The position numbers and the translations under genes were made by a program. 64,000 nt of DNA. It comes from Limosilactobacillus reuteri (lineage in GTDB: Bacteria > Bacillota > Bacilli > Lactobacillales > Lactobacillaceae). The stretch lies in the NCBI RefSeq assembly GCF_034259105.1, contig NZ_CP139478.1:1043501-1107500 (forward strand), written 5' to 3'. The notes under the pieces are model-generated. The model was not told the DNA's origin. It saw only the letters and a program-made list of their open reading frames with translations, and ran no database searches. This document shows, piece after piece, positions 1 through 64,000 of the stretch; the stretch's first letter is position 1, and each line of letters starts with the position of its first letter.

Positions 1-401
1 CTGAATGGCAAATTATGCGGGTGGTTTGGAGTCTAAGGCAAACGACCAGTAGCCAAATTATTGAAGTTTTACAGAAAAAAGTTGACTGGAAACCGGCAAC
101 GATTAAGACTTTACTTCGACGCCTGGTTGATAAAAAAGCCTTATCTGCCACTCGTCAAGGACGTGGATTTATCTATGAGCCCCTCGTTCCTGAACAACAA
201 ACGATGGATCAAGCAGCGGACAACCTATTTAATAATATTTGTGAACGACACGTTGGAAGCACCCTTGAACATGTGATCAATAATGTAACCCTTAGCAAGG
301 ATGATATTGCTAAGTTACAAAAATTATTGGCAAGCAAAGTAAATGATTCACCGGATCACGTCAAATGTAACTGTATTCCTAATATGCAGATGAACTGCTA
401 A
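1..401 (+). CDS. copY: CopY/BlaI-type copper-responsive repressor, 5' end cut by window edge
   Basis: Winged-helix repressor of the CopY/TcrY family, which controls copper-export operons. The reading frame is open to the left edge: codons before the first ATG at 15 read E-W-Q-I and join the typical MRVVW start of the helix-turn-helix, so the true start lies outside the window. The protein ends in a cysteine cluster, CNCIPNMQMNC. Family members end in CxCx4-5CxC, which binds Cu(I) or Zn(II); here only CxC plus a final C remains, so the metal site looks reduced. A strong terminator follows at once and no copper ATPase gene is visible downstream. Family assignment is fairly sure; the metal response is inferred. 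Confidence 0.8.
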   Translation, partial: EWQIMRVVWSLRQTTSSQIIEVLQKKVDWKPATIKTLLRRLVDKKALSATRQGRGFIYEPLVPEQQTMDQAADNLFNNICERHVGSTLEHVINNVTLSKDDIAKLQKLLASKVNDSPDHVKCNCIPNMQMNC

Positions 402-403
402 TG

Positions 404-455
404 AAAAGCTCCCCGCAACTAGGAAATCTTTCCTAAATTGCGAGGAGCTTTTTTA
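404..455 (+). terminator. Rho-independent terminator after copY
   Basis: Long inverted repeat (AAAGCTCC...GGAGCTTT outer arms, TAGGAAA/TTTCCTA inner arms) followed by a T run. It ends the copY transcript and lies just before the convergent gene at 460. Confidence 0.85.
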
Positions 456-459
456 GTCT

Positions 460-1821
460 TTATTTTTCTTTGTTTTGATCCTCATCAGCTGATGGTTTCT
501 TTTTTTTAGGCTTAATGTAAACTACTTTGAATTTATTAACATAAGCGTTCTTTAAATCAAGAGGTGTAAATGAGAAATTATCGACTCTAATTGGCTGTCC
601 AACTTTTAAGTCATACTGCCGTTCAAGGAAGAACCCAGTTAAGGTTGTTACTTCAGAGTTATCAAATTGTTCGATGTTTGTATCAAAGTAACGTTCAAAA
701 TCATCTAGTGGCATTTTACCAGAAACTTCAAAGGTAGGATTACCCTTGCTATCAGGATCTTTCTTTTCAATCATGTCAGAGGTAGCGTGATCAATTTCTT
801 CGCCAACGGTTCCGAACAATTCTTCATAAATATCCTTATCAGTAATGATCCCAGAAGTACCACCGTATTCGTCTTGGACAACGACAATTGGCACTTGTTT
901 TTTCATCATTTCAGCAAGGACATTGGTGAGTTGTTCATTTTCGTAAACGATTGGAATTCGGCGCATGATTGTGCGAACTGATTGTTGCGGGTTGATTTGG
1001 TTTTGCCGCATAATATCATATGCAAAAATATAACCAAGAATGTGGTCTTTGTCATTATTAGCAACAACTGGGAAACGCGTGAATTTCTTTTCAAAATAAA
1101 GTTTGGCTGCATCTTCAATTGAAGCCGTAATATCAATAACCGCTAACTGTGTCCGATCAATCATAATATCCTCAGCAACCTTATCATTCATTTCAAAAGC
1201 CCGTTGCATGAAGATAACGTCTTCTTTATCCATTTCCCCAGCTTTTTCCGATTGTTGGGATAAGGTCATAATTTCATTTTGTGAATATGTGTCTTCTTCT
1301 GGCTGAACATTGTATCCTAACATTTTTGTAATTGCCGCAGCGACTACCGCAAATAACCAAACGAATGGATAAAAAACAGTATGGAAGAATTGTACCGGGT
1401 GAACAATTGATAATAGAATTGGTACCGGTCGATCAATCGCCATATTTTTCGGAACTAAATCAGTAAATACCGCGTGGAAGAATGTAAAAATTAAAACACC
1501 GATAACTGGTGCAATCGCTTGAAGAACATCGTGCGGAATAATATTAATCTTTAGCAACAGATCAGTGATAAATTCATCACCTAACCAACCTAAAACTAAA
1601 GAAGTCATCGTAACCCCGACTTGAGCTGTTGATAGGTACTCATTAAGATTTGCTACCATGTGTTCTGCGCGTTTGACTTTTCGCGTTTGCCGGAGCTCCT
1701 TTAACTCACTAGGCCGCACTTTAACAACTGAATACTCCAGCAGTGTAAATAAAGCAGCTAACAGCAAAATCAAAATAATGATAATTAATTTAAACCAATA
1801 TGAATCCCATAAACCATTCAT
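460..1821 (-). CDS. CNNM/CBS-domain membrane protein (HlyC/CorC family)
   Basis: Predicted integral membrane protein of 453 aa in the hemolysin/CorC-like family, thought to act in Mg2+ or Co2+ transport or its regulation. An N-terminal DUF21/CNNM region (about residues 1-190) holds several hydrophobic helices. A pair of CBS domains (about 215-335) includes the stretch EDIMIDRTQLAVID and the second repeat IPIVYENEQL. The C-terminal part (about 350-435) matches a CorC_HlyC transporter-associated domain. A Lys/Glu-rich tail closes the protein. It is a single-gene unit, convergent with copY and divergent from the UbiB-like gene. The substrate cannot be told from the sequence. Confidence 0.85.
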   Translation of the reverse strand: MNGLWDSYWFKLIIIILILLLAALFTLLEYSVVKVRPSELKELRQTRKVKRAEHMVANLNEYLSTAQVGVTMTSLVLGWLGDEFITDLLLKINIIPHDVLQAIAPVIGVLIFTFFHAVFTDLVPKNMAIDRPVPILLSIVHPVQFFHTVFYPFVWLFAVVAAAITKMLGYNVQPEEDTYSQNEIMTLSQQSEKAGEMDKEDVIFMQRAFEMNDKVAEDIMIDRTQLAVIDITASIEDAAKLYFEKKFTRFPVVANNDKDHILGYIFAYDIMRQNQINPQQSVRTIMRRIPIVYENEQLTNVLAEMMKKQVPIVVVQDEYGGTSGIITDKDIYEELFGTVGEEIDHATSDMIEKKDPDSKGNPTFEVSGKMPLDDFERYFDTNIEQFDNSEVTTLTGFFLERQYDLKVGQPIRVDNFSFTPLDLKNAYVNKFKVVYIKPKKKKPSADEDQNKEK

Positions 1822-1960
1822 CGTTTAAAAATTTCACCTAAACTTTCTTAAAAAACTTATCGACTACTATTGTATCAGTAAAACGTAACGAAAGGGGAGT
1901 TTAATTATTTTTTTATAAGTGAAAATGCTAAAATAAAGGAAAATAAGTAGGAGAAGACAT

Positions 1961-3697
1961 ATGACGACTAATGAAGAAGAAATCAAGAAGTCAGCACGCT
2001 TGCGTAAGATTATGCAAGTGATGCGAAAATATCATTTTGTTAGCAATTTTTACCATCAAACTAATCCACAAGCTATTTGTCAGGCACTGCAAGAACTGGG
2101 ACCGACCTTTATTAAACTTGGCCAAATATTATCAACCCGTCCAGACCTTGTCTCCCCAGCATATATTAAAGAACTTCGCCACTTGCAAGATCAGGTTAAA
2201 GCTGATAGCTTTGCGACCGTCGAGCAAACTTTTGAAGAAGAAACTGGGAAGAAAATTAATGACGAATTTGCTAGCTTTGTGGAAAAGCCATTTGCTTCTG
2301 CGTCGATTGGGCAAGTTCACCATGCAACACTTAAGGATGGGACACCAGTTGTTGTCAAAGTTCAACATCCAGAAGTCAGTAAGCTTGTTAATACTGACTT
2401 AGCCTTGTTACGGAAAGCGGTGGTTTTATTTAAGTATGTTCCCCAAGACATTGCAGTAGTTGATTTGGATAAAGTAATTGATGAACTCAGTACTTCATTA
2501 TTAAGTGAGGTCAATACTCTTGAAGAAGCAAAAAACGGGGAAGAATTTTATACATTAAATAACGGTGACGGACCAATCTTAGTCCCTAAAGTATATATGA
2601 AGTATTGTGCTCCTAAGATTCTTGTTAATGAAGCGATGGAAGGAAAAAGCATTCGGTATCGTTTTAAGCAGCCAAATGATAATGATCAAGAGATAACGAC
2701 TATTAATCATGAAATTGCTACTACGCTCGTTAATAACTTTTTAAAACAAGTTTTTGTTGACCATTACTTTCATGCAGACCCGCATCCAGGAAATATATTA
2801 ATTCACGAATTACGTCCGGATGAGTCAGCAAAGCAATACGTAACGACCAAACACCATGAAAAGACCATTTATAATACAACCATTAGTTATGATCAGCAGG
2901 AGGCATTACCAAATTACCGGATCATCTACCTTGATTTTGGGATGATGGGAAGGTTAAGTCCAGCTATGGCAAATAGTATTGCGAATATCGTGATTACTAT
3001 CAACACAAAGGATACGCGAAAAATTGGCAAAGCAGTTTTAAATGTTTGTAATCGAACCGGGGAAGTTGACGAAAATGCATTTTATAAAGAACTTGGCGCC
3101 TTTATTCAACCATATTTTTCAACTGGCCTTGGCAATATTGATTTCGTGAAAATGCTGTACCAAATTGTTCAGCTATGTAAGAAAAACCACCTTCAAATGC
3201 GGGGAGAGGTAACAATGCTGATTAAGGCATTTGGGACTCTTGAAAGTTCAGTTGCTAAACTTGATCCTGAAATATCAATGCTTGAAGTTGCCCAATCGTT
3301 TGGGAGGCGTTATTTAAAACGAAACTTCAATTGGCGTTCTGCCCTTGATAATAACCTAGTCAATTTTTTCCTTGCTAGCAAAGCAATGGGGAAGATGCCA
3401 GAAAGAATTAATGAGTTAATCGATACATTTGTTAGCGGGGATGCCAAAGTTGATCTCCAGTATAAAAATGAGCAACGAGTGTTAAAGCAGATAGAACGGG
3501 TAATGAATCGTTTTATGATTACGATTATTTTGGCAGCAGTAATTTTAGGATCATCATTATTAGTCCAGGGAACACCAGCTGATTCGCATATCTATCGTTT
3601 AGGAGTATCTGGCTATATTATTGCAATCATAATTATTATTCTTTTAGTTGTTACGGAGATTATCCATCGATGGCGAAATTGGCGAAGGAAACGATGA
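1961..3697 (+). CDS. AarF/UbiB (ABC1) family atypical protein kinase
   Basis: Protein of 578 aa with the ABC1/UbiB kinase-like fold. Visible motifs are LGPTFIKLGQILSTRPD (the KxGQ region, about residues 47-63), FASASIGQVHHA (the Ala-rich nucleotide loop, about 110-121), VVKVQHP (catalytic Lys) and HADPHPGN (catalytic loop, about residue 270), followed by LDFGMMG (the DFG-like metal site). Two hydrophobic helices at the C-terminus (about 520-570) anchor it in the membrane. In proteobacteria the family supports ubiquinone synthesis; this Gram-positive organism has no obvious ubiquinone pathway, so the role is unknown. An AGGAG site precedes the ATG. The next gene starts 3 bp after its stop, suggesting an operon. 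Confidence 0.88.
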   Translation: MTTNEEEIKKSARLRKIMQVMRKYHFVSNFYHQTNPQAICQALQELGPTFIKLGQILSTRPDLVSPAYIKELRHLQDQVKADSFATVEQTFEEETGKKINDEFASFVEKPFASASIGQVHHATLKDGTPVVVKVQHPEVSKLVNTDLALLRKAVVLFKYVPQDIAVVDLDKVIDELSTSLLSEVNTLEEAKNGEEFYTLNNGDGPILVPKVYMKYCAPKILVNEAMEGKSIRYRFKQPNDNDQEITTINHEIATTLVNNFLKQVFVDHYFHADPHPGNILIHELRPDESAKQYVTTKHHEKTIYNTTISYDQQEALPNYRIIYLDFGMMGRLSPAMANSIANIVITINTKDTRKIGKAVLNVCNRTGEVDENAFYKELGAFIQPYFSTGLGNIDFVKMLYQIVQLCKKNHLQMRGEVTMLIKAFGTLESSVAKLDPEISMLEVAQSFGRRYLKRNFNWRSALDNNLVNFFLASKAMGKMPERINELIDTFVSGDAKVDLQYKNEQRVLKQIERVMNRFMITIILAAVILGSSLLVQGTPADSHIYRLGVSGYIIAIIIIILLVVTEIIHRWRNWRRKR

Positions 3698-3700
3698 TTA

Positions 3701-4516
3701 ATGATATATTTAAACTTAGTTAATGAATTAATATGTGCGTTATGCTGGGGAATCACGATTAGGCTTATTTTGGTTCGCCATTTAAATAGTGAAACCAAGG
3801 CGGCTAGATTCAATACGTTTGCGTTGGTTTTGATGTTGATCAACTTGGTAGTAGTGTTGCCTATTTTTGCTTTTTTGCTTAAAAATTTACCGATTCAATC
3901 AGTAAGTTGGCTAAGTGCATTAGTAGTAGCAACTATTGACGTTTTAAGTACGTTTAACTTAATTTTATTTTGTATTTTCAGTTGTTGTACCCGCCTGCAA
4001 AAATGTCCTGCTACGGTTCAGGACTTTCTGGTTTTAGGGGCAGCTGTTAGACATGGCCAGGTTCCACCAGTGTTAACTACTCGCCTTGATAAGGCCATCA
4101 GCTGTTGGAAAACTCATCAATCTGCAAAAATTATTGTTTCTGGGGGAATAGTGCAGAAAGCAAAAGAATCTGAAGCAGAAGTCATGGCTGCCTACTTAAT
4201 TGCTCACGGAATCCCAGCAAGAAAAATAATTCGCGAAAATAAGGCACTTAATACATGGCAAAATTTAGCCTTCGCTAGTCAATTTATTAAGCCGCAAGAG
4301 ACGGTTGTAGTAGTAACTAGTGATTTTCATGTTCTTCGTGCGAGAGCTTATGCAAGGAAGTTGGGATTAAACTGGTCATTCATTAGTAGCAAGACGCCTT
4401 GGCGATATTGTCCATTAACTTTTATTCGGGACTATCTCGGGATTATCCGTGACCATTGGTGGGTATTTTGCGGGAGCACGCTCCTTTTACTTTTAGTTGA
4501 ATTTATTTTGAAATGA
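3701..4516 (+). CDS. DUF218 (YdcF/SanA/ElyC-like) membrane protein
   Basis: Protein of 271 aa. Three or four hydrophobic helices fill the first ~100 residues. A DUF218 domain follows, with the start motif DFLVLGAAVRHGQVPP, the glycine motif IIVSGGIV, the central HGIPARKIIRENKALNTWQN and VVTSDFHVLRARAYARKLGL. The fold is linked to envelope and cell-wall functions in SanA and ElyC, but the reaction is unknown. A last hydrophobic segment precedes the stop. It is probably co-transcribed with the UbiB-like gene 3 bp upstream, and a strong hairpin terminator follows. Confidence 0.8.
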   Translation: MIYLNLVNELICALCWGITIRLILVRHLNSETKAARFNTFALVLMLINLVVVLPIFAFLLKNLPIQSVSWLSALVVATIDVLSTFNLILFCIFSCCTRLQKCPATVQDFLVLGAAVRHGQVPPVLTTRLDKAISCWKTHQSAKIIVSGGIVQKAKESEAEVMAAYLIAHGIPARKIIRENKALNTWQNLAFASQFIKPQETVVVVTSDFHVLRARAYARKLGLNWSFISSKTPWRYCPLTFIRDYLGIIRDHWWVFCGSTLLLLLVEFILK

Positions 4517-4566
4517 AATATGAGCGAGACAGAAGGGGAAAACAACCTTCTCTCGCTCATATTTAC
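4515..4566. terminator. Bidirectional terminator between DUF218 and VOC genes
   Basis: Inverted repeat AAATATGAGCGAGA...TCTCGCTCATATTT with an additional AGAAGG/CCTTCT inner pairing, lying between two convergent genes. Runs of A and T on the two sides let it work in both directions. Confidence 0.75.
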
Positions 4567-4567
4567 T

Positions 4568-4960
4568 TTATTTATTCTTATATACTGCAATTTCAATCAG
4601 ATTATTATCTGGATCATAAACGTAAAGTGAGGTCATTTCGCCTTCTGCCCCTTGTTTTACAATTGGTCCAGCAATTATATCAATATAATAGCTATTAAGA
4701 TGGTGAACAATATCGTCAATACTATCTCCGGCAACTAAACATAAGTCAGCAGAACCAATTGTCGGATTAGCTGCCTTTAGCGTAGTTGGTCGGTCAATTT
4801 TTTGTAAACGGATTAACTGATGCCCACACCGCATTGTAATTAAGTCGTCATTACTTTGTTCTTTAATTACCGGCATATCAAATACTTCGTGATAAAAGCG
4901 CATTGATTGCTCTAAATCAGTTACAGTTAAAACAACGTGATCAATTCGTCGTATTTTCAT
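4568..4960 (-). CDS. VOC superfamily (glyoxalase/dioxygenase fold) protein
   Basis: Small 130-aa protein with the vicinal-oxygen-chelate fold. It opens with IDHVVLTVTDLEQSMRFYHEVFDMPV, the classic first beta-alpha module with metal-ligand His at about residue 7, and ends with TSLYVYDPDNNLIEIA, which carries the last metal-ligand Glu. The middle HQLIRLQK gives a further candidate ligand. Length and pattern fit the STM3117-like subgroup often annotated as virulence protein or lactoylglutathione lyase-like. The substrate is unknown. It is a single gene with its own AAGGGAG site just upstream. Confidence 0.8.
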   Translation of the reverse strand: MKIRRIDHVVLTVTDLEQSMRFYHEVFDMPVIKEQSNDDLITMRCGHQLIRLQKIDRPTTLKAANPTIGSADLCLVAGDSIDDIVHHLNSYYIDIIAGPIVKQGAEGEMTSLYVYDPDNNLIEIAVYKNK

Positions 4961-5066
4961 TGTCTAAGTCTCCCTTAAATTTTGAAATCAATATCATTAT
5001 ACAAGTTTCTAAATTGAAATAGCAAAAGTTGTATAATGAAATGATTGCAGATCTAAGGAGATTTTT

Positions 5067-5444
5067 ATGAATATAAAAACAATAATGAGCGTCGCAACTG
5101 GCGGCTTCCTCGGCGGAATTACCCGTTATGAGCTTAGTGCCCTCTTAGGCGGCGACGGGATTTTATATGCTAACCTTATTGGTTCATTTTTGCTAGCTTT
5201 TATAACTTATTATTTTATTGAGTGGGGACTATTAGCAGCATGGTTAAATGTCGGGATAGGAACTGGCTTTATTGGCGCTTTTACGACATTTTCAAGTTTA
5301 GCCACAACTATTGTTAAGCTTGAAAGCCAAGGTATAATTGCTAGTATCGGTTATTTTCTTGTGAGCTCTCTTGGCGGCTTGGCTTTGGCGCTGCTCGGTT
5401 TTATGCTGGCACGAAAATACGGAGGTCCGCGGCAGAATGATTAA
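5067..5444 (+). CDS. crcB: FluC/CrcB fluoride channel subunit 1
   Basis: 125-aa membrane protein of the CrcB/FluC family, which exports fluoride. Four hydrophobic helices are visible, with the channel signature GSFLLAF in helix 2 and GTGFIGAFTTFSSL in helix 3 (the Na+-binding break and polar track). Its stop codon lies 8 bp inside the second crcB gene, so the two are translationally coupled. In many Firmicutes two unequal FluC subunits form a heterodimer in antiparallel orientation. I looked for a fluoride riboswitch in the ~100 bp upstream and did not see one. Confidence 0.9.
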   Translation: MNIKTIMSVATGGFLGGITRYELSALLGGDGILYANLIGSFLLAFITYYFIEWGLLAAWLNVGIGTGFIGAFTTFSSLATTIVKLESQGIIASIGYFLVSSLGGLALALLGFMLARKYGGPRQND

Positions 5445-5775
5445 TGTAGGGATTGGAGCAGCAATTGGGGCCGTCATTCGTTATATCATCACAAGTTGGT
5501 GGAAAAAGTTAAGAATTGATTGGCCCCTAGCAACTCTATTTATTAATATCACCGGTAGTTTTTTATTAGGCATTCTTACCAACAATTTTGCTAGTAATTC
5601 CTCGATTATGCTATTATTTGGGATTGGCTTATTAGGAGGTTATACTACTTTTTCGACTTTCAATGTTGAGTTAATTTCAATGATGGATGAAAAGCGATGG
5701 GGGATGTTCGCTGTTTATTTCGGTTTAAGTTATCTTGGTGGAGTTATTGCCGCGATCTGTGGAATGATGATATGA
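5437..5775 (+). CDS. crcB: FluC/CrcB fluoride channel subunit 2
   Basis: 112-aa four-helix FluC subunit. I place the start at the ATG at 5437 (MINVGIGAAIGAVIRY), 8 bp before the end of the first crcB gene and preceded by GGAGG; a longer frame from 5371 would overlap the first gene by 74 bp and adds no family sequence. Signatures GSFLLGIL and LGGYTTFSTFNVE match helices 2 and 3. It differs clearly from subunit 1, as expected for an obligate heterodimer with opposite membrane topologies. Confidence 0.88.
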   Translation: MINVGIGAAIGAVIRYIITSWWKKLRIDWPLATLFINITGSFLLGILTNNFASNSSIMLLFGIGLLGGYTTFSTFNVELISMMDEKRWGMFAVYFGLSYLGGVIAAICGMMI

Positions 5776-5790
5776 AAGGAGTAAAAAATA

Positions 5791-8304
5791 GTGACAGAAA
5801 CCAGACTACCAACGCAAATTGAAGTAAAAGGTGGAAGAGTCCACAACCTTAAGAACATTGATATCAATATCCCGCTACATAAATTTGTTGCGATTTCGGG
5901 ATTATCTGGTTCTGGGAAAAGCTCATTAGCAATGGGGATTTTATATGAAGAGAGATCTCGACGGTACTTAGAAGCTCTTTCTACTTACACACGACGGCGA
6001 ATAAAGTTAGGTGCTCAAGCTGATATTACAAGTGTTAAACATATTCCTTCAGCACTAGCATTGAAGCAACGTCCCGCAATTCCATCTGAACGAGCAACCG
6101 TTGGAACAATGAGTGAGATGTTGAATGTAATTAGGCTGATCTTTTCGCGACTTGGCGAATCGGTCTGTCCAAATGGGCATCGATTAAAACCAAGTCTTGA
6201 AATTGCGGAGGTAATGAGTAAGAGTGGCGATGAAATGGGACAATTAACCTGTCCTACTTGTGGCACCAAGTTTTATGCCTATGGAGCAGAAGACTTTGCA
6301 TTCAATTCTGACGGAGCCTGCTTACGATGTCATGGAACAGGAAAAGTTCGTGAACTGGATGAAAGTAAACTTGTTGGGGATGAAAATCTTAGTTTAGCTG
6401 ATGGGGCAGTTGCTTCATGGCATTTACCTGGACGAAACTTTATGCCGAGTGTTGCTGAACTGGCAGGTGTCCGGATTCATGTTCCATATAAAGATTTAAC
6501 CCCTAAAGAAAAAGATTTTGTTTTAAATGGTCCACAAAAGAAGTTTAAGATGGACTTCCGCTCAGGAACAGGCCGTGTTTTTCATGATTTTAATGCTTTA
6601 TATGAGAACGCTCATGAAGCGGTATTAGCATCTGCCAAAAGCAGTAAGAGCGTGCGGGCTCAAAAACGAATTAGTGAATTTTTCCATTATTCAACGTGCC
6701 CAGTTTGCCATGGGACACGGTTAAAGCCAGAATTATTAAACCAATTAGCTGGTGGTTTAAATATTGCGCAAGTTAGTGACCTTACGCTTGGAGAGTTGAG
6801 CAAGTGGAAGCAAGATGTATTAGCTGCTCTTCCTTCAGATATGAAAAAGATGGCGACCTCATTATTTAAAGAGTTTGATGACAATTTACGACCATTACTG
6901 GAATTAGGCCTTGATTATTTAACTTTGTCACGAAATGGGAATACTTTATCGACAGGTGAATTACAACGTATTCAGCTTGCAAGAACTCTTCGAACCCAAA
7001 CGACTGGTGTCTTATATATTCTGGATGAACCTTCCATCGGCTTACATCCTGACAATATTACAGGCCTCTTAAACGTATTTAAAGAATTAGTGGCCCAAGG
7101 TAATTCATTAGTAGTTGTTGATCGCAATGTTGATATTATCAAAGAAGCAGATTGGATTATTGAAATCGGCCCAGGTTCTGGAGAAAAAGGTGGAGAAATT
7201 CTTACGGAGGGAACACCATCGCAAATCGCTGATAACCCTCAGTCTAAAATTGGTTCTTATTTAAATGGGACAGCAGTATTAAAAAGTCGCCCCATAGCAA
7301 ACGAACCAGCTAGTCAAGAGATTGTCTTTGAAGTAAAAGATTATTACAACCTTAAAGACGTCCAAGGAGAGATTCCAGTTAATCGGCTGACTGCTATCAC
7401 TGGTTTTTCGGGTGCTGGTAAAACAAGTCTGATCCTTGATAGTTTAGTTCCCGCTATCTATGCTCAAGCAAATGGGGCTAAATTACCTTCACAAGTTAGC
7501 AAATTATCAAGTCCGTTAAAGGAAGTAGTGAGTGTTGATGCAGCGCCAATCGGTAAAACTAACCGGTCAACAGTCGCAACTTATACCAGTATTATGGATA
7601 ATCTGCGGAAGTTATTTGCAGCCCAGCCCTTAGCCAAAGAGAAACACTATACACCTTCTTACTTTTCTTATAATAATAAACAGGGAGCATGTCCAACGTG
7701 TGGTGGCGCGGGGGTCGTAACTCTTGATATTCAATTCTTGCCAGATATGCAACAGACTTGTCCAACATGCGGGGGAAGTCGATACAATGAAGAAGTTCAA
7801 AAAGTTAAATGGCAGGGATATTCAATTGTTGATCTCTTAAAATTAGATGTTCGGGCAGCGATAAGTGTATTTAAGGAAGTGCCGAAAATTGCTCGTGAAC
7901 TTCAATTATTAGATGAAGTGGGCTTAGGGTACCTGCACTTAGGCGAAAGTACGCCTAGCCTTTCTGGTGGTGAGGCGCAACGCTTAAAACTTGTTAAACA
8001 CCTTAATCATAATCAAAGCGAAACGTTATTTGTATTTGATGAACCGACTATTGGCTTGCATCCCCTTGATGTTAAAACCCTTTTAGCAGTAATGCAGCAA
8101 TTACTTGATCGGGGAGCGACGATCATTACTATTACTCATGACTTAAATTTGATTATTAACGCAGATTATATGCTTGATATGGGTCCGCGTGGTGGCAGTA
8201 ATGGTGGAAAAATTGTGGCTCAGGGGAATCCGTTAGCCCTTATTCAAAAACCAGAAAGTTTAACCAACAAGTATTTGGCAGAATATTGGTCAAGATTTAA
8301 TTAA
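5791..8304 (+). CDS. Short UvrA-like ABC ATPase (excinuclease A paralogue)
   Basis: 837-aa protein with two complete ABC ATPase modules of the UvrA type. First module: Walker A GLSGSGKSS (residues 37-45), signature LSTGELQRIQLARTL (~386-400) and Walker B LYILDEPSIGLHP (~407-419). Second module: Walker A GFSGAGKTS (~539), signature LSGGEAQRLKL (~725) and Walker B LFVFDEPTIGLHP (~747). Zinc-type Cys pairs are CPTCG (~153), CPVCHG (~304), CPTCGGAG (~634) and CPTCGGSR (~657). Classical UvrA is ~940-950 aa; the missing ~100 residues suggest a UvrA2-type paralogue, known for reduced UvrB contact and roles in drug or DNA-damage tolerance. Start is GTG, set by AAGGAG 10 bp upstream. The first signature has T instead of the first G. 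Confidence 0.82.
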   Translation: MTETRLPTQIEVKGGRVHNLKNIDINIPLHKFVAISGLSGSGKSSLAMGILYEERSRRYLEALSTYTRRRIKLGAQADITSVKHIPSALALKQRPAIPSERATVGTMSEMLNVIRLIFSRLGESVCPNGHRLKPSLEIAEVMSKSGDEMGQLTCPTCGTKFYAYGAEDFAFNSDGACLRCHGTGKVRELDESKLVGDENLSLADGAVASWHLPGRNFMPSVAELAGVRIHVPYKDLTPKEKDFVLNGPQKKFKMDFRSGTGRVFHDFNALYENAHEAVLASAKSSKSVRAQKRISEFFHYSTCPVCHGTRLKPELLNQLAGGLNIAQVSDLTLGELSKWKQDVLAALPSDMKKMATSLFKEFDDNLRPLLELGLDYLTLSRNGNTLSTGELQRIQLARTLRTQTTGVLYILDEPSIGLHPDNITGLLNVFKELVAQGNSLVVVDRNVDIIKEADWIIEIGPGSGEKGGEILTEGTPSQIADNPQSKIGSYLNGTAVLKSRPIANEPASQEIVFEVKDYYNLKDVQGEIPVNRLTAITGFSGAGKTSLILDSLVPAIYAQANGAKLPSQVSKLSSPLKEVVSVDAAPIGKTNRSTVATYTSIMDNLRKLFAAQPLAKEKHYTPSYFSYNNKQGACPTCGGAGVVTLDIQFLPDMQQTCPTCGGSRYNEEVQKVKWQGYSIVDLLKLDVRAAISVFKEVPKIARELQLLDEVGLGYLHLGESTPSLSGGEAQRLKLVKHLNHNQSETLFVFDEPTIGLHPLDVKTLLAVMQQLLDRGATIITITHDLNLIINADYMLDMGPRGGSNGGKIVAQGNPLALIQKPESLTNKYLAEYWSRFN

Positions 8305-8309
8305 AGATA

Positions 8310-8356
8310 AAGGCTCCAAACATTCGGATTTGCCGGACGTTTGGAGCCTTGTTTTT
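8310..8356 (+). terminator. Terminator after uvrA-like gene
   Basis: Perfect stem AAGGCTCCAAAC/GTTTGGAGCCTT followed by GTTTTT. It probably also serves the convergent gene at 8368. Confidence 0.85.
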
Positions 8357-8752
8357 AATCAAGTTAATTATTTTGTTGCTGCTTTTTCTTCATGGTTTTG
8401 CCAGATTTTGCGAACGAGTAAGTAACAGCCAATTAGAATTAAAATAGCGATTGCGACACCGATCAGTCGTCTAATGTTACCCTTGAAAATAGCATCTCCA
8501 CCAAAGGCATAGAGAAAGGAAGTCGGAGCCATGCCCACGGTTACCATTGCCAAGTAATGCTTTCGACTAACATTTAAGCGGGCACCAGCGTAGTTTACAA
8601 GTACACTAGGGATAACCGGAATCATAAAGCCGATTGTAAGTGCAATTAACGGATGCTCTTGTTGCAAGAGGTAATGAAGGATCTTGTTTTTCTTTACTCG
8701 TTTGGAGAGGTTAATTTTACGAATTATACTCATTACAGTAGAGTTTCCTAAA

Positions 8753-10032
8753 CCTAAATTTCAAGAATAAGTTAGCCACTGGACTCAAATAAATAATACT
8801 GACCAATTGATTATTGGTTGATGGAGCTGTGATATCTCTTGGTAGAAGGCCTTACGATAGATATCCATTGACGAATGTCCATTAAACATAGCTCGTGGAT
8901 AGTGATTCATCCAATCATTAGTCGCTATGATCTGAGCACTACTATAGTTATTTATAGCTTCACCTTTGGTAATCTCCTTGCGGAGAAACCGGTTATTGAT
9001 CTCATTGGATCCACGTTCCCAAGGGGAATACGGATCAGCATAGAAAACATGATCGTGAACTTGTGTTAACTCACTAAATTCTGAACCGTTGTCAGAGGTT
9101 ATTGTCTTAAAGATGCGATAGTAAGCATCTGTGCCCATTTTCTGGCGTAAATTTATAAAGAACTGATTTACTGCATGCGCAGTTTTACCAGCAATTTTAC
9201 TCGTGATATTAACTCGTGAAAGGCGATCAGTCATTACTAGTACAACACTGTCATTACCGTTTTTCTGTCCCTGAACTGTATCTAGTTCCCAATGGCCAAT
9301 TTCGGACCGTTGGTCCGCAGTTTGAGGTCGTTGAGCAATATTAGGCCCTAAGCACCTTTTAGCTTGCGGATGAGTTCGATGATGCTTACGTTTAGGTTTT
9401 TCAAAGAGGTCTAAATTGGACGTACGAAGCACACCCTCATTAATCCATTGATATAAAGTTACAACCGACTTTGGGATCAGGGTGCCATCATTCATTAAAT
9501 CTCGAGCCTTATAAATAACCGCTTGTGGGGAGTAATGGTGGTCGTCAAACTCACCAAGCATTAGCTGATCAGCTAATCGTAAAAATTGCTTTGAAGAATA
9601 ATATAAGCGACGACGACCAGAATGGCGGTGATGTTCAAGATATGTGGCCTGACCAGCTTCATAACTATAGATGTAGTAAGAATATTCGTAAATCTTACCA
9701 TTAGATTTTTGACAACGAAGTTGGCGGACCGTACCACGGTTGAGCTCGTTATTAATTGTTTGATGATTAACTCCTAATTGGCGACCAATTGCGCGATTGG
9801 AAAGTCCTTGCGACTTTAAAGTCGCAATCATCACACGTTCTTCTTTAGTAAGATGAGCATTCTTTTTATGAGTAGTCAATAAACTAGTAGACATGGTATC
9901 ATTTAAGTGCGTCATTTGACGGACATCCTTTCATATAGGTTTGGTTCACTTAATATGATACCTGATGTCACGCCGAATGGCGTTTTTTATTTACCACCAA
10001 CTGGGTGGCTAACTTCATTCTATAATCCACCA
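8753..10032 (-). mobile_element. IS-A copy 1 (IS30-like insertion sequence, 1280 bp)
   Basis: Ends are CCTAAATTTCAAG on the left and TATAATCCACCA on the right, with imperfect ~27-bp terminal inverted repeats sharing GTTAGCCAC. The boundaries are fixed by comparison of five copies in the window, all 1280 bp. The target duplication GAGTTTCCTAAA (12 bp) is present at 8741-8752 and 10033-10044. It splits a TVP38-like gene. Confidence 0.95.
8785..9915 (-). CDS. IS30-family transposase (IS-A copy 1)
   Basis: 376-aa IS30-type transposase. An N-terminal helix-turn-helix (about residues 22-58, LSNRAIGRQLGVNHQTINNEL) is followed by the DDE catalytic core: D212 in HWELDTVQG, D275 in TSDNGSEF and E305 in WERGSNEINNRFLR. 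This copy has Cys at residue 68, where three of the other copies have Arg and copy 5 also has Arg after a changed residue 67. No frameshift or stop is present, so it should be active. Confidence 0.95.
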   Translation of the reverse strand: MTHLNDTMSTSLLTTHKKNAHLTKEERVMIATLKSQGLSNRAIGRQLGVNHQTINNELNRGTVRQLRCQKSNGKIYEYSYYIYSYEAGQATYLEHHRHSGRRRLYYSSKQFLRLADQLMLGEFDDHHYSPQAVIYKARDLMNDGTLIPKSVVTLYQWINEGVLRTSNLDLFEKPKRKHHRTHPQAKRCLGPNIAQRPQTADQRSEIGHWELDTVQGQKNGNDSVVLVMTDRLSRVNITSKIAGKTAHAVNQFFINLRQKMGTDAYYRIFKTITSDNGSEFSELTQVHDHVFYADPYSPWERGSNEINNRFLRKEITKGEAINNYSSAQIIATNDWMNHYPRAMFNGHSSMDIYRKAFYQEISQLHQPIINWSVLFI

Positions 10033-10354
10033 GAGTTTCCTAAAATGTTTCCAACCCAATTAATCAGAAAACCAACAATTGGTCCATAACATAACCCAGC
10101 AAAGATACAAACAACGGAATTAGACATTCCTGGAATCGCATTTAGGATACCGATTAAAGCTATAAGAAGAAAGATATCGGTAAAACCATGACTTCTGATC
10201 ATATGGAGAAGCTTAGCCTTATTATGGGCATTAAAGTCTAGTAGTAAGTCAATTTCTGGCTTATATGTTCGATAAATGAAGTAGAGAACGATGACAGCGA
10301 GGATAATTGCGCCAACGATCAGCCACGTTTTATTTAATTTACGCTCTTTCATAA

Positions 10355-11605
10355 TTATTGTTCCTCCTTTGGTAGCGTAAACCCAGCCTTCTTAAAAAGG
10401 GAGGTAAGAGAATGTCGTAAAAGTGGATCATGAGCGTAAAGATAAGTTCCATATACACCACGCTTGAATAAAACGTTTAAAGAATTCATAATCATTCTTT
10501 TTTCTAAACTCTTAATTTCAGCTGGATCAGTTAGGTCAGCACGTTTTTTGAATGCTTCAACATCTGTATAACGATCTAAATTAACTTGAAGTTGGTTTGT
10601 TTGAGGCGTTTGGCTAATCGGCGGACCGATAATAATGCCGGTGTAATTTAAGTCAAATCCTTGGCAAGTGTAGATTGAGCCAACTTCATTAATGGTCTGA
10701 GGTAGTTCTGCCCAGGGAGTAACTGTATAGTTATATTGATCCCACGGCATTTTAAATCTGCCTTCCTCAATGTAGTGTTTACCACCATCGAGCGTTGACG
10801 GATATCCAGACGTTGAAAGGATGCGGGAAAGTCCTACTTCTTTATTACGTTGGACAATTGCTTTCCTCATTTCCTCGGCATCACTGTAAATACGAAAATC
10901 ATAATGATCACGGGCGGATGCTGGTAGCGCGGTTAATTTATAGTTAGTAAATTCATTAAACCACTTAACTAAGTCATCGCTCGCATTCATGCGAAACATG
11001 TGGGTCAAATGATAATCTTTATGGGGATATTGGTTCGTAATTGCCTGAAGTCGTTCAGGGGTCCAGAGACTTTTCATCCGTAAGACTTGGTATTGATCAA
11101 AGACAATTATGACAATTTTAGCGCGTTTAATAATCTCGACAAGCTGATTATCATGGTAAAAATTATTATAATGATCAGGCTTGGATAATAGAAGATGAGC
11201 TTCATCGATAACAGCAACATCAATGGTTTGGTGTTGCTTATCTAATTGATTAATTAATGAGGTTGGCCGAGCGAAGTCCTTTTTATATAACTCTTTTATT
11301 GGCCCGGCAATCTCTTTATAGACTTTCAGAATTTCCGGATGGTTAACAAGAAAATAATTATTAGTATGATAAAGAACGGAATTTTGTTGTGTCCGCGCTT
11401 CTTTTTGAATGCGGACGAATAATTGTGATAAGATTACGCTTTTTCCGGTACCCGCATCCCCGTAGACTGTATATATTGCAGGATGATTTTGTGTTAGATG
11501 GTGTTTAGTAAATGAAATAATGTCATTGACGAGTTGTTCTTGCTCTGTCGTTAATTTTTTAAATGGTGAAATTTTGTTAGTTGCAGCGTTGTCTATATTT
11601 TTCAT
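10355..11605 (-). CDS. DUF2075-type P-loop ATPase (schlafen/helicase-like)
   Basis: 416-aa cytoplasmic protein with a superfamily-1-like nucleotide-binding core. Walker A is GDAGTGKSV (residues 49-57), Walker B is VAVIDEAHLLL (DEAH at 134-137), and a further motif VIIVFDQYQVLR follows. The C-terminal half contains VGSIYTCQGFDLNYTGIIIGP, which matches motif VI-like sequence in DUF2075 proteins. The family includes stand-alone forms and forms fused to nuclease domains in defence systems; no nuclease domain is seen here. It was the first gene of a two-gene unit with the now interrupted TVP38-like gene. Function is unknown beyond ATPase/helicase-like activity. Confidence 0.8.
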   Translation of the reverse strand: MKNIDNAATNKISPFKKLTTEQEQLVNDIISFTKHHLTQNHPAIYTVYGDAGTGKSVILSQLFVRIQKEARTQQNSVLYHTNNYFLVNHPEILKVYKEIAGPIKELYKKDFARPTSLINQLDKQHQTIDVAVIDEAHLLLSKPDHYNNFYHDNQLVEIIKRAKIVIIVFDQYQVLRMKSLWTPERLQAITNQYPHKDYHLTHMFRMNASDDLVKWFNEFTNYKLTALPASARDHYDFRIYSDAEEMRKAIVQRNKEVGLSRILSTSGYPSTLDGGKHYIEEGRFKMPWDQYNYTVTPWAELPQTINEVGSIYTCQGFDLNYTGIIIGPPISQTPQTNQLQVNLDRYTDVEAFKKRADLTDPAEIKSLEKRMIMNSLNVLFKRGVYGTYLYAHDPLLRHSLTSLFKKAGFTLPKEEQ

Positions 11606-11772
11606 AACTATTTCCTTTTTAACGAATTACTCTATTTAATGGTATCGAAATGCATGAATTTCGTCAATTTGAACTTGAGAGTAATTTACTCAATGCTTTA
11701 GAAAGTGTTAGAATAATAAGAGCAATAAGTATTACTAATTATTAAATGTAAAATCAAGAAGGAGTGGAATAG

Positions 11773-13548
11773 ATGAATCTGCATCCTGATTACCTCTTAA
11801 ATGAAGTTAATGAACCAAGCGATATTAAGGACATGTCACTTGACGAATTAAAACAATTAGCAACAGAAATGCGTCAACTTGTTCTTGAACGCGACGCAAA
11901 AATCGGTGGACACGTGGGCCCTAACTTTGGCGTAATGGAGCTAACGATTGCTTTTCACTATGTCTTTGATTCGCCCCACGATAAAGTTATTTGGGATGTT
12001 TCACACCAGAGTTATGCCCATAAAATGCTGACAGGCCGGAAATTAGGCTTTCTTGATCCTGATCATTATGAAGATATTACTGGATTTACGTCACCAGAAG
12101 AAAGCGCTCATGACTTTTTTGAAATCGGCCATACTTCAACATCAATCGCACTTGCAGTGGGGATGGCTCAAGCGCGTGATTTAGTGAAGCCGCAATCACA
12201 TAATAACGTTATGGCAGTAATTGGGGATGGGTCCTTAAGTGGCGGATTAGCTTTTGAAGGATTAAACAATGCTGCTAAGCTTAATTCTAACTTGATTATT
12301 CTCGTTAATGATAATCAAATGTCAATTGATGAGAACCAGGGTGGTTTATACAAAGGACTAAAAGAACTCCGGGATACTAACGGTGAATCTCCCAATAATA
12401 TTTTTAAGTTTATGGGTCTCGATTACAAATACGTTGCAGACGGCAATGACTTGCAGACGATGATCGACACTTTTAAGAAAATCAAGGATATTGACCATCC
12501 AATCGTCCTTCATGTTAACACCTTAAAAGGGAAAGGGTATGAACCTGCTGTTGAAGAAAAGATGAAGTATCATTGGCGCACTCCATTTGACCTAAAGACT
12601 GGTGAAGATAAGGTTAAGGCAAGTGGAGAATCATATAGCGATGCTGTCCTTGCTGAATTGGATAAGCAAATTGCAGCGGATAAGCCAGTTGTTGCTATTA
12701 ATGCTGGAATTCCTGGTGCGTTTGATCTTGGCAAGTTTAAGGCTAAGCACCCGGATCGTTATTATGATGTTGGGATCGCTGAACAAGATTCAATTACGAC
12801 TGCTGTTGCAATGGCGCAAGCAGGTGCACGCCCTGTTGTATTTCAAAATAGTACTTTCCTTCAACGAGCATATGATCAATTGATTCATGATATGGCATTA
12901 AATGATGCTCCGGTTGTAATGATTGTGCGAGGCGGGTCAATTTCAGAAAGTTCTGCTACTCATCAAGGAACATTCGATATTTCAATGATTAGTGATTTGC
13001 CAAACATTGAATATTTAGCACCAACAAACGTCGAAGAAATGATTTCGATGTTACGGTGGGCAATCAATCAAACTGATGAACCAGTAGTAATTCGGCAACC
13101 AGAAAAGCCCCTTCTTCACGGGACACCAACACAAGATGACTACAGTACGATCAAGTATGATATTGCTCATCGCGGAAGTGAAGTTGCAATTATGGCTGTT
13201 GGTGACTTCTGGGAACTTGGTGAAAGGGTAAGGAAGGAACTTCAAGATAAGCTTAACATTGATGCTACATTGATCAATCCAAAGTCTGTAACTGGAATCG
13301 ATTCAGATGTCCTTCACCACCTAGCAGAAAATCATGATGTAGTTGTTACACTAGAGGATGGGGTCCTTAGTGGAGGTTTCGGGGAAACCATTGCTCGTTA
13401 CTATGGACCAAAGGGAATGAAGGTTTTGAACTTTGGAGCACCGCGTGAATTTGCGGATAATGTTCCTACCGAAGTCCTCTATGAATGGTATCACTTAACC
13501 CCTAAACAAATTGTGGATGATATTGAGCAGGTTATCCATTCATTATAA
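11773..13548 (+). CDS. dxs: 1-deoxy-D-xylulose-5-phosphate synthase (DXS)-like enzyme
   Basis: 591-aa transketolase-type thiamine-diphosphate enzyme, slightly shorter than the usual ~620 aa. DXS condenses pyruvate and glyceraldehyde 3-phosphate. The N-terminal domain has the ThDP/Mg2+ motif GDGSLSGGLAFEGLNN (from about residue 152). The central domain has the catalytic Glu in YYDVGIAEQDS (~337), and the C-terminal domain starts near GSEVAIMAVG. Ribosome-binding site AAGGAG lies 7 bp before ATG. No other MEP-pathway gene is in the window, and the thiamine genes at 55.8-58 kb are salvage type. It stands alone with its own terminator. DXP could feed thiazole or pyridoxal synthesis, or the enzyme could have a changed substrate. 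Confidence 0.85.
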   Translation: MNLHPDYLLNEVNEPSDIKDMSLDELKQLATEMRQLVLERDAKIGGHVGPNFGVMELTIAFHYVFDSPHDKVIWDVSHQSYAHKMLTGRKLGFLDPDHYEDITGFTSPEESAHDFFEIGHTSTSIALAVGMAQARDLVKPQSHNNVMAVIGDGSLSGGLAFEGLNNAAKLNSNLIILVNDNQMSIDENQGGLYKGLKELRDTNGESPNNIFKFMGLDYKYVADGNDLQTMIDTFKKIKDIDHPIVLHVNTLKGKGYEPAVEEKMKYHWRTPFDLKTGEDKVKASGESYSDAVLAELDKQIAADKPVVAINAGIPGAFDLGKFKAKHPDRYYDVGIAEQDSITTAVAMAQAGARPVVFQNSTFLQRAYDQLIHDMALNDAPVVMIVRGGSISESSATHQGTFDISMISDLPNIEYLAPTNVEEMISMLRWAINQTDEPVVIRQPEKPLLHGTPTQDDYSTIKYDIAHRGSEVAIMAVGDFWELGERVRKELQDKLNIDATLINPKSVTGIDSDVLHHLAENHDVVVTLEDGVLSGGFGETIARYYGPKGMKVLNFGAPREFADNVPTEVLYEWYHLTPKQIVDDIEQVIHSL

Positions 13549-13556
13549 GTTAACAA

Positions 13557-13601
13557 AGCTGTCATCGCAGGTAAGGATTACTTGTAGGTGATAGTTTTTT
13601 T
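13557..13601 (+). terminator. Terminator after dxs
   Basis: Stem CTGTCATC..GGTAA / TTACTTGTAGGTGATAG with several G-U pairs, then seven T. IS-B copy 1 starts 5 bp downstream. Confidence 0.7.
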
Positions 13602-13605
13602 GATT

Positions 13606-14681
13606 CGTCGTTTGTAAAATTAAGTTAGAAAAAGTAAAAAGCCATTTGTGATAGACTTTTGAATATCCCTAATCAAAAGAAAGGCAATCACAAATGACCT
13701 ATAAACATCTTACCACACGTGAATTAACTCTCATAGCTGATTTTTGGTATCAAGGTACTAAAGCTTATCGGGCTGCTAAATTACTTCAGCGTAGTCAAGA
13801 AACCATCTATCGTGTTTATCGTTTCCTCAACGACGGTAAAACCATCGACCAATATCTTCAGACTTATCAGCGACATAAGCGTCGTTGTGGTCGGAAGCAG
13901 ACCCAACTGCCAACTATCGAAGTTAACTATATCCATGCGCAAATCAAGGCAGGTTGGACTCCTGATACTATTATTGGTCGTCATGAACACCCAATTAGCT
14001 GCAGTATGCGCACCCTTTATCGCATGTTTGCCCGCAATCAGTATGGCTTTTCCGTTAAACAGCTACCGATGAAAGGAAAACGCCATCCCAATGGCTATGT
14101 GGAACATCGTGGTAAAGCTGGCCAATTAGGACGCAGTATCTATCAACGATATCGTGATTTTCCGCATTACCAACATGAATTTGGGCACTTTGAAGCTGAT
14201 ACAGTTCAAGGTAAAGCTCACCGCGGAGCGGTAATGACGCTAGTAGAGCGACAATCCAAAGTAATGATTGTCCTTAATATTCATCATAAAACAGACGAAG
14301 CAGTGAATTGCCAGCTTGATCAATGGCTCGCTAAACTGCCACGTCACTTTGTTAAATCAATTACTTTTGATAACGGGAAAGAATTTGCTGGATGGCGAGA
14401 AATAGCCAATAAGTATGATCTTCACACCTATTTTGCGGAAGTCGGTGCTCCCAATCAACGAGGGCTAAACGAAAATAATAACGGCCTCTTGCGTCGTGAT
14501 GGTCTTAGTAAAAAGCTAGATTTTCGCGATTTGCCAGACGAACTAGTCACTCAGCTAATGCATCGTCGCAACAATATCCCACGAAAATCTCTTAATTATC
14601 GTACACCATTAGAAGTATTCTTGAGTCATGTCACAGAAGAACAACTTTCACCTTTTTTCTAATTTAAATTGACATTTCAGG
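13606..14681 (+). mobile_element. IS-B copy 1 (IS30-like insertion sequence, 1076 bp)
   Basis: Ends CGTCGTTTGTAAAATTAAG and CAATTTAAATTGACATTTCAGG; imperfect inverted repeats share TTAGAAAAA. Target duplication is ATT (13603-13605 and 14682-14684). Boundaries agree with the other two copies (29732-32100 after removal of IS-A, and 46035-47110), all 1076 bp. Confidence 0.92.
13694..14662 (+). CDS. IS30-family transposase (IS-B copy 1)
   Basis: 322-aa IS30-type transposase, only distantly similar to the IS-A protein. The N-terminal helix-turn-helix lies at about residues 8-48 (TRELTLIADFWYQGTKAYRA). Catalytic residues are D169 in HFEADTVQG, D226 in TFDNGKEF and E260 in RGLNENNNGLLRR. It resembles ISLpl1-type transposases of lactobacilli. 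The frame is intact. Confidence 0.94.
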   Translation: MTYKHLTTRELTLIADFWYQGTKAYRAAKLLQRSQETIYRVYRFLNDGKTIDQYLQTYQRHKRRCGRKQTQLPTIEVNYIHAQIKAGWTPDTIIGRHEHPISCSMRTLYRMFARNQYGFSVKQLPMKGKRHPNGYVEHRGKAGQLGRSIYQRYRDFPHYQHEFGHFEADTVQGKAHRGAVMTLVERQSKVMIVLNIHHKTDEAVNCQLDQWLAKLPRHFVKSITFDNGKEFAGWREIANKYDLHTYFAEVGAPNQRGLNENNNGLLRRDGLSKKLDFRDLPDELVTQLMHRRNNIPRKSLNYRTPLEVFLSHVTEEQLSPFF

Positions 14682-14694
14682 ATTTAAAAAATGC

Positions 14695-15974
14695 CCTAAA
14701 TTTCAAGAATAAGTTAGCCACTGGACTCAAATAAATAATACTGACCAATTGATTATTGGTTGATGGAGCTGTGATATCTCTTGGTAGAAGGCCTTACGAT
14801 AGATATCCATTGACGAATGTCCATTAAACATAGCTCGTGGATAGTGATTCATCCAATCATTAGTCGCTATGATCTGAGCACTACTATAGTTATTTATAGC
14901 TTCACCTTTGGTAATCTCCTTGCGGAGAAACCGGTTATTGATCTCATTGGATCCACGTTCCCAAGGGGAATACGGATCAGCATAGAAAACATGATCGTGA
15001 ACTTGTGTTAACTCACTAAATTCTGAACCGTTGTCAGAGGTTATTGTCTTAAAGATGCGATAGTAAGCATCTGTGCCCATTTTCTGGCGTAAATTTATAA
15101 AGAACTGATTTACTGCATGCGCAGTTTTACCAGCAATTTTACTCGTGATATTAACTCGTGAAAGGCGATCAGTCATTACTAGTACAACACTGTCATTACC
15201 GTTTTTCTGTCCCTGAACTGTATCTAGTTCCCAATGGCCAATTTCGGACCGTTGGTCCGCAGTTTGAGGTCGTTGAGCAATATTAGGCCCTAAGCACCTT
15301 TTAGCTTGCGGATGAGTTCGATGATGCTTACGTTTAGGTTTTTCAAAGAGGTCTAAATTGGACGTACGAAGCACACCCTCATTAATCCATTGATATAAAG
15401 TTACAACCGACTTTGGGATCAGGGTGCCATCATTCATTAAATCTCGAGCCTTATAAATAACCGCTTGTGGGGAGTAATGGTGGTCGTCAAACTCACCAAG
15501 CATTAGCTGATCAGCTAATCGTAAAAATTGCTTTGAAGAATAATATAAGCGACGACGACCAGAATGGCGGTGATGTTCAAGATATGTGGCCTGACCAGCT
15601 TCATAACTATAGATGTAGTAAGAATATTCGTAAATCTTACCATTAGATTTTTGACGACGAAGTTGGCGGACCGTACCACGGTTGAGCTCGTTATTAATTG
15701 TTTGATGATTAACTCCTAATTGGCGACCAATTGCGCGATTGGAAAGTCCTTGCGACTTTAAAGTCGCAATCATCACACGTTCTTCTTTAGTAAGATGAGC
15801 ATTCTTTTTATGAGTAGTCAATAAACTAGTAGACATGGTATCATTTAAGTGCGTCATTTGACGGACATCCTTTCATATAGGTTTGGTTCACTTAATATGA
15901 TACCTGATGTCACGCCGAATGGCGTTTTTTATTTACCACCAACTGGGTGGCTAACTTCATTCTATAATCCACCA
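14695..15974 (-). mobile_element. IS-A copy 2
   Basis: Complete 1280-bp copy with a 12-bp target duplication TTTAAAAAATGC at 14683-14694 and 15975-15986. It inserted just 13 bp from the end of IS-B copy 1, so the two elements form a back-to-back cluster between dxs and the LPQTG gene. Confidence 0.95.
14727..15857 (-). CDS. IS30-family transposase (IS-A copy 2)
   Basis: Intact 376-aa transposase with the same helix-turn-helix and DDE residues as copy 1. It carries Arg at residue 68 and is identical in protein sequence to copy 4. Confidence 0.95.
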   Translation of the reverse strand: MTHLNDTMSTSLLTTHKKNAHLTKEERVMIATLKSQGLSNRAIGRQLGVNHQTINNELNRGTVRQLRRQKSNGKIYEYSYYIYSYEAGQATYLEHHRHSGRRRLYYSSKQFLRLADQLMLGEFDDHHYSPQAVIYKARDLMNDGTLIPKSVVTLYQWINEGVLRTSNLDLFEKPKRKHHRTHPQAKRCLGPNIAQRPQTADQRSEIGHWELDTVQGQKNGNDSVVLVMTDRLSRVNITSKIAGKTAHAVNQFFINLRQKMGTDAYYRIFKTITSDNGSEFSELTQVHDHVFYADPYSPWERGSNEINNRFLRKEITKGEAINNYSSAQIIATNDWMNHYPRAMFNGHSSMDIYRKAFYQEISQLHQPIINWSVLFI

Positions 15975-16044
15975 TTTAAAAAATGCGAATTGCTTCTTTT
16001 TACGTATATATATTAAAGAGTATATAAAAGAGGAGCAAAATAAT

Positions 16045-16863
16045 ATGAACCATTTAAACCACTTTCATGTATTGCAAAACACTTGCTTAGTAGGCTTAAC
16101 GATAGCGTCAACGATCCTTTCGCTATCGTTAAATACTCCACCAGTTCTAGCTGTATCCCAAGAGCCAATTACGCAGCCCGTATCTAACGCAAATAATCAG
16201 AAAGAACGTGTCCAGATCAAACGTGTAATTTATTTTCATCTCTTAAATGAAGTTAAAAAAGTGGAACAAATGTCTTATGCTCACCGTGAAGTAACGAATA
16301 ATCCCACCCAAAAGGCAATATGGATAATTGAACCTTTTGAAGAAGTTGATATTCCTGATCAACCTGGTTTTAAACCATCAATGGATAAGATTCCGACTGT
16401 TACAGAAATAGAGGATTTACCACAATTAAAAAGTACAGTAAATGTTTATTATCAGCCCCTCAATAAAGATGAAGTGACAAAAAAGGACAGCAAAGAGAAT
16501 ACGTTGGCAGAAAAGAAGGCGGTGGAAAAAGCAACAGAGAATAAAAAAGAGGAAAAGAAAGATTCGCAGGATAATTACCCCGTGGAAGAAGATCTGGGGG
16601 ATGATAGTCAGGTCACGGGAAATTATGGGGAGGTAAATAATACAAGAAAGCAGCAAAATTTGCACCAACGGGTAACGGGCATTAATAATCGACTAAATCG
16701 TTCACATCGGAATTCGCGTAAAAACGATAACTCTGACCAGCAAATACTTCCACAAACGGGAAATGAGACCGATAATTTAACGACTTTTCTTGGTTTGGGG
16801 ATAACGATAATGGTCGCGGGGATGAGTCTTTTTTCGTTAAAGAAGGCGCACAAAAAGAAATAA
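16045..16863 (+). CDS. LPQTG-anchored surface protein with one Mub-like repeat
   Basis: 272-aa secreted cell-wall protein. An N-terminal signal peptide (hydrophobic stretch CLVGLTIASTILSLSL, cleavage near VLAVSQ) is followed by a single region of ~85 residues (about 55-140). Its pattern, VQIKRVIYFHLLNEV...W.IEPFEEVDIPDQPGFKPSM...STVNVYYQ, resembles one mucus-binding (Mub/MucBP) repeat. A charged Lys/Glu-rich linker leads to the sortase motif LPQTG at residues 235-239, a hydrophobic helix and the tail KKAHKKK. Large Mub proteins have many repeats; one repeat is unusual and suggests a decayed or minimal adhesin. AGGAG precedes the ATG. IS-A copy 2 ends only 70 bp upstream and may have separated the gene from earlier upstream sequence. 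Confidence 0.82.
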   Translation: MNHLNHFHVLQNTCLVGLTIASTILSLSLNTPPVLAVSQEPITQPVSNANNQKERVQIKRVIYFHLLNEVKKVEQMSYAHREVTNNPTQKAIWIIEPFEEVDIPDQPGFKPSMDKIPTVTEIEDLPQLKSTVNVYYQPLNKDEVTKKDSKENTLAEKKAVEKATENKKEEKKDSQDNYPVEEDLGDDSQVTGNYGEVNNTRKQQNLHQRVTGINNRLNRSHRNSRKNDNSDQQILPQTGNETDNLTTFLGLGITIMVAGMSLFSLKKAHKKK

Positions 16864-16887
16864 AACAAAAAAACTTGATAAAAGGAC

Positions 16888-16916
16888 TTGCATTTTTAAT
16901 TTTCTAATAGTATTCT
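16888..16916 (+). promoter_or_regulatory. Promoter of the leader peptide/permease unit
   Basis: TTGCAT (16888-16893), 17-bp spacer, TATTCT (16911-16916). Transcription would start near 16923 and cover the leader ORF and attenuator. Confidence 0.5.
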
Positions 16917-16950
16917 AATGTTATTGAAAAACGAAATGGAGGAAACTAAA

Positions 16951-17028
16951 ATGCAAATTTACAATAAATCGATTATTCATTACCTAACCTCCACCTCAAC
17001 CACAACAACAATTACCGTGGTTGAGTAA
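16951..17028 (+). CDS. Threonine-rich leader peptide (25 aa)
   Basis: Short ORF preceded by GGAGG 8 bp upstream of ATG. Residues 13-22 read TSTSTTTTIT, giving seven Thr codons (four ACC, three ACA) in ten, then VVE and a TAA stop. The pattern resembles the thrL leader of enterobacteria. The Thr codons overlap the 5' arm of hairpin 1:2 (16995-17003), and the last codons plus stop overlap segment 2 (17017-17025). Ribosome position on this ORF would therefore decide which downstream hairpin forms. It directly precedes an APC amino-acid permease. Confidence 0.85.
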   Translation: MQIYNKSIIHYLTSTSTTTTITVVE

Positions 17029-17131
17029 TTTTAATATCTCTTAAATCTGTTAGCAATAGCTATTCAAGATGTCTCAACCACTTATCAAAAATTGACAAGG
17101 GTTGGCTAGGGACATTTTGGGTAGCTTTTTT
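16995..17131 (+). promoter_or_regulatory. Ribosome-mediated transcription attenuator (1:2, 2:3, 3:4 hairpins)
   Basis: Segment 1 CTCAACCAC (16995-17003) pairs perfectly with segment 2 GTGGTTGAG (17017-17025). Segment 3 (17073-17081) repeats segment 1 exactly and can also pair with segment 2 as an antiterminator. The terminator 3:4 pairs 17059-17073 with 17111-17125 (15 bp, three G-U) and continues with TCAACC/GGTTGG inside; T6 follows at 17126-17131. A ribosome stalled on Thr codons masks segment 1, lets 2:3 form and blocks the terminator. A ribosome reaching the stop masks segment 2 and allows termination. Pairings are read directly from the sequence; Thr-responsive control is inferred. Confidence 0.85.
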
Positions 17132-17149
17132 ATTTAAAGTGAGGTTAGA

Positions 17150-18541
17150 ATGATGGATAATCAGAAAAATGAAGTTAAATTAAATCGGACAATGACTCCC
17201 GGACAAATGGAAATGATTGCAATTGGTGGGACAATTGGTAGTGGTCTTTTCATGGGAGCCACATCAACTATTAAATGGACTGGTCCTTCTGTCCTATTAG
17301 CATATGCCTTTGTAGGTTTAGTCCTGTATGGTGTTATGCGTGCGTTAGGGGAAATGATCTATATCAGTCCAGGAACTGGTTCCTTTGCGGACTATGGATC
17401 TAAATATATTCATCCCTTAGCTGGATACCTGACAAAGTGGAGTAACGTCTTTCAATTTATCATTGTTGGTATTTCAGATATTATTGCCATGAGTCAATAT
17501 CTTAATTATTGGTGGCCTAACTTACCAGACTGGATTTCTGGGTTAGTAATGATCATTATCTTAACTCTTGCGAACCTTGCATCTGCTAAGGCGTATGGCC
17601 GGTTGGAATTTTGGTTTGCGATGATTAAAGTTGTTACAATTATTGTTATGATCATTCTTGGATTGTTAGTAATTGTCCTTGGGTTGGGTAACAATTGGCA
17701 TCCGGTTGGAATTTCCAATTTATGGTCACATGGTGGATTCTTTACTGGTGGATTCATGGGATTCATGTTCTCACTATCTGTGATTGCTGGATCCTATCAA
17801 GGAATTGAATTACTTGGTATTACTGCTGGTGAAGCCGCTTCACCACGCCATGCGATTGTTAAGTCAGTTAAATCTGTTATTTGGCGGATTTTAATTTTCT
17901 ATATTGGGGCAATTTTCGTTATCGTTTCCATTTATCCATGGGACGAATTAAAAGCAGTTGGATCACCATTCGTTGAGACATTTACTAAAGTTGGTATTAC
18001 TGGAGCAGCTGGAATCATTAACTTTGTTGTTTTGACTGCTGCATTGTCCGGTGCCAACTCAGGAATCTACAGTGCTAGTCGGATGCTTTTCAAGCTTTCA
18101 GTTGACGGTGAGGTTCCTAAGGTCTTTAGTAAATTGTCAAAGCGGGTTGTACCAAATGTTGCAATCTTAACAATTTCATTCTGGATTTTTCTTGGCTTTA
18201 TTGTTAACATGCTTATATCAATGTTTAATGCAGCCTCTGCTAATATCTTCGTGATTGTATATAGTTCAAGTGTACTTCCTGGAATGGTACCTTGGTTTAT
18301 TATTTTGATTTCAGAATTAAACTTCCGGCGTAATAATCCGGCTGAGTTAAAGGATCACCCATTCAAGATGCCGCTTTATCCAGCATATAACTACTTTAGT
18401 TTGATTGCGCTAAGTGTTATCTTACTGTTTATGTTCTTTAACCCAGATACACGGATTTCGGTTAGTGTTGGGGCAGTCTTCTTAGTTATCATGAGCATTA
18501 TCTACAAGTTAAGAACTCAGCGCCAAGATAAATTAGCATAA
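17150..18541 (+). CDS. APC/AAT-family amino-acid permease, probable threonine/serine transporter
   Basis: 463-aa membrane protein with about 12 hydrophobic helices. The N-terminus carries the amino-acid permease signature IAIGGTIGSGLFMGA in helix 1 (about residues 24-38), and the middle holds the conserved QGIELLGITAGEAASPRHAI region. It belongs to the AAT group that includes YifK/ThrP, LysP and GABA permeases. Substrate is inferred from context: the Thr-rich leader and attenuator upstream point to threonine or threonine/serine. A second ATG at 17153 is better spaced from the GAGG site and may be the real start. A terminator follows the stop. Confidence 0.85.
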   Translation: MMDNQKNEVKLNRTMTPGQMEMIAIGGTIGSGLFMGATSTIKWTGPSVLLAYAFVGLVLYGVMRALGEMIYISPGTGSFADYGSKYIHPLAGYLTKWSNVFQFIIVGISDIIAMSQYLNYWWPNLPDWISGLVMIIILTLANLASAKAYGRLEFWFAMIKVVTIIVMIILGLLVIVLGLGNNWHPVGISNLWSHGGFFTGGFMGFMFSLSVIAGSYQGIELLGITAGEAASPRHAIVKSVKSVIWRILIFYIGAIFVIVSIYPWDELKAVGSPFVETFTKVGITGAAGIINFVVLTAALSGANSGIYSASRMLFKLSVDGEVPKVFSKLSKRVVPNVAILTISFWIFLGFIVNMLISMFNAASANIFVIVYSSSVLPGMVPWFIILISELNFRRNNPAELKDHPFKMPLYPAYNYFSLIALSVILLFMFFNPDTRISVSVGAVFLVIMSIIYKLRTQRQDKLA

Positions 18542-18548
18542 AGAATAA

Positions 18549-18587
18549 GTACTCTCGAAACAGATTGTTTTGGGAGTATTTTCTTTT
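18549..18587 (+). terminator. Terminator after permease
   Basis: Stem TACTCTCGAAACA/TGTTTTGGGAGTA followed by TTTTCTTTT. Confidence 0.75.
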
Positions 18588-18650
18588 ATCGCTTAAAATG
18601 ATAAAATACTTTTACGAACATACGTTTAAGAGGAAAGGTATTTTAGAAAC

Positions 18651-19505
18651 ATGCGATTTCGATTCAATAAAAAGACCCAGTATTTACTTTTAGCTTTAGT
18701 AGCGATTCTCGGCATTGGTAGTTTTTCCCAGCCATCTGACAAGGGAAGCACCTTACCACAGGGAATCCAACGGGTAGCATCTTGGCGCCATTCCAGCAAC
18801 AATAATCGATCATCTTCTTTTACGCCGCCAACCCAAGAGCAGGCTACGAGTGTTCTTTCTAATGGCGTCCGTCAGCAGTTAGGAACATCTGACATAAAAT
18901 GGAATGGTTACGGAGCGTTTATTTTAAATAACAATCAGACAGCGCTGAACGCAAATATTAATAATGCGCCATACGCTGTTAATCGACGTGATTCGCGTGG
19001 ACGAGCATGGCAGGGAGACGCCTGGCTCAATCGAACAACACGCCAGTATCGTAATCGGAATGAAACTGGGAATGGGGCCACTAATTGGAAGCCAGCTGGA
19101 TTTTTACAAGCCCACAACTTAAAAGGTGGTATCTCCCATGCTTATGATCGAGGACACTTACTAGGATATGCATTAGTAGGTGGTATCCGTGGTTTTGATG
19201 CTTCGGAGTCAAATTCTGCTAATATTGCAACGCAAACTGCTTGGGCCAACGAAGCTCGAAGCAGTACATCAACCGGGCAAAACTACTATGAAGGTTTAGT
19301 GCGAAAAGCTCTGGATCAAAATAAACAAGTTCGTTATCGGGTAACTGACGTATATGATGGTAATAATTTAGTGCCTTCTGGTGCCCATATTGAGGCCAAA
19401 TCAAAGGATGGCAGTTTGCAATACAATGTCTTTGTCCCCAATGTGCAAAACAATATCAGTATAAATTATGCAACAGGGGCAGTAACACAAGTGAACACGA
19501 ATTAA
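18651..19505 (+). CDS. Secreted DNA/RNA non-specific endonuclease (EndA/DRGH type)
   Basis: 284-aa protein with an N-terminal hydrophobic signal or anchor (YLLLALVAILGIGSF) followed by a Ser/Asn-rich linker and a beta-beta-alpha-metal nuclease domain. The active-site motif DRGHLLGYAL lies at about residue 165 (general-base His168), and the metal-ligand Asn lies in the ESNSANIATQTAWAN stretch about 20 residues later. This matches streptococcal EndA and secreted DNases. It probably degrades extracellular DNA for nutrients, biofilm turnover or uptake. It is a single-gene unit with a terminator downstream. Confidence 0.87.
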   Translation: MRFRFNKKTQYLLLALVAILGIGSFSQPSDKGSTLPQGIQRVASWRHSSNNNRSSSFTPPTQEQATSVLSNGVRQQLGTSDIKWNGYGAFILNNNQTALNANINNAPYAVNRRDSRGRAWQGDAWLNRTTRQYRNRNETGNGATNWKPAGFLQAHNLKGGISHAYDRGHLLGYALVGGIRGFDASESNSANIATQTAWANEARSSTSTGQNYYEGLVRKALDQNKQVRYRVTDVYDGNNLVPSGAHIEAKSKDGSLQYNVFVPNVQNNISINYATGAVTQVNTN

Positions 19506-19525
19506 AAAACTATGTAATTAGAATA

Positions 19526-19567
19526 ATCCCTCAATACTTCATTTAATTAAAGTATTGGGGGTTCTTT
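19526..19567 (+). terminator. Terminator after endonuclease gene
   Basis: Stem CCCTCAATACTT/AAGTATTGGGGG with an AT-rich loop and a following TTCTTT. Confidence 0.8.
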
Positions 19568-19682
19568 ATCATATGCATATAAAACTAGCGTAGAAACAAA
19601 ATATTTCGATGGTCACTTGCAAAATTGGTTTAAATAAACGAAAATAAAAAGAGTTAATATTGTTTAGAAAAGGACTACGCCA

Positions 19683-22007
19683 ATGACAGATTCAGATCTA
19701 AAAAAGATTCATATTGTTTTTAATGGTCAGGATACTCCACCATTAAAGATTAGCCAGCTTTTTGATGCTAATAAGTTCAATCGTTTAACAGCAGTTACTG
19801 GTAACGTGACTGCCAACTTTATTAATCAGTATCTAAGTCGATTCATTAAAGTCGAAGTTGCACTGAGCAGCCCTGAAAATTATGAAGCTAAAACTGGTGA
19901 TGAAGTGATCACTAAGGTTGCTTTAACTAATGCATTGCTATCTGCTGCTAATAAAAAGCCTGCTAAAGTCTTTGAAGCATTAACTAGTGACAATCAAGCA
20001 AACGTGTTGAACAATCTTTTTCAAGTTGCAATTGCACCAACCCAGGCTATCCATTCACGTTTTTACCTCCTAAGTAATTCCGAGACCCATGATACTCGTG
20101 TGATTTTGGGAAGTCTTAACTTGGACAGTGCTTCATTTGATAAAGAGCGTAACCAATATGAAGAAATATTAGTCTTTGATGATGACATTCGGCTATTTCA
20201 AAATCTTGATAACCACTATAAGAATGACATCAAGCCAGTATTACGACCATTTTTTACTGAAAATCTTTTAAATGCAGCACAAAATCAAATTGATGAGAGC
20301 TTGAAAGATACTAAAGGAACTAAGAATGCGGTTGTAATTCTTGATAATGAAGTTACAGATCAAATCGCAGCGGCAGATATGACCGACTTGATTAGTCATG
20401 ACGTTCAAAAACAAATTGATGAAAATAAAATTCCCGCAATGATTACTAAGTCGATGCGAGATATTACGACTAACCGCTCTCAAGATAAAGAAGAAGCAGA
20501 ACGACAAATTCAACAACACGATACAATTTATACTTTGCAAAAAACGGCCGTATCGCCACGAGCAGCTAAGCCAAAATTGAAATCGCGCGAAAAGATTTTT
20601 AAACAAGTTCAGGATGCATTGATTAGTGGTATGACACCACAACAACGGTCAGCAGAGAAGAAGTATACAACGTTCTTATATGACCGTCCGATGGAAAGAA
20701 ATCTGGTTAACAATAATAGTGGCCTGTACGTACCGAATGATACAGGCACGCACCCAATTCAATTTGGGAAGATTGCGACTATTAGTCAAATTCGTGATGG
20801 CTTAAAGAGTATTGATGCGGTATTAAAAGGATATCAGCAATACGTTGTTGACTACAATGATGATTATGGCAAGCGATTCTATGAAGCTATTTTATATAGT
20901 TTTACGGCACCATTTTTATGGGAAATTCGTGCGAAAGCTAGTTTGAATCCTGAAGATGGTAATGATATTCCTAACTTCTTGATTCTAGGAGCAACTGCTG
21001 GTTCTGGAAAGTCAACTCTATTACGAATTATTAATCAATTGACATGGAATACTGATCGGTCATTAATTGATTTTGGGACTATCTATCCTACAGATACACC
21101 GCAGAAAAAAGCAAAAACTGTTGATGCAATCGAGCACTACATGAAGCTTGGAAGTTCATACCCCGTTTTAATGGATGAGATTGAACCATACTTCTTCCAA
21201 CAGGATCAATATAGTCGGCACTTAGTTGTTGATACGATGAATGAATTGGTTAACAATCCACATGCAATTGCGCCATTAATCGGAACAACTAACTATGATT
21301 CTGGTTTTACTATGCTACGTGAAACTGCACGACGGACTTATTATCTTCAAATTGATAAGGTTATTGATGACCAGCAAAAAGGTGAAGCCAATAAATATAT
21401 CTATAACGTACGACAAACCTTAAATAATACGTTGTTTAAGGACTTTGTAATGCGGATGGCAAGCTTACTAGAGGACGATGAAACGCCATGGCGCGCATTC
21501 GATGAAAAGACTGGTAAACTTGACTTCTTGGCAAATACCCGTAAGATTTTCCGCGATTACTATCAAATGGCGGATATGGAAATACCTCCTTACTTTGCAG
21601 ATGAAATCTGTGATGACTTTAAGGAAAGTTCGCGTAACCGGTGGGCTAAACTTTACCTAACACAAGAAGAAGACTTTAAATACCGCCAGCAAGATCAAAG
21701 TTTGTTATTTGATATTTCGAAACTTAATACTTTTAATGGCTTTACTGCCGATAGTATTGAAAAGTACCGAAATGCATTACCAATTGAACTTTGTGTAGAT
21801 GGTATCAATGGCAAGCGTGGCAAATTTGTGGAAATTAAAGCTGATGAATTCTTTAAATGGATTGGTGAACGCAACCCATATGCTGAAGATACTGCGGAAA
21901 ACGAAGCAAATAATGAGGAAATGTTAACTACGAATACAGCTGAAAAAGTTACAGAATCGCCTGTTAAAGAACAAAAGAAGGGATTCTGGGCACGATTATT
22001 TGGCTAA
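19683..22007 (+). CDS. PLD-like nuclease domain fused to a P-loop ATPase
   Basis: 774-aa cytoplasmic protein. The N-terminal part (about 1-200) holds a phospholipase-D-like half site: HSRFYLL (H at ~125) and GSLNLDSASF (~143), an HxR variant of HxK...GSxN. A charged linker (~200-300, rich in Lys/Glu/Gln) follows. The C-terminal part has Walker A ILGATAGSGKSTLL (~436-449) and Walker B YPVLMDEIEPYF (~493), then TTNYDS and RRTYYL as possible sensor motifs of an AAA-like core. PLD nucleases combined with ATPases occur in DNA repair and phage defence, but I recognise no named system. It is a single-gene unit with its own terminator. Function unknown. Confidence 0.7.
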   Translation: MTDSDLKKIHIVFNGQDTPPLKISQLFDANKFNRLTAVTGNVTANFINQYLSRFIKVEVALSSPENYEAKTGDEVITKVALTNALLSAANKKPAKVFEALTSDNQANVLNNLFQVAIAPTQAIHSRFYLLSNSETHDTRVILGSLNLDSASFDKERNQYEEILVFDDDIRLFQNLDNHYKNDIKPVLRPFFTENLLNAAQNQIDESLKDTKGTKNAVVILDNEVTDQIAAADMTDLISHDVQKQIDENKIPAMITKSMRDITTNRSQDKEEAERQIQQHDTIYTLQKTAVSPRAAKPKLKSREKIFKQVQDALISGMTPQQRSAEKKYTTFLYDRPMERNLVNNNSGLYVPNDTGTHPIQFGKIATISQIRDGLKSIDAVLKGYQQYVVDYNDDYGKRFYEAILYSFTAPFLWEIRAKASLNPEDGNDIPNFLILGATAGSGKSTLLRIINQLTWNTDRSLIDFGTIYPTDTPQKKAKTVDAIEHYMKLGSSYPVLMDEIEPYFFQQDQYSRHLVVDTMNELVNNPHAIAPLIGTTNYDSGFTMLRETARRTYYLQIDKVIDDQQKGEANKYIYNVRQTLNNTLFKDFVMRMASLLEDDETPWRAFDEKTGKLDFLANTRKIFRDYYQMADMEIPPYFADEICDDFKESSRNRWAKLYLTQEEDFKYRQQDQSLLFDISKLNTFNGFTADSIEKYRNALPIELCVDGINGKRGKFVEIKADEFFKWIGERNPYAEDTAENEANNEEMLTTNTAEKVTESPVKEQKKGFWARLFG

Positions 22008-22009
22008 TA

Positions 22010-22052
22010 TAAAAAGGTCTAGGACGCAAATAGCATTCAAGACCTTTTTATT
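22010..22052 (+). terminator. Terminator after PLD-ATPase gene
   Basis: Stem AAAAAGGTCT/AGACCTTTTT around a 23-nt loop, between convergent genes. Confidence 0.75.
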
Positions 22053-22317
22053 TACTATTAATTTTTTGTGCCCTTTGTTTCGGATGATGTTTCAGATTTT
22101 CAAGCCGATTTACCAAGGGTTTTGCATATTTTATGTAGAGTGGATTACGAAGGAGCCAGTTGTGAAAACGCGGTGAAATGTTAGTGATACACCATATTGT
22201 GAGGAGGAAGAATGGAACCTGCGGAATTACAGGGAGAAGTATCCCAATTATCCCACCAACGAATGAAATGCTCCCTAACAAGATCCATCCAAGTTTTAAT
22301 ACTAATTTTATGATCAT
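22048..22317 (-). CDS. DUF454 (YbaN-like) small membrane protein
   Basis: 89-aa protein with two hydrophobic helices and the DUF454 pattern LGWILLGSISFVGGIIGILLPVIPQVPFFLL, then ISPRFHNWLLRNP. The family is widespread and of unknown function. An AGGAGG site lies just upstream of the ATG. It is a single gene between the PLD-ATPase and IS-A copy 3. Confidence 0.85.
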   Translation of the reverse strand: MIIKLVLKLGWILLGSISFVGGIIGILLPVIPQVPFFLLTIWCITNISPRFHNWLLRNPLYIKYAKPLVNRLENLKHHPKQRAQKINSK

Positions 22318-22418
22318 TAAGAATTCCTCCTTTCTTTCATATTAAAGTTACTACCATTCTATCATGTGCGAACGAAAAAAGGGTGGGGAGCTGCTTAAGT
22401 TTTTATTACATTTAAGTT

Positions 22419-22436
22419 AAGGAGAGAAATAAATTG
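22419..22436 (+). promoter_or_regulatory. Ribosome-binding site and TTG start copy separated from the DUF3290 gene by IS-A
   Basis: AAGGAG at 22419-22424, 9-bp spacer, TTG at 22434-22436. This TTG lies in the left copy of the 12-bp target duplication AATAAATTGACA. In the unbroken sequence it would start the DUF3290 gene; now the IS separates this site from the coding sequence that begins at 23726. Confidence 0.75.
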
Positions 22437-22439
22437 ACA

Positions 22440-23719
22440 CCTAAATTTCAAGAATAAGTTAGCCACTGGACTCAAATAAATAATACTGACCAATTGATTA
22501 TTGGTTGATGGAGCTGTGATATCTCTTGGTAGAAGGCCTTACGATAGATATCCATTGACGAATGTCCATTAAACATAGCTTGTGGATAGTGATTCATCCA
22601 ATCATTAGTCGCTATGATCTGAGCACTACTATAGTTATTTATAGCTTCACCTTTGGTAATCTCCTTGCGGAGAAACCGGTTATTGATCTCATTGGATCCA
22701 CGTTCCCAAGGGGAATACGGATCAGCATAGAAAACATGATCGTGAACTTGTGTTAACTCACTAAATTCTGAACCGTTGTCAGAGGTTATTGTCTTAAAGA
22801 TGCGATAGTAAGCATCTGTGCCCATTTTCTGGCGTAAATTTATAAAGAACTGATTTACTGCATGCGCAGTTTTACCAGCAATTTTACTCGTGATATTAAC
22901 TCGTGAAAGGCGATCAGTCATTACTAGTACAACACTGTCATTACCGTTTTTCTGTCCCTGAACTGTATCTAGTTCCCAATGGCCAATTTCGGACCGTTGG
23001 TCCGCAGTTTGAGGTCGTTGAGCAATATTAGGCCCTAAGCACCTTTTAGCTTGCGGATGAGTTCGATGATGCTTACGTTTAGGTTTTTCAAAGAGGTCTA
23101 AATTGGACGTACGAAGCACACCCTCATTAATCCATTGATATAAAGTTACAACCGACTTTGGGATCAGGGTGCCATCATTCATTAAATCTCGAGCCTTATA
23201 AATAACCGCTTGTGGGGAGTAATGGTGGTCGTCAAACTCACCAAGCATTAGCTGATCAGCTAATCGTAAAAATTGCTTTGAAGAATAATATAAGCGACGA
23301 CGACCAGAATGGCGGTGATGTTCAAGATATGTGGCCTGACCAGCTTCATAACTATAGATGTAGTAAGAATATTCGTAAATCTTACCATTAGATTTTTGAC
23401 GACGAAGTTGGCGGACCGTACCACGGTTGAGCTCGTTATTAATTGTTTGATGATTAACTCCTAATTGGCGACCAATTGCGCGATTGGAAAGTCCTTGCGA
23501 CTTTAAAGTCGCAATCATCACACGTTCTTCTTTAGTAAGATGAGCATTCTTTTTATGAGTAGTCAATAAACTAGTAGACATGGTATCATTTAAGTGCGTC
23601 ATTTGACGGACATCCTTTCATATAGGTTTGGTTCACTTAATATGATACCTGATGTCACGCCGAATGGCGTTTTTTATTTACCACCAACTGGGTGGCTAAC
23701 TTCATTCTATAATCCACCA
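22440..23719 (-). mobile_element. IS-A copy 3
   Basis: Complete 1280-bp copy with a 12-bp target duplication AATAAATTGACA at 22428-22439 and 23720-23731. The insertion falls across the start codon of the DUF3290 gene, leaving the ribosome-binding site on one side and the gene on the other. Confidence 0.95.
22472..23602 (-). CDS. IS30-family transposase (IS-A copy 3)
   Basis: Intact 376-aa transposase. It differs from copy 2 by Arg to Gln near residue 342 (NHYPQAMFNG). The DDE residues are conserved. Confidence 0.95.
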   Translation of the reverse strand: MTHLNDTMSTSLLTTHKKNAHLTKEERVMIATLKSQGLSNRAIGRQLGVNHQTINNELNRGTVRQLRRQKSNGKIYEYSYYIYSYEAGQATYLEHHRHSGRRRLYYSSKQFLRLADQLMLGEFDDHHYSPQAVIYKARDLMNDGTLIPKSVVTLYQWINEGVLRTSNLDLFEKPKRKHHRTHPQAKRCLGPNIAQRPQTADQRSEIGHWELDTVQGQKNGNDSVVLVMTDRLSRVNITSKIAGKTAHAVNQFFINLRQKMGTDAYYRIFKTITSDNGSEFSELTQVHDHVFYADPYSPWERGSNEINNRFLRKEITKGEAINNYSSAQIIATNDWMNHYPQAMFNGHSSMDIYRKAFYQEISQLHQPIINWSVLFI

Positions 23720-23725
23720 AATAAA

Positions 23726-24169
23726 TTGACATTTTATACAATTAGCTATTTATCAAACCACCAACATATGAATCAACTGTTTAATTATATTGCTATTATC
23801 ATCTTTGTCCTTCTGATTGCAGTAATGGCATTTTTATATTTACGGCATCGCCTTATTACCCGTTATCGTGATTTAGGGATAATTTTCTTTTTGCTATTAT
23901 TACTCTTTATTGGCTTTCAAGTTACCGATATGGAAAAAAGTACGACCCAGCAATCTCAAACAACTCAAATGATTCCTTTTATTAAGGCAGTTGCTCGGGA
24001 TCATGATGTTTCTCCACAAAAAGTAGTTGTTAACTCCACGATTCTAACGGATGGGATTCTTGTCCGGATTGAAGATCGCGATTATCGCGTCAATTTAAGT
24101 CAAACGGGAGATAACTATACCCTTACACGAGCACATGTTGTTAATCATCAAGTTAATTTAATGAAGTAG
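23726..24169 (+). CDS. DUF3290 membrane protein, ribosome-binding site displaced by IS
   Basis: 147-aa protein starting at TTG 23726 (MTFYTISYLSNHQ...), with two hydrophobic helices (about 20-40 and 48-66) and a soluble C-terminal domain (VVNSTILTDGILVRIEDRDYRVNLS). DUF3290 proteins are usually encoded next to DUF421 proteins, as here. The native AAGGAG site is 1.3 kb away at 22419, on the other side of IS-A copy 3. Upstream of the TTG there is now only IS sequence with no clear Shine-Dalgarno. The frame is open into the IS end (from 23594), so a fusion could be made. An internal ATG at 23768 also lacks a good site. Function unknown, linked in the literature to membrane or stress roles. Confidence 0.75.
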   Translation: MTFYTISYLSNHQHMNQLFNYIAIIIFVLLIAVMAFLYLRHRLITRYRDLGIIFFLLLLLFIGFQVTDMEKSTTQQSQTTQMIPFIKAVARDHDVSPQKVVVNSTILTDGILVRIEDRDYRVNLSQTGDNYTLTRAHVVNHQVNLMK

Positions 24170-24178
24170 GAGAGAGAC

Positions 24179-24817
24179 ATGGATAATTATTCATTGATCA
24201 TTATAAAATTTGTTCTTGGAATGTTATGTTTGATTCTTCAGATTAATTTACTGGGAAAGGGGAATCTCGCACCAACTTCTGCTATTGATCAAGTTCAAAA
24301 TTATGTTTTAGGTGGGATCATTGGCGGAATCATTTACAACGGTGAGATTTCCGTTCTTGAGTTTATAATGGTACTTTTGATTTGGACATTAATTGTATTT
24401 ATTGTAAAGTTTGCAAAGGATCATAATATTTGGGTAAGAAGAATCATTGATGGACGGCCACAAATATTAATCCAAAACGGCAAAGTATTGGTTGAGAATT
24501 GTATGCGGGCAGGGATCAGTGCTAATGACCTTATGTTTCGTCTTCGTGGTCATGGAATCTATGAAGTTGCTAAGGTTAAAAGCGGAATTTTAGAACAAAA
24601 TGGTCAGCTTGTAATCATCGAAAATGATGAAGCAAATGTTCGCTTCCCATTAATTAATGATGGCCAGATTAATATTGATGTAATGGAATTGATTCATCAT
24701 GATGAACAGTGGGTATTTGAACAAATTCATAAAGCAGGTTATGACAGTGTTGATGACATCTATCTTGGAGAATATATTAATGGCAAATTAACTTTAATAC
24801 CATATCCAAAAGCTTAA
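24179..24817 (+). CDS. DUF421 (YetF-like) membrane protein
   Basis: 212-aa protein with three N-terminal hydrophobic helices and a cytoplasmic DUF421 domain, including DGRPQILIQNGKVLVENCMRAGISANDLMFRLRGHGI. YetF-type proteins occur in spore formers and lactobacilli; the exact role is not known. AGGAG lies 7 bp before ATG, and the gene begins 9 bp after the DUF3290 stop, so both form one unit. IS-A copy 3 upstream may have changed transcription of both. Confidence 0.85.
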   Translation: MDNYSLIIIKFVLGMLCLILQINLLGKGNLAPTSAIDQVQNYVLGGIIGGIIYNGEISVLEFIMVLLIWTLIVFIVKFAKDHNIWVRRIIDGRPQILIQNGKVLVENCMRAGISANDLMFRLRGHGIYEVAKVKSGILEQNGQLVIIENDEANVRFPLINDGQINIDVMELIHHDEQWVFEQIHKAGYDSVDDIYLGEYINGKLTLIPYPKA

Positions 24818-24892
24818 AAGATCATCCTCTTTATAATTTTCAAGCGTATAATAAGAGTAAAATACAAAATGAAATGATAAGAAGATGATTTG

Positions 24893-25756
24893 ATGAAAAA
24901 ATCGTTCAAAATTGCCGGAATTAGTATTGGTAGCCTAATTCTTTTTGCTTTTGGTATTCAAGGTTTCTTATTACGCGGAACTCCTGGTCAGCACCTTTCA
25001 CCACAAAATTATCAAAGTAACCTGGAGTATTCTTCTATTCCCACCTTGCTTATTCCTGGTTGGGGTGGAAGCACAATTACTTATAATAAGATGATTAAGT
25101 ACTATCAGCAAAAAAATATTGCGCAAAAAGTTTTAACGATCTGGGTTGCCCCTAATGGACGTATCTGGACTGAGGGGGACTTTCACGGGCAAAAGAATGC
25201 CTTAATTCAAGTTTTATTTACTTGGAACTATAATGGTACCTACCATCCACAGATCAAGCAATTAACGGGTGTTCTAAATTATTTGCAGAAACACTATCAT
25301 ATGCAGAAAATTAATGTTGTTGCCCATTCATATGGGGGAACAGAATTTATTCACGCTTATATGGGCTCAAAATATCTTCAAGACCATATGCGGTTAAATA
25401 AAGTAGTCTTTTTAGGGGTACCAGTTGAAGAAAGCCTTAGCGATCAGTTAAAATACCGCTATCATTTGGTTGATAAATCGACGGACAAGAATTTTCACCA
25501 ATTATTTTTGGAGATGAAAAATTGGCAGCTGAATTATCCTGTTGAGATTTATAATTTAATGGGTAGTGAAGAAGACAGTAAAACAACTGATGGTGCTGTT
25601 CCGCATATCCAATCAGAAATGTTAAAATCATTAATTAAAGCCCATCCATCAATTGAGTATCATCAAAAAGTGTATCCCCAAACCACTCACTATCAATTAC
25701 ATCATCGAACAAAAATTTTAAACAGTATCGCTAACATTTTATGGGGAAGGAATTAA
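24893..25756 (+). CDS. DUF915 alpha/beta hydrolase, membrane-anchored
   Basis: 287-aa hydrolase with an N-terminal signal or anchor helix (IAGISIGSLILFAFGIQGFLL). The fold is shown by the oxyanion-region LLIPGWGGSTITYNKM, the nucleophile elbow VVAHSYGGTEF (Ser in HSYGG, ~residue 147), an acidic residue near TTDGAVPH and a late His in QTTHYQLH. DUF915 proteins are extracellular lipase-like enzymes of lactobacilli and staphylococci; the substrate is unknown. A TTG at 24890 precedes the ATG; I favour the ATG. A 51-aa ORF starts 2 bp after the stop. Confidence 0.83.
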   Translation: MKKSFKIAGISIGSLILFAFGIQGFLLRGTPGQHLSPQNYQSNLEYSSIPTLLIPGWGGSTITYNKMIKYYQQKNIAQKVLTIWVAPNGRIWTEGDFHGQKNALIQVLFTWNYNGTYHPQIKQLTGVLNYLQKHYHMQKINVVAHSYGGTEFIHAYMGSKYLQDHMRLNKVVFLGVPVEESLSDQLKYRYHLVDKSTDKNFHQLFLEMKNWQLNYPVEIYNLMGSEEDSKTTDGAVPHIQSEMLKSLIKAHPSIEYHQKVYPQTTHYQLHHRTKILNSIANILWGRN

Positions 25757-25757
25757 A

Positions 25758-25913
25758 ATGAATAAAGAACACGGTCAAGTAACAGGAATTATATGGCGTG
25801 GACCTGATGATTTAGCCCTATACCAACGATTAAAAGAATATGCAGATAAAAAAGGTATCTCAGTTTCAAAGGCAGCTAAGCAGTTAATTATTACCGCTCT
25901 CAATAAAGATTAA
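25758..25913 (+). CDS. Small conserved-looking protein (51 aa), possible ribbon-helix-helix type
   Basis: ATG 1 bp after the DUF915 stop; the upstream GGAAGG overlaps the end of that gene. The product is basic-acidic mixed, with IIWRGPDDLALYQRLKEYADKKGISVSKAAKQLI. The pattern of a short beta strand followed by two helices resembles small ribbon-helix-helix proteins, but I do not recognise a named family. Tight coupling to the hydrolase gene supports it as real. Confidence 0.6.
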   Translation: MNKEHGQVTGIIWRGPDDLALYQRLKEYADKKGISVSKAAKQLIITALNKD

Positions 25914-25988
25914 AAAATCCTAATTGGTGAAGAGCATAATTCCATGATAGAATTTTAATTGAACAAAAATTAAAGGGGAGTTCACTTA

Positions 25989-26471
25989 ATGACAAATCAA
26001 AAAAGTAAGACAGTATATTTCTGTGCAGGATGGTTTACTGACAAGCAAAATAAAGCTTACGCAGACGCGATGAATGCGATTAAAGCTAATCCTACAGTAG
26101 ATGTAGAAAATTCTTATGTACCATTACAACACCAATATAAAGGATTGCGGGTTGATGAACATCCAGAGCTTTTGCAAGATCGCGAATGGAGTACAGCAAC
26201 TTACAACGGTGATCGTGTCGGAGTTTCAACTTCTGATATGCTGTTAGCAGTCTACATTCCTGAAGAAGAGGATGTAGGAATGGGTGTTGAATTAGGAATG
26301 GCACGCGCACTAGGCAAATATATTATGGTAGTGATTCCTGATGAGGACTTTGGTAAACCAATTAATTTAATGAGTTGGGGAATTGCAGATAATTTCATTA
26401 AAATGTCAGAACTTCCTAATTACGATTTTAATAAACCATCTTACAATTTCTACGATGGTGGAGTATATTAA
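25989..26471 (+). CDS. ndt: Nucleoside 2-deoxyribosyltransferase
   Basis: 160-aa enzyme that moves deoxyribose between nucleobases, part of nucleoside salvage in lactobacilli that depend on external deoxynucleosides. Visible family residues are YFCAGWF at the N-terminus, the NGDRVGVSTSD segment with D75 and D83, and the catalytic Glu101 in GMGVELGMARALGK. Length matches the Lactobacillus type I/II enzymes (~157-168 aa). GGGGAG precedes the ATG. Single gene with its own terminator. Confidence 0.92.
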   Translation: MTNQKSKTVYFCAGWFTDKQNKAYADAMNAIKANPTVDVENSYVPLQHQYKGLRVDEHPELLQDREWSTATYNGDRVGVSTSDMLLAVYIPEEEDVGMGVELGMARALGKYIMVVIPDEDFGKPINLMSWGIADNFIKMSELPNYDFNKPSYNFYDGGVY

Positions 26472-26512
26472 GAAAAAAGATGTGCGATTTCAACTCGCGC
26501 ATCTTTTTTTGA
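26472..26512 (+). terminator. Terminator after ndt
   Basis: Stem AAAAAGATGTGCG/CGCGCATCTTTTTTT with T7. Confidence 0.88.
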
Positions 26513-26516
26513 ATGC

Positions 26517-26532
26517 TAGTTTACATAATATC
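26517..26532 (-). repeat. dif-like motif copy 3 (inverted relative to copies 1 and 2)
   Basis: On the minus strand reads GATATTATGTAAACTA, 16 bp identical to 60768-60783. It lies in the short gap between the ndt terminator and the stop codon of the HAD gene. It contains TTATGTAAACT, the XerD-side half of Firmicutes dif sites as I recall them. Confidence 0.5.
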
Positions 26533-26533
26533 T

Positions 26534-27352
26534 CTAACGGTTAATAAATTGATGCTCAATCTCTGACAATAGACCAGCATGATTGTTATCGTATTTTGTC
26601 ACTTTATCAGCAACTTTCAGCAGATCAGCAGTGGCGTTTTTCATTGCATATCCATAACCAGCTTTTGATAGCATCTCAATATCATTTGAAGTATCCCCGA
26701 AAGCAACTACTTGATCTAGGGTTCCGTTTAAGTAGTTTTCAACTAGTCTTTTTAATCCCAAGGCCTTATTTACACCTGCTGGTAGGATATCAATACCATA
26801 AGCCCCACTATAAGTTGCTTGAATTAAGCCTGAAAACTGTTCATTTAATTGATTTACATATCCTTGGATAATAGTTTGGGGTAATTTGCGTTTGGCCCAG
26901 CCAATGTTTAAGTTGTAGATTGGTTCAGTGATTTTTTGAAGATCAGAAAAATATGTGTGGTGGGGATAAAAAGGGACTGGAACATCTCGATACTGCTCAG
27001 CCAGGATTGTTTGTGTTTCGCCAGATAAAGATAAGATATCAGGGTTAGGAAACGTATGCTTAATAAAAGTATGAAGCTGTTGCAGTGTCGTAATTGAATG
27101 AGTCTTGCCGTAGACAGATTTGCCGTTTATTATCAGCCGTCCGCCATTTTCTGCTACAAATTCTTTTACAAGTGGACAAGGCTGAAAGATCGTAGACAAT
27201 GCATCGTAACTATTCCCACTCGCAATAATAAAGTGGTAGTTTTGTTGTTGTAATAGTTCAATATCTTTATTTAAACGGTTAACGTCAAATTTATCATTAT
27301 CATCTAGTAAGGTACCATCAACATCGATCGCAATAAAACGATATTTTCCCAT
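26534..27352 (-). CDS. Cof-type HAD-superfamily phosphatase
   Basis: 272-aa cytoplasmic phosphatase of the HAD IIB (Cof) group. Motif I is IAIDVDGTLLDD (nucleophile Asp at residue 10), motif II is FIIASGNSYDAL, motif III Lys is near GVNKALGLKRL and motif IV is VVAFGDTSNDIEML. These enzymes dephosphorylate sugar phosphates or flavin and pyridoxal phosphates with broad specificity. It probably forms a loose unit with the LapA-like gene 38 bp upstream on the same strand. Confidence 0.9.
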   Translation of the reverse strand: MGKYRFIAIDVDGTLLDDNDKFDVNRLNKDIELLQQQNYHFIIASGNSYDALSTIFQPCPLVKEFVAENGGRLIINGKSVYGKTHSITTLQQLHTFIKHTFPNPDILSLSGETQTILAEQYRDVPVPFYPHHTYFSDLQKITEPIYNLNIGWAKRKLPQTIIQGYVNQLNEQFSGLIQATYSGAYGIDILPAGVNKALGLKRLVENYLNGTLDQVVAFGDTSNDIEMLSKAGYGYAMKNATADLLKVADKVTKYDNNHAGLLSEIEHQFINR

Positions 27353-27390
27353 TTAATTACCTCTCTGAAACACTAATTTGTAGAAGAATC

Positions 27391-27735
27391 TTATGGCTTT
27401 TCTACGGAAGTTTGACTTTTAAGTCGTTGCTTTAACTGTGCATTTTCTTTTTGCAGTTGATCAATCTTTTTCTGATACTTTTTTAATTCGTCCTTACTAA
27501 CACGCGATGATTGTAATTCTTTTAATTGCTTATTAGTTTTGAGGTGATTGGAAAATGATAGTAAGTAAATAATAATAGCCCCAATAAGTAAACAGATAAA
27601 AATTAGCAGCACCAGGGGCGTTTTTACTTGGGCTCCAAAAAGATTGACTACTACGGATGCTGTATTTAATAGTGCAAAGATTGCAATTATAATTAGAATA
27701 ACGATTGAAACAATGGTTGTGGATTGCTTTTTCAT
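27391..27735 (-). CDS. LapA/DUF1049-like small membrane protein
   Basis: 114-aa protein with two hydrophobic helices (about residues 8-32 and 40-60) separated by the short loop FGAQVKTP, then a charged coiled coil (SKDELKKYQKKIDQLQKENAQLKQRL). This matches the LapA-domain family, linked in other bacteria to envelope assembly; in lactobacilli the role is unknown. A run GGGGG lies just upstream of the ATG. Confidence 0.8.
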   Translation of the reverse strand: MKKQSTTIVSIVILIIIAIFALLNTASVVVNLFGAQVKTPLVLLIFICLLIGAIIIYLLSFSNHLKTNKQLKELQSSRVSKDELKKYQKKIDQLQKENAQLKQRLKSQTSVEKP

Positions 27736-27851
27736 GGAAAATTCCCCCTCATATTTTTAGTGACATATCTATTATATTAACTTAAGAAGTGCTGGTAAAG
27801 GAGAAGGGGGAATAAATAAGCGTCATCGGTATTTGTACTTTTTAAATAAAA

Positions 27852-27880
27852 TTGACAAATTATCTTTATTTTTTTAATAA
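27852..27880 (+). promoter_or_regulatory. Probable tRNA-Arg promoter
   Basis: Consensus TTGACA (27852-27857), 17-bp spacer, TAATAA (27875-27880), ending 23 bp before the tRNA. Confidence 0.55.
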
Positions 27881-27903
27881 ATGCGCTAAAATAGAAATAT
27901 AAG

Positions 27904-27975
27904 GCGTCCTTAGTGTAATGGATAGCACATGAGATTTCGGTCCTCATGATCCGAGTTCGACTCTCGGGGGACGCA
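27904..27975 (+). tRNA. tRNA-Arg, anticodon TCG by position
   Basis: 72-nt cloverleaf: acceptor GCGTCCT/GGGACGC with one T-G pair, T arm CCGAG-TTCGACT-CTCGG, anticodon loop TTTCGGT. By position the anticodon is TCG (reads CGA). The innermost anticodon-stem pair is an A-C mismatch. CCA is not encoded. An alternative fold could shift the anticodon by one base, so the codon assignment is less sure than the amino acid. Confidence 0.8.
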
Positions 27976-27997
27976 TTTTTGTAAGATTGTATAAAAA

Positions 27998-28046
27998 AGA
28001 AGCTCCGATAAAGCGCTGATATAGCGGCATTTCATCGGAGCTTTTG
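27998..28046 (+). terminator. Terminator after tRNA-Arg
   Basis: Stem AAGCTCCGAT/ATCGGAGCTT with an inner GCGCT/AGCGG partial pairing, followed by TTG TTT. Confidence 0.75.
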
Positions 28047-28116
28047 TTTAGTTAAAATGGTATGAAATGGTGAAAGTTTGTAAAGTTGGGGAACATTTGG
28101 GGAACATCGGCAATTT

Positions 28117-28470
28117 TTGTGCACTAAAAATAATCATTGCCGTAAATTTATTGGTGATTATTTCGAGAAAATTTCACAAAGTAAACAAAAGCAGGATAAA
28201 GCAATTTATTTAAAAATGCGCCATCAAATCAAGATGCTACAAGCTCTTGGTCCTGTGTTACATACCCCACAAGCAAAAAAATTAAAGGGTTATAGGTATC
28301 AACTATAGGAGTTACGACCTATGCCGGAAAGAGTATTTTATGGAGTGTGGAAGAAAAATAATTTTGTATTATTAAATCATTATACTAAGGAAAAGGATGA
28401 AACAGATCCTCGTCAGATAGGAAGAGCCTTGTCGCTACTTGACGATTGGTACGGAAGGAAGGGCAAATAA
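28117..28470 (+). pseudogene. RelE/HigB-type toxin (Gp49-like) gene with in-frame stop
   Basis: The frame from 28117 encodes KFIGDYFEKISQS... and MRHQIKMLQALGPVLHTPQAKKLKGYRYQL, then TAG at 28306-28308. The same frame continues to TAA at 28468-28470 as ELRPMPERVFYGVWKKNNFVLLNHYTKEKDE...DDWYGRKGK. This is the C-terminal half of a HigB/RelE-like mRNA interferase (ELRP..R..Y, FVLLNHYTKK motifs). The N-terminus seems to lack the first ~10 residues. The amber codon in the core suggests an inactive toxin. It overlaps the start of the antitoxin remnant by 1 bp, as in intact toxin-first (higBA) pairs. Confidence 0.75.
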
Positions 28471-28756
28471 TGAGAAAATGGGAAGATATAGATAGGCATC
28501 AAACGGTTGCAACAAAAGAGGAATTATCGATTATTGATACCTTGTCTTTTTTAGAAGCACAAAGAATTAAACAGGGCATTTCGCAAACAGAATTTGCCAA
28601 AAAATCGATATGACACAACCTCAATTGGCTAAAATCGAGAATTTAGATTCAATTCCAACGCTGCCTACATTAAATAAATATGCTGCAATAATTGGAAGCT
28701 AAGCAAAGGAACAACAACTATCTATTGATTTAGAGAAAAAGAAAGGCAAGAAGTGA
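28470..28756 (+). pseudogene. HigA/XRE-type antitoxin gene, frameshifted
   Basis: ATG at 28470 opens MRKWEDIDRHQTVATKEELS..., with a helix-turn-helix beginning LEAQRIKQGISQTEFAKKS. The frame hits TGA at 28611. A +1 shifted frame continues the domain: MTQPQLAKIENLDSIPTLPTLNKYAAIIG. A second stop (TAA, 28700) then precedes the tail AKEQQLSIDLEKKKGKK, which ends at 28756. The three pieces together give one ordinary XRE antitoxin of ~95 aa. With the broken toxin, the whole module looks dead. Confidence 0.75.
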
Positions 28757-28757
28757 T

Positions 28758-29618
28758 CTATGGCCGAGTTAAATACTTATCTAAAAAATCCATTACAATT
28801 TTAAATATCTGTGGTTGAAGGAATCTTACATCCATGTGACTTGCACCTTCAATTTCGTATAATTCAGCAGGAACGTTGTTTTCAACTAATGCATCATAAA
28901 GCTTTTCACTATCTTTGATTGGAACAACGACATCTTCTGTCCCATGAAAGATAAGAAAGGGCGTAGAATTAGAATTTACATAGGTGAGGGGATTTGCGGC
29001 AGAATCAAGCTCAGGAGCGTTTTCAGGCTCAGCGCCAAGCAAGTTACGGTAAACAAAATCAAAATCGTTTGATGCACTTCCTGTTTTAGCGGTTAAGGGA
29101 TCAACCACACCATAAAAAGGAACTGCTACTTGAACATCACTAGAGTAATCTAAATTAGCATCCTTGTCGAATTGGTTAAGACCGTTAGTAACACCTAGCA
29201 TACTTGCCATATGACCACCAGCTGATTCTCCCATCGCAATAAACCGATTAGGATCAGCTTGAAAGCGCTTGGCATTAGCTCTTATATAACGAATGGCAGC
29301 CTTAGCATCTTCCAATTGCCCAGGAAACTGAACTTTATTGCTATCACGATATTCGACACCAACAATAATATAACCATGCCGAGCAAAATCAACCAAATTC
29401 GGCAGATGAACATTGTGATCAGTATCCATCCAGCCACCACCAGCAAACCAAAAAATTACTGGATAACGTGTATCATCATTAGTTTGAAAATGCCGAATGA
29501 CTGAAAGCTTCAAATCTCGCGTTGTATTACCAAGCCATCCAGGAACTTGCGTATACGTAATATCTGAATCTAGCCATAAACCGTCACGTACTTGATCAAC
29601 TTTAAGCGTATGTTTCAT
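28758..29618 (-). CDS. Alpha/beta hydrolase (esterase/lipase, BD-FAE-like)
   Basis: 286-aa cytoplasmic hydrolase. Oxyanion-hole region is VIFWFAGGGWMDTDHN (a variant of HGGGW), nucleophile elbow is AMGESAGGHMASM (Ser ~163), acid Asp lies in FLIFHGTEDVVVPI, and the catalytic His in EGASHMDVRF. I place the start at 29618, where AAGGAG sits 10 bp upstream; a longer frame to 29696 adds a non-family extension. It probably cleaves short-chain or feruloyl-type esters. IS-B copy 2 lies 114 bp upstream. Confidence 0.85.
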   Translation of the reverse strand: MKHTLKVDQVRDGLWLDSDITYTQVPGWLGNTTRDLKLSVIRHFQTNDDTRYPVIFWFAGGGWMDTDHNVHLPNLVDFARHGYIIVGVEYRDSNKVQFPGQLEDAKAAIRYIRANAKRFQADPNRFIAMGESAGGHMASMLGVTNGLNQFDKDANLDYSSDVQVAVPFYGVVDPLTAKTGSASNDFDFVYRNLLGAEPENAPELDSAANPLTYVNSNSTPFLIFHGTEDVVVPIKDSEKLYDALVENNVPAELYEIEGASHMDVRFLQPQIFKIVMDFLDKYLTRP

Positions 29619-30041
29619 GATAAAAACTCCTTTTAAAATACTTTTGACATAGACTTCAGCAATAGTATTACATAAATCTTTTAAAACATAAATCAAAAGT
29701 ATTAGTTTTGTTTAGAAAAAGTTTTATTAAACCTGAAATGTCAATTTAAATTAGAAAAAAGGTGAAAGTTGTTCTTCTGTGACATGACTCAAGAATACTT
29801 CTAATGGTGTACGATAATTAAGAGATTTTCGTGGGATATTGTTGCGACGATGCATTAGCTGAGTGACTAGTTCGTCTGGTAAATCGCGAAAATCTAGCTT
29901 TTTACTAAGACCATCACGACGCAAGAGGCCGTTATTATTTTCGTTTAACCCTCGTTGATTGGGAGCACCGACTTCCGCAAAATAGGTGTGAAGATCATAC
30001 TTATTGGCTATTTCTCGCCATCCAGCAAATTCTTTCCCGTT

Positions 30042-31321
30042 CCTAAATTTCAAGAATAAGTTAGCCACTGGACTCAAATAAATAATACTGACCAATTGAT
30101 TATTGGTTGATGGAGCTGTGATATCTCTTGGTAGAAGGCCTTACGATAGATATCCATTGACGAATGTCCATTAAACATAGCTCGTGGATAGTGATTCATC
30201 CAATCATTAGTCGCTATGATCTGAGCACTACTATAGTTATTTATAGCTTCACCTTTGGTAATCTCCTTGCGGAGAAACCGGTTATTGATCTCATTGGATC
30301 CACGTTCCCAAGGGGAATACGGATCAGCATAGAAAACATGATCGTGAACTTGTGTTAACTCACTAAATTCTGAACCGTTGTCAGAGGTTATTGTCTTAAA
30401 GATGCGATAGTAAGCATCTGTGCCCATTTTCTGGCGTAAATTTATAAAGAACTGATTTACTGCATGCGCAGTTTTACCAGCAATTTTACTCGTGATATTA
30501 ACTCGTGAAAGGCGATCAGTCATTACTAGTACAACACTGTCATTACCGTTTTTCTGTCCCTGAACTGTATCTAGTTCCCAATGGCCAATTTCGGACCGTT
30601 GGTCCGCAGTTTGAGGTCGTTGAGCAATATTAGGCCCTAAGCACCTTTTAGCTTGCGGATGAGTTCGATGATGCTTACGTTTAGGTTTTTCAAAGAGGTC
30701 TAAATTGGACGTACGAAGCACACCCTCATTAATCCATTGATATAAAGTTACAACCGACTTTGGGATCAGGGTGCCATCATTCATTAAATCTCGAGCCTTA
30801 TAAATAACCGCTTGTGGGGAGTAATGGTGGTCGTCAAACTCACCAAGCATTAGCTGATCAGCTAATCGTAAAAATTGCTTTGAAGAATAATATAAGCGAC
30901 GACGACCAGAATGGCGGTGATGTTCAAGATATGTGGCCTGACCAGCTTCATAACTATAGATGTAGTAAGAATATTCGTAAATCTTACCATTAGATTTTTG
31001 ACGACGAAGTTGGCGGACCGTACCACGGTTGAGCTCGTTATTAATTGTTTGATGATTAACTCCTAATTGGCGACCAATTGCGCGATTGGAAAGTCCTTGC
31101 GACTTTAAAGTCGCAATCATCACACGTTCTTCTTTAGTAAGATGAGCATTCTTTTTATGAGTAGTCAATAAACTAGTAGACATGGTATCATTTAAGTGCG
31201 TCATTTGACGGACATCCTTTCATATAGGTTTGGTTCACTTAATATGATACCTGATGTCACGCCGAATGGCGTTTTTTATTTACCACCAACTGGGTGGCTA
31301 ACTTCATTCTATAATCCACCA
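30042..31321 (-). mobile_element. IS-A copy 4, inside IS-B copy 2
   Basis: Complete 1280-bp copy. The target duplication ATTCTTTCCCGTT (13 bp) is seen at 30029-30041 and 31322-31334; comparison with the uninterrupted IS-B copies proves the duplication. Confidence 0.95.
30074..31204 (-). CDS. IS30-family transposase (IS-A copy 4)
   Basis: Intact 376-aa transposase, same protein sequence as copy 2, with D212, D275 and E305 conserved. Confidence 0.95.
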   Translation of the reverse strand: MTHLNDTMSTSLLTTHKKNAHLTKEERVMIATLKSQGLSNRAIGRQLGVNHQTINNELNRGTVRQLRRQKSNGKIYEYSYYIYSYEAGQATYLEHHRHSGRRRLYYSSKQFLRLADQLMLGEFDDHHYSPQAVIYKARDLMNDGTLIPKSVVTLYQWINEGVLRTSNLDLFEKPKRKHHRTHPQAKRCLGPNIAQRPQTADQRSEIGHWELDTVQGQKNGNDSVVLVMTDRLSRVNITSKIAGKTAHAVNQFFINLRQKMGTDAYYRIFKTITSDNGSEFSELTQVHDHVFYADPYSPWERGSNEINNRFLRKEITKGEAINNYSSAQIIATNDWMNHYPRAMFNGHSSMDIYRKAFYQEISQLHQPIINWSVLFI

Positions 31322-32314
31322 ATTCTTTCCCGTTATCAAAAGTAATTGATTTAACAAAGTGACGTGGCAGTTTAGCGAGCCATTGATCAAGCTGACAATT
31401 CACTGCTTCGTCTGTTTTATGATGAATATTAAGGACAATCATTACTTTGGATTGTCGCTCTACTAGCGTCATTACCGCTCCGCGGTGAGCTTTACCTTGA
31501 ACTGTATCAGCTTCAAAGTGCCCAAATTCATGTTGGTAATGCGGAAAATCACGATATCGTTGATAGATACTGCGTCCTAATTGGCCAGCTTTACCACGAT
31601 GTTCCACATAGCCATTGGGATGGCGTTTTCCTTTCATCGGTAGCTGTTTAACGGAAAAGCCATACTGATTGCGGGCAAACATGCGATAAAGGGTGCGCAT
31701 ACTGCAGCTAATTGGGTGTTCATGACGACCAATAATAGTATCAGGAGTCCAACCTGCCTTGATTTGCGCATGGATATAGTTAACTTCGATAGTTGGCAGT
31801 TGGGTCTGCTTCCGACCACAACGACGCTTATGACGCTGATAAGTCTGAAGATATTGGTCGATGGTTTTACCGTCGTTGAGGAAACGATAAACACGATAGA
31901 TGGTTTCTTGACTACGCTGAAGTAATTTAGCAGCCCGATAAGCTTTAGTACCTTGATACCAAAAATCAGCTATGAGAGTTAATTCACGTGTGGTAAGATG
32001 TTTATAGGTCATTTGTGATTGCCTTTCTTTTGATTAGGGATATTCAAAAGTCTATCACAAATGGCTTTTTATTTTTTCTAACTTAATTTTACAAACGACG
32101 AAAGTTAAAAATAAGCATTAAATAAATTCTTTTGAGAAAGCTAAAAATTGATATTCTGGGGGGGAAAAAATTTTAAATTCAGTCGCATTAAAACTATAAT
32201 TTTAATGACAGGTTAATTTTAAAATAAATCGTTCCCTCTTTACGTATTTACTAGCAACTTCGCTTATTTTATGGTTAGATTAAATTAATATATATTTATA
32301 AGGAGCGATCATCT

Positions 32315-32924
32315 ATGGAAATTCAATACTGGGCTGATACAACGAGCACTTAAAGAATTAAAGATTGCCGATCAGACACCATTAAAATTTATATCATTTC
32401 AACTAGATCCAACGTTGCCAACAACAACTGATTTATCAATGACAGAATATTATGCAAAAGCTCATCAACTAACTAAGCAAGAAGCTGCTACACAAATACA
32501 AAAAATTGATCAACTTGCTGCCGATATTGATTTACCAATTAAAATGGAAAATGCGGTTCCTGTTAATACATTAGCTGCTCATCGCTTAATAAAATACATT
32601 GAAAGTTTAAATGACCAAGCATTACTTAATAAAGCTGTTAAACGCCTTTATCAACTTTATTTTAATGATAATGAATCAATCGCGGACTATGAAGCTCTAA
32701 CTGGTGCAATGAATGAAATTGGATTACCTGTTGCTGATGTTAAAAAAGTTCTTGAATCTAATCAGTATGAAGATGAGGTTCGAAAAAACGAACGGCGCGC
32801 ATTTATGATTGGAATGCCAAGTGCACCGTTATTTGTGATTAATAATAAGTATTCAATCACTGGTGCGCAACCTTACGAAGTATTTTTAGAAGCCTTGAAA
32901 AAAGTAAAAAATACAACTAAATAG
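32315..32924 (+). pseudogene. DsbA-family (FrnE-like) oxidoreductase gene with active site deleted
   Basis: After an AAGGAG site, ATG 32315 opens MEIQYWADTT, the usual FrnE start, but the frame stops within 13 codons. From about 32340 another frame continues RALKELKIADQTPLKF..., then PTTTDLSMTEYYAKAHQLTK and, near the end, GMPSAPLFVINNKYSITGAQPYEVFLEAL. The stretch expected between ADTT and RALKEL, with the CPFCYIG-type redox site, is missing. A short deletion therefore removed CxxC and shifted the frame. The remaining 169-aa ORF from 32415 has no good ribosome-binding site. The thioredoxin-fold tail is otherwise well preserved. Confidence 0.8.
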
Positions 32925-32929
32925 GATTC

Positions 32930-32967
32930 AAGCAAATCAGAAGCTAATTTTCTGGTTTGCTTTTTTA
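32930..32967 (+). terminator. Terminator after FrnE-like pseudogene
   Basis: Stem AAGCAAATCAGAA/TTCTGGTTTGCTT followed by TTTTT. Confidence 0.8.
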
Positions 32968-33057
32968 TTCCCCCTGCTCTATTTGTAAATAGAAAAACTG
33001 TAATTCTTTATAAATTCTAATCATCCGGGTAGAATAAGACTTGAGGAGGTCTTTAGA

Positions 33058-33411
33058 ATGAAGGCAACAAAACTTATTGTAGGAATTATTATGATTGTGT
33101 TAGCCATTATTATATTTGTTCAATCGATTGTAAGAGGTTTTGGGAATCCTAATCCTGCAATCCATATTTATGCCGGAACAGCCGAATTAATTGTTTCGCT
33201 ATTATATCTGGCATCAGGAATCGTCTATATCGCTACTTGTGGTATTGATAGTTTAGGTGGCGATATTGCTGGATTATCGATGATGCTAATCAGTTGGGTT
33301 TTAGGTTTGTTAACGTGTACTATCTATCTTCCATTGCAACTATGGGCATGGTTGGCTTTAATTATCGGAGTCGGCTTCTTTGTCTGGCATACTATGTTAC
33401 GACATGAATAA
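33058..33411 (+). CDS. Small four-helix membrane protein, unknown function
   Basis: 117-aa protein with four hydrophobic segments at about residues 4-25, 38-62, 68-88 and 90-112. It starts MKATKLIVGIIMIVLAII, and GIDSLGGDIAGLS lies between helices. GAGGAGG is 8 bp before the ATG. I recognise no named family; similar small membrane proteins are common in lactobacilli. Single gene with a hairpin terminator. Confidence 0.75.
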   Translation: MKATKLIVGIIMIVLAIIIFVQSIVRGFGNPNPAIHIYAGTAELIVSLLYLASGIVYIATCGIDSLGGDIAGLSMMLISWVLGLLTCTIYLPLQLWAWLALIIGVGFFVWHTMLRHE

Positions 33412-33426
33412 ATTATGCTAATTATT

Positions 33427-33480
33427 GGGCAATCCAATGATGTTCGCTTTTAGCCTACGTTATTAGATTGCCTATTTTTT
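33427..33480 (+). terminator. Terminator after small membrane protein gene
   Basis: Stem GGGCAATC.AAT / ATTAGATTGCC, loop ~24 nt, then TATTTTTT. Confidence 0.7.
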
Positions 33481-33484
33481 CTAA

Positions 33485-33520
33485 ATAAAAAAACAGCGAG
33501 TAATTTTACTCACTGTTTTA
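33485..33520 (-). terminator. Terminator of the proximal tRNA cluster
   Basis: Hairpin AAACAG.GAGTAA/TTACTC.CTGTTT; on the minus strand it is followed by a T run, just downstream of tRNA-Gln. Confidence 0.8.
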
Positions 33521-33526
33521 GACTAA

Positions 33527-33598
33527 TTGGGCTAGCTGGATTCGAACCAGCGCATGACGGTACCAAAAACCGTTGCCTTACCGCTTGGCTATAGCCCA
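33527..33598 (-). tRNA. tRNA-Gln (TTG)
   Basis: 72-nt cloverleaf with acceptor TGGGCTA/TAGCCCA, anticodon loop TTTTGGT (anticodon TTG) and T loop TTCGAAT. It is the last gene of the minus-strand tRNA cluster. CCA is not encoded. Confidence 0.95.
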
Positions 33599-33614
33599 AT
33601 TATATTAAAATGTT

Positions 33615-33656
33615 GAACAACTATTAAATTGTTCAGAACAACTATTAAATTGTTCA
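33615..33656. repeat. Two tandem 21-bp palindromic units in a tRNA spacer
   Basis: Two exact head-to-tail copies of a 21-bp unit beginning GAACAACTATTAA and ending TTGTTCA; each unit is an imperfect hairpin (GAACAA/TTGTTC). It fills most of the tRNA-Gln/tRNA-Val spacer and probably arose by slippage duplication. In the transcript each could act as a processing hairpin. Confidence 0.85.
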
Positions 33657-33657
33657 A

Positions 33658-33730
33658 TGGAGGATACAGGGCTCGAACCTGTGACCCCCTGCTTGTAAGG
33701 CAGATGCTCTCCCAACTGAGCTAATCCTCC
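33658..33730 (-). tRNA. tRNA-Val (TAC)
   Basis: 73-nt cloverleaf, acceptor GGAGGAT/ATCCTCC, anticodon loop CTTACAA with TAC, T loop TTCGAGC. Confidence 0.95.
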
Positions 33731-33735
33731 AAAAG

Positions 33736-33807
33736 TGACCCGTGCGGGATTTGAACCCACGATACCAGCGTGAAAGGCTGGTGTCTTAACCACTTGACTA
33801 ACGGGCC
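33736..33807 (-). tRNA. tRNA-Glu (TTC), copy 1
   Basis: 72-nt cloverleaf, acceptor GGCCCGT/ACGGGTC, anticodon loop CTTTCAC with TTC. Identical in sequence to the gene at 34340-34411. Confidence 0.95.
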
Positions 33808-33824
33808 ATATTAAATTAATTAAA

Positions 33825-33895
33825 AGCGGGTAACGAGAATCGAACTCGCGACAACAGCTTGGAAGGCTGTGGTTTTACCACTGAACTATACCCGC
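33825..33895 (-). tRNA. tRNA-Gly (TCC)
   Basis: 71-nt cloverleaf, acceptor GCGGGTA/TACCCGC, anticodon loop CTTCCAA with TCC. Confidence 0.95.
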
Positions 33896-34034
33896 ATATC
33901 AGCAATGAATATTATATTATCAAGTTATCCTATAAAAAGCAATACTTTTTTCAAAAAAAGTTTGTTTTATTTCAAAAAACTAATTAATGGCTGCTTTAGT
34001 ACCGCTTGTTACAAAGTAAAAATCAAATTTTGAC

Positions 34035-34074
34035 TACAAAAAAACAGCTAAGAAGATTGCCTCTTAGCTGTTTA
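34035..34074 (-). terminator. Terminator of the distal tRNA cluster
   Basis: Stem AAACAGCTAAGA/TCTTAGCTGTTT; on the minus strand a run of T follows. It separates tRNA-Pro and upstream tRNAs from the tRNA-Gly(TCC) group. Confidence 0.8.
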
Positions 34075-34080
34075 GCCAGA

Positions 34081-34154
34081 TCGGGAAAACAGGATTCGAA
34101 CCTGCGACCCCCTGGTCCCAAACCAGGTGCTCTACCAAGCTGAGCTATTTCCCG
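34081..34154 (-). tRNA. tRNA-Pro (TGG), copy 1
   Basis: 74-nt cloverleaf, acceptor CGGGAAA/TTTCCCG, anticodon loop TTTGGGA with TGG. Identical to the tRNA-Pro at 47196-47269. Confidence 0.95.
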
Positions 34155-34160
34155 AAATAG

Positions 34161-34246
34161 TGCCGAGGACCGGGATCGAACCGGTACGGTTATCACTAAC
34201 CGCAGGATTTTAAGTCCTGTGCGTCTGCCAATTCCGCCACCCCGGC
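34161..34246 (-). tRNA. tRNA-Leu (TAA)
   Basis: 86-nt class II tRNA with a long variable arm, acceptor GCCGGGG/CCTCGGC, anticodon loop CTTAAAA with TAA. Confidence 0.95.
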
Positions 34247-34262
34247 ATAATAGAACTGACTA

Positions 34263-34334
34263 AGCGGAAGACGGGATTCGAACCCGCGACCCCCACCATG
34301 GCAAGGTGATGTTCTACCACTGAACTACTTCCGC
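34263..34334 (-). tRNA. tRNA-Gly (GCC)
   Basis: 72-nt cloverleaf, acceptor GCGGAAG/CTTCCGC, anticodon loop TTGCCAT with GCC. Confidence 0.95.
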
Positions 34335-34339
34335 AAAAG

Positions 34340-34411
34340 TGACCCGTGCGGGATTTGAACCCACGATACCAGCGTGAAAGGCTGGTGTCTTAACCACTTG
34401 ACTAACGGGCC
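34340..34411 (-). tRNA. tRNA-Glu (TTC), copy 2
   Basis: 72-nt gene identical to the tRNA-Glu at 33736-33807; first gene of the minus-strand cluster. Confidence 0.95.
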
Positions 34412-34495
34412 ATTTTTTAAATATATTAAACAACTTTTCTCAAAATTGTTAACTCGTCTTTCACAACGTTATTAATAATAACAACTGATCTATAA

Positions 34496-34540
34496 AATAG
34501 CAAGAACTTTTTTTATTTTTTCTAAAAAGTTCTTGCTATT
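34496..34540. terminator. Strong hairpin upstream of the tRNA cluster
   Basis: Stem AATAGCAAGAACTTTTT/AAAAAGTTCTTGCTATT (17 bp, perfect) with a T-rich loop. It lies next to the left end of the ISL3 element. It may be the former terminator of the fab operon side or of a gene displaced by the IS; no other gene is seen in 34412-34641. Confidence 0.55.
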
Positions 34541-34552
34541 GTTATATTTTCC

Positions 34553-36066
34553 GGCTCTACGTCAAGTAGTGTTGATACGCAAATATGAATTTTCGCCAAT
34601 TAAATTGGTCTAGTTAGAATCGTCATTCGTGGCGGTTCTTTTTAGTTAGTTTGAATTTGGTGGCCAATAATTAAATAAATCCGCGTTTTAAATGCCGTAA
34701 AGTAACGATAACCACAGGCAACTCGTTTGATAGTTTTAATTCGATTATTAATCCCTTCGGTTCGACCATTTGAGAACTTCGTCTCAAAGCCACGCTTAAT
34801 TCCCTCTTTATAGCGCGCTAAAACTTGACAACGGTGGATTGTATAATGGCTGACACTGTCTGGCCGGAGTTTAAGTAATTGAAAGAAAGTTGTAAAATCA
34901 CGTTGATTGTAAGCACGCTTCAAGGATTGAATAAAATTATAGGTGGCTCTTAACTCTTGGTCATACGCTAACATTAAGTCTAAGATCATAATGGAATTAA
35001 CAACGCGATTAAAATAACGTCCTTCGTAATAAACTTTTGTACTTAAATTTTCCCGATCTTGAAGAAATAGCCGCCAATAACGTTTAAGGCGCCGAGCTTG
35101 TTTCTGCTCCGCAGAATCACCTTTTCGCAAACGATTGAAGACATGAATTCGCACATGATTCATCGTATCATTAAGGTGTTTGGCAATATGAAAGCGATCA
35201 TAGATGATTTGAGCACAAGGAAAAACGGTTTTAACTAGTTGATCATAAGCAGCGTTCATATCCATTACCAGATATTTTACCCGGCAACGGGCAGCACGTG
35301 TAAACTGTTGATAATGCTTAAATAAACTACGTAATCGCCGATCTTCAAGGAGTTCAAATAAGCAACTCCGATCACCATCAACAGCGATGAAACTCATCTT
35401 ACCTTTAGCGCTCCGCATTGATTTAAATTCATCAATACATAGTGTTTCCGGTAGATAGTTTAAATTCGGCTTGTATTGATCAGCGAGGTCCAAAAGGACC
35501 CGCTGGACCGAAGCTTCACTGATAAACAAATCATGGGCAATATCTTTAATTGTTTGAATTCGCGTTAACCGAAGAATAATTTCACGCCTTAAATCACGAC
35601 TAATTGTTCGTTGCTTTTCAAAAAGATAACTAGTCGCATTAAATGTTGTATGGCAGTCAGGACATTGAAAACGTTGAGTATTAACAAGCAACATTAATGG
35701 TTGAGCCCTAAATTGTCCATATTTGTATTTAGCTTGATAAAAACCATATTTTAAGATTTGTCCACGATTAATAACGCCACAATTTGGACAAGCACGCGGG
35801 ATATAAGAAAGGGTACAGGATATTTGTGCCACCCGAACGTTTTTAATTGATTTATATTTAAGCCAATGATGAGGAAAATTTAAATGAGGGTCTGTTAAAT
35901 TGAGGAGAGTCCTTGTATCATTATCCATGGAGGTTACCTTCTTTACTATGTGATTTGGCGATTTCATTGTATCAGAGGGCATGCCTCTTTTTTAGTTTAA
36001 AAACAAAAAATCTAGTATTGGTATAGAAAGTGATATTTCTATATCAACACCAGATATTGTAGAGCC
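34553..36066 (-). mobile_element. ISL3-family insertion sequence (1514 bp)
   Basis: Terminal inverted repeats begin GGCTCTAC on both ends and share TGTTGATA. An 8-bp target duplication TATTTTCC occurs at 34545-34552 and 36067-36074, as expected for ISL3 elements. It inserted between the tRNA cluster and the 3' end of the fab operon without hitting a gene. Confidence 0.93.
34642..35928 (-). CDS. ISL3-family transposase
   Basis: 428 aa from ATG 35928 (MDNDTRTLLNLTDPHLNF); a longer frame from 35982 adds 18 residues outside the family. An N-terminal zinc-ribbon/helix-turn-helix is shown by CPNCGVINRG and CPDCHTTF. The DDE_Tnp_ISL3 domain has DEFKSMRSAKGKMSFIAVDGD (first Asp region), VKYLVMDMNAAYDQLV (second Asp) and FSNGRTEGINNRIKTIKRVACGYRYF (Glu). 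Intact. Confidence 0.92.
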   Translation of the reverse strand: MDNDTRTLLNLTDPHLNFPHHWLKYKSIKNVRVAQISCTLSYIPRACPNCGVINRGQILKYGFYQAKYKYGQFRAQPLMLLVNTQRFQCPDCHTTFNATSYLFEKQRTISRDLRREIILRLTRIQTIKDIAHDLFISEASVQRVLLDLADQYKPNLNYLPETLCIDEFKSMRSAKGKMSFIAVDGDRSCLFELLEDRRLRSLFKHYQQFTRAARCRVKYLVMDMNAAYDQLVKTVFPCAQIIYDRFHIAKHLNDTMNHVRIHVFNRLRKGDSAEQKQARRLKRYWRLFLQDRENLSTKVYYEGRYFNRVVNSIMILDLMLAYDQELRATYNFIQSLKRAYNQRDFTTFFQLLKLRPDSVSHYTIHRCQVLARYKEGIKRGFETKFSNGRTEGINNRIKTIKRVACGYRYFTAFKTRIYLIIGHQIQTN

Positions 36067-36090
36067 TATTTTCCTTCTAAAAGACAGCAA

Positions 36091-36122
36091 AAAGACTGAA
36101 AAATCTCATTTCTCAGTCTTTA
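36091..36122 (-). terminator. Terminator of the fab operon
   Basis: Stem AAAGACTGA/TCAGTCTTT just after the fabI stop, with A and T tracts on its flanks. Confidence 0.75.
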
Positions 36123-36134
36123 AAATTTATATTC

Positions 36135-36899
36135 TTAAATTAAATGTACCCCCTTATCAACATAAATGGTGTCGCCAGTAACTCCAGTTGATAAATCGCT
36201 CATTAAGAATGCACACACGTTCCCAATTTCGCTAATAGTTACATCTTCTCCATCAACAGTTCTTGCTTGGGACATCCTTAAAAGTTCATCATGACCTTTA
36301 ATACCTGTAACTGCTAATGTCTTAACCGCTCCAGCAGAGATTGCATTAACACGGATTCGTTTTTGTCCTAAATCCCGTGCTAAATAGCGAACACTAGCTT
36401 CAAGGGCAGCTTTAGCAATTCCCATTACATTATAGTTAGGAATAGCACGTTCAGAGCCAAAATAGGTTAAGGTAACAATACTTGCAGGAGTATTTAATAG
36501 GTTTAGCTGATTAGCAAGTTTAGTGACAGCAATAAGGGAATAAGAAGAAATATCTTGCGCGATTGCATAACCTTTGCGACTAGCACCAAGAATTGAGCCA
36601 GCTAATTCTTCTTTTTGGGCAAAAGCAATTGCGTGTACAATCCCATCTACTTTTGTAAAACGTTCTTTAATATTTGTAAAGGCTTGTTCAATACTTTCAT
36701 CATTCGCTACATCACATTCAATTAATCGATTTTCATCATCTACTAACCGTTGTAGGCTTTTTTTCATTTTGGAATTCTGATAAGTATAGATAATATGGGC
36801 ACCTTGTTCAGCCATCATTTGTGCACATCCCCATGCAATAGAACGCTTATTAGCTACTCCCATAACAACGATCTTTTTTCCTGTTAATATATTTCCCAT
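36135..36899 (-). CDS. fabI: Enoyl-[acyl-carrier-protein] reductase FabI
   Basis: 254-aa short-chain-dehydrogenase-type enzyme that reduces enoyl-ACP with NAD(P)H in the last step of each fatty-acid elongation cycle. N-terminal nucleotide motif GKKIVVMGVANKRSIAWGCA is typical of FabI, and the catalytic pair is Tyr and Lys in YNVMGIAKAALE. AGGAGG lies 6 bp before ATG. It is the last gene of the operon, 10 bp after accA. As a FabI type it should be sensitive to triclosan-class inhibitors; no fabK is seen. Confidence 0.94.
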   Translation of the reverse strand: MGNILTGKKIVVMGVANKRSIAWGCAQMMAEQGAHIIYTYQNSKMKKSLQRLVDDENRLIECDVANDESIEQAFTNIKERFTKVDGIVHAIAFAQKEELAGSILGASRKGYAIAQDISSYSLIAVTKLANQLNLLNTPASIVTLTYFGSERAIPNYNVMGIAKAALEASVRYLARDLGQKRIRVNAISAGAVKTLAVTGIKGHDELLRMSQARTVDGEDVTISEIGNVCAFLMSDLSTGVTGDTIYVDKGVHLI

Positions 36900-36909
36900 A
36901 TTATCCTCC

Positions 36910-37686
36910 TTAAAACTTTCGATAACGTTTTTTTCTATTTGCTAGAAGTTGATTTGGCGATAATTCTTGCAGTTTGTTTAATCGCTTTAGTAAAACCTGC
37001 TCGATATTTTTGCAAGTTTGTTGGTGCTTTTCGCTTTCTGGAATAATTCCTTCAATAATCCCTTGTTTTAATAAAGCTTGCGGCACCATTTGCATTAATT
37101 CTGCCGCTTTATCTGCCTTCGTACTATCTCTCCACATAACGGAGGCAAACCCCTCAGGAGATAAAATAGAATAAGTACTATTTTCTAACATCCATACTTC
37201 ATCTCCACATGCCAACGCTAAGGCTCCCCCACTACCTCCTTCACCATAAATAATCGTGATAATTGGAATAGCAAGCTGACTTATTTGTAAAATATTTTGG
37301 GCAATCGCACTACCTTGCCCGTTTTCTTCGGCTTCCTTGCTAGGAAATGCTCCTGCGGTATTAACAAAACAGAATATAGGTCGCTTAAATTTAGCTGCTT
37401 GCTTAATTAAACGGAGTGCCTTGCGATAACCACTAGGCATTGGTGAGCCAAAATGCTTTATAATTTTCTCGTCTGTTGTTTTTCCTCGATCGGTGGTAAT
37501 GACGGTGACTGCTTGCTGATGGAAAGTAGCAATTCCACCAACGATTGCAGGATCATCCCCGCCTGCCCGGTCGCCATGCAACTCAACAAAATCTGGGAAA
37601 ATATTTTGAATAATCTCCATCCCCGTAATTTTATTGTCGCTGCGAGCACGTTTAACAATCTCGCTTGCTGATAATTGTTCATTCAT
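36910..37686 (-). CDS. accA: Acetyl-CoA carboxylase carboxyltransferase subunit alpha
   Basis: 258-aa subunit that with AccD transfers CO2 from carboxybiotin to acetyl-CoA. Family motifs: FPDFVELHGDRAGGDDPAIVGG, PIFCFVNTAGAFPSKEAEENGQGSAIA and IYGEGGSGGALAL. I choose ATG 37686 because GGGAG sits 8 bp upstream; a TTG at 37692 is possible. The start overlaps the accD stop by 8 bp, fitting coupled synthesis of the two subunits. Shorter than proteobacterial AccA (~320 aa), as usual in lactobacilli. Confidence 0.93.
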   Translation of the reverse strand: MNEQLSASEIVKRARSDNKITGMEIIQNIFPDFVELHGDRAGGDDPAIVGGIATFHQQAVTVITTDRGKTTDEKIIKHFGSPMPSGYRKALRLIKQAAKFKRPIFCFVNTAGAFPSKEAEENGQGSAIAQNILQISQLAIPIITIIYGEGGSGGALALACGDEVWMLENSTYSILSPEGFASVMWRDSTKADKAAELMQMVPQALLKQGIIEGIIPESEKHQQTCKNIEQVLLKRLNKLQELSPNQLLANRKKRYRKF

Positions 37687-38548
37687 TAGCAACGCTCCCT
37701 GTTTTTAATAGCCATTCAAGCAGCTTTTTTTCATCTTGACGTTTTACAATTCGATCAATAAACCCATGATGCAGGATGTTTTCAGCTGATTGGAGGTCGA
37801 CAGGAATTTGCTGGTGGATCGTCTGCTCAATAACGCGACGGCCAGCAAAGCCAATAAGTGCATGAGGCTCAGCGAGAATAATATCTCCGTCCATCGCGAA
37901 ACTAGCAGTTACTCCACCAGTTGTTGGATCAGTTAATACCACGATGTATAAAAGGCCGGCAGCAGCATGCTCATTTATTGCTTGTGAAACCTTCGCCATT
38001 TGCATTAACGACATAATTCCTTCTTGCATCCGTGCCCCACCTGAAGCGGTGAATAATACTACTGCTTGTCGATGGGTAGTTGCATATTCAAATAAGCGCG
38101 TTATCTTTTCACCTGTAACAGTTCCGAGTGATCCCATAATAAATGTTGGATCCATAATGCCTAGTGAAAATAGCTGATCATTAATTGAAGCTTCACCAGT
38201 TAGGACTGAATCATTCAGCTTAGTTTGGCTTTGGAGTTTGCTGATTTTTTCTTGATATCCAGGAAAATGTAACGGATTCTTTGTTTGGAGATCCTTATCA
38301 AATTCTTTAAACGAATCCGCTAACCATGAGAGTCGATGACGGGCAGGTATTCGTAATCCATATTCACAGTTAGGACAAACAGCATATTGAGTTAACTGCT
38401 TGGCAAATAGTAATTGATGACAATGTGGACACCTTAACCACATTTGATCTGGGACCCTTTCATCAGCATTTTTATCTGCTTTGATGTGCCGTTCACTTAA
38501 AGTATTATTTTGATCATATAATTTCACGCTGTCAGCCCCTTCTTCCAT
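37679..38548 (-). CDS. accD: Acetyl-CoA carboxylase carboxyltransferase subunit beta
   Basis: Beta carboxyltransferase subunit with an N-terminal zinc ribbon: CPHCHQLLF and CPNCEYGLRI give four Cys. The crotonase-like domain contains PTFIMGSLGTVTGEKI, FTASGGARMQEGIMSLMQM and TDPTTGGVTASFAM. The 38548 ATG lies 25 bp inside accC; a GTG at 38527 with AAGGGG 8 bp upstream and a 4-bp GTGA overlap with the accC stop is an equally good or better start (282 aa). Part of the accB-fabZ-accC-accD-accA block. Confidence 0.92.
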   Translation of the reverse strand: MEEGADSVKLYDQNNTLSERHIKADKNADERVPDQMWLRCPHCHQLLFAKQLTQYAVCPNCEYGLRIPARHRLSWLADSFKEFDKDLQTKNPLHFPGYQEKISKLQSQTKLNDSVLTGEASINDQLFSLGIMDPTFIMGSLGTVTGEKITRLFEYATTHRQAVVLFTASGGARMQEGIMSLMQMAKVSQAINEHAAAGLLYIVVLTDPTTGGVTASFAMDGDIILAEPHALIGFAGRRVIEQTIHQQIPVDLQSAENILHHGFIDRIVKRQDEKKLLEWLLKTGSVANE

Positions 38549-39894
38549 TGCGGCAAGAAAGAGTCTTCAAGAAACGTTGTTGAAGCCGTTCCTGCCAAAA
38601 ATTTAGGATTGTTTAGGATTGCTAAATGGAAATTTTGGTTGGTTGTTATGCCCATAATTACCATTTCATTTAAAAGTCGTTTGATTTTTTCAATAGCTTC
38701 TTGGCGATCTTGACCAAGGGCAATTACCTTCGCGATCATTGAATCATAATAAGGAGTGATCTTGCTGCCAGGATAAATAGCAGTGTCAATTCGCATCCCC
38801 AAATTACCGACTGGGAGATACAGGTAATTAATCGTTCCAGTCACTGGCGTAAAGTTTTGCTTAGGATTTTCAGCATTTATCCGACACTCAATTGCATGTC
38901 CATGAACCTGAATATCCTGTTGGGTAAAGGGAAGTGGTTCATTCGCAGCGACAATAACCTGTGCCTTCACTAAATCGATCCCAGTTACCATCTCCGTCAC
39001 TGTATGTTCAACCTGAATACGAGTGTTCATTTCCATAAAGTAAAAGTGATGGTCCTTATCCATTAGAAATTCTATTGTCCCCGTATTATGATAGTTAATC
39101 GCATTAATGGCTCGCATGGTAATCTGTCCTAGCGTTTTTCGCTCTTGTTCATTTACTAGGACACAAGGACTTTCTTCAATCAATTTTTGTTTATTCCGTT
39201 GAATCGAGCAGTCTCGTTCAGGAAAGAAAACGGCATTGCCAAAATTATCACGAAATACTTGGACCTCAATGTGTTTAACATTCTCCATAATCTTTTCAAG
39301 GTACATTCGGTCATCATTAAACGAAAGACGGGCTTCGTTTTGGGCCTCACTAAATATTTGCCGCATCTGGTTATGATCGTTAATTCGTCGGATCCCTTTA
39401 CCGCCACCACCAGCAGCTGCTTTTAACAAAATTGGATACCCAATCTTATTTGCAACCTCAACAGCGTCATTAACATTGGTAATATAGTCATCACTTCCAG
39501 GAATTACAGGCACCCCTGATTTTTTCATTTGCTCTCGTGCGTGCTCCTTGTTTCCCATTAAGTCAATAACTGAGGCTTGGGGACCGATGAACGTAATTCC
39601 GCATTCTTCACACATTGTCGCGAAGTCCGCATTTTCTGATAGAAAGCCAAAACCCGGATGGATCGCCTGGGCACCTGTACCAAGAGCAGCTTCCAAAATA
39701 TTTTTTGCATTCAAATATGAATCTTGGGCCCGGGCGGTTCCAACGCATACAGCTTCATCCGCTAGTTGAACATGAAGACTTTCGCGGTCTGCAGTTGAAT
39801 AAATAGCTACTGTCTTAATTCCTAGTTCCCGTAATGACCGTATTATCCTGACAGCAATTTCACCACGATTGGCGACTAGTACTTTGGAAAACAT
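38524..39894 (-). CDS. accC: Acetyl-CoA carboxylase biotin carboxylase subunit
   Basis: 456-aa ATP-grasp enzyme that carboxylates the biotin on AccB. It begins FSKVLVANRGEIAVRIIRSLRELG. The ATP-grasp glycine loop is ILLKAAAGGGGKGIR, and the active-site regions are EVQVFRDNFGNAVFFPERDCSIQRNKQK and EFLMDKDHHFYFMEMNTRIQVEHTVTE. ATG 39894 is favoured over TTG 39897 because of spacing to GTAGGTGG. It starts 8 bp after fabZ. Full length, no lesion. Confidence 0.95.
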   Translation of the reverse strand: MFSKVLVANRGEIAVRIIRSLRELGIKTVAIYSTADRESLHVQLADEAVCVGTARAQDSYLNAKNILEAALGTGAQAIHPGFGFLSENADFATMCEECGITFIGPQASVIDLMGNKEHAREQMKKSGVPVIPGSDDYITNVNDAVEVANKIGYPILLKAAAGGGGKGIRRINDHNQMRQIFSEAQNEARLSFNDDRMYLEKIMENVKHIEVQVFRDNFGNAVFFPERDCSIQRNKQKLIEESPCVLVNEQERKTLGQITMRAINAINYHNTGTIEFLMDKDHHFYFMEMNTRIQVEHTVTEMVTGIDLVKAQVIVAANEPLPFTQQDIQVHGHAIECRINAENPKQNFTPVTGTINYLYLPVGNLGMRIDTAIYPGSKITPYYDSMIAKVIALGQDRQEAIEKIKRLLNEMVIMGITTNQNFHLAILNNPKFLAGTASTTFLEDSFLPQWKKGLTA

Positions 39895-39902
39895 CAAACC
39901 AC

Positions 39903-40337
39903 CTACCCAATCATAAAAGTTAATTCGGCTGTACAGGCTTTTTTACCATCAACCGTTGCAATGCCTTTACCAATTCCAATGTTTTTATGAACTTTTTCTA
40001 GGTTGACTTCTAATCTTAACGTATCACCAGGGCGGACTACTTTACGAAATTCTGCTGACCTAATCCCACCAAAATAGGCTGTTTTCCCTTGGAACTCTTC
40101 TTGAGATAAGAGAGCGACAGCACCTGTTTGCGCCAATGATTCAACAATCAATGCTCCTGGTAAAACTGGATTTTTGGGGAAATGACCATTAAAAACCTCT
40201 TCATTAATCGTGACATTACGCCGTGCAATGGCCTTCTTACCAGGAATTAATTCATCAACTTGGTCAATTAGTAACATTGGGTAACGATGCGGAAGGATTT
40301 TTTGAATTTCAGTTATATCTAAAGTTTTATTAGTCAT
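39903..40337 (-). CDS. fabZ: 3-hydroxyacyl-ACP dehydratase FabZ (second copy)
   Basis: 144-aa hot-dog-fold dehydratase. The active-site His is in LPHRYPMLLID, and the Glu helix is in GHFPKNPVLPGALIVESLAQTGAVAL. Starts 8 bp inside the accB end, so it is coupled to accB. The window has a second fabZ-type gene at 45489; in LAB such pairs can differ in dehydratase and isomerase activity (FabZ versus FabA-like role). Confidence 0.94.
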   Translation of the reverse strand: MTNKTLDITEIQKILPHRYPMLLIDQVDELIPGKKAIARRNVTINEEVFNGHFPKNPVLPGALIVESLAQTGAVALLSQEEFQGKTAYFGGIRSAEFRKVVRPGDTLRLEVNLEKVHKNIGIGKGIATVDGKKACTAELTFMIG

Positions 40338-40782
40338 TATCTTTATCCTCCTGAACTGAGAAAAGCGGTTGTTCTACTTCAACTAATTCTTCATTGCTTA
40401 CACAAATTGAAGTAATGATTCCGTTAAAAGGGCTTTTTATCTCTGTCATCATTTTCATTGCTTCAATCACACAAACAACATCCCCTTTTTTTACATGGTC
40501 GCCACTTCTAACATAGGGATCTGCATCGGGGGTTGGCTGGAGATAGACAGTTCCGACTAGGGGCGCAGTTATATTTTGCGAAGGTAAAGTTGGTTGTTCG
40601 TTTGTTTTTTTCTTAACTGAAGTCGTTTGCTCTGTTTTTTCGGTTGTTATAAGATTTTCATGCTTGTGGGTTTGCTTATTTTTGCTTAAATAGAGCTGAA
40701 AGGAATCTTGATTTATTTCTAATTCACGAATATCAGAATCTTCAAAATTTTGCATTAATGTTTGAATTTCTTTAAATTCCAA
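40330..40782 (-). CDS. accB: Biotin carboxyl carrier protein AccB
   Basis: 150-aa carrier. A charged, flexible middle (residues ~40-75) links the N-terminal segment to the biotinyl domain. The biotin-attachment Lys is in CVIEAMKMMTEIKSP, a fully conserved EAMKM motif. It sits between fabF and fabZ, as in other lactobacilli. Confidence 0.95.
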   Translation of the reverse strand: MEFKEIQTLMQNFEDSDIRELEINQDSFQLYLSKNKQTHKHENLITTEKTEQTTSVKKKTNEQPTLPSQNITAPLVGTVYLQPTPDADPYVRSGDHVKKGDVVCVIEAMKMMTEIKSPFNGIITSICVSNEELVEVEQPLFSVQEDKDND

Positions 40783-40788
40783 GATAGA

Positions 40789-42021
40789 TCACTCCCATTT
40801 CTTAAAGGCTAAAACAGCATTATGACCACCGAAACCAAAAGAATTGCTTATTGCGTAACGGGCATTTGATGCGTCACTATTTTCTGCCGTCACAAGGTTA
40901 ACTGAGCACTTCGGATCTTGGTTAAAACAACCTATATTCAACGGTAATTGTCCCTTTTGTAAAGCGGCTACTGTTAAGACTGCCTCAATTGCTCCTGCAG
41001 CCCCAAGCAAATGGCCAGTCATTCCCTTCGTTGAACTGACACGAACATTGCTATCAGGACCAAATACCTGATTGATTGCTTTAGATTCGCCTTCATCATT
41101 AGCATGAGTAGCAGTTCCGTGGGCATTAATATAGGAAATTTCGCTAGGACTAATTCCAGCTTCTTTAATTGCAAGTTCCATTGCTCTTGCCGCCCCTGCA
41201 CCAGTTGGATCAGGGGATGTAATATGGTAAGCGTCCGAGGTAGCACCATAACCGACAATCTCACCAAGAATGTTAGCACCGCGTTTTTGCGCATGCTCAA
41301 GCTCCTCTAAAACAAGTGTTGCACCGCCTTCGCCCAAAACAAATCCTTGACGTGCTTTATCAAATGGCAAGGAAGCTTTAAGTGGATCAGTTGCTTGTGA
41401 TAGGGCTGTTAATGCCGCAAAGCCAGCAATTCCGATCTCATTTACCGAAGCCTCTGATCCACCGGCAATCATTACTTTGGCGCGTCCTTCTTTAACTTGA
41501 CGAAAGGCTTCTCCAATTGCATTAGTTCCAGTGGCGCAAGCAGTCACAATCGATGTACAAATATTTTGCGCATTAAAGTGAATGGAAATATTACCGGCTG
41601 CCATGTTAGCAATTGACATTGGAACAAACATTGGCGATACCCGTCTAGGACCCTTATCATGCATTTTGATAATTTGCTCTTGAATAGTTGTCAAACCGCC
41701 AATTCCAGATCCATAGATAACACCCATGTCGACTGGCTTGGTATTTGTTTCGTTAATCTCCGCCATTTCCATTGCTTCAATAGCGCTTTGTAAGGCGTAC
41801 TGAGAATAAAGATCCATTCGGCGCGCAGCTTTTCTCCCGATGACATCATTAGGGTCAAAATCGTCAATTTCACCCGCTACGGTAATTCCTGTCGGCTTGG
41901 CATCAAATTTCTTGATCGCTTTAATTCCAACTTTGCCTGCAAAGCTATTACTTATAAATTCTTGAATACCATTACCATTAGGAGCAACAGCACCCATTCC
42001 TGTTATTACAACTCTTGTCAT
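40789..42021 (-). CDS. fabF: Beta-ketoacyl-ACP synthase II FabF
   Basis: 410-aa condensing enzyme. The Cys-His-His triad is visible as TACATGTNAIGEA, NAHGTATHANDEGE and KGMTGHLLGAAGAIE. The N-terminus is TRVVITGMGAVAPNG. Elongates acyl-ACP with malonyl-ACP; FabF also supports temperature-dependent control of unsaturated chains. AGGAGG precedes the start. It follows fabG by 10 bp. Confidence 0.96.
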   Translation of the reverse strand: MTRVVITGMGAVAPNGNGIQEFISNSFAGKVGIKAIKKFDAKPTGITVAGEIDDFDPNDVIGRKAARRMDLYSQYALQSAIEAMEMAEINETNTKPVDMGVIYGSGIGGLTTIQEQIIKMHDKGPRRVSPMFVPMSIANMAAGNISIHFNAQNICTSIVTACATGTNAIGEAFRQVKEGRAKVMIAGGSEASVNEIGIAGFAALTALSQATDPLKASLPFDKARQGFVLGEGGATLVLEELEHAQKRGANILGEIVGYGATSDAYHITSPDPTGAGAARAMELAIKEAGISPSEISYINAHGTATHANDEGESKAINQVFGPDSNVRVSSTKGMTGHLLGAAGAIEAVLTVAALQKGQLPLNIGCFNQDPKCSVNLVTAENSDASNARYAISNSFGFGGHNAVLAFKKWE

Positions 42022-42031
42022 TTAGTTCCTC

Positions 42032-42766
42032 CTAAATTGTCATTCCACCGTCAACTACAATGGTTTGACCGGTCAAATAATCGTTTTCTGCTAAAAATTT
42101 TGCGGTCTTAGCAATTTCTTCTGGCTGTCCTAAGCGGTTGAGGGGGATGAGACTGAGAATTTGTTCTTTTACTCGCTCAGATAATTTTTCAGTCATATCA
42201 CTAGTAATCATTCCGGGAGCAATCGCATTGCAACGAATTCCACGGTGTGCTCCTTCTTGGGCAATAGATTTAGTAAGGCCGATGATACCTGCCTTGCTTG
42301 CCGCATAATTAGCTTGTCCCGTATTACCATGGAGACCCACAATACTAGCAAGGTTAATAATGCAACCGGCTCTTTTTTTGAGCATCTTCTTAAAAATAGG
42401 TTGCGTTAACATAAATGTTCCGCGTAAATTAACATTGATGACCTGGTCAAAATCGCTCAATTTCATTCCCATCATTAACTTATCATTCGTGATTCCCGCA
42501 TTATTGATAAGAATGTCGATCTTCTCGTATATTTGCCAAGCCGCTGCTGCTAATTCACTAACTGATTCTTCGTTTGCAATATCGCCCTTAAGGTAGTGAT
42601 ATTCCGTCCCTAGTAGATCTAGTTTTTCTTTAAGCGCTTTTGGTAAGTCATCTTGACGCCCATTGAGAATTAGCCGACTACCAGCCTTAGCAAACTCTAA
42701 TGCAGTAGCTGCCCCAATCCCGCGTGTGCTTCCGCTTATAAAAACGACTTTATCTGTCAGTTCCAT
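42032..42766 (-). CDS. fabG: 3-oxoacyl-ACP reductase FabG
   Basis: 244-aa short-chain dehydrogenase. NADPH-binding motif VVFISGSTRGIGAATA, NNAGITNDKLMM, catalytic Ser region IINLASIVGLHG and YxxxK in YAASKAGIIGLTKS. The C-terminus VDGGMTI is typical. The start overlaps fabD by 17 bp, preceded by AAGGAG. Confidence 0.96.
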   Translation of the reverse strand: MELTDKVVFISGSTRGIGAATALEFAKAGSRLILNGRQDDLPKALKEKLDLLGTEYHYLKGDIANEESVSELAAAAWQIYEKIDILINNAGITNDKLMMGMKLSDFDQVINVNLRGTFMLTQPIFKKMLKKRAGCIINLASIVGLHGNTGQANYAASKAGIIGLTKSIAQEGAHRGIRCNAIAPGMITSDMTEKLSERVKEQILSLIPLNRLGQPEEIAKTAKFLAENDYLTGQTIVVDGGMTI

Positions 42767-43700
42767 CTTTTTGCTCCTTTATAAAATTTTCATAATCAAC
42801 AAGACTTTCAATGTGTTGGGTATTTAAGTGCCGGTCAACTTGGTGAGCAAAGCGAGATAACGTCTTTCCAGGACCAATTTCTAATGTTGTGTCAATTTTC
42901 GCGTGCTTGACTAAATTCTTAACATTAGCTCCAAAGTGTGTTGGAACAGCTAATTGTTTTTCAAGAATTCCTGGAAGATCCTCCCAATGAAACAAGCTGT
43001 TAGTAGTATTGCTAATAACTTCAATCTGTGGTTCATGGAAGTCAACCGTTTGTAACCGGTTATGCATCTGTTGACGAGCACCGTTAAAGAAAGGAGTATG
43101 AAATGCACCATTAACTTTGAGCAGAATCATTCTTTTAGCAAGCTTGTCTTCTTCCATCTTTTTAAGGGTAGCCTTTAAGTCGGTTAATGCCCCGCCCACT
43201 ACGATTTGTCGTGGTGAATTATAGTTGGCAATATAAACCCGCTGACCGTTTTCTTGTTGAGCGGTGATTAGTTCTTTTATTTCTTGAAGTTGAGGGTCAA
43301 GGACAGCTACTAACGTACTTATTTCCCTATCCGCGTCTTGTTGCATAAAGCGAGCACGATCCGCAACTAGTTTGATTCCTTCTTCAAACGAAAGTGAATT
43401 ACTAGCAATTAAGGCAGCGTACTCGCCTAAGGATAGGCCGATCATCCCCTTAATTGGTAGTTGCGGTAAATCCCGTTTTAACATTCGGTAGATTCCATAA
43501 CTAACTGTTACAATTGCTGGTTGAACATATGCTGTTTTATTCAACTCGTTATGCTCGTTTTTCATAATTTTGAGTAAATCAAGCTCACAAATATCACTTG
43601 CCCGACTAACAATCCTTGAAAAAAGGGAGTCGGCCATAAGCTCGACTCCCATTCCCGATCGCTGTGCACCTTGACCGCTAAATAATATTCCGTAGTACAT
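42750..43700 (-). CDS. fabD: Malonyl-CoA:ACP transacylase FabD
   Basis: 316-aa acyltransferase that loads malonate on ACP. It begins GILFSGQGAQRSGMG, the nucleophile Ser is in IGLSLGEYAAL, and the catalytic His in VNGAFHTPFFNGA. It starts at an ATG overlapping the acpP stop (TAATG). Confidence 0.95.
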   Translation of the reverse strand: MYYGILFSGQGAQRSGMGVELMADSLFSRIVSRASDICELDLLKIMKNEHNELNKTAYVQPAIVTVSYGIYRMLKRDLPQLPIKGMIGLSLGEYAALIASNSLSFEEGIKLVADRARFMQQDADREISTLVAVLDPQLQEIKELITAQQENGQRVYIANYNSPRQIVVGGALTDLKATLKKMEEDKLAKRMILLKVNGAFHTPFFNGARQQMHNRLQTVDFHEPQIEVISNTTNSLFHWEDLPGILEKQLAVPTHFGANVKNLVKHAKIDTTLEIGPGKTLSRFAHQVDRHLNTQHIESLVDYENFIKEQKDGTDR

Positions 43701-43948
43701 TATTTTTCATCCAATTGTTTCTTTACGAAATCAACAACGTCACTAATAGTCTCAATTCCTTCATCGGCATCTAATTCAATCTCAAACTTATCTTCAAGTT
43801 CATTCATAATTTCGAAAACATCAAGACTGTCAGCATCTAGATCATCTTTAATTCGCGCGTTCATTGTTACACGATCTTCGTCAACATTTAATTCATCAAC
43901 AGTAATAGTTTTTACAGTATCAAAAATTTCTTCTCTAGTCATATTCAT
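43700..43948 (-). CDS. acpP: Acyl carrier protein AcpP
   Basis: 82-aa acidic protein. The phosphopantetheine attachment Ser is in DDLDADSLDVFEI, the standard DSL motif. ATG 43948 or the in-frame ATG 43942 could start the protein; the purine-rich AGAAAGAAGA upstream does not decide. Central carrier for all Fab enzymes here. Confidence 0.94.
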   Translation of the reverse strand: MNMTREEIFDTVKTITVDELNVDEDRVTMNARIKDDLDADSLDVFEIMNELEDKFEIELDADEGIETISDVVDFVKKQLDEK

Positions 43949-43961
43949 TCTTCTTTCTCTA

Positions 43962-44936
43962 TTAATAATTTAAAATTATTGTTCCTGTACTTAAACCGCC
44001 GCCAAAACCACTCATTGCAATAATGTTACCTGGTTTAACCAATTCATGAGCAACAACTTGAGTCAATAAAATTGGTTCACTAGCGGCGCCCGTATTTCCA
44101 TATTCACTAATATTCATTGGAAACTTTGTAATTGGTTGCGCCAGTCTCTTTGCAATTTGAGTAATTATCCGTTCATTTGCCTGATGTAATAAAAAATAAT
44201 CGATATCGTCTAATTTTAAATTAGCTTGTTGAACGGCAGAAGCAATTGAGCGCGGTACTTCATGAGTAGCAAAACGATATACGTCACGACCGGCCATCAC
44301 AAAAGGTGAAAGGGATGTTAGTTGCTTAGGGAAGCCAGCTTTAGGCGTTGTTTTTCCGGCAATAATTTTATCTCCCAACTCACCAAATGTATGAAGATCA
44401 CGGCCGAGAATTAAAGGAGTTGCCGTAGTTGTCTTTTGAAGTAACACTCCGCCAGCCCCATCGCCGAACAATACGGCAGTACGTCGATCTTTCCAGTCAA
44501 TCAGTTTTGATAATACTTCTGCACCAATTACCATTGCATTTTGCCAATTAGAGCTTTTCAACATTAATTCAGCTGTATTAATGGCATAGATAAAACCAGT
44601 ACAAGCTGCTGAAATATCAAACGCAATTGCATTTTTCGCTCCTAATCTTCCTTGAACAATGGCAGCAGTTGACGGCGTATAGGCATCAGGAGACATCGTT
44701 GCAATAATAATTAAATCAAGTTCAGTTGCTTTCAAATTGGCATTAGTCAATAACTGGTTACCAACATTAAAAGCCAAGTCTGAAGTATTTTCAGTGTTGC
44801 TGATATAACGTTGATGAATTCCAGTCCGCGTTTTAATCCACTCATCTGAAGTATCCACAATAGTTGATAATTGTTGGTTAGTAATATTAAGTGGTGGATG
44901 ATAACTCGCAGTACTAGTAATTCTTAAATTTTGCAA
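43962..44936 (-). CDS. fabH: Beta-ketoacyl-ACP synthase III FabH
   Basis: 324-aa initiating condensing enzyme, using acetyl-CoA and malonyl-ACP. Cys-His-Asn triad: ISAACTGFIYAI, FLLHQANERII and ISEYGNTGAASEP. The C-terminus GFGGGLSTGTIIL is typical. The start is TTG at 44936 with AAGGA upstream. Second gene after fabT. Confidence 0.95.
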   Translation of the reverse strand: MQNLRITSTASYHPPLNITNQQLSTIVDTSDEWIKTRTGIHQRYISNTENTSDLAFNVGNQLLTNANLKATELDLIIIATMSPDAYTPSTAAIVQGRLGAKNAIAFDISAACTGFIYAINTAELMLKSSNWQNAMVIGAEVLSKLIDWKDRRTAVLFGDGAGGVLLQKTTTATPLILGRDLHTFGELGDKIIAGKTTPKAGFPKQLTSLSPFVMAGRDVYRFATHEVPRSIASAVQQANLKLDDIDYFLLHQANERIITQIAKRLAQPITKFPMNISEYGNTGAASEPILLTQVVAHELVKPGNIIAMSGFGGGLSTGTIILNY

Positions 44937-44955
44937 TGTTTGTCAATCCTTATCT

Positions 44956-45402
44956 CTAAGCATGCTCATCCACAAAATCTTCTAAGTTTTGCAAGGCTTT
45001 TTTAACAACCTTCATTTCTTCATCATTCATTCCTTTGAGAAAACGTTCAACCATCATGTTATGAAAGGCCCGGTGCGCACGATATAGTACCCGTCCTCTT
45101 TTGGTTAAACGTAACCGAACAATGCGGCGATCATCTTTATCACGAATTCTTTCAACATATTCTTTTCGAATTAAACGGTCAGCCATTGAAGTCATTGTTC
45201 CTGGAGTTAGATGAAGCTTTTCTGCTACTTGAGAAATTGTTTGATGGTTATACATCGTAATTGCATCAATTGCATGCATCTCTTTAATTGTTAAATCATT
45301 GAATGTACTTTTCCGTAACTCATTTTCTTCAATCCATAGAATTCCGGAATAGACTTTGATTAATCCTTTATTGATTTTTTCGTAATCATTATCTTTACTC
45401 AT
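44956..45402 (-). CDS. fabT: MarR-type regulator FabT
   Basis: 148-aa winged-helix repressor of the fatty-acid operon in lactic acid bacteria; long acyl-ACP is its usual co-repressor. The MarR core is IDAITMYNHQTISQVAEKLHLTPGTMTSMADRLIRKEYVERIRDKDDRRIVRLRLT. It sits between fabZ1 and fabH, the normal LAB position. AAGGGAAG precedes the ATG, and a palindrome (45445-45460) lies 43 bp upstream, which suggests autoregulation. Confidence 0.93.
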   Translation of the reverse strand: MSKDNDYEKINKGLIKVYSGILWIEENELRKSTFNDLTIKEMHAIDAITMYNHQTISQVAEKLHLTPGTMTSMADRLIRKEYVERIRDKDDRRIVRLRLTKRGRVLYRAHRAFHNMMVERFLKGMNDEEMKVVKKALQNLEDFVDEHA

Positions 45403-45444
45403 AATATATTTCTTCCCTTCAATTTTATTCTATAGCCCCGAATA

Positions 45445-45460
45445 ATTTGATTATCAAAAT
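45445..45460. promoter_or_regulatory. FabT-like operator upstream of fabT
   Basis: Near-perfect palindrome ATTTGATTATCAAAAT in the fabZ1-fabT gap, matching the TTTGAT..ATCAAA type of FabT box. A TATAAT-like sequence lies on the minus strand just upstream (45470-45475), so fabT may have an additional regulated promoter. Confidence 0.7.
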
Positions 45461-45488
45461 ATATTATAAATGATAATGATTCACCATG

Positions 45489-45935
45489 CTAAATCTTTTC
45501 TTCTCGTTCAGCAACGATAAAGACAAGTTCTGCATTACAAGCTATTTTGTCGTTCACAAGCGCTTGTGTTTCCACAATTCCCATTGATGATCGAACTTTT
45601 TTCATAACAACATTTAGTTTTAATACATCACCAGGACGGACCATTTGTCGAAACCTCGCTTTATGAATTGCGCCAAGATAAGCTGTTTTCTTATAAAAAT
45701 GCGGTGATTTTAATATCAAAATTGAAGCAGCTTGGGCCAATGTTTCGATAATTAAAACTCCAGGCATAACAGGATTATTAGGAAAATGACCGCGAAAAAA
45801 TGATTCGTTAATTGTGACATTTTTTGTTGCGGTAATCTTTTCTTCAGGAACTAATTCGTCTACATAATCGATGTAGCAAATCGGATATCGATTAGGAATT
45901 AATTCCATAATCTCCTGCGTATTCATTATTGCCAA
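45489..45935 (-). CDS. fabZ: 3-hydroxyacyl-ACP dehydratase (first FabZ/FabA-like)
   Basis: 148-aa hot-dog dehydratase opening the operon. Active-site His in IPNRYPICYID (the usual HRYP is changed to NRYP, with Asn in place of the catalytic His by alignment), and the Glu helix in FRGHFPNNPVMPGVLIIETLAQAASIL. The other copy at 39903 keeps HRYP. I choose TTG 45935 because AGGTGA lies 6 bp upstream, while ATG 45926 is 15 bp away. If the His is truly lost, this copy may act with the other one or differ in substrate. Confidence 0.85.
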   Translation of the reverse strand: MAIMNTQEIMELIPNRYPICYIDYVDELVPEEKITATKNVTINESFFRGHFPNNPVMPGVLIIETLAQAASILILKSPHFYKKTAYLGAIHKARFRQMVRPGDVLKLNVVMKKVRSSMGIVETQALVNDKIACNAELVFIVAEREEKI

Positions 45936-45960
45936 AAAGATTCACCTGCCTTCAAAAAAT

Positions 45961-46022
45961 ATTTCGAGTATCAAAATATTCGATGATCAAATTATATTCA
46001 AAAATATTTTGAATGTCAAATT
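45961..46022 (-). promoter_or_regulatory. Consensus fab promoter with three FabT-like boxes
   Basis: On the minus strand TTGACA (46014-46019), 17-bp spacer, TATAAT (45991-45996) form a perfect sigma-A promoter. Three TTTGA..TCAAA-like palindromes lie across it: 46006-46022 over the -35, 45978-45993 over and after the -10, and 45961-45977 downstream. This layout fits repression by FabT. IS-B copy 3 ends only 15 bp upstream of the -35. Confidence 0.8.
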
Positions 46023-46034
46023 ATTTTTATATCA

Positions 46035-47110
46035 CCTGAAATGTCAATTTAAATTAGAAAAAAGGTGAAAGTTGTTCTTCTGTGACATGACTCAAGAATA
46101 CTTCTAATGGTGTACGATAATTAAGAGATTTTCGTGGGATATTGTTGCAACGATGCATTAGCTGAGTGACTAGTTCGTCTGGTAAATCGCGAAAATCTAG
46201 CTTTTTACTAAGACCATCACGACGCAAGAGGCCGTTATTATTTTCGTTTAACCCTCGTTGATTGGGAGCACCGACTTCCGCAAAATAGGTGTGAAGATCA
46301 TACTTATTGGCTATTTCTCGCCATCCAGCAAATTCTTTCCCGTTATCAAAAGTAATTGATTTAACAAAGTGACGTGGCAGTTTAGCGAGCCATTGATCAA
46401 GCTGACAATTCACTGCTTCGTCTGTTTTATGATGAATATTAAGGACAATCATTACTTTGGATTGTCGCTCTACTAGCGTCATTACCGCTCCGCGGTGAGC
46501 TTTACCTTGAACTGTATCAGCTTCAAAGTGCCCAAATTCATGTTGGTAATGCGGAAAATCACGATATCGTTGATAGATACTGCGTCCTAATTGGCCAGCT
46601 TTACCACGATGTTCCACATAGCCATTGGGATGGCGTTTTCCTTTCATCGGTAGCTGTTTAACGGAAAAGCCATACTGATTGCGGGCAAACATGCGATAAA
46701 GGGTGCGCATACTGCAGCTAATTGGGTGTTCATGACGACCAATAATAGTATCAGGAGTCCAACCTGCCTTGATTTGCGCATGGATATAGTTAACTTCGAT
46801 AGTTGGCAGTTGGGTCTGCTTCCGACCACAACGACGCTTATGTCGCTGATAAGTCTGAAGATATTGGTCGATGGTTTTACCGTCGTTGAGGAAACGATAA
46901 ACACGATAGATGGTTTCTTGACTACGCTGAAGTAATTTAGCAGTCCGATAAGCTTTAGTACCTTGATACCAAAAATCAGCTATGAGAGTTAATTCACGTG
47001 TGGTAAGATGTTTATAGGTCATTTGTGATTGCCTTTCTTTTGATTAGGGATATTCAAAAGTCTATCACAAATGGCTTTTTATTTTTTCTAACTTAATTTT
47101 ACAAACGACG
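46035..47110 (-). mobile_element. IS-B copy 3
   Basis: Complete 1076-bp copy with the 3-bp target duplication TCA at 46032-46034 and 47111-47113. It lies between the fab promoter and tRNA-Pro, leaving both intact. Confidence 0.95.
46054..47022 (-). CDS. IS30-family transposase (IS-B copy 3)
   Basis: Intact 322-aa transposase with the same catalytic residues (D169, D226, E260). Differs from copy 1 by Ala to Thr at residue 27 and Arg to Cys in MHRCNN near residue 293. Confidence 0.94.
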   Translation of the reverse strand: MTYKHLTTRELTLIADFWYQGTKAYRTAKLLQRSQETIYRVYRFLNDGKTIDQYLQTYQRHKRRCGRKQTQLPTIEVNYIHAQIKAGWTPDTIIGRHEHPISCSMRTLYRMFARNQYGFSVKQLPMKGKRHPNGYVEHRGKAGQLGRSIYQRYRDFPHYQHEFGHFEADTVQGKAHRGAVMTLVERQSKVMIVLNIHHKTDEAVNCQLDQWLAKLPRHFVKSITFDNGKEFAGWREIANKYDLHTYFAEVGAPNQRGLNENNNGLLRRDGLSKKLDFRDLPDELVTQLMHRCNNIPRKSLNYRTPLEVFLSHVTEEQLSPFF

Positions 47111-47195
47111 TCATTTAATTCTTAATGCTTGCAAATTAAAATATTTCTTTACTATTTAATTGAGAATTGGTAAAATAATATTTGTTCGTTATTAA

Positions 47196-47269
47196 CGGGA
47201 AATAGCTCAGCTTGGTAGAGCACCTGGTTTGGGACCAGGGGGTCGCAGGTTCGAATCCTGTTTTCCCGA
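47196..47269 (+). tRNA. tRNA-Pro (TGG), copy 2
   Basis: 74-nt gene identical to the minus-strand tRNA-Pro at 34081-34154. It stands alone, followed by a terminator and xerS. Confidence 0.95.
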
Positions 47270-47277
47270 TAGGTTTA

Positions 47278-47316
47278 GAGAGTCGTTGAAAGTTTTCTTT
47301 CAAGCGGCTCTTTTTA
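47278..47316 (+). terminator. Terminator after tRNA-Pro
   Basis: Stem GAGTCGTTGAAAG/CTTTCAAGCGGCTC and TTTTT, just before the xerS ribosome-binding site. Confidence 0.8.
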
Positions 47317-47336
47317 GTATCAAGGAGGATATAAAA

Positions 47337-48416
47337 ATGGAAGCAGATAAATATTTAAAGCTAATTCAAGAGGAGCTTCAGAACCTTCCTGATTATGTTA
47401 ATGAGTATTATTTGGGGACCAACCATGCAGTCACAACAACCTATCAGTACTTAACTGAAATCCGCCGATTCTTTGATTGGTTACGGTCAAGTGGACTTAT
47501 CTCTATTAACTCTAATAAGGACTTACCAATTGATACGCTGGCTAATTTACGGCGTAGCGATGTAATGCTGTATATCGATTATTTACAGCATACTACCAAT
47601 GCGCAAGGACGGTTAAATTCTCCCACTTCAATTAATCGCTCTATTAATGCATTAAGGTCATTGTATAAATTTTTAACAGTCACCGCAGATAACAATAATG
47701 GCGAGTCTTATTTTGACCGTAATGTAATGCTGAAAATCGACTCACTTAATGATACAAAAACATTAAATTATCGGGCTCATACGCTGGCTTCACACATGTA
47801 CCGGGGACAAATGAAATTTGATTTTATCACTTTCATTGAAGAAGAATACCCTAATAAATGTGATAAAAGAGCTCTCCCCTCTTATAAAGTCAATAAGGAA
47901 CGAGATATTGCAATTATTGCTCTTATTTTAGGAACAGGTGTCCGGGTATCCGAGGCAGCTAACGTAAACCTTGGGGATTTAAACTTGAAGCAATCACTGC
48001 TGGACGTAACAAGAAAAGGTGGCCAGAGAGATTCAGTGCCAATTGCACCTTGGGCTATTACTTATATCAAAGCTTATCAAGCGATTCGTGCACAGCGATA
48101 CCACGCTTTAAAAAAAGATACTGCTTTCTTCCTAACCGTTTATCACAAGCAAACTCGACGGATGACAGCTAATGCAATTGAAAAAATGGTCAAAAAGTAT
48201 TCAACTGCATTTGGACATCCTCTTACTCCCCATAAATTACGTCATACCCTTGCTTCTGAAATGTATGAGGTAACGAAAGATCAGGTATTAGTAGCCCAAC
48301 AGTTGGGACAAAAAGGAACATCTGCTACTGATCTATATACCCACGTTGACCAGAAACAGCAACGTGATGCTCTTAAAGAAATTAGTGAAACTTCATATAA
48401 AAAGACAAATGAATAA
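47337..48416 (+). CDS. xerS: Tyrosine recombinase XerS-like
   Basis: 359-aa two-domain tyrosine recombinase. The N-terminal SAM-like core-binding domain lies at about 15-115. Catalytic residues: R203 (TGVRVSE), K227 (RKGG), H299 and R302 (PHKLRHTLA) and Y334 (TDLYTHVDQ). LGQKG replaces the more usual LGH. Length and the TDLYTH ending match XerS, which resolves chromosome dimers with a single recombinase in streptococci. AAGGAGG sits 9 bp before ATG 47337. The open frame upstream to 47229 runs through the tRNA-Pro gene and is not coding. No streptococcal dif site is visible nearby. Confidence 0.85.
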   Translation: MEADKYLKLIQEELQNLPDYVNEYYLGTNHAVTTTYQYLTEIRRFFDWLRSSGLISINSNKDLPIDTLANLRRSDVMLYIDYLQHTTNAQGRLNSPTSINRSINALRSLYKFLTVTADNNNGESYFDRNVMLKIDSLNDTKTLNYRAHTLASHMYRGQMKFDFITFIEEEYPNKCDKRALPSYKVNKERDIAIIALILGTGVRVSEAANVNLGDLNLKQSLLDVTRKGGQRDSVPIAPWAITYIKAYQAIRAQRYHALKKDTAFFLTVYHKQTRRMTANAIEKMVKKYSTAFGHPLTPHKLRHTLASEMYEVTKDQVLVAQQLGQKGTSATDLYTHVDQKQQRDALKEISETSYKKTNE

Positions 48417-48488
48417 AAGGCTTTTCTATAAAGATAATCTTCGCTATAATGTTAAGCGGTGTATAAATTTTTTATGGAGGAGAAAATT

Positions 48489-48647
48489 TTGGGCTTTATT
48501 ACCTCACTATTTGGAAAGAAGCAATATGTTTGTCCATTTTGTCATGAGCACTATACTTTTTCTGCGATGCATGCACGCAAGATAGCCGACAAAGATGGGC
48601 AAATTCATTGTTACTACTGTCGTAAGGTCTTACAACAATTGCATTAG
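48489..48647 (+). CDS. Small zinc-ribbon protein (52 aa)
   Basis: Start at TTG 48489 because GGAGG lies 8 bp upstream; longer frames from 48459 or 48474 run through this site. The protein is GFITSLFGKKQYVCPFCHEHYTF... then DGQIHCYYCRKVL, with two CxxC pairs spaced ~25 residues, as in zinc ribbons. Likely a small nucleic-acid or ribosome-associated protein. I know no specific function. Confidence 0.65.
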   Translation: MGFITSLFGKKQYVCPFCHEHYTFSAMHARKIADKDGQIHCYYCRKVLQQLH

Positions 48648-48690
48648 TATTAATGATAATTCGCTTTTTTACAATAAAAACTTTCAAAAT

Positions 48691-48735
48691 AAAAAACCGT
48701 TAAGCTGAATTTAAGGCCTAGCGGTTTTATTTTTT
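48691..48735. terminator. Bidirectional terminator between zinc-ribbon ORF and levansucrase
   Basis: Stem AAAACCGTTAAGC / GCCTAGCGGTTTT with T and A runs on both sides, between convergent genes. Confidence 0.7.
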
Positions 48736-48751
48736 AAAGTATTTAGTTAAA

Positions 48752-51057
48752 TCAACGTTTGTTAATTCCTGCAAGACCAAACATACTAAGCAATGTTCCC
48801 ATACCTAGGCCAATCATGGCTTTATTGGCGTTATTTCCAGTTTGTGGCAAACGATTATTAGTTTGAGTTTCAGGTTGCTTAGGCGTTTCTGGAGTTAAAG
48901 GAACTTCCGGAGTATTAGGTGTCTCAGGGGTTTTTGGTGTAGTTGGCGTTTCAGGATCATACGGTTTTAATCCATAACCAATTAAGTCCCAATCAACAGG
49001 TTTATCACGTTCCCAAGGTAAAGCAGCGGAGTCTAAATCACCAATCATATCAAGATTTTCGCTTGAATCATCCCAAATCCAATCTCCTTGGTTAGTCATT
49101 TTAGCTAAAACAGTAGTTGTATTATCAGGATTAATTTGTAACAAGAAGCTTGGTGCCCAGGTCGAGTCCATGCCCTCTCCAGCTACTCCATTTCTATTAG
49201 TCATATATGAAGTAACTAATACTTGGTCATCTTTTCCGGCAACAGGGACAGCGTAATATGAATAAGTTGCTGTTCGTCAGTTTGCGGGAACAGAAGCAGT
49301 CAAGACCACTCCAGAATCATTTAATGGCTTATAAGATCCAGTTAGACTATCAGCAACATATCCGACCATTGCAACATTATCACCAACGGTATAATTGGCA
49401 TTCATCCAAGCATCGACATTACTTTCTCGATTTAAACGGGTAGCGGCAAACAAGTAATACTTATTACCTAACTTAACAACATTTGGTCGCTCAATTTCAT
49501 CACTTACCATTGGTGCAGAAATTAATGGTGAGTATAATTCTGCCACTTTAGGATTCTTTTCGTCCTTGTTTAGTTTGAGGATACCGATAGCTGCATTAGC
49601 CCAAGTTGCCCGACTCTTAATATCATCATTGGAAAGAATTCTAAATAAGCTCTTGATATTAAATGCGTCATCTCCGCCATAATTTAACCAGTTATAAATT
49701 TGGTCCTCGCCTTGATAATTTTCTGAACCAGTACTTGCTTCAAAAACAAGATACCGATCACCATTATCATCTTCAATTACATGAGCATCATGCATTGCAA
49801 TATTATCAGCACCCTTGTTAGTAGCTTTCCATTGATCATAAGTTTGGTAGTAATAGCCATCACCTTCGAATACAATATGATCATTTGCTACCTGAGCGAT
49901 TGACACATTTCCATTATTATCAGTTAAATAAAGAGTAGCGCTAGCAATTTTTTGATGATTGGTATTGTTATCAGATGTGTCTACCCTTGTATAAAATAAT
50001 TGGATAGAGTTATCACTGTTCAAAACAGCTGATCCTGACCATTCTTGTGAAAGCGCGGTAGCATTATAGCCAAAAATTGGACCTGCATTCTTCCAATGAC
50101 TTAATTCATTATCACCATACTTATTATATAAGAGATAGATGTGATTATCATTTTGGTTTGGAATCCCCATCATCGCGATGACAAGTTGATAGCCATTCCA
50201 ATTAGCAACTTGTCCTGTCCGAACATCTTGAACTGGCCATGAATCCCATACATCTAAAGGCTCAATAGTATTAGTTTGTGCATCTTTAGTTGTAGCGGCA
50301 GGCATATTTTTGATTTCACTTGCCTTAAAGAATGGAACTGTATACCGACCATCTTGTTTGATTAACGTATCGGCAATCTTTTGGAAGTCATTATAAGTCA
50401 TTTGTGTACCAGACTTTGCAGTTTTCGAGAAGTTCATCTTATTTAATGCTTTAATCTGGTCATCAGTTAAACTGTTAGGATCAATTCCCGCCTTTTTTAC
50501 AACGTTTTCAGCATCCTTGTTTAACTTATCGGCAGTATTTTTTTACTGGATTGTTGATCATCGTTTTTGGCAACTGAAGAATCATTAGTGTTTACAGCTA
50601 GTTCGCTTTTGGCTTCAGAAGATTCGTTAGCGGGTGCAGTTTTTTGCGTGTCATCATTTTTGGCTGTATTAGCATTTTCTTGAGCCACTTTACTATCTGT
50701 GTTATTTAATGAAGCTGTGGAACTTGTAGATGATGTTGTTGCAGCAGAACTTGCTACTTGACTGTTAGAATTTTGTGTATTAGCGGCAGAAGAAGCACTA
50801 TTTGCATTAGCAGAATTTTTAATAGTCGCATCACTAGCTGCACTAACTTGACCACTACCAAGTGTCACACTTTTAACAGCAATATCATTATCGCCTGTTG
50901 TAACTTGTATAGTAGAAGAATCATTATTTTTAGTATTCGTGTCCGCGGATGCGTTTACAGTTGTTGCACCAAACACCAACGCAGCAGTAGAGAGTGTAAC
51001 GACTGCCCAATTTTTACCGCTTTTATACATTTTCTTATGTTCCTTGCGTTCTAGCAT
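48752..51057 (-). pseudogene. lev: Levansucrase (GH68 fructosyltransferase) pseudogene, LPQTG-anchored
   Basis: Three pieces make one gene. Piece 1 (51057-50521): MLERKEHKK, then the KxYKxGKxW signal peptide and a Ser/Asn/Thr-rich region; it leaves frame in an A7 tract at 50537-50543 (one A short of the expected reading frame). Piece 2 (50437-49277, frame resumes earlier): the GH68 domain with nucleophile Asp in [10 protein letters not shown] and acid/base Glu in [10 protein letters not shown]. The RDP-type motif reads MHDAHV instead of MRDAHV. It ends at TGA 49277 (PAN-stop-RTAT, normally Trp). Piece 3 (to 48752): the rest of the domain, Pro-Thr-Glu repeats, LPQTG, membrane helix. Levansucrase makes levan and oligosaccharides from sucrose. 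Two stops and a changed core residue make activity unlikely. Confidence 0.88.
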
Positions 51058-51083
51058 AGAAATAACCCCGTTTCTTTACTTTT

Positions 51084-51101
51084 TTGCTAAACGTTTAACA
51101 A
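51084..51101. promoter_or_regulatory. cre-like palindrome upstream of levansucrase
   Basis: 18-bp near-perfect palindrome TTGCTAAACGTTTAACAA, 27 bp upstream of the levansucrase start. The AACGTT centre and TGnnA flanks resemble LacI/CcpA family operators, which fits sugar control. Confidence 0.55.
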
Positions 51102-51492
51102 TTAACTGTGCATTGTTTTATTATGATTATCTTAAATTATCAATAGTTTCTTCATAAAAAGTTCATATTTAAATATTTACTCATTTTTTTGATAGCAATA
51201 TGCGTTTTTCTTCTGAGACGAAGTGTAACGACCTACTACTTATCAAAATGAATTTCAGTTCGTCTGAGAGGCAAAAGCTGTTTTTACTCCTATTTTTGTA
51301 TTATTTTAAAATTAGTAAGACTCTTTTGATAAAAGAGTCTTACATTAACCGAGAATAAACGTTGATATAACAAGCTTTTAAAATCCTATATTTTCGTGTA
51401 AGACTGTTGTATAATTTTATTGAAAAAGTGTCTCGCTAAAAATTAGGTCATTTTTGCTATTTTTAGTGGACAAAAAGGAGTTATTTCATTTT
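51102..51492. other. 391-bp non-coding region between levansucrase and patatin
   Basis: Holds no convincing gene. An inverted repeat at 51315-51343 (GTAAGACTCTTTT/AAAAGAGTCTTAC, 13-bp stem, GAT loop) has no T run, so it is not a plain terminator. A second partial inverted repeat joins GAGACGAA (~51214) with TTCGTCTGAG (~51258). The region divides two divergent transcripts and probably carries promoters for both. Confidence 0.5.
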
Positions 51493-52347
51493 ATGTTATA
51501 TAATGCAGCATTAGTTTTAGAAGGTGGCGCATTCCGTGGCCAATACACTGCCGGAATTGTCGATACATTTCTCGCTCACCATATTGAATTTCAAAGTGTA
51601 ATTGGCGTTTCTGCTGGTTCGCTTTGTGGAGTTAATTTCGTCTCTAAGCAATACGGACGCGCGGCCAATATTAATATTAATCATCGGCACGATCGCCAAT
51701 ATATCTCGATGGCTCGCGTATTTAAAAAGCAAATAATTAATCTTGATTACCTTTTTGAGGATCACGGATATTCTTGGCAGAATTTTAATGAAGCAGCCTA
51801 TCGTCGGTCAGCCTCTCATTTCACAGCCGTCGCTACTTCAGTAAAAACAGGAAAAACAGTTTTATTTACGGATCCTGTTGGTGAGGAGCTAACCAATGCC
51901 CTCAAAGCTTCCTCATCAATGCCATTTCTTTCAGATCCACAGGAAACTTCCCAAGGTCCTTGCCTTGATGGTGGGATCACAGATTCAATTCCATTTGATA
52001 TTGCACAACAACAAGGTTATGACAAGATTGTTGTTGTTCGAACCAGGGATGTTAACTACCGAAAGAAGCCGTCCAGTTCTGCTGTAAAGAAGTTATACGA
52101 CATGGTATATAAAGATTATCCCGAATTTGCTAAAGCGGGGATTAATCGTCTCCTTCTCTACAACCAACAGATTGCTGAAATCAATCGTTTATCTCGTGAA
52201 GGAAAGATCTTTAATATTGCTCCCTCTAAACCAATTAAAATTAAGCGGATTGAAGGAAATATTAAGAAGATTCGAGCACTTTATGAAACTGGGCGGAAAG
52301 AAGGAGAGGAAATCGTCCCTGCTTTAGTTGATTACCTCGCAAATTAA
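51493..52347 (+). CDS. Patatin-like phospholipase
   Basis: 284-aa cytoplasmic patatin/RssA-type hydrolase. The oxyanion glycine motif is LEGGAFRGQYTAG (residues 9-21), the nucleophile Ser40 in GVSAGSLCG, and the dyad Asp in CLDGGITDSIP (~158). It would cleave acyl groups from lipids. ATG 51493 is used; AAGGAG is 12 bp upstream, rather far, and an in-frame TTG at 51454 lacks a site. The recombinase gene starts 16 bp after its stop, so they may share a transcript. Confidence 0.85.
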   Translation: MLYNAALVLEGGAFRGQYTAGIVDTFLAHHIEFQSVIGVSAGSLCGVNFVSKQYGRAANININHRHDRQYISMARVFKKQIINLDYLFEDHGYSWQNFNEAAYRRSASHFTAVATSVKTGKTVLFTDPVGEELTNALKASSSMPFLSDPQETSQGPCLDGGITDSIPFDIAQQQGYDKIVVVRTRDVNYRKKPSSSAVKKLYDMVYKDYPEFAKAGINRLLLYNQQIAEINRLSREGKIFNIAPSKPIKIKRIEGNIKKIRALYETGRKEGEEIVPALVDYLAN

Positions 52348-52363
52348 CAAAGGAAGAAATATT

Positions 52364-53011
52364 ATGTCAACTAAGAAACGCGTTTATATTCCCAAAAATA
52401 AGACGAATGGTCAAATTAAGGGTAAACGGAAAATATGGGTAGAAAATGTTAAGTTTTTGACCCTTGAAGAATATGATCAGTTACGTGAGACAATTAAATT
52501 GCATTCTCGTCCTGAATTGGTTAATCGTAACCTATTACTAATTGCAATTGCCCTCAATAATGGATTACGAGCATCAGACGTTGTAACGTTAAGAGTTGGT
52601 CATGTTCTAAATAAAACTAAAACCCGTGTTATTGAACAAAAAACTGGTAAAGCTAAAACGCTCTTTTGGAATAATTGCCTTGCCGAGATTATTGATTACC
52701 TTAATGATTTAGATTATAAAGATGAAAATGATTACCTTTTCCCTGGAAAACAAGAAGGCCATTTTTCTGTACACGGCTTTTATGAGATGCTTCAACGAAT
52801 GGCTAGAAAAACGGAAAACAATAAAATCGTTGCTAAGATTGGAACGCACTCTTTTAGAAAGACTTTTGGTCGACAACTCTATAAGAAAGGTGTTAACGTT
52901 GAAATTATTTCCCAGTTGTTTAACCACTCCTCTGAACGAAATACACGTCACTACCTAGGGATTGAACAAGAAGACCTCGATAAAGTTGTTCAAAACTTTA
53001 AATTTGAATAG
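52364..53011 (+). CDS. Compact tyrosine recombinase (catalytic domain only)
   Basis: 215-aa protein from ATG 52364 (AGGAAG 7 bp upstream). It carries only the tyrosine-recombinase catalytic domain with a basic N-terminal arm (KKRVYIPKNKTNGQIKGKRKIW); the SAM-like core-binding domain is missing. Catalytic residues: R69 (NGLRASDV), K93 (QKTGKAK), H162 and R165 (THSFRKTFG), H188 (LFNHSSE) and Y197 (TRHYLGI). Such minimal recombinases include DNA-inversion and small-element enzymes. A dif-like 20-bp motif begins 12 bp after the stop and is repeated at 60769, which suggests a target site. Confidence 0.82.
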   Translation: MSTKKRVYIPKNKTNGQIKGKRKIWVENVKFLTLEEYDQLRETIKLHSRPELVNRNLLLIAIALNNGLRASDVVTLRVGHVLNKTKTRVIEQKTGKAKTLFWNNCLAEIIDYLNDLDYKDENDYLFPGKQEGHFSVHGFYEMLQRMARKTENNKIVAKIGTHSFRKTFGRQLYKKGVNVEIISQLFNHSSERNTRHYLGIEQEDLDKVVQNFKFE

Positions 53012-53023
53012 TTATTATTCCAA

Positions 53024-53043
53024 ATATTATGTAAACTAAAATA
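53024..53043 (+). repeat. dif-like direct repeat, copy 1
   Basis: ATATTATGTAAACTAAAATA, identical over 20 bp to 60769-60788 and in the same orientation. The core TTATGTAAACT equals the right (XerD) half of Firmicutes dif as I remember it. It starts 12 bp after the compact recombinase gene. Confidence 0.7.
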
Positions 53044-53093
53044 TTTAGTCATTTCCCTAATAGACTTAGGAAAATAATTCATTAGAATTAAAG

Positions 53094-53118
53094 TCCCGAA
53101 ATGTCAATTTAAGTTAGA
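53094..53118. mobile_element. Solo IS30-like terminal repeat (remnant)
   Basis: CCCGAAATGTCAATTTAAG followed by TTAGAAA matches the outer end of IS-B (CCTGAAATGTCAATTTAAATTAGAAA in two parts) with two base changes. No transposase follows, so this is a leftover end of a related element. The wider gap 53044-53264 holds nothing else I can name apart from the small palindrome AAAGCCGGCTTT at 53118-53129. Confidence 0.6.
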
Positions 53119-53264
53119 AAGCCGGCTTTTTGGGAGGAATTTAAGTAGGCCTTATGCAAATAACATAATTTTAATAGCTATTTATATCCTAACTGTTGAT
53201 ATTAACTAAATTTAACATTGAATTGAAGAAGTCTTATCATTCAATTGATTTAAGCTCTTCATAA

Positions 53265-53318
53265 GCAAAAAGATGGCGACGTTGAGAAAAAGCTTTTCTC
53301 GTGTCTCCATCTTTTTTA
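53265..53318 (-). terminator. Terminator of the three-gene unknown cluster
   Basis: Long stem AAAAAGATGG...TGAGAAAA/TTTTCTC...CCATCTTTTT overlapping the end of the gene at 53316; A and T runs on both sides. Confidence 0.75.
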
Positions 53319-54586
53319 TAATTCTTCGGCTTGTTTATACAGCTTCGAGATTACTTTTGGCGGTAAATTACTATTTTCAAGGAAGTTAAGCAACTCATCA
53401 CGGTTAATTATTCCTGCTTGAATTCCACTTATAATCTCATTTGACAGTTTAGGATCTTCCAAATTAATTTCCATTTCAGCAACCAATTTAGTAATATCTT
53501 TGGTCATTAACAATTCATAATTAGACCATCCCCGGTTCCACGGGCGCCGGATATTTGTCGCAATTAATACTAACAGTTTAATCAATGGTTCATTAGTTTT
53601 ATCCTGTTTAACACTAAGGCCGTGCTCCTCGTTTAAAAATGCAACAACCTTATTGATAGCCTCATTTACACTTGATAATTCAAGTCCATAAGCGCTCATT
53701 TTCAATTGATAAAGGGATAGGAAAGCAGCGCCTTTAACATCGTCCCCAGATAATCCATATTGGTTAGCAAGCAACTCTTCCAAATCTTGTTGATAGTTAC
53801 TGATATTGGCAAATGGATTAAATTTATTGTCAATTAAGACTTCTTTTTCTGGAATATAGTATGGAAGGCCCTGTTGATGTTTATAAAACGAAGGAAGTCT
53901 ATCTCCATCTTTAATAAGAAGTGGACTAAAGATAAAAATTTCAGGAGCAATATCAACATCCCTAAATTCTTCTCTAAAGTCAATAATAAAGTATTCCATC
54001 GTCATTTCATTGAATTTATTTTGGATGTATTGATCGAATCGTTCTTTATCAATTGATGGATTTTGGCCATGAATAATTTGGTAAGCCTGTTGTGCAGAAA
54101 TAAGGCCATACAAAGCAACAAATGATTTGAGATATTCGTCAATCATTTTATCAGTTTGTGGATCGAATACTACTGGAAGTTTATCTGATTCACTAAATAA
54201 TGAAGCAAGAAAATCTTCTATCGTTTGATCTTCCTCCTCATCTTCGTCAAAGTCGACCGGATCTTTTTGCGTGTATACGAGAATGTCATCGTATTCATTA
54301 TCACTAATAATGTCTTTATCTTTTAAGTACTTTGCTAGTTTTTTCAACGAGGCCTTAATATTCGTTCGTTCTGTTTTGCCTACTCCGTGAAATTCCAGTT
54401 CATCAACACTAGTTTGAATATCAAGATTAAAAATAGTGCTCAAACGATAGGCGACCCATTCATTAAGATAAAATTGCAAGTTATCTCGATAGCGGCGAAT
54501 AGTTTTAGTACTATAATTATGTTTAGCATCAGCAAGAAAGAGGTCTAAGAGTTGATTATTTGCGTCTTGGATTTGTTAGATTGCAT
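53316..54586 (-). pseudogene. Hypothetical gene of unknown function, probably frameshifted near its start
   Basis: The main frame (to 54479) encodes 387 aa starting at a TTG without a ribosome-binding site. The same frame is open further upstream for 32 codons and reads QDANNQLLDLFLADAKH.. then TIRRYRDNLQFYLNEWVAYRL, clearly part of the protein, until the stop of the preceding gene. A good start, ATG 54586 with GGAG 8 bp before it, lies in another frame and stops after 13 codons. One indel between about 54550 and 54575 would join them (~422 aa). An acidic stretch DFDEDEEEDQ and no transmembrane helix are seen. The N-terminal pattern recalls uncharacterised SEC-C-type or plasmid proteins, but I cannot name it. 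Confidence 0.55.
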
Positions 54587-55205
54587 TATCAACTCCATCG
54601 GCAGTAAGTTTTTCTCCATCTACCTGACTTAATTTCTTTAACTTATTAGTAATTTCTTTTAAGTACAGTTCTTCCAAATTTACGTGTTTAATGCTAAACG
54701 GTTGAGCCATTTCGATTACCTTAACCGTCTCGCCTTCACCAACATAAATTCTACCTTTTTGCTGTACCTTTTTAAGCAATGCTTTTGCTAAGTCTATTTC
54801 ATTAGTGCTAGTTTTTTGTGGCTTTATGACATTCTGATAAAAATCGGTTATAGTTTTTACTTGTAGAGGGTGAATCGTTTTATTGATTTGCCAATCCCCA
54901 CCGGTTGCTAAGTAATCTGTCAATGACTCAGCAGACAGTCCTAGCTCTTGCCAAATTATTGCTAGTTGCTTCTCAAACCGCTCTTTAATCGTCTGTTTAT
55001 TTTTAGCATTTACATCAAATAAGACAATTGCCATGGTAGTAGCATCATTTAAGAAAATCATGTTCTTTTTGCGTTTAGCGGTATAGTAAGTAGCATGCCA
55101 TGAAAAAAGCGGATTAGCTAATGCTCCTGCCACAGTCTCTTCGCTCATTGCTTGTTGATAAGTATTAAATAGTTTCTGTGCTTTCTTTTCGACGTTAATA
55201 AACAC
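54576..55205 (-). CDS. Hypothetical protein, possibly DUF6933-like
   Basis: 209-aa cytoplasmic protein from GTG 55205, with GGGGG 7 bp upstream. The N-terminal half reads PLFSWHATYYTAKRKKNMIFLNDATTMAIVLFD, which resembles proteins grouped as DUF6933 (recall only). The C-terminus is Lys/Glu/Leu rich. The start is 1 bp from the stop of the upstream gene, and the end overlaps the next start, so three genes are translated as one operon. Function unknown. Confidence 0.6.
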   Translation of the reverse strand: MFINVEKKAQKLFNTYQQAMSEETVAGALANPLFSWHATYYTAKRKKNMIFLNDATTMAIVLFDVNAKNKQTIKERFEKQLAIIWQELGLSAESLTDYLATGGDWQINKTIHPLQVKTITDFYQNVIKPQKTSTNEIDLAKALLKKVQQKGRIYVGEGETVKVIEMAQPFSIKHVNLEELYLKEITNKLKKLSQVDGEKLTADGVDNAI

Positions 55206-55511
55206 TTAGTTTCCCCCATCTCTTTTCGTAATCATTACATTTCCATCTTCTGGATTTCCATAGACTTCATAAGCACCATTGAGCTTAATTTCCCGATAGT
55301 CTTGACCGGCATAGTTTCCTTTAATCGTATACTTTCCATCTGGTAAGGTGCCAACAGGTTGGAAGAGCTCTGGTACCGGCTTTTTATCTGTGACGATAAT
55401 TTCAAATTCGCCGTCTACTCCCCCATTGCTAAATGTCAACTTTTGACTAGTGTCATCATTAATAATGATAACTTCAGCTTTATCAGTAGTCTGACGTATT
55501 TCTTCTTCCAT
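55206..55511 (-). CDS. Hypothetical 101-aa protein
   Basis: Small acidic protein with beta-strand-rich pattern (SQKLTFSNGGVDGEFEIIVTDKK, TLPDGKYTIKGNYAGQDYREIKL) and no signal peptide. AGGAG lies 8 bp before the ATG. First gene of the three-gene cluster; upstream, the TPP-riboswitch transcript runs the other way. I do not recognise the family. Confidence 0.6.
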   Translation of the reverse strand: MEEEIRQTTDKAEVIIINDDTSQKLTFSNGGVDGEFEIIVTDKKPVPELFQPVGTLPDGKYTIKGNYAGQDYREIKLNGAYEVYGNPEDGNVMITKRDGGN

Positions 55512-55631
55512 TTCTAAATTCTCCTACCTTTTTATTTATTACATTTTACAATTATCATTCCCATTTTGCCAATTATCTTTATTGATATTCATAAAGAATA
55601 ATTTGCGGCATACTATTAATAGACAATTTAT

Positions 55632-55722
55632 TGCATTAGGGGTGCCCATAGTGCTGGGCTGAGATGTGCAGAGACGCATGGACTCTAGAACCTGTAAGTT
55701 AACGCTTGCGTAGGAAAATGCA
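55632..55722 (+). promoter_or_regulatory. TPP riboswitch (thi box)
   Basis: Conserved elements in order: GGGGTGCCC, GCTGAGATG, the actively paired region around GACTCTAGAACCTG and the closing GCGTAGGAAAATGCA. The P1 stem pairs TGCATT (55632) with AATGCA. It binds thiamine pyrophosphate and here precedes a terminator and thiM. Confidence 0.93.
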
Positions 55723-55732
55723 CTGAACTTTA

Positions 55733-55773
55733 ATACTCAAAGTAGGTGTATTTCCTACCTTGAGTATTTTTTA
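55733..55773 (+). terminator. Riboswitch-controlled terminator before thiM
   Basis: Stem ATACTCAAAGTAGG/CCTACCTTGAGTAT followed by TTTTT. It lies 11 bp after the riboswitch, which makes transcription termination the likely output when TPP is bound. Confidence 0.85.
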
Positions 55774-55790
55774 TTTAAGGAGCTAATTTT

Positions 55791-56600
55791 ATGGTACAAC
55801 GTCAAATTAACTGGTCACTAATCGATCGGGTTCGTGCTAAAAATCCGATTGTCCTTAACCTGGCCAATTTAGTAACAATTGATAAAGTTGCCGATGCCGT
55901 TAGTGCTGTCGGAGCGTCGCCAATCATGTCTGTTGAACCTGCTGAAGCGGATGAAATGGTGATGCTAGCAAATGCCCTTTCTATCAATCTCGGAACGATT
56001 AATGAACATCAGGCAACACAAATTAGAACGGTTCTGCGAGCTGCCACGCCACTAAAGCCCCTCGTTTTAGATCCAGTAGCGGTAAGTGCGGTTCCATCCC
56101 GCTTAAAGTTTGCCCACTCATTGCTAAATGATTTTCATTTTGATGTTATTCGTGGTAACGCCAGTGAAATTGCTGCTTTAGTAGAAGCTGACAATACTAG
56201 TCATGGAATCGACGCTGGTAAAGTTCCTAATCAGGTTCAAATTGCCGAAACGTGTGCTCGACGTTACCATTCAATTGTAGTCTTGACTGGTGAAACTGAC
56301 ATAATAACTGATGGGCAAGTTGTCTATGAAAATCCCTTTTCTGCCGAGATGTTAACGATGAATGTGGGTAGTGGCGACATGCTTTCTAGTATCATCGCTG
56401 CATTTTTAGGGACTACTACTAATACTTGGGATGCATGTATTGTTGCAACGGTTTTGGTATCTGCTGCTGGAGTATTAGCTAACCGTTATTCAGTCGGACT
56501 CGGTTCGTGGCAAGTACAATTTTTTGACCAGCTTTCGATTATGGATACGAAAGCATTACTAGAATTCTTTGATGAAAGTGAGGAAGATTACCTTGATTAA
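55791..56600 (+). CDS. thiM: Hydroxyethylthiazole kinase
   Basis: 269-aa ribokinase-like enzyme that phosphorylates 4-methyl-5-hydroxyethylthiazole for thiamine salvage. Motifs: NPIVLNLANLVT at the N-terminus (the usual HNITN-type substrate region is changed), VIRGNASEIAAL, and the catalytic Cys/Gly region changed to MNVGSGDMLSSIIAAF. AAGGAG precedes ATG. First gene of thiMDE under the TPP riboswitch. Confidence 0.92.
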   Translation: MVQRQINWSLIDRVRAKNPIVLNLANLVTIDKVADAVSAVGASPIMSVEPAEADEMVMLANALSINLGTINEHQATQIRTVLRAATPLKPLVLDPVAVSAVPSRLKFAHSLLNDFHFDVIRGNASEIAALVEADNTSHGIDAGKVPNQVQIAETCARRYHSIVVLTGETDIITDGQVVYENPFSAEMLTMNVGSGDMLSSIIAAFLGTTTNTWDACIVATVLVSAAGVLANRYSVGLGSWQVQFFDQLSIMDTKALLEFFDESEEDYLD

Positions 56601-57411
56601 TGATTATCCCCAGGCTCTAACAATTGCTGGAACTGATAGTGGTGGTGGTGCTGGTATTCCAGCAGATGTAAAGACGATGCAAATGCGCGGCGTATACTCA
56701 GCGATGGTAGTCGTAGCGGTCACAGCCCAAAATACATTAGGAGTGCAAGATGCCCTGCCAATGCCTGAAAAATTAATTAATGAGCAATTCGCTTCAATTG
56801 CTGGTGATTTGAAAATTAGGGCTTGTAAAACGGGGATGCTGGCTGACCCTATCCGTGTAAGAACTGTTTTACGAAATTTAAAGAAATATGATTTGGGACC
56901 GCTTATTGTCGATCCGGTCATGGTAGCAAAAGGAGGCGCAAAGTTACTTAGTGATGATGCAATTTCAATTGTAAGGGATGAACTTATCCCCCTCGCCTCT
57001 CTGGTTACGCCAAACATTCCAGAAGCTTGTGAGTTGACGGGAATTGCAATAAGGGATAAAAATGATATTAAAAAGGCTGCCCGCGAATTACAAGAGCGCG
57101 GAGCAAAAAATATTCTCATAAAAGGTGGCCATGCAGAATCTTCAGACAAGGCTGATGATTATATTTTATTTGAAGATGGTAATGATATGTGGTTAACTGC
57201 GCCTCGTGTTAATACTAAAAATACTCATGGGACTGGTGATACAATTTCTGCATGTATTACTGCGGAAATTGCTAAGGGTCACTCCATGGAACAGGCAATT
57301 ATGATTGGGAAGACATATGTCGAAAAGACGATTAGTAAGGGTATTAATGTTGGTCATGGGCATGGGCCACTTAATCACTGGGTTAAAATTGAAGGAGACG
57401 ATCTAAAATGA
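56593..57411 (+). CDS. thiD: Hydroxymethylpyrimidine/phosphomethylpyrimidine kinase
   Basis: 272-aa kinase from TTG 56593 (GAGG 9-13 bp upstream), overlapping thiM by 8 bp; an ATG frame start at 56569 lies deep in thiM and adds foreign residues. Motifs [21 protein letters not shown] (substrate loop), [25 protein letters not shown] and the anion hole [15 protein letters not shown] are all present. Makes HMP-PP for coupling to the thiazole unit. Confidence 0.93.
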
Positions 57412-58055
57412 TATTTGATCCAAAAATGTTACAAGTATACTTAGTTGGTGGAACACAAGATGTTCATAATGACGTTGTTAAATTTCTCGAAAAAGTGGAG
57501 CTAGCAATGAAGAGTGGTATCACCGCCTTCCAATATCGAGAAAAAGGAAACTCGAAGTTACGGCCTAATGAACGAGTAGACTTAGGACTAGAATTACGGA
57601 CCTTATGTACGCACTATGCGATTCCATTGATTGTTGATGACGACTATGAATTGGCCCAGCAAATTAACGCTGATGGAGTTCACGTTGGGCAAAATGATAC
57701 TAAGATTGAACAAGTATCTGTCGCTGTAGGTCATCAGATGTTCATTGGCTACTCCTGTAATACACCAGAACAAGTTGAACGCGCTAATACAATGGACTTT
57801 GTTGATTATATCGGTTGTGGCCCTGTTTTCCCTACAAAATCAAAGCCTGACGCCGATACTGCTATTGGGATCAATCGTCTTGAACGTTTAAACATGATCA
57901 GTGAGCGTCCTGTAGTTGCAATTGGGGGTATCGATGAAGAAAATATGAAAGTTGTTCACGACACTGGAGTTGCAGGTCTAGCTGTTATTTCCTTAGTCTT
58001 TGATAGCAAGGATCTTGTAGCAACTGTAAAGAAAATGAAGAATTTGTATAAATAA
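57408..58055 (+). CDS. thiE: Thiamine-phosphate synthase
   Basis: 215-aa TIM-barrel enzyme that joins HMP-PP and thiazole phosphate. Motifs: [64 protein letters not shown] and [11 protein letters not shown]. Start overlaps the thiD stop (ATGA). With thiM and thiD it forms a complete precursor-salvage route; no thiC or thiG is present. Confidence 0.94.
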
Positions 58056-58057
58056 AA

Positions 58058-58107
58058 TAGCAAGGTTGAAAGTTGAAGGGATTTCTCTTTCAGCCTTGCC
58101 ATTTTAT
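58058..58107. terminator. Terminator of thiMDE, facing the ClC gene
   Basis: Stem AGCAAGGTTGAAAG/CTTTCAGCCTTGC followed by ATTTT; placed between convergent units. Confidence 0.8.
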
Positions 58108-58130
58108 TAGGTAATATTTTTTACTAAAGA

Positions 58131-59390
58131 TTATTTTGTACTTGCTTTTGCTTCCTGCATCCATTTTGAAATTCCAATTGAAATTGCGACTCCAATCCCC
58201 AGGGGAAGAAAAGCTGTAAAGTTAAGGTGACAAACTTCAAATAACATAAATAATGCCATTAACGGTGCCTGCTGTGACGCTGCTAAAAATAATGAGGCAC
58301 CGATAACTGCACACTGAGTTAAAGTCACAACCGGGAAGAAGTGCATATAAGGAATACCGAGAAATACTCCAATAACTGCTCCAGCGGCAATCGATGGTGT
58401 CAGTGTTCCTCCATAGCCCCCACATTTGATTGTAAATAAGGTAACCACTACTTTAGCAACGAGGCCAAACAAGAGCGCTCCTAGGACTTGAGAATTGATA
58501 GTGGTCGTATTCATGGCTAATTGAGCAAGTCCCCGTCCATTACCCATAATTTGCGGATAAAAAGCTGCAATTGCTCCTGCTGAGAATGATAAAAGCGGTA
58601 ACTGCCAGAAAATGTTTTTACCCGTTGCCTGTTTACTAGAAGCTGCTTTAACTCCTTGTTTAAACCAGGTTCCGGTTACTCCAAGGATTAAGCCTAACAC
58701 AATTGCTAATGGAACGGATAGCAAAGAGAAGTCACGACTTCCGACAATATAATATGGTTCGAATCCTTTTAAAATCGAACCAATCATCGTCGCAATTACT
58801 GACATGATTAAGCTAACGGAAACTGAACGGGCATTAATGCGCCGGTATAAAATTTCTAAACAGAAAACAGTTCCTGTAATAGGTGCAATATAGACCCCCG
58901 CGAATCCGGCTCCAGCAGCAGCGGCGATCAATAAACGTTTATCTTCATCATTAAGGTGCAACCATCGATAAGAATCAAGCACTCGGGACCATTTCTGAGC
59001 GATAGCAGCCCCTGCTTCTCGTGGGGCTAATTCACGACCGATGAAATTCCCAGTCCCTACGAAAAAGATCTGGGTAACTACGTGAATAAATGTTTTTCTT
59101 AACGGCATTTCTTTACCATTTAGGGCATTTTTAATGCTAACTGGATGATAATGGCGCTGAAGGAAGTACCAAATAATGGTAGCGATTATCCCCCCTATTA
59201 GCACCGAGACAAATCGATGAATAGGAAAAATATTAATATTAACCGGAATCTTATTTGTCTCGTTAAAATTTAAAAAATAATGCTCTGTTAAATCTAGAAT
59301 AGCGCTAAGGATCAATGAGCTAAACCCAACGACTATTCCAAGAACAACCGTTGCAATAGCTAATGAAATGTTCTCTTGCGTTTCTTTCAT
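58131..59390 (-). CDS. ClC-type chloride channel/antiporter
   Basis: 419-aa membrane protein with about 10 or more hydrophobic helices. The ClC core is visible as FIGRELAPREAGAAIAQ (the GREGP region, with changes), AGFAGVYIAPITGTVFCLEI, MGNGRGLAQLA (position of GSGIP) and CGGYGGTLTPSIAAGAVIG (position of GxFxP). The changed anion-site motifs place it outside the classical EriC group, so anion choice and transport mode (channel or H+ exchange) cannot be set. No cytoplasmic CBS domain. AGGAG precedes the start. Confidence 0.82.
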   Translation of the reverse strand: MKETQENISLAIATVVLGIVVGFSSLILSAILDLTEHYFLNFNETNKIPVNINIFPIHRFVSVLIGGIIATIIWYFLQRHYHPVSIKNALNGKEMPLRKTFIHVVTQIFFVGTGNFIGRELAPREAGAAIAQKWSRVLDSYRWLHLNDEDKRLLIAAAAGAGFAGVYIAPITGTVFCLEILYRRINARSVSVSLIMSVIATMIGSILKGFEPYYIVGSRDFSLLSVPLAIVLGLILGVTGTWFKQGVKAASSKQATGKNIFWQLPLLSFSAGAIAAFYPQIMGNGRGLAQLAMNTTTINSQVLGALLFGLVAKVVVTLFTIKCGGYGGTLTPSIAAGAVIGVFLGIPYMHFFPVVTLTQCAVIGASLFLAASQQAPLMALFMLFEVCHLNFTAFLPLGIGVAISIGISKWMQEAKASTK

Positions 59391-59471
59391 CTTTTCGTCT
59401 CCTATAAAAATAAATCACCTTCCAGTTTATCACGGATGAATGTAAAAAGATAACAGCAATCTTTTAATATG

Positions 59472-60751
59472 TGGTGGATTATAGAATGAAGTTAGCCACC
59501 CAGTTGGTGGTAAATAAAAAACGCCATTCGGCGTGACATCAGGTATCATATTAAGTGAACCAAACCTATATGAAAGGATGTCCGTCAAATGACGCACTTA
59601 AATGATACCATGTCTACTAGTTTATTGACTACTCATAAAAAGAATGCTCATCTTACTAAAGAAGAACGTGTGATGATTGCGACTTTAAAGTCGCAAGGAC
59701 TTTCCAATCGCGCAATTGGTCGCCAATTAGGAGTTAATCATCAAACAATTAATAACGAGCTCAACCGTGGTACGGTCCGCCAACTTCATCGTCAAAAATC
59801 TAATGGTAAGATTTACGAATATTCTTACTACATCTATAGTTATGAAGCTGGTCAGGCCACATATCTTGAACATCACCGCCATTCTGGTCGTCATCGCTTA
59901 TATTATTCTTCAAAGCAATTTTTACGATTAGCTGATCAGCTAATGCTTGGTGAGTTTGACGACCACCATTACTCCCCACAAGCGGTTATTTATAAGGCTC
60001 GAGATTTAATGAATGATGGCACCCTGATCCCAAAGTCGGTTGTAACTTTATATCAATGGATTAATGAGGGTGTGCTTCGTACGTCCAATTTAGACCTCTT
60101 TGAAAAACCTAAACGTAAGCATCATCGAACTCATCCGCAAGCTAAAAGGTGCTTAGGGCCTAATATTGCTCAACGACCTCAAACTGCGGACCAACGGTCC
60201 GAAATTGGCCATTGGGAACTAGATACAGTTCAGGGACAGAAAAACGGTAATGACAGTGTTGTACTAGTAATGACTGATCGCCTTTCACGAGTTAATATCA
60301 CGAGTAAAATTGCTGGTAAAACTGCGCATGCAGTAAATCAGTTCTTTATAAATTTACGCCAGAAAATGGGCACAGATGCTTACTATCGCATCTTTAAGAC
60401 AATAACCTCTGACAACGGTTCAGAATTTAGTGAGTTAACACAAGTTCACGATCATGTTTTCTATGCTGATCCGTATTCCCCTTGGGAACGTGGATCCAAT
60501 GAGATCAATAACCGGTTTCTCCGCAAGGAGATTACCAAAGGTGAAGCTATAAATAACTATAGTAGTGCTCAGATCATAGCGACTAATGATTGGATGAATC
60601 ACTATCCACGAGCTATGTTTAATGGACATTCGTCAATGGATATCTATCGTAAGGCCTTCTACCAAGAGATATCACAGCTCCATCAACCAATAATCAATTG
60701 GTCAGTATTATTTATTTGAGTCCAGTGGCTAACTTATTCTTGAAATTTAGG
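59472..60751 (+). mobile_element. IS-A copy 5
   Basis: Complete 1280-bp copy in the opposite orientation to the other four. Target duplication ATCTTTTAATATG (13 bp) at 59459-59471 and 60752-60764. It lies between the ClC gene and the dif-like copy 2, only 17 bp from the latter. Confidence 0.95.
59589..60719 (+). CDS. IS30-family transposase (IS-A copy 5)
   Basis: Intact 376-aa transposase. Differs from copy 2 by Arg to His at residues 67 and 102. DDE residues conserved. Confidence 0.95.
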   Translation: MTHLNDTMSTSLLTTHKKNAHLTKEERVMIATLKSQGLSNRAIGRQLGVNHQTINNELNRGTVRQLHRQKSNGKIYEYSYYIYSYEAGQATYLEHHRHSGRHRLYYSSKQFLRLADQLMLGEFDDHHYSPQAVIYKARDLMNDGTLIPKSVVTLYQWINEGVLRTSNLDLFEKPKRKHHRTHPQAKRCLGPNIAQRPQTADQRSEIGHWELDTVQGQKNGNDSVVLVMTDRLSRVNITSKIAGKTAHAVNQFFINLRQKMGTDAYYRIFKTITSDNGSEFSELTQVHDHVFYADPYSPWERGSNEINNRFLRKEITKGEAINNYSSAQIIATNDWMNHYPRAMFNGHSSMDIYRKAFYQEISQLHQPIINWSVLFI

Positions 60752-60768
60752 ATCTTTTAATATGTTGG

Positions 60769-60788
60769 ATATTATGTAAACTAAAATA
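60769..60788 (+). repeat. dif-like direct repeat, copy 2
   Basis: Exact 20-bp match and same orientation as 53024-53043. Its last bases overlap the alpha-glucosidase terminator. Together the two copies bound 7.7 kb. Confidence 0.7.
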
Positions 60789-60833
60789 CGACCGAAGAAT
60801 AAGCGCTAAACTTCTTTCTCAGTCGTATTTCTA
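60784..60833 (-). terminator. Terminator of the alpha-glucosidase gene
   Basis: Stem AAATACGACCGAAGAA / TTCTTTCTCAGTCGTATTT with a short loop, after the gene's stop on the minus strand. Confidence 0.75.
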
Positions 60834-60840
60834 TCTCAGA

Positions 60841-63147
60841 CTATTGTTGGACATACGTCTGTGTTTGTGGATCAAATTCAAATGTCAATTTTTGATCATT
60901 TAATTCTACAAAGATCTTTCGATAATTTTTATCATAACCATTATGAAGCATATCTATTGTTGCTCCGTTTTGAGAAGCCTTGATTTGATAAAGGTTGTAT
61001 TCATCGCCTTGGTAAGCAAAGTCAAGGCCATTATCTTGGTAATGAATATATGAGGCATGTTGTCCATATAAACGGAAGGTCATTGTTTCATTAGGTTCAT
61101 CACTAGTATGACTTACTTCAGGGCCCCATGGAATAATCGTATTCTTTTTAACGAATAGTGGTAACTTATCAATTGGCGCTTCTACTAAAATTGACCGCTT
61201 ACCTGCATATTCAACACCGTTCCAAAAGTCAATCCACTCCCCTGCTGGCAAGTAGACTGCTCGCGTATTTTGGCCTTCTTGAACTACTGGAGCAACTAGT
61301 AATTCATCGCCAACCATATATTCATCGTTCATTGTCCGAACAGTAGGATCCTGATCGTAGTTTAATACTAACGGACGCATTATTCCGAGCCCATTCTTTG
61401 TCTCCTTGTAACAAAGATCGTATAAGAATGGAATAAAACGATACCTTAACTTTAAATACTTCCGGTAGATTGAGAGCGTTGGTTCACCGAATACCCAAGG
61501 TTCTTGTTCACGGGTTCCCATTGAAGCGTGATTACGATAGAGAGGACTAAATAAGGCTGCCTCAATCCACCGTGTTAGCATTTCGGCCGTGGCATCTGCA
61601 CCAAATCCACCAATATCAGTTCCCACAAAGGTAAAGCCACTCATCCCTAAATTACATAATTGAGGAATCATCATTTGTAGATGAGGCCACAAACTTTGGT
61701 TATCACCTGTCCAGACGGTTGAATACTTTTGCGTTCCCGCATAAGCAGCCCGAGTAATGACATAAGGTCGTTTATGACTGTATTTCTTTAATCCATTGTA
61801 AGTAGCCTTTGCCATATTATGTCCATAAACATTATGCAATTTCTTATGGGTAGAAGGGTACTTTCCGTCACTAAAGACAATATTATCAGGGATTTCACCT
61901 TCAAACGATGCTGGTTCGTTCATATCGTCCCAAATTCCAGCTGTTCCGGTATCAACAAGGTATTTACAATTATCAGCCCACCATTGTTGTACCTCTTCTC
62001 GGCCAAAGTCAGGGAAAACAGCATCGCCAGGCCAAACCTTATTAACATAAACGGTCCCATCAGGATTCTTAACAAAGTATCCTTTCTTAATTCCTTCTTT
62101 ATAAATTTTATACTTTTTATCTTGCTTAACACCGGGGTCAATAATCGGCATTACTCTAAATCCTTGGTCTCTTAACTTTGAAACAAATGCTTGAGGATCA
62201 GTAAACTTTTCTTTGTTCCAAGTAAATACTCGGTAACCATCCATATAGTCAATGTCAAAGTGGATCACGTCACAGGGAAGATCATTTTCTCGCAATTTAG
62301 TCGCAATCTCTTGAACTTTTTCAGGACTTACACTATACCCCCAACGTGATTGCTGATAACCTAGTACCCATTTTTGTGGCAATGGAACGCGCCCAGTAAG
62401 GTAAGTATAATTTGTAACAATATCCCTCAAGTGCGGGCCCCCGATAATGTAATAATCAAGATTACCGGCAACTGCAGAATAAAAGTAGTAATTGACATTT
62501 TCTTTTCCTAAATCAAGATGACTACGATAAGGATTATCAAAGAAGAGACCGTATGGATGACCATTCTTTAAACCTAACATAAAAGGAATAGACTTATAAA
62601 GCCGGGTAAAACTTTCTACTTGGGGTGCTGGATTATCAGTGTTCCAGTTATCGTATTCGTAGCCTCGTTTATTCAAGTACCCGGTTTTATCACCAAGACC
62701 ATATATCTGTTCATCAGTAGCTAAAGATTTAATTACCTCAAAATATGTCTTATCCTGGTCACTTCCACCAGCAATATCGTGACCTTCTGCAGCAACTAAT
62801 TTTGCATGAGCCTCATCTAATCCACGGTCAATTGGTGTTCGTTTGCCCTGATAATCAATAATTAATGGATGACCATCTTTGTCATAAACATCTATTTTCT
62901 CATCGTCGTATATTTTTACAATTAACGCCGCCGTAGTTAATTCAAGATGGTCACCATGATCTAAGACAGTAAAGTTAGTTTTAGTTGTTTTGTTGCCTTC
63001 AATAGCATATGATGCTCCTTTTTCACCGTGATCTTGAAATACCCGAATAATTTCAGGCGTAATAACTGATAAAACTATTGCACTGTTTTAATAATTAATC
63101 GTAACTTTTTGATTAACAGTTGCATATCCACGTAATTGGTTGTTCAT
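60841..63147 (-). pseudogene. GH31 alpha-glucosidase gene with TAA at codon 20
   Basis: One continuous frame of 768 codons runs from ATG 63147 (AGGAAGG upstream), broken only by TAA at 63088-63090 (VTINY-stop-NSAIVLSVITPEIIRVF). After the stop no ATG, GTG or TTG occurs in frame until 62676, which would give 611 aa without the N-terminal beta-sandwich. The GH31 barrel is otherwise whole: nucleophile Asp in GIWDDMNEPASF, acid/base region YRNHASMGTREQEPW, and YVITRAAYAGTQKYSTVWTGDN. The enzyme would hydrolyse maltose or isomaltose-type oligosaccharides in the cytoplasm. Promoter and cre site are intact, so the lesion looks recent or could be a sequencing error. Confidence 0.85.
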
Positions 63148-63176
63148 TAATGTCGTCCTTCCTCTTTTTTACTTTT

Positions 63177-63212
63177 ATTGTATCGCATTTATTTTGAATG
63201 TAAACGTTTTCG
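63177..63212 (-). promoter_or_regulatory. Promoter with overlapping cre-like CcpA site, upstream of alpha-glucosidase
   Basis: On the minus strand TTTACA (63199-63204), 16-bp spacer, TACAAT (63177-63182). The -35 lies inside TGTAAACGTTTTCG (63199-63212, plus-strand reading), which matches the cre consensus except the last base. This fits glucose repression of the gene. Confidence 0.65.
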
Positions 63213-63289
63213 TGAAGAAGGAATAACTTTTTAAGAATAAATGGGATATAATTAATTGTGATAATGAAAATGAATGAGGCTTATAAATA

Positions 63290-63931
63290 ATGCATAAAAA
63301 AGCACAAATCGGATTCGGACTTTTTTGTTGGATTTTATTCGGAGTATTACTCTTTAATGTTTTAACTAAATCTCCATTTGTTCGTTTAATCGATGCAGGT
63401 GGCTTTGATCTGACTGCCCCAGTGTCTAAGTTTAAGACTACTATCCTGACCGAATTAACCTTTATGGGTGACCCAGTTACAGTCGGCATTATAACAATCG
63501 GCTTAATGCTCCTGTTATGGCGTCGCGGAAGAGCAACTGATAGTGTTTGGTATGGCATGTTACAATTTATTGGTTACTGTTTAGTTATCCTCATCAAGTA
63601 TAGTGTTACTCGTCTCCGTCCTTCCTTTCGGTTAATTGATGTTAGTGGATATAGTTTCCCAAGTGGGCATACCTTTTCAACTGCTATTTTCACTTTTACG
63701 ATCCTAGCCCTCCTTTTACCCTATTGTAAAGTTAAGTGGCAGAGGGTAATCTTAGGAATCGTCGGCGCTCTATGGATCATTATTATTATGTATTCGCGAG
63801 TTTATTTACGAGCTCATTTTACTTCCGATGTGATCGGGGCCTTTTTATTAGCTAGTGGATGGTGGTTATTAGCTAATAGTCAGCGCGCTATTTTCTTTCA
63901 TTGGTTACAAAAACCAGTCAATAAAGTCTAA
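63290..63931 (+). CDS. PAP2-family phosphatase (membrane lipid phosphatase)
   Basis: 213-aa membrane protein with about six hydrophobic helices. The acid phosphatase triad of motifs is present: KYSVTRLRP, SGYSFPSGHTFSTAI and SRVYLRAHFTSDVIGA (catalytic His). It may act on undecaprenyl pyrophosphate, phosphatidic acid or phosphatidylglycerol phosphate; the sequence does not decide. The gene is divergent from alpha-glucosidase and followed by a terminator. Confidence 0.9.
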   Translation: MHKKAQIGFGLFCWILFGVLLFNVLTKSPFVRLIDAGGFDLTAPVSKFKTTILTELTFMGDPVTVGIITIGLMLLLWRRGRATDSVWYGMLQFIGYCLVILIKYSVTRLRPSFRLIDVSGYSFPSGHTFSTAIFTFTILALLLPYCKVKWQRVILGIVGALWIIIIMYSRVYLRAHFTSDVIGAFLLASGWWLLANSQRAIFFHWLQKPVNKV

Positions 63932-63936
63932 CTATC

Positions 63937-63985
63937 AAAACACTGAGCTGTAATCAATGAGCAATTATAGCTCAGTGTTTTGCTG
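63937..63985 (+). terminator. Terminator after PAP2 gene
   Basis: Stem AAAACACTGAGCTGTAAT/ATTATAGCTCAGTGTTTT and a following GCTGTTTT. Confidence 0.85.
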
Positions 63986-64000
63986 TTTTATTACTATTTC

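Follow-up and report, generated by a model that had tools for sequence, protein, structure and literature searches.

Within the 64,000-nucleotide stretch of Limosilactobacillus reuteri DNA analysed here (the window), a short leader separates an LPXTG-anchored protein gene (16045-16863) from a gene for an APC-family amino-acid permease of 463 aa (17150..18541, + strand). Its putative promoter (TTGCAT, 17 nt, TATTCT; 16888..16919, +) is proposed from the sequence and the conservation of the block, with TATTCT contained in the tandem block TTCTAATAGTATTCTAAT (16902-16919, +). Downstream of a GGAGG Shine-Dalgarno sequence (16938..16942, +) there is a leader peptide ORF, MQIYNKSIIHYLTSTSTTTTITVVE, of 25 codons plus a TAA stop codon (16951..17028, +; stop at 17026-17028), which is read from its translation and from Thr-rich ORFs at the same place in relatives. 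Seven of ten consecutive codons (16987..17016, +) specify threonine, and both the sequence and a model of ribosome position mark them as the regulatory codons. Segment 1, CTCAACCAC (16995..17003, +), lies among them and recurs as segment 3 (17073..17081, +), and both are exactly complementary to segment 2, GTGGTTGAG (17017..17025, +), which supplies the last three sense codons of the leader; all three segments can be traced in relatives. Segment 3 is the antiterminator partner of segment 2 and at the same time part of the 5' arm of an intrinsic terminator hairpin (3:4; 17059..17125, +), whose stem (17059-17073/17111-17125) includes G-U pairs, is extended inward by folding to a longer imperfect hairpin and is followed directly 3' by a T6 tract (17126..17131, +). 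The folding energy of 17056-17130 was -31.2 kcal/mol, and the leader RNA as a whole folded 4.8 sd below its dinucleotide shuffles, with none of 200 shuffles as low.

An earlier note on this DNA had described the 25-codon ORF with its GGAGG and its stretch of ten codons that includes seven for Thr, the pair of identical 9-mers with their common complement and the terminator stem with T6. Reading and translating the sequence bore out the first, the second is correct to the base and the third is also right, with G-U pairs in the stem. The locus holds what is looked for in an attenuator, namely a Shine-Dalgarno-bearing short ORF, a cluster of regulatory codons that includes segment 1, a terminator before the regulated gene, and 1:2, 2:3 and 3:4 pairings that exclude one another. 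The window has 169 readings from start to stop that span 10-50 codons and carry a Shine-Dalgarno sequence, and of these the Thr leader at 16951 alone has at least six copies of a single residue, or five Thr, within ten codons. The ordered layout of 9-mer, complement and 9-mer was found in 3 of 2128 overlapping 181-base tiles, all over the leader site, and likewise in 3 tiles of the minus strand, which were not located and are expected because the layout is its own mirror.

The best match of the permease among 21 NCBIfam families was the threonine/serine permease ThrP (NF047867), at 557.9 bits and so under the curated cut-off of 850 by which membership is assigned. Given this score, and with a lysine permease as the nearest solved relative, the substrate is uncertain, and it is plausible that the permease works like ThrP. 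Homoserine dehydrogenase, which turned up in 14 of 14 controls, was not found in the L. reuteri genome, so the cell must probably import its threonine.

Ribosome position and alternative folds

In the ribosome-position model the RNA was assumed to be shielded to 14 nt past each A-site codon and the remainder was folded twice for every position, with transcription taken to 17095 (before segment 4) and to 17131. With the A site at 16978 or earlier the 1:2 pairing wins. The 2:3 duplex is complete, with nine pairs, for an A site at 16981-17002 and is reduced to seven pairs at 17005 and four at 17008, and from 17011 on the model gives neither 1:2 nor 2:3. Five of the seven Thr codons (16987, 16993, 16999, 17002, 17005) fall in the productive range, in which a stalled ribosome keeps most of segment 2 uncovered. 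Once the RNA is complete the model always favours the terminator as the most stable fold, so the choice between structures must precede the existence of segment 4. When no ribosome is present the unfinished RNA folds as 2:3 and not 1:2 and the complete RNA as 1:2 plus 3:4, and the default state without translation is therefore not cleanly predicted.

Judged from its sequence and from comparison with relatives, the leader very probably acts as a ribosome-mediated attenuator of transcription, responding to charged tRNA-Thr and governing a permease for threonine, probably for threonine and serine. In the mechanism proposed here, for which we infer leader translation, the stall, read-through and the permease substrate, plentiful threonine would allow the ribosome to reach the stop codon and cover segment 2, the 3:4 terminator would form and transcription would end near 17131. 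When charged tRNA-Thr is scarce the ribosome would stall on the first five Thr codons and mask segment 1, leaving segment 2 to pair with segment 3 and RNA polymerase to continue into the permease gene, and a stall before the Thr run would let 1:2 form and favour termination.

A stall anywhere in 16981-17005 would suffice in the model, and antibiotic-responsive genes with leader peptides are described in the available text of PMC10314930, so that one may ask whether the leader senses a general slow-down of translation, such as that caused by ribosome-targeting drugs, and not threonine. We consider this very unlikely, as it is the Thr run that is conserved and not the remainder of the peptide, the regulated gene encodes an amino-acid permease and has related genes that use Thr T-boxes, and a sister element places Ser codons before a different amino-acid permease (see below).

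Conservation of the leader and its pairings

The permease was sought in 50 Limosilactobacillus genomes and the DNA upstream of its orthologue could be read in 45, the other five (G017, G024, G025, G039, G040) having no intact close orthologue with upstream DNA. One of the 45, G035, was set aside to leave 44; its apparent lack of both the Thr and the Ser leader (L006, L192) is an artefact of the record, because in both stretches read the ORFs abut exactly with no intergenic DNA. A Thr-rich leader, defined as an ORF with at least 4 Thr in ten codons, precedes the orthologous permease in 38 of the 44 genomes, a weaker Thr/Ser leader in three (G019, G008, G010), and upstream of the orthologue in the last three (G006, G047, G026) the leader is absent or decayed. 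Two of the 38 are atypical, in that segment 2 was not found in G016 (L119) and the terminator was not found by the script in G009 (L120). Among 80 named loci, with L. balticus at 98% among the named permease relatives, we counted 41 strong and 3 weaker leaders across Limosilactobacillus, Ligilactobacillus, Weissella and Pediococcus. ORFs with 4 Thr at -305 and -409 (L076, L087) are unlike leaders and were not counted, and a permease paralogue of 68% identity has no leader upstream at the 5 loci read (L126-L130).

After three loci at which wrong ORFs had been picked (L074, L095, L125) were dropped we retained 55 distinct leaders, some of them from close relatives. These have 18-28 codons and 27.7% Thr, and each is preceded by 4-6 bases of Shine-Dalgarno sequence, the script having favoured ORFs that bear one. 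Outside the Thr run the peptides diverge and the Thr codons are kept, so the conservation of Thr codons that the earlier note had proposed as a check was indeed found. The commonest Thr codon of the leaders is ACC (193/361), whereas four genes of the window use it least among their Thr codons (13/124); because ACC is also needed for the pairing, little can be drawn from codon choice by itself.

At E up to 0.01, a model built from the Thr leaders only (R1) matched 64 of the family's 397 genomes, spread over 10 of its 40 genera. All of the best 30 family-wide matches were true on inspection and lie before a ThrP-like permease, and 20 further sites gave 16 true and 4 false. The false ones are L179-L181, from the three inspected of seven matches in genus g4, and L186 in g35; the range is thus confirmed in 8 genera, the sites inspected in g4 and g35 being false. 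Across 395 genomes of the order, 10 had R1 matches at E up to 0.001, all but one within the family, and the sole match outside it (L268) is an ordinary terminator.

Within 34 Limosilactobacillus sequences the 1:2 pairing was kept in 97.7% of cells and 2:3 in 99.0%, with no double changes for either, and segments 1 and 2 barely vary. The terminator showed 47 doubly changed cells compared with 29.1 in shuffles and 17 to 51 in slid controls. In 22 cross-genus sequences 1:2 pairs made up 88.8% and there were 3 doubly changed cells at 2 pairs, the number of cells being reached by 3 of 500 shuffles and the number of pairs by 50 of 500; these represent at most two events because L047 and L055, which share a C-G to U-A change in 1:2 with a synonymous ACC/ACT difference, are near relatives. 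The clearest compensatory case is L. hayakitensis (L065), in which segments 1, 2 and 3 are all changed at one position (CTCAATCAC, GATTGAG and CTTAATCA, respectively) and where L. agilis (L064) has a U-G pair in 1:2 at the same position. From one clade to another segment 3 is rewritten, with segment 2 changing to match, as in GCTGGTTGGGGCT with AGCTAACTGATCAGC of L. animalis (L061) and GCTGGTTGGGA with TCCAACCAGT of Weissella (L067). Of the compensatory changes that the earlier note had proposed to look for, a few are thus seen across genera, in L. hayakitensis and L047/L055, and none within Limosilactobacillus for 1:2 and 2:3.

The 2:3 duplex was further compared with shuffled sequence in 52 of the 55 loci, L119, L123 and L120 (terminator not found) being left out; many loci are close relatives and so are not independent trials. 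No more than 5% of shuffled segment-2 regions equalled the duplex in 45 of the 52 loci (7 fail), and no more than 5% of shuffled terminator arms in 40 (12 fail). Most failures lie outside Limosilactobacillus, where 5 of 11 loci passed with segment 2 shuffled and 4 of 11 with the arm shuffled, and L061 passes neither control. Support for the pairings is on the whole good, though uneven.

These data bear on the idea that only a remnant of a leader ORF is left, next to a hairpin that terminates transcription constitutively or belongs to the upstream LPXTG gene as its terminator. L. caecicola (L054) would fit it, as the hairpins before its permease are kept and the start of the leader ORF is seemingly lost, but the complementarity of segments 2 and 3 is kept in most scored loci and the leader accompanies the permease across genera, which makes a remnant very unlikely. 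It is extremely unlikely that control is mainly translational, with ACCTCCACC sequestering the GGAGG of the leader or a protein binding the hairpins, since although the predicted fold does pair UGGAGG with CCUCCA the permease start lies downstream of the terminator, and in the Ligilactobacillus and Weissella rows shown CCACC stands in place of CCTCC with the attenuator retained. The Thr-Ser codons ACCTCCACC include CCTCC, which is able to pair with the leader's own GGAGG (16988-16993 with 16937-16942), and such a pairing might possibly render leader translation self-limited.

Threonine T-boxes, serine leaders and known attenuators

Among the 36 named permease genes without a leader a T-box core was found upstream of ten, from Liquorilactobacillus, Periweissella and Ligilactobacillus ubinensis, and the other 26 have no T-box core upstream either. 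Eight of these T-box loci were put to Rfam and all matched T-box with E below 1e-12, six of them over the gathering score; the specifier, read from the alignments, is ACU (Thr) in 8 of 8. As these T-boxes read as Thr and the leaders are Thr leaders, tRNA-Thr is linked to related permeases through two sensors of different kinds. The T-box-bearing permeases have 57-66% identity. In a tree of 83 permeases, a quick one with warnings about long branches in which the order of the sensors and strict orthology are out of reach, the 49 rows on the leader side of the starred branch comprise 45 with a leader, one decayed and three without (two of them paralogues), and the T-box rows stand on the opposite side. 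The L. reuteri genome itself contains the two kinds of sensor side by side, its T-box matches numbering 27, of which 14 exceed the cut-off.

R1 also matched Ser-rich leaders of the same design, e.g. MLQLNLAKLNMSSSSASSSMIVVE, which precede a second and different permease whose best solved relative is 6f2g, known as the exchanger BasC, and in the L. reuteri genome R1 has a second site at E 9.5e-5. A Ser leader was present in 28 of the 30 best Limosilactobacillus loci, the misses being the G035 artefact and the L. reuteri genome itself, and a further Limosilactobacillus genome (G017, L240) had none. In 33 of 34 Ser or mixed loci the 2:3 duplex was equalled by at most 5 of 100 shuffles, with segment 2 only being shuffled. 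Weissella has mixed Thr/Ser leaders before the second permease. Outside Limosilactobacillus Ser leaders are rare, and among the 26 loci L240-L265 they were seen in L241 and L265 only, L251 having a T-box core.

Common descent of the Thr and Ser elements is likely from their sequences, and is unproven because both codon sets are C-rich and constrained alike by the pairing. We tentatively suggest, at somewhat less than even odds, that the two represent a retunable class of Lactobacillaceae attenuators, in which one promoter-plus-hairpin scaffold would have exchanged Thr codons for Ser codons, or Ser for Thr, before two different permeases and would stand, on the first permease, where a sister clade has a Thr T-box. 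If so, one gene would have switched between sensing uncharged tRNA-Thr by direct binding of the tRNA and sensing it by a stalled ribosome, and recoding would seem to have changed the amino acid read by an RNA switch. In any case, T-box and leader peptide on related genes lend themselves naturally to comparison as two sensors of one signal, and the codons alone predict the control, and less surely the substrate, of two importers in food- and host-associated lactobacilli.

The enterobacterial thr leader combines Thr codons in a short leader with alternative pairings and an intrinsic terminator. The element described here is like it (RF00506) in all three respects and differs in preceding a permease and not biosynthesis genes, in its occurrence in Lactobacillaceae, in the use of Thr and Ser codons and in having no Rfam match. 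The E. coli thr leader contains eight ACC codons, as given in the available part of PMC1183508, and in the portion of a survey at hand (PMC3766115) amino-acid attenuators are considered perhaps of gamma-proteobacterial origin and mostly stand before biosynthesis genes. The statement of the earlier note that the mechanism is mainly enterobacterial and that Firmicutes mostly use other means needs softening, as it has been shown or predicted in several Firmicutes. According to the accessible sections of the reports concerned, ribosome-mediated attenuation was shown for the Listeria ilv leader (PMC5864092) and is supported genetically for that of S. aureus (PMC5794164), the latter study citing predictions for Lactococcus and Streptococcus. 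The Listeria ilv-leu leader (Rli60) and the S. aureus ilv leader resemble the Thr element in being from Firmicutes and in having a leader peptide with competing hairpins, but carry branched-chain codons, precede biosynthetic operons and are experimentally backed, whereas the Thr element is known from sequence alone.

Two further systems come closer in other ways, again going by the text available from each source. For hisS of bacilli, leader-peptide attenuation replacing T-boxes has been predicted (PMC2965389), and these His leaders likewise show a leader peptide where relatives have a T-box for the same amino acid; those of the hisS paralogue differ in serving tRNA synthetase genes with His codons in other bacteria. 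In the Bacillus cereus group a Thr T-box before a SteT orthologue (PMC2494555) also couples tRNA-Thr charging to an APC permease by antitermination, but it does so through a tRNA-binding RNA, has no leader peptide and controls a different APC permease. Nothing on the Thr/Ser leader element was found in the open-licence PubMed Central literature, and the part at hand of a survey of new RNA motifs (PMC8632094) does not mention lactobacilli. Ribosome-mediated attenuation itself is classical and known; what is new is the Thr/Ser pair, the transporter targets and the apparent exchange with a T-box, and the Thr/Ser leader element merits its own Rfam family.

Promoter block and other elements of the window

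Rfam gave no match at the leader at the gathering score and none up to E 10 on 16850-17200, and this includes the covariance model of Thr_leader (RF00506) and T-box (RF00230), each looked for at both thresholds. A simple consensus scan of the window listed no terminator-like sites, and among its promoter-like sites the putative promoter of the leader did not appear. The terminator was missed because the scan accepts no loops other than those of 3-8 and no stems but short ones, and the promoter at 16888..16919 is a weak match to the consensus. Elsewhere in the window a TPP riboswitch lies at 55628-55733, just above the Rfam gathering score, and two near-identical transposase-like genes of 376 aa each, IS30-like by eye, flank the region at 14727-15857 and 22472-23602.

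The promoter block TTCTAATnnTATTCTAAT is common to many loci of both the Thr and the Ser groups. A loose form of it was found before 30 of the 55 Thr leaders and the exact block, by eye, before 9 of the 16 Ser loci shown. The pattern has 2 matches in the L. reuteri genome, one at the Thr and one at the Ser locus, and the reversed control has 0. At this Ser locus (L168, G000:C3:465000-471500), which looks degraded over about 465356-466560, the promoter block (465356) and the Ser leader (466469) are separated by a transposase-like ORF, IS30-like by eye, and the Ser codons are out of frame relative to those of relatives. The block that many Thr and Ser leader promoters share is a tandem TTCTAAT repeat over the -10 region (16902-16919 at the present locus), which is possibly a regulator site or simply an unusual promoter.
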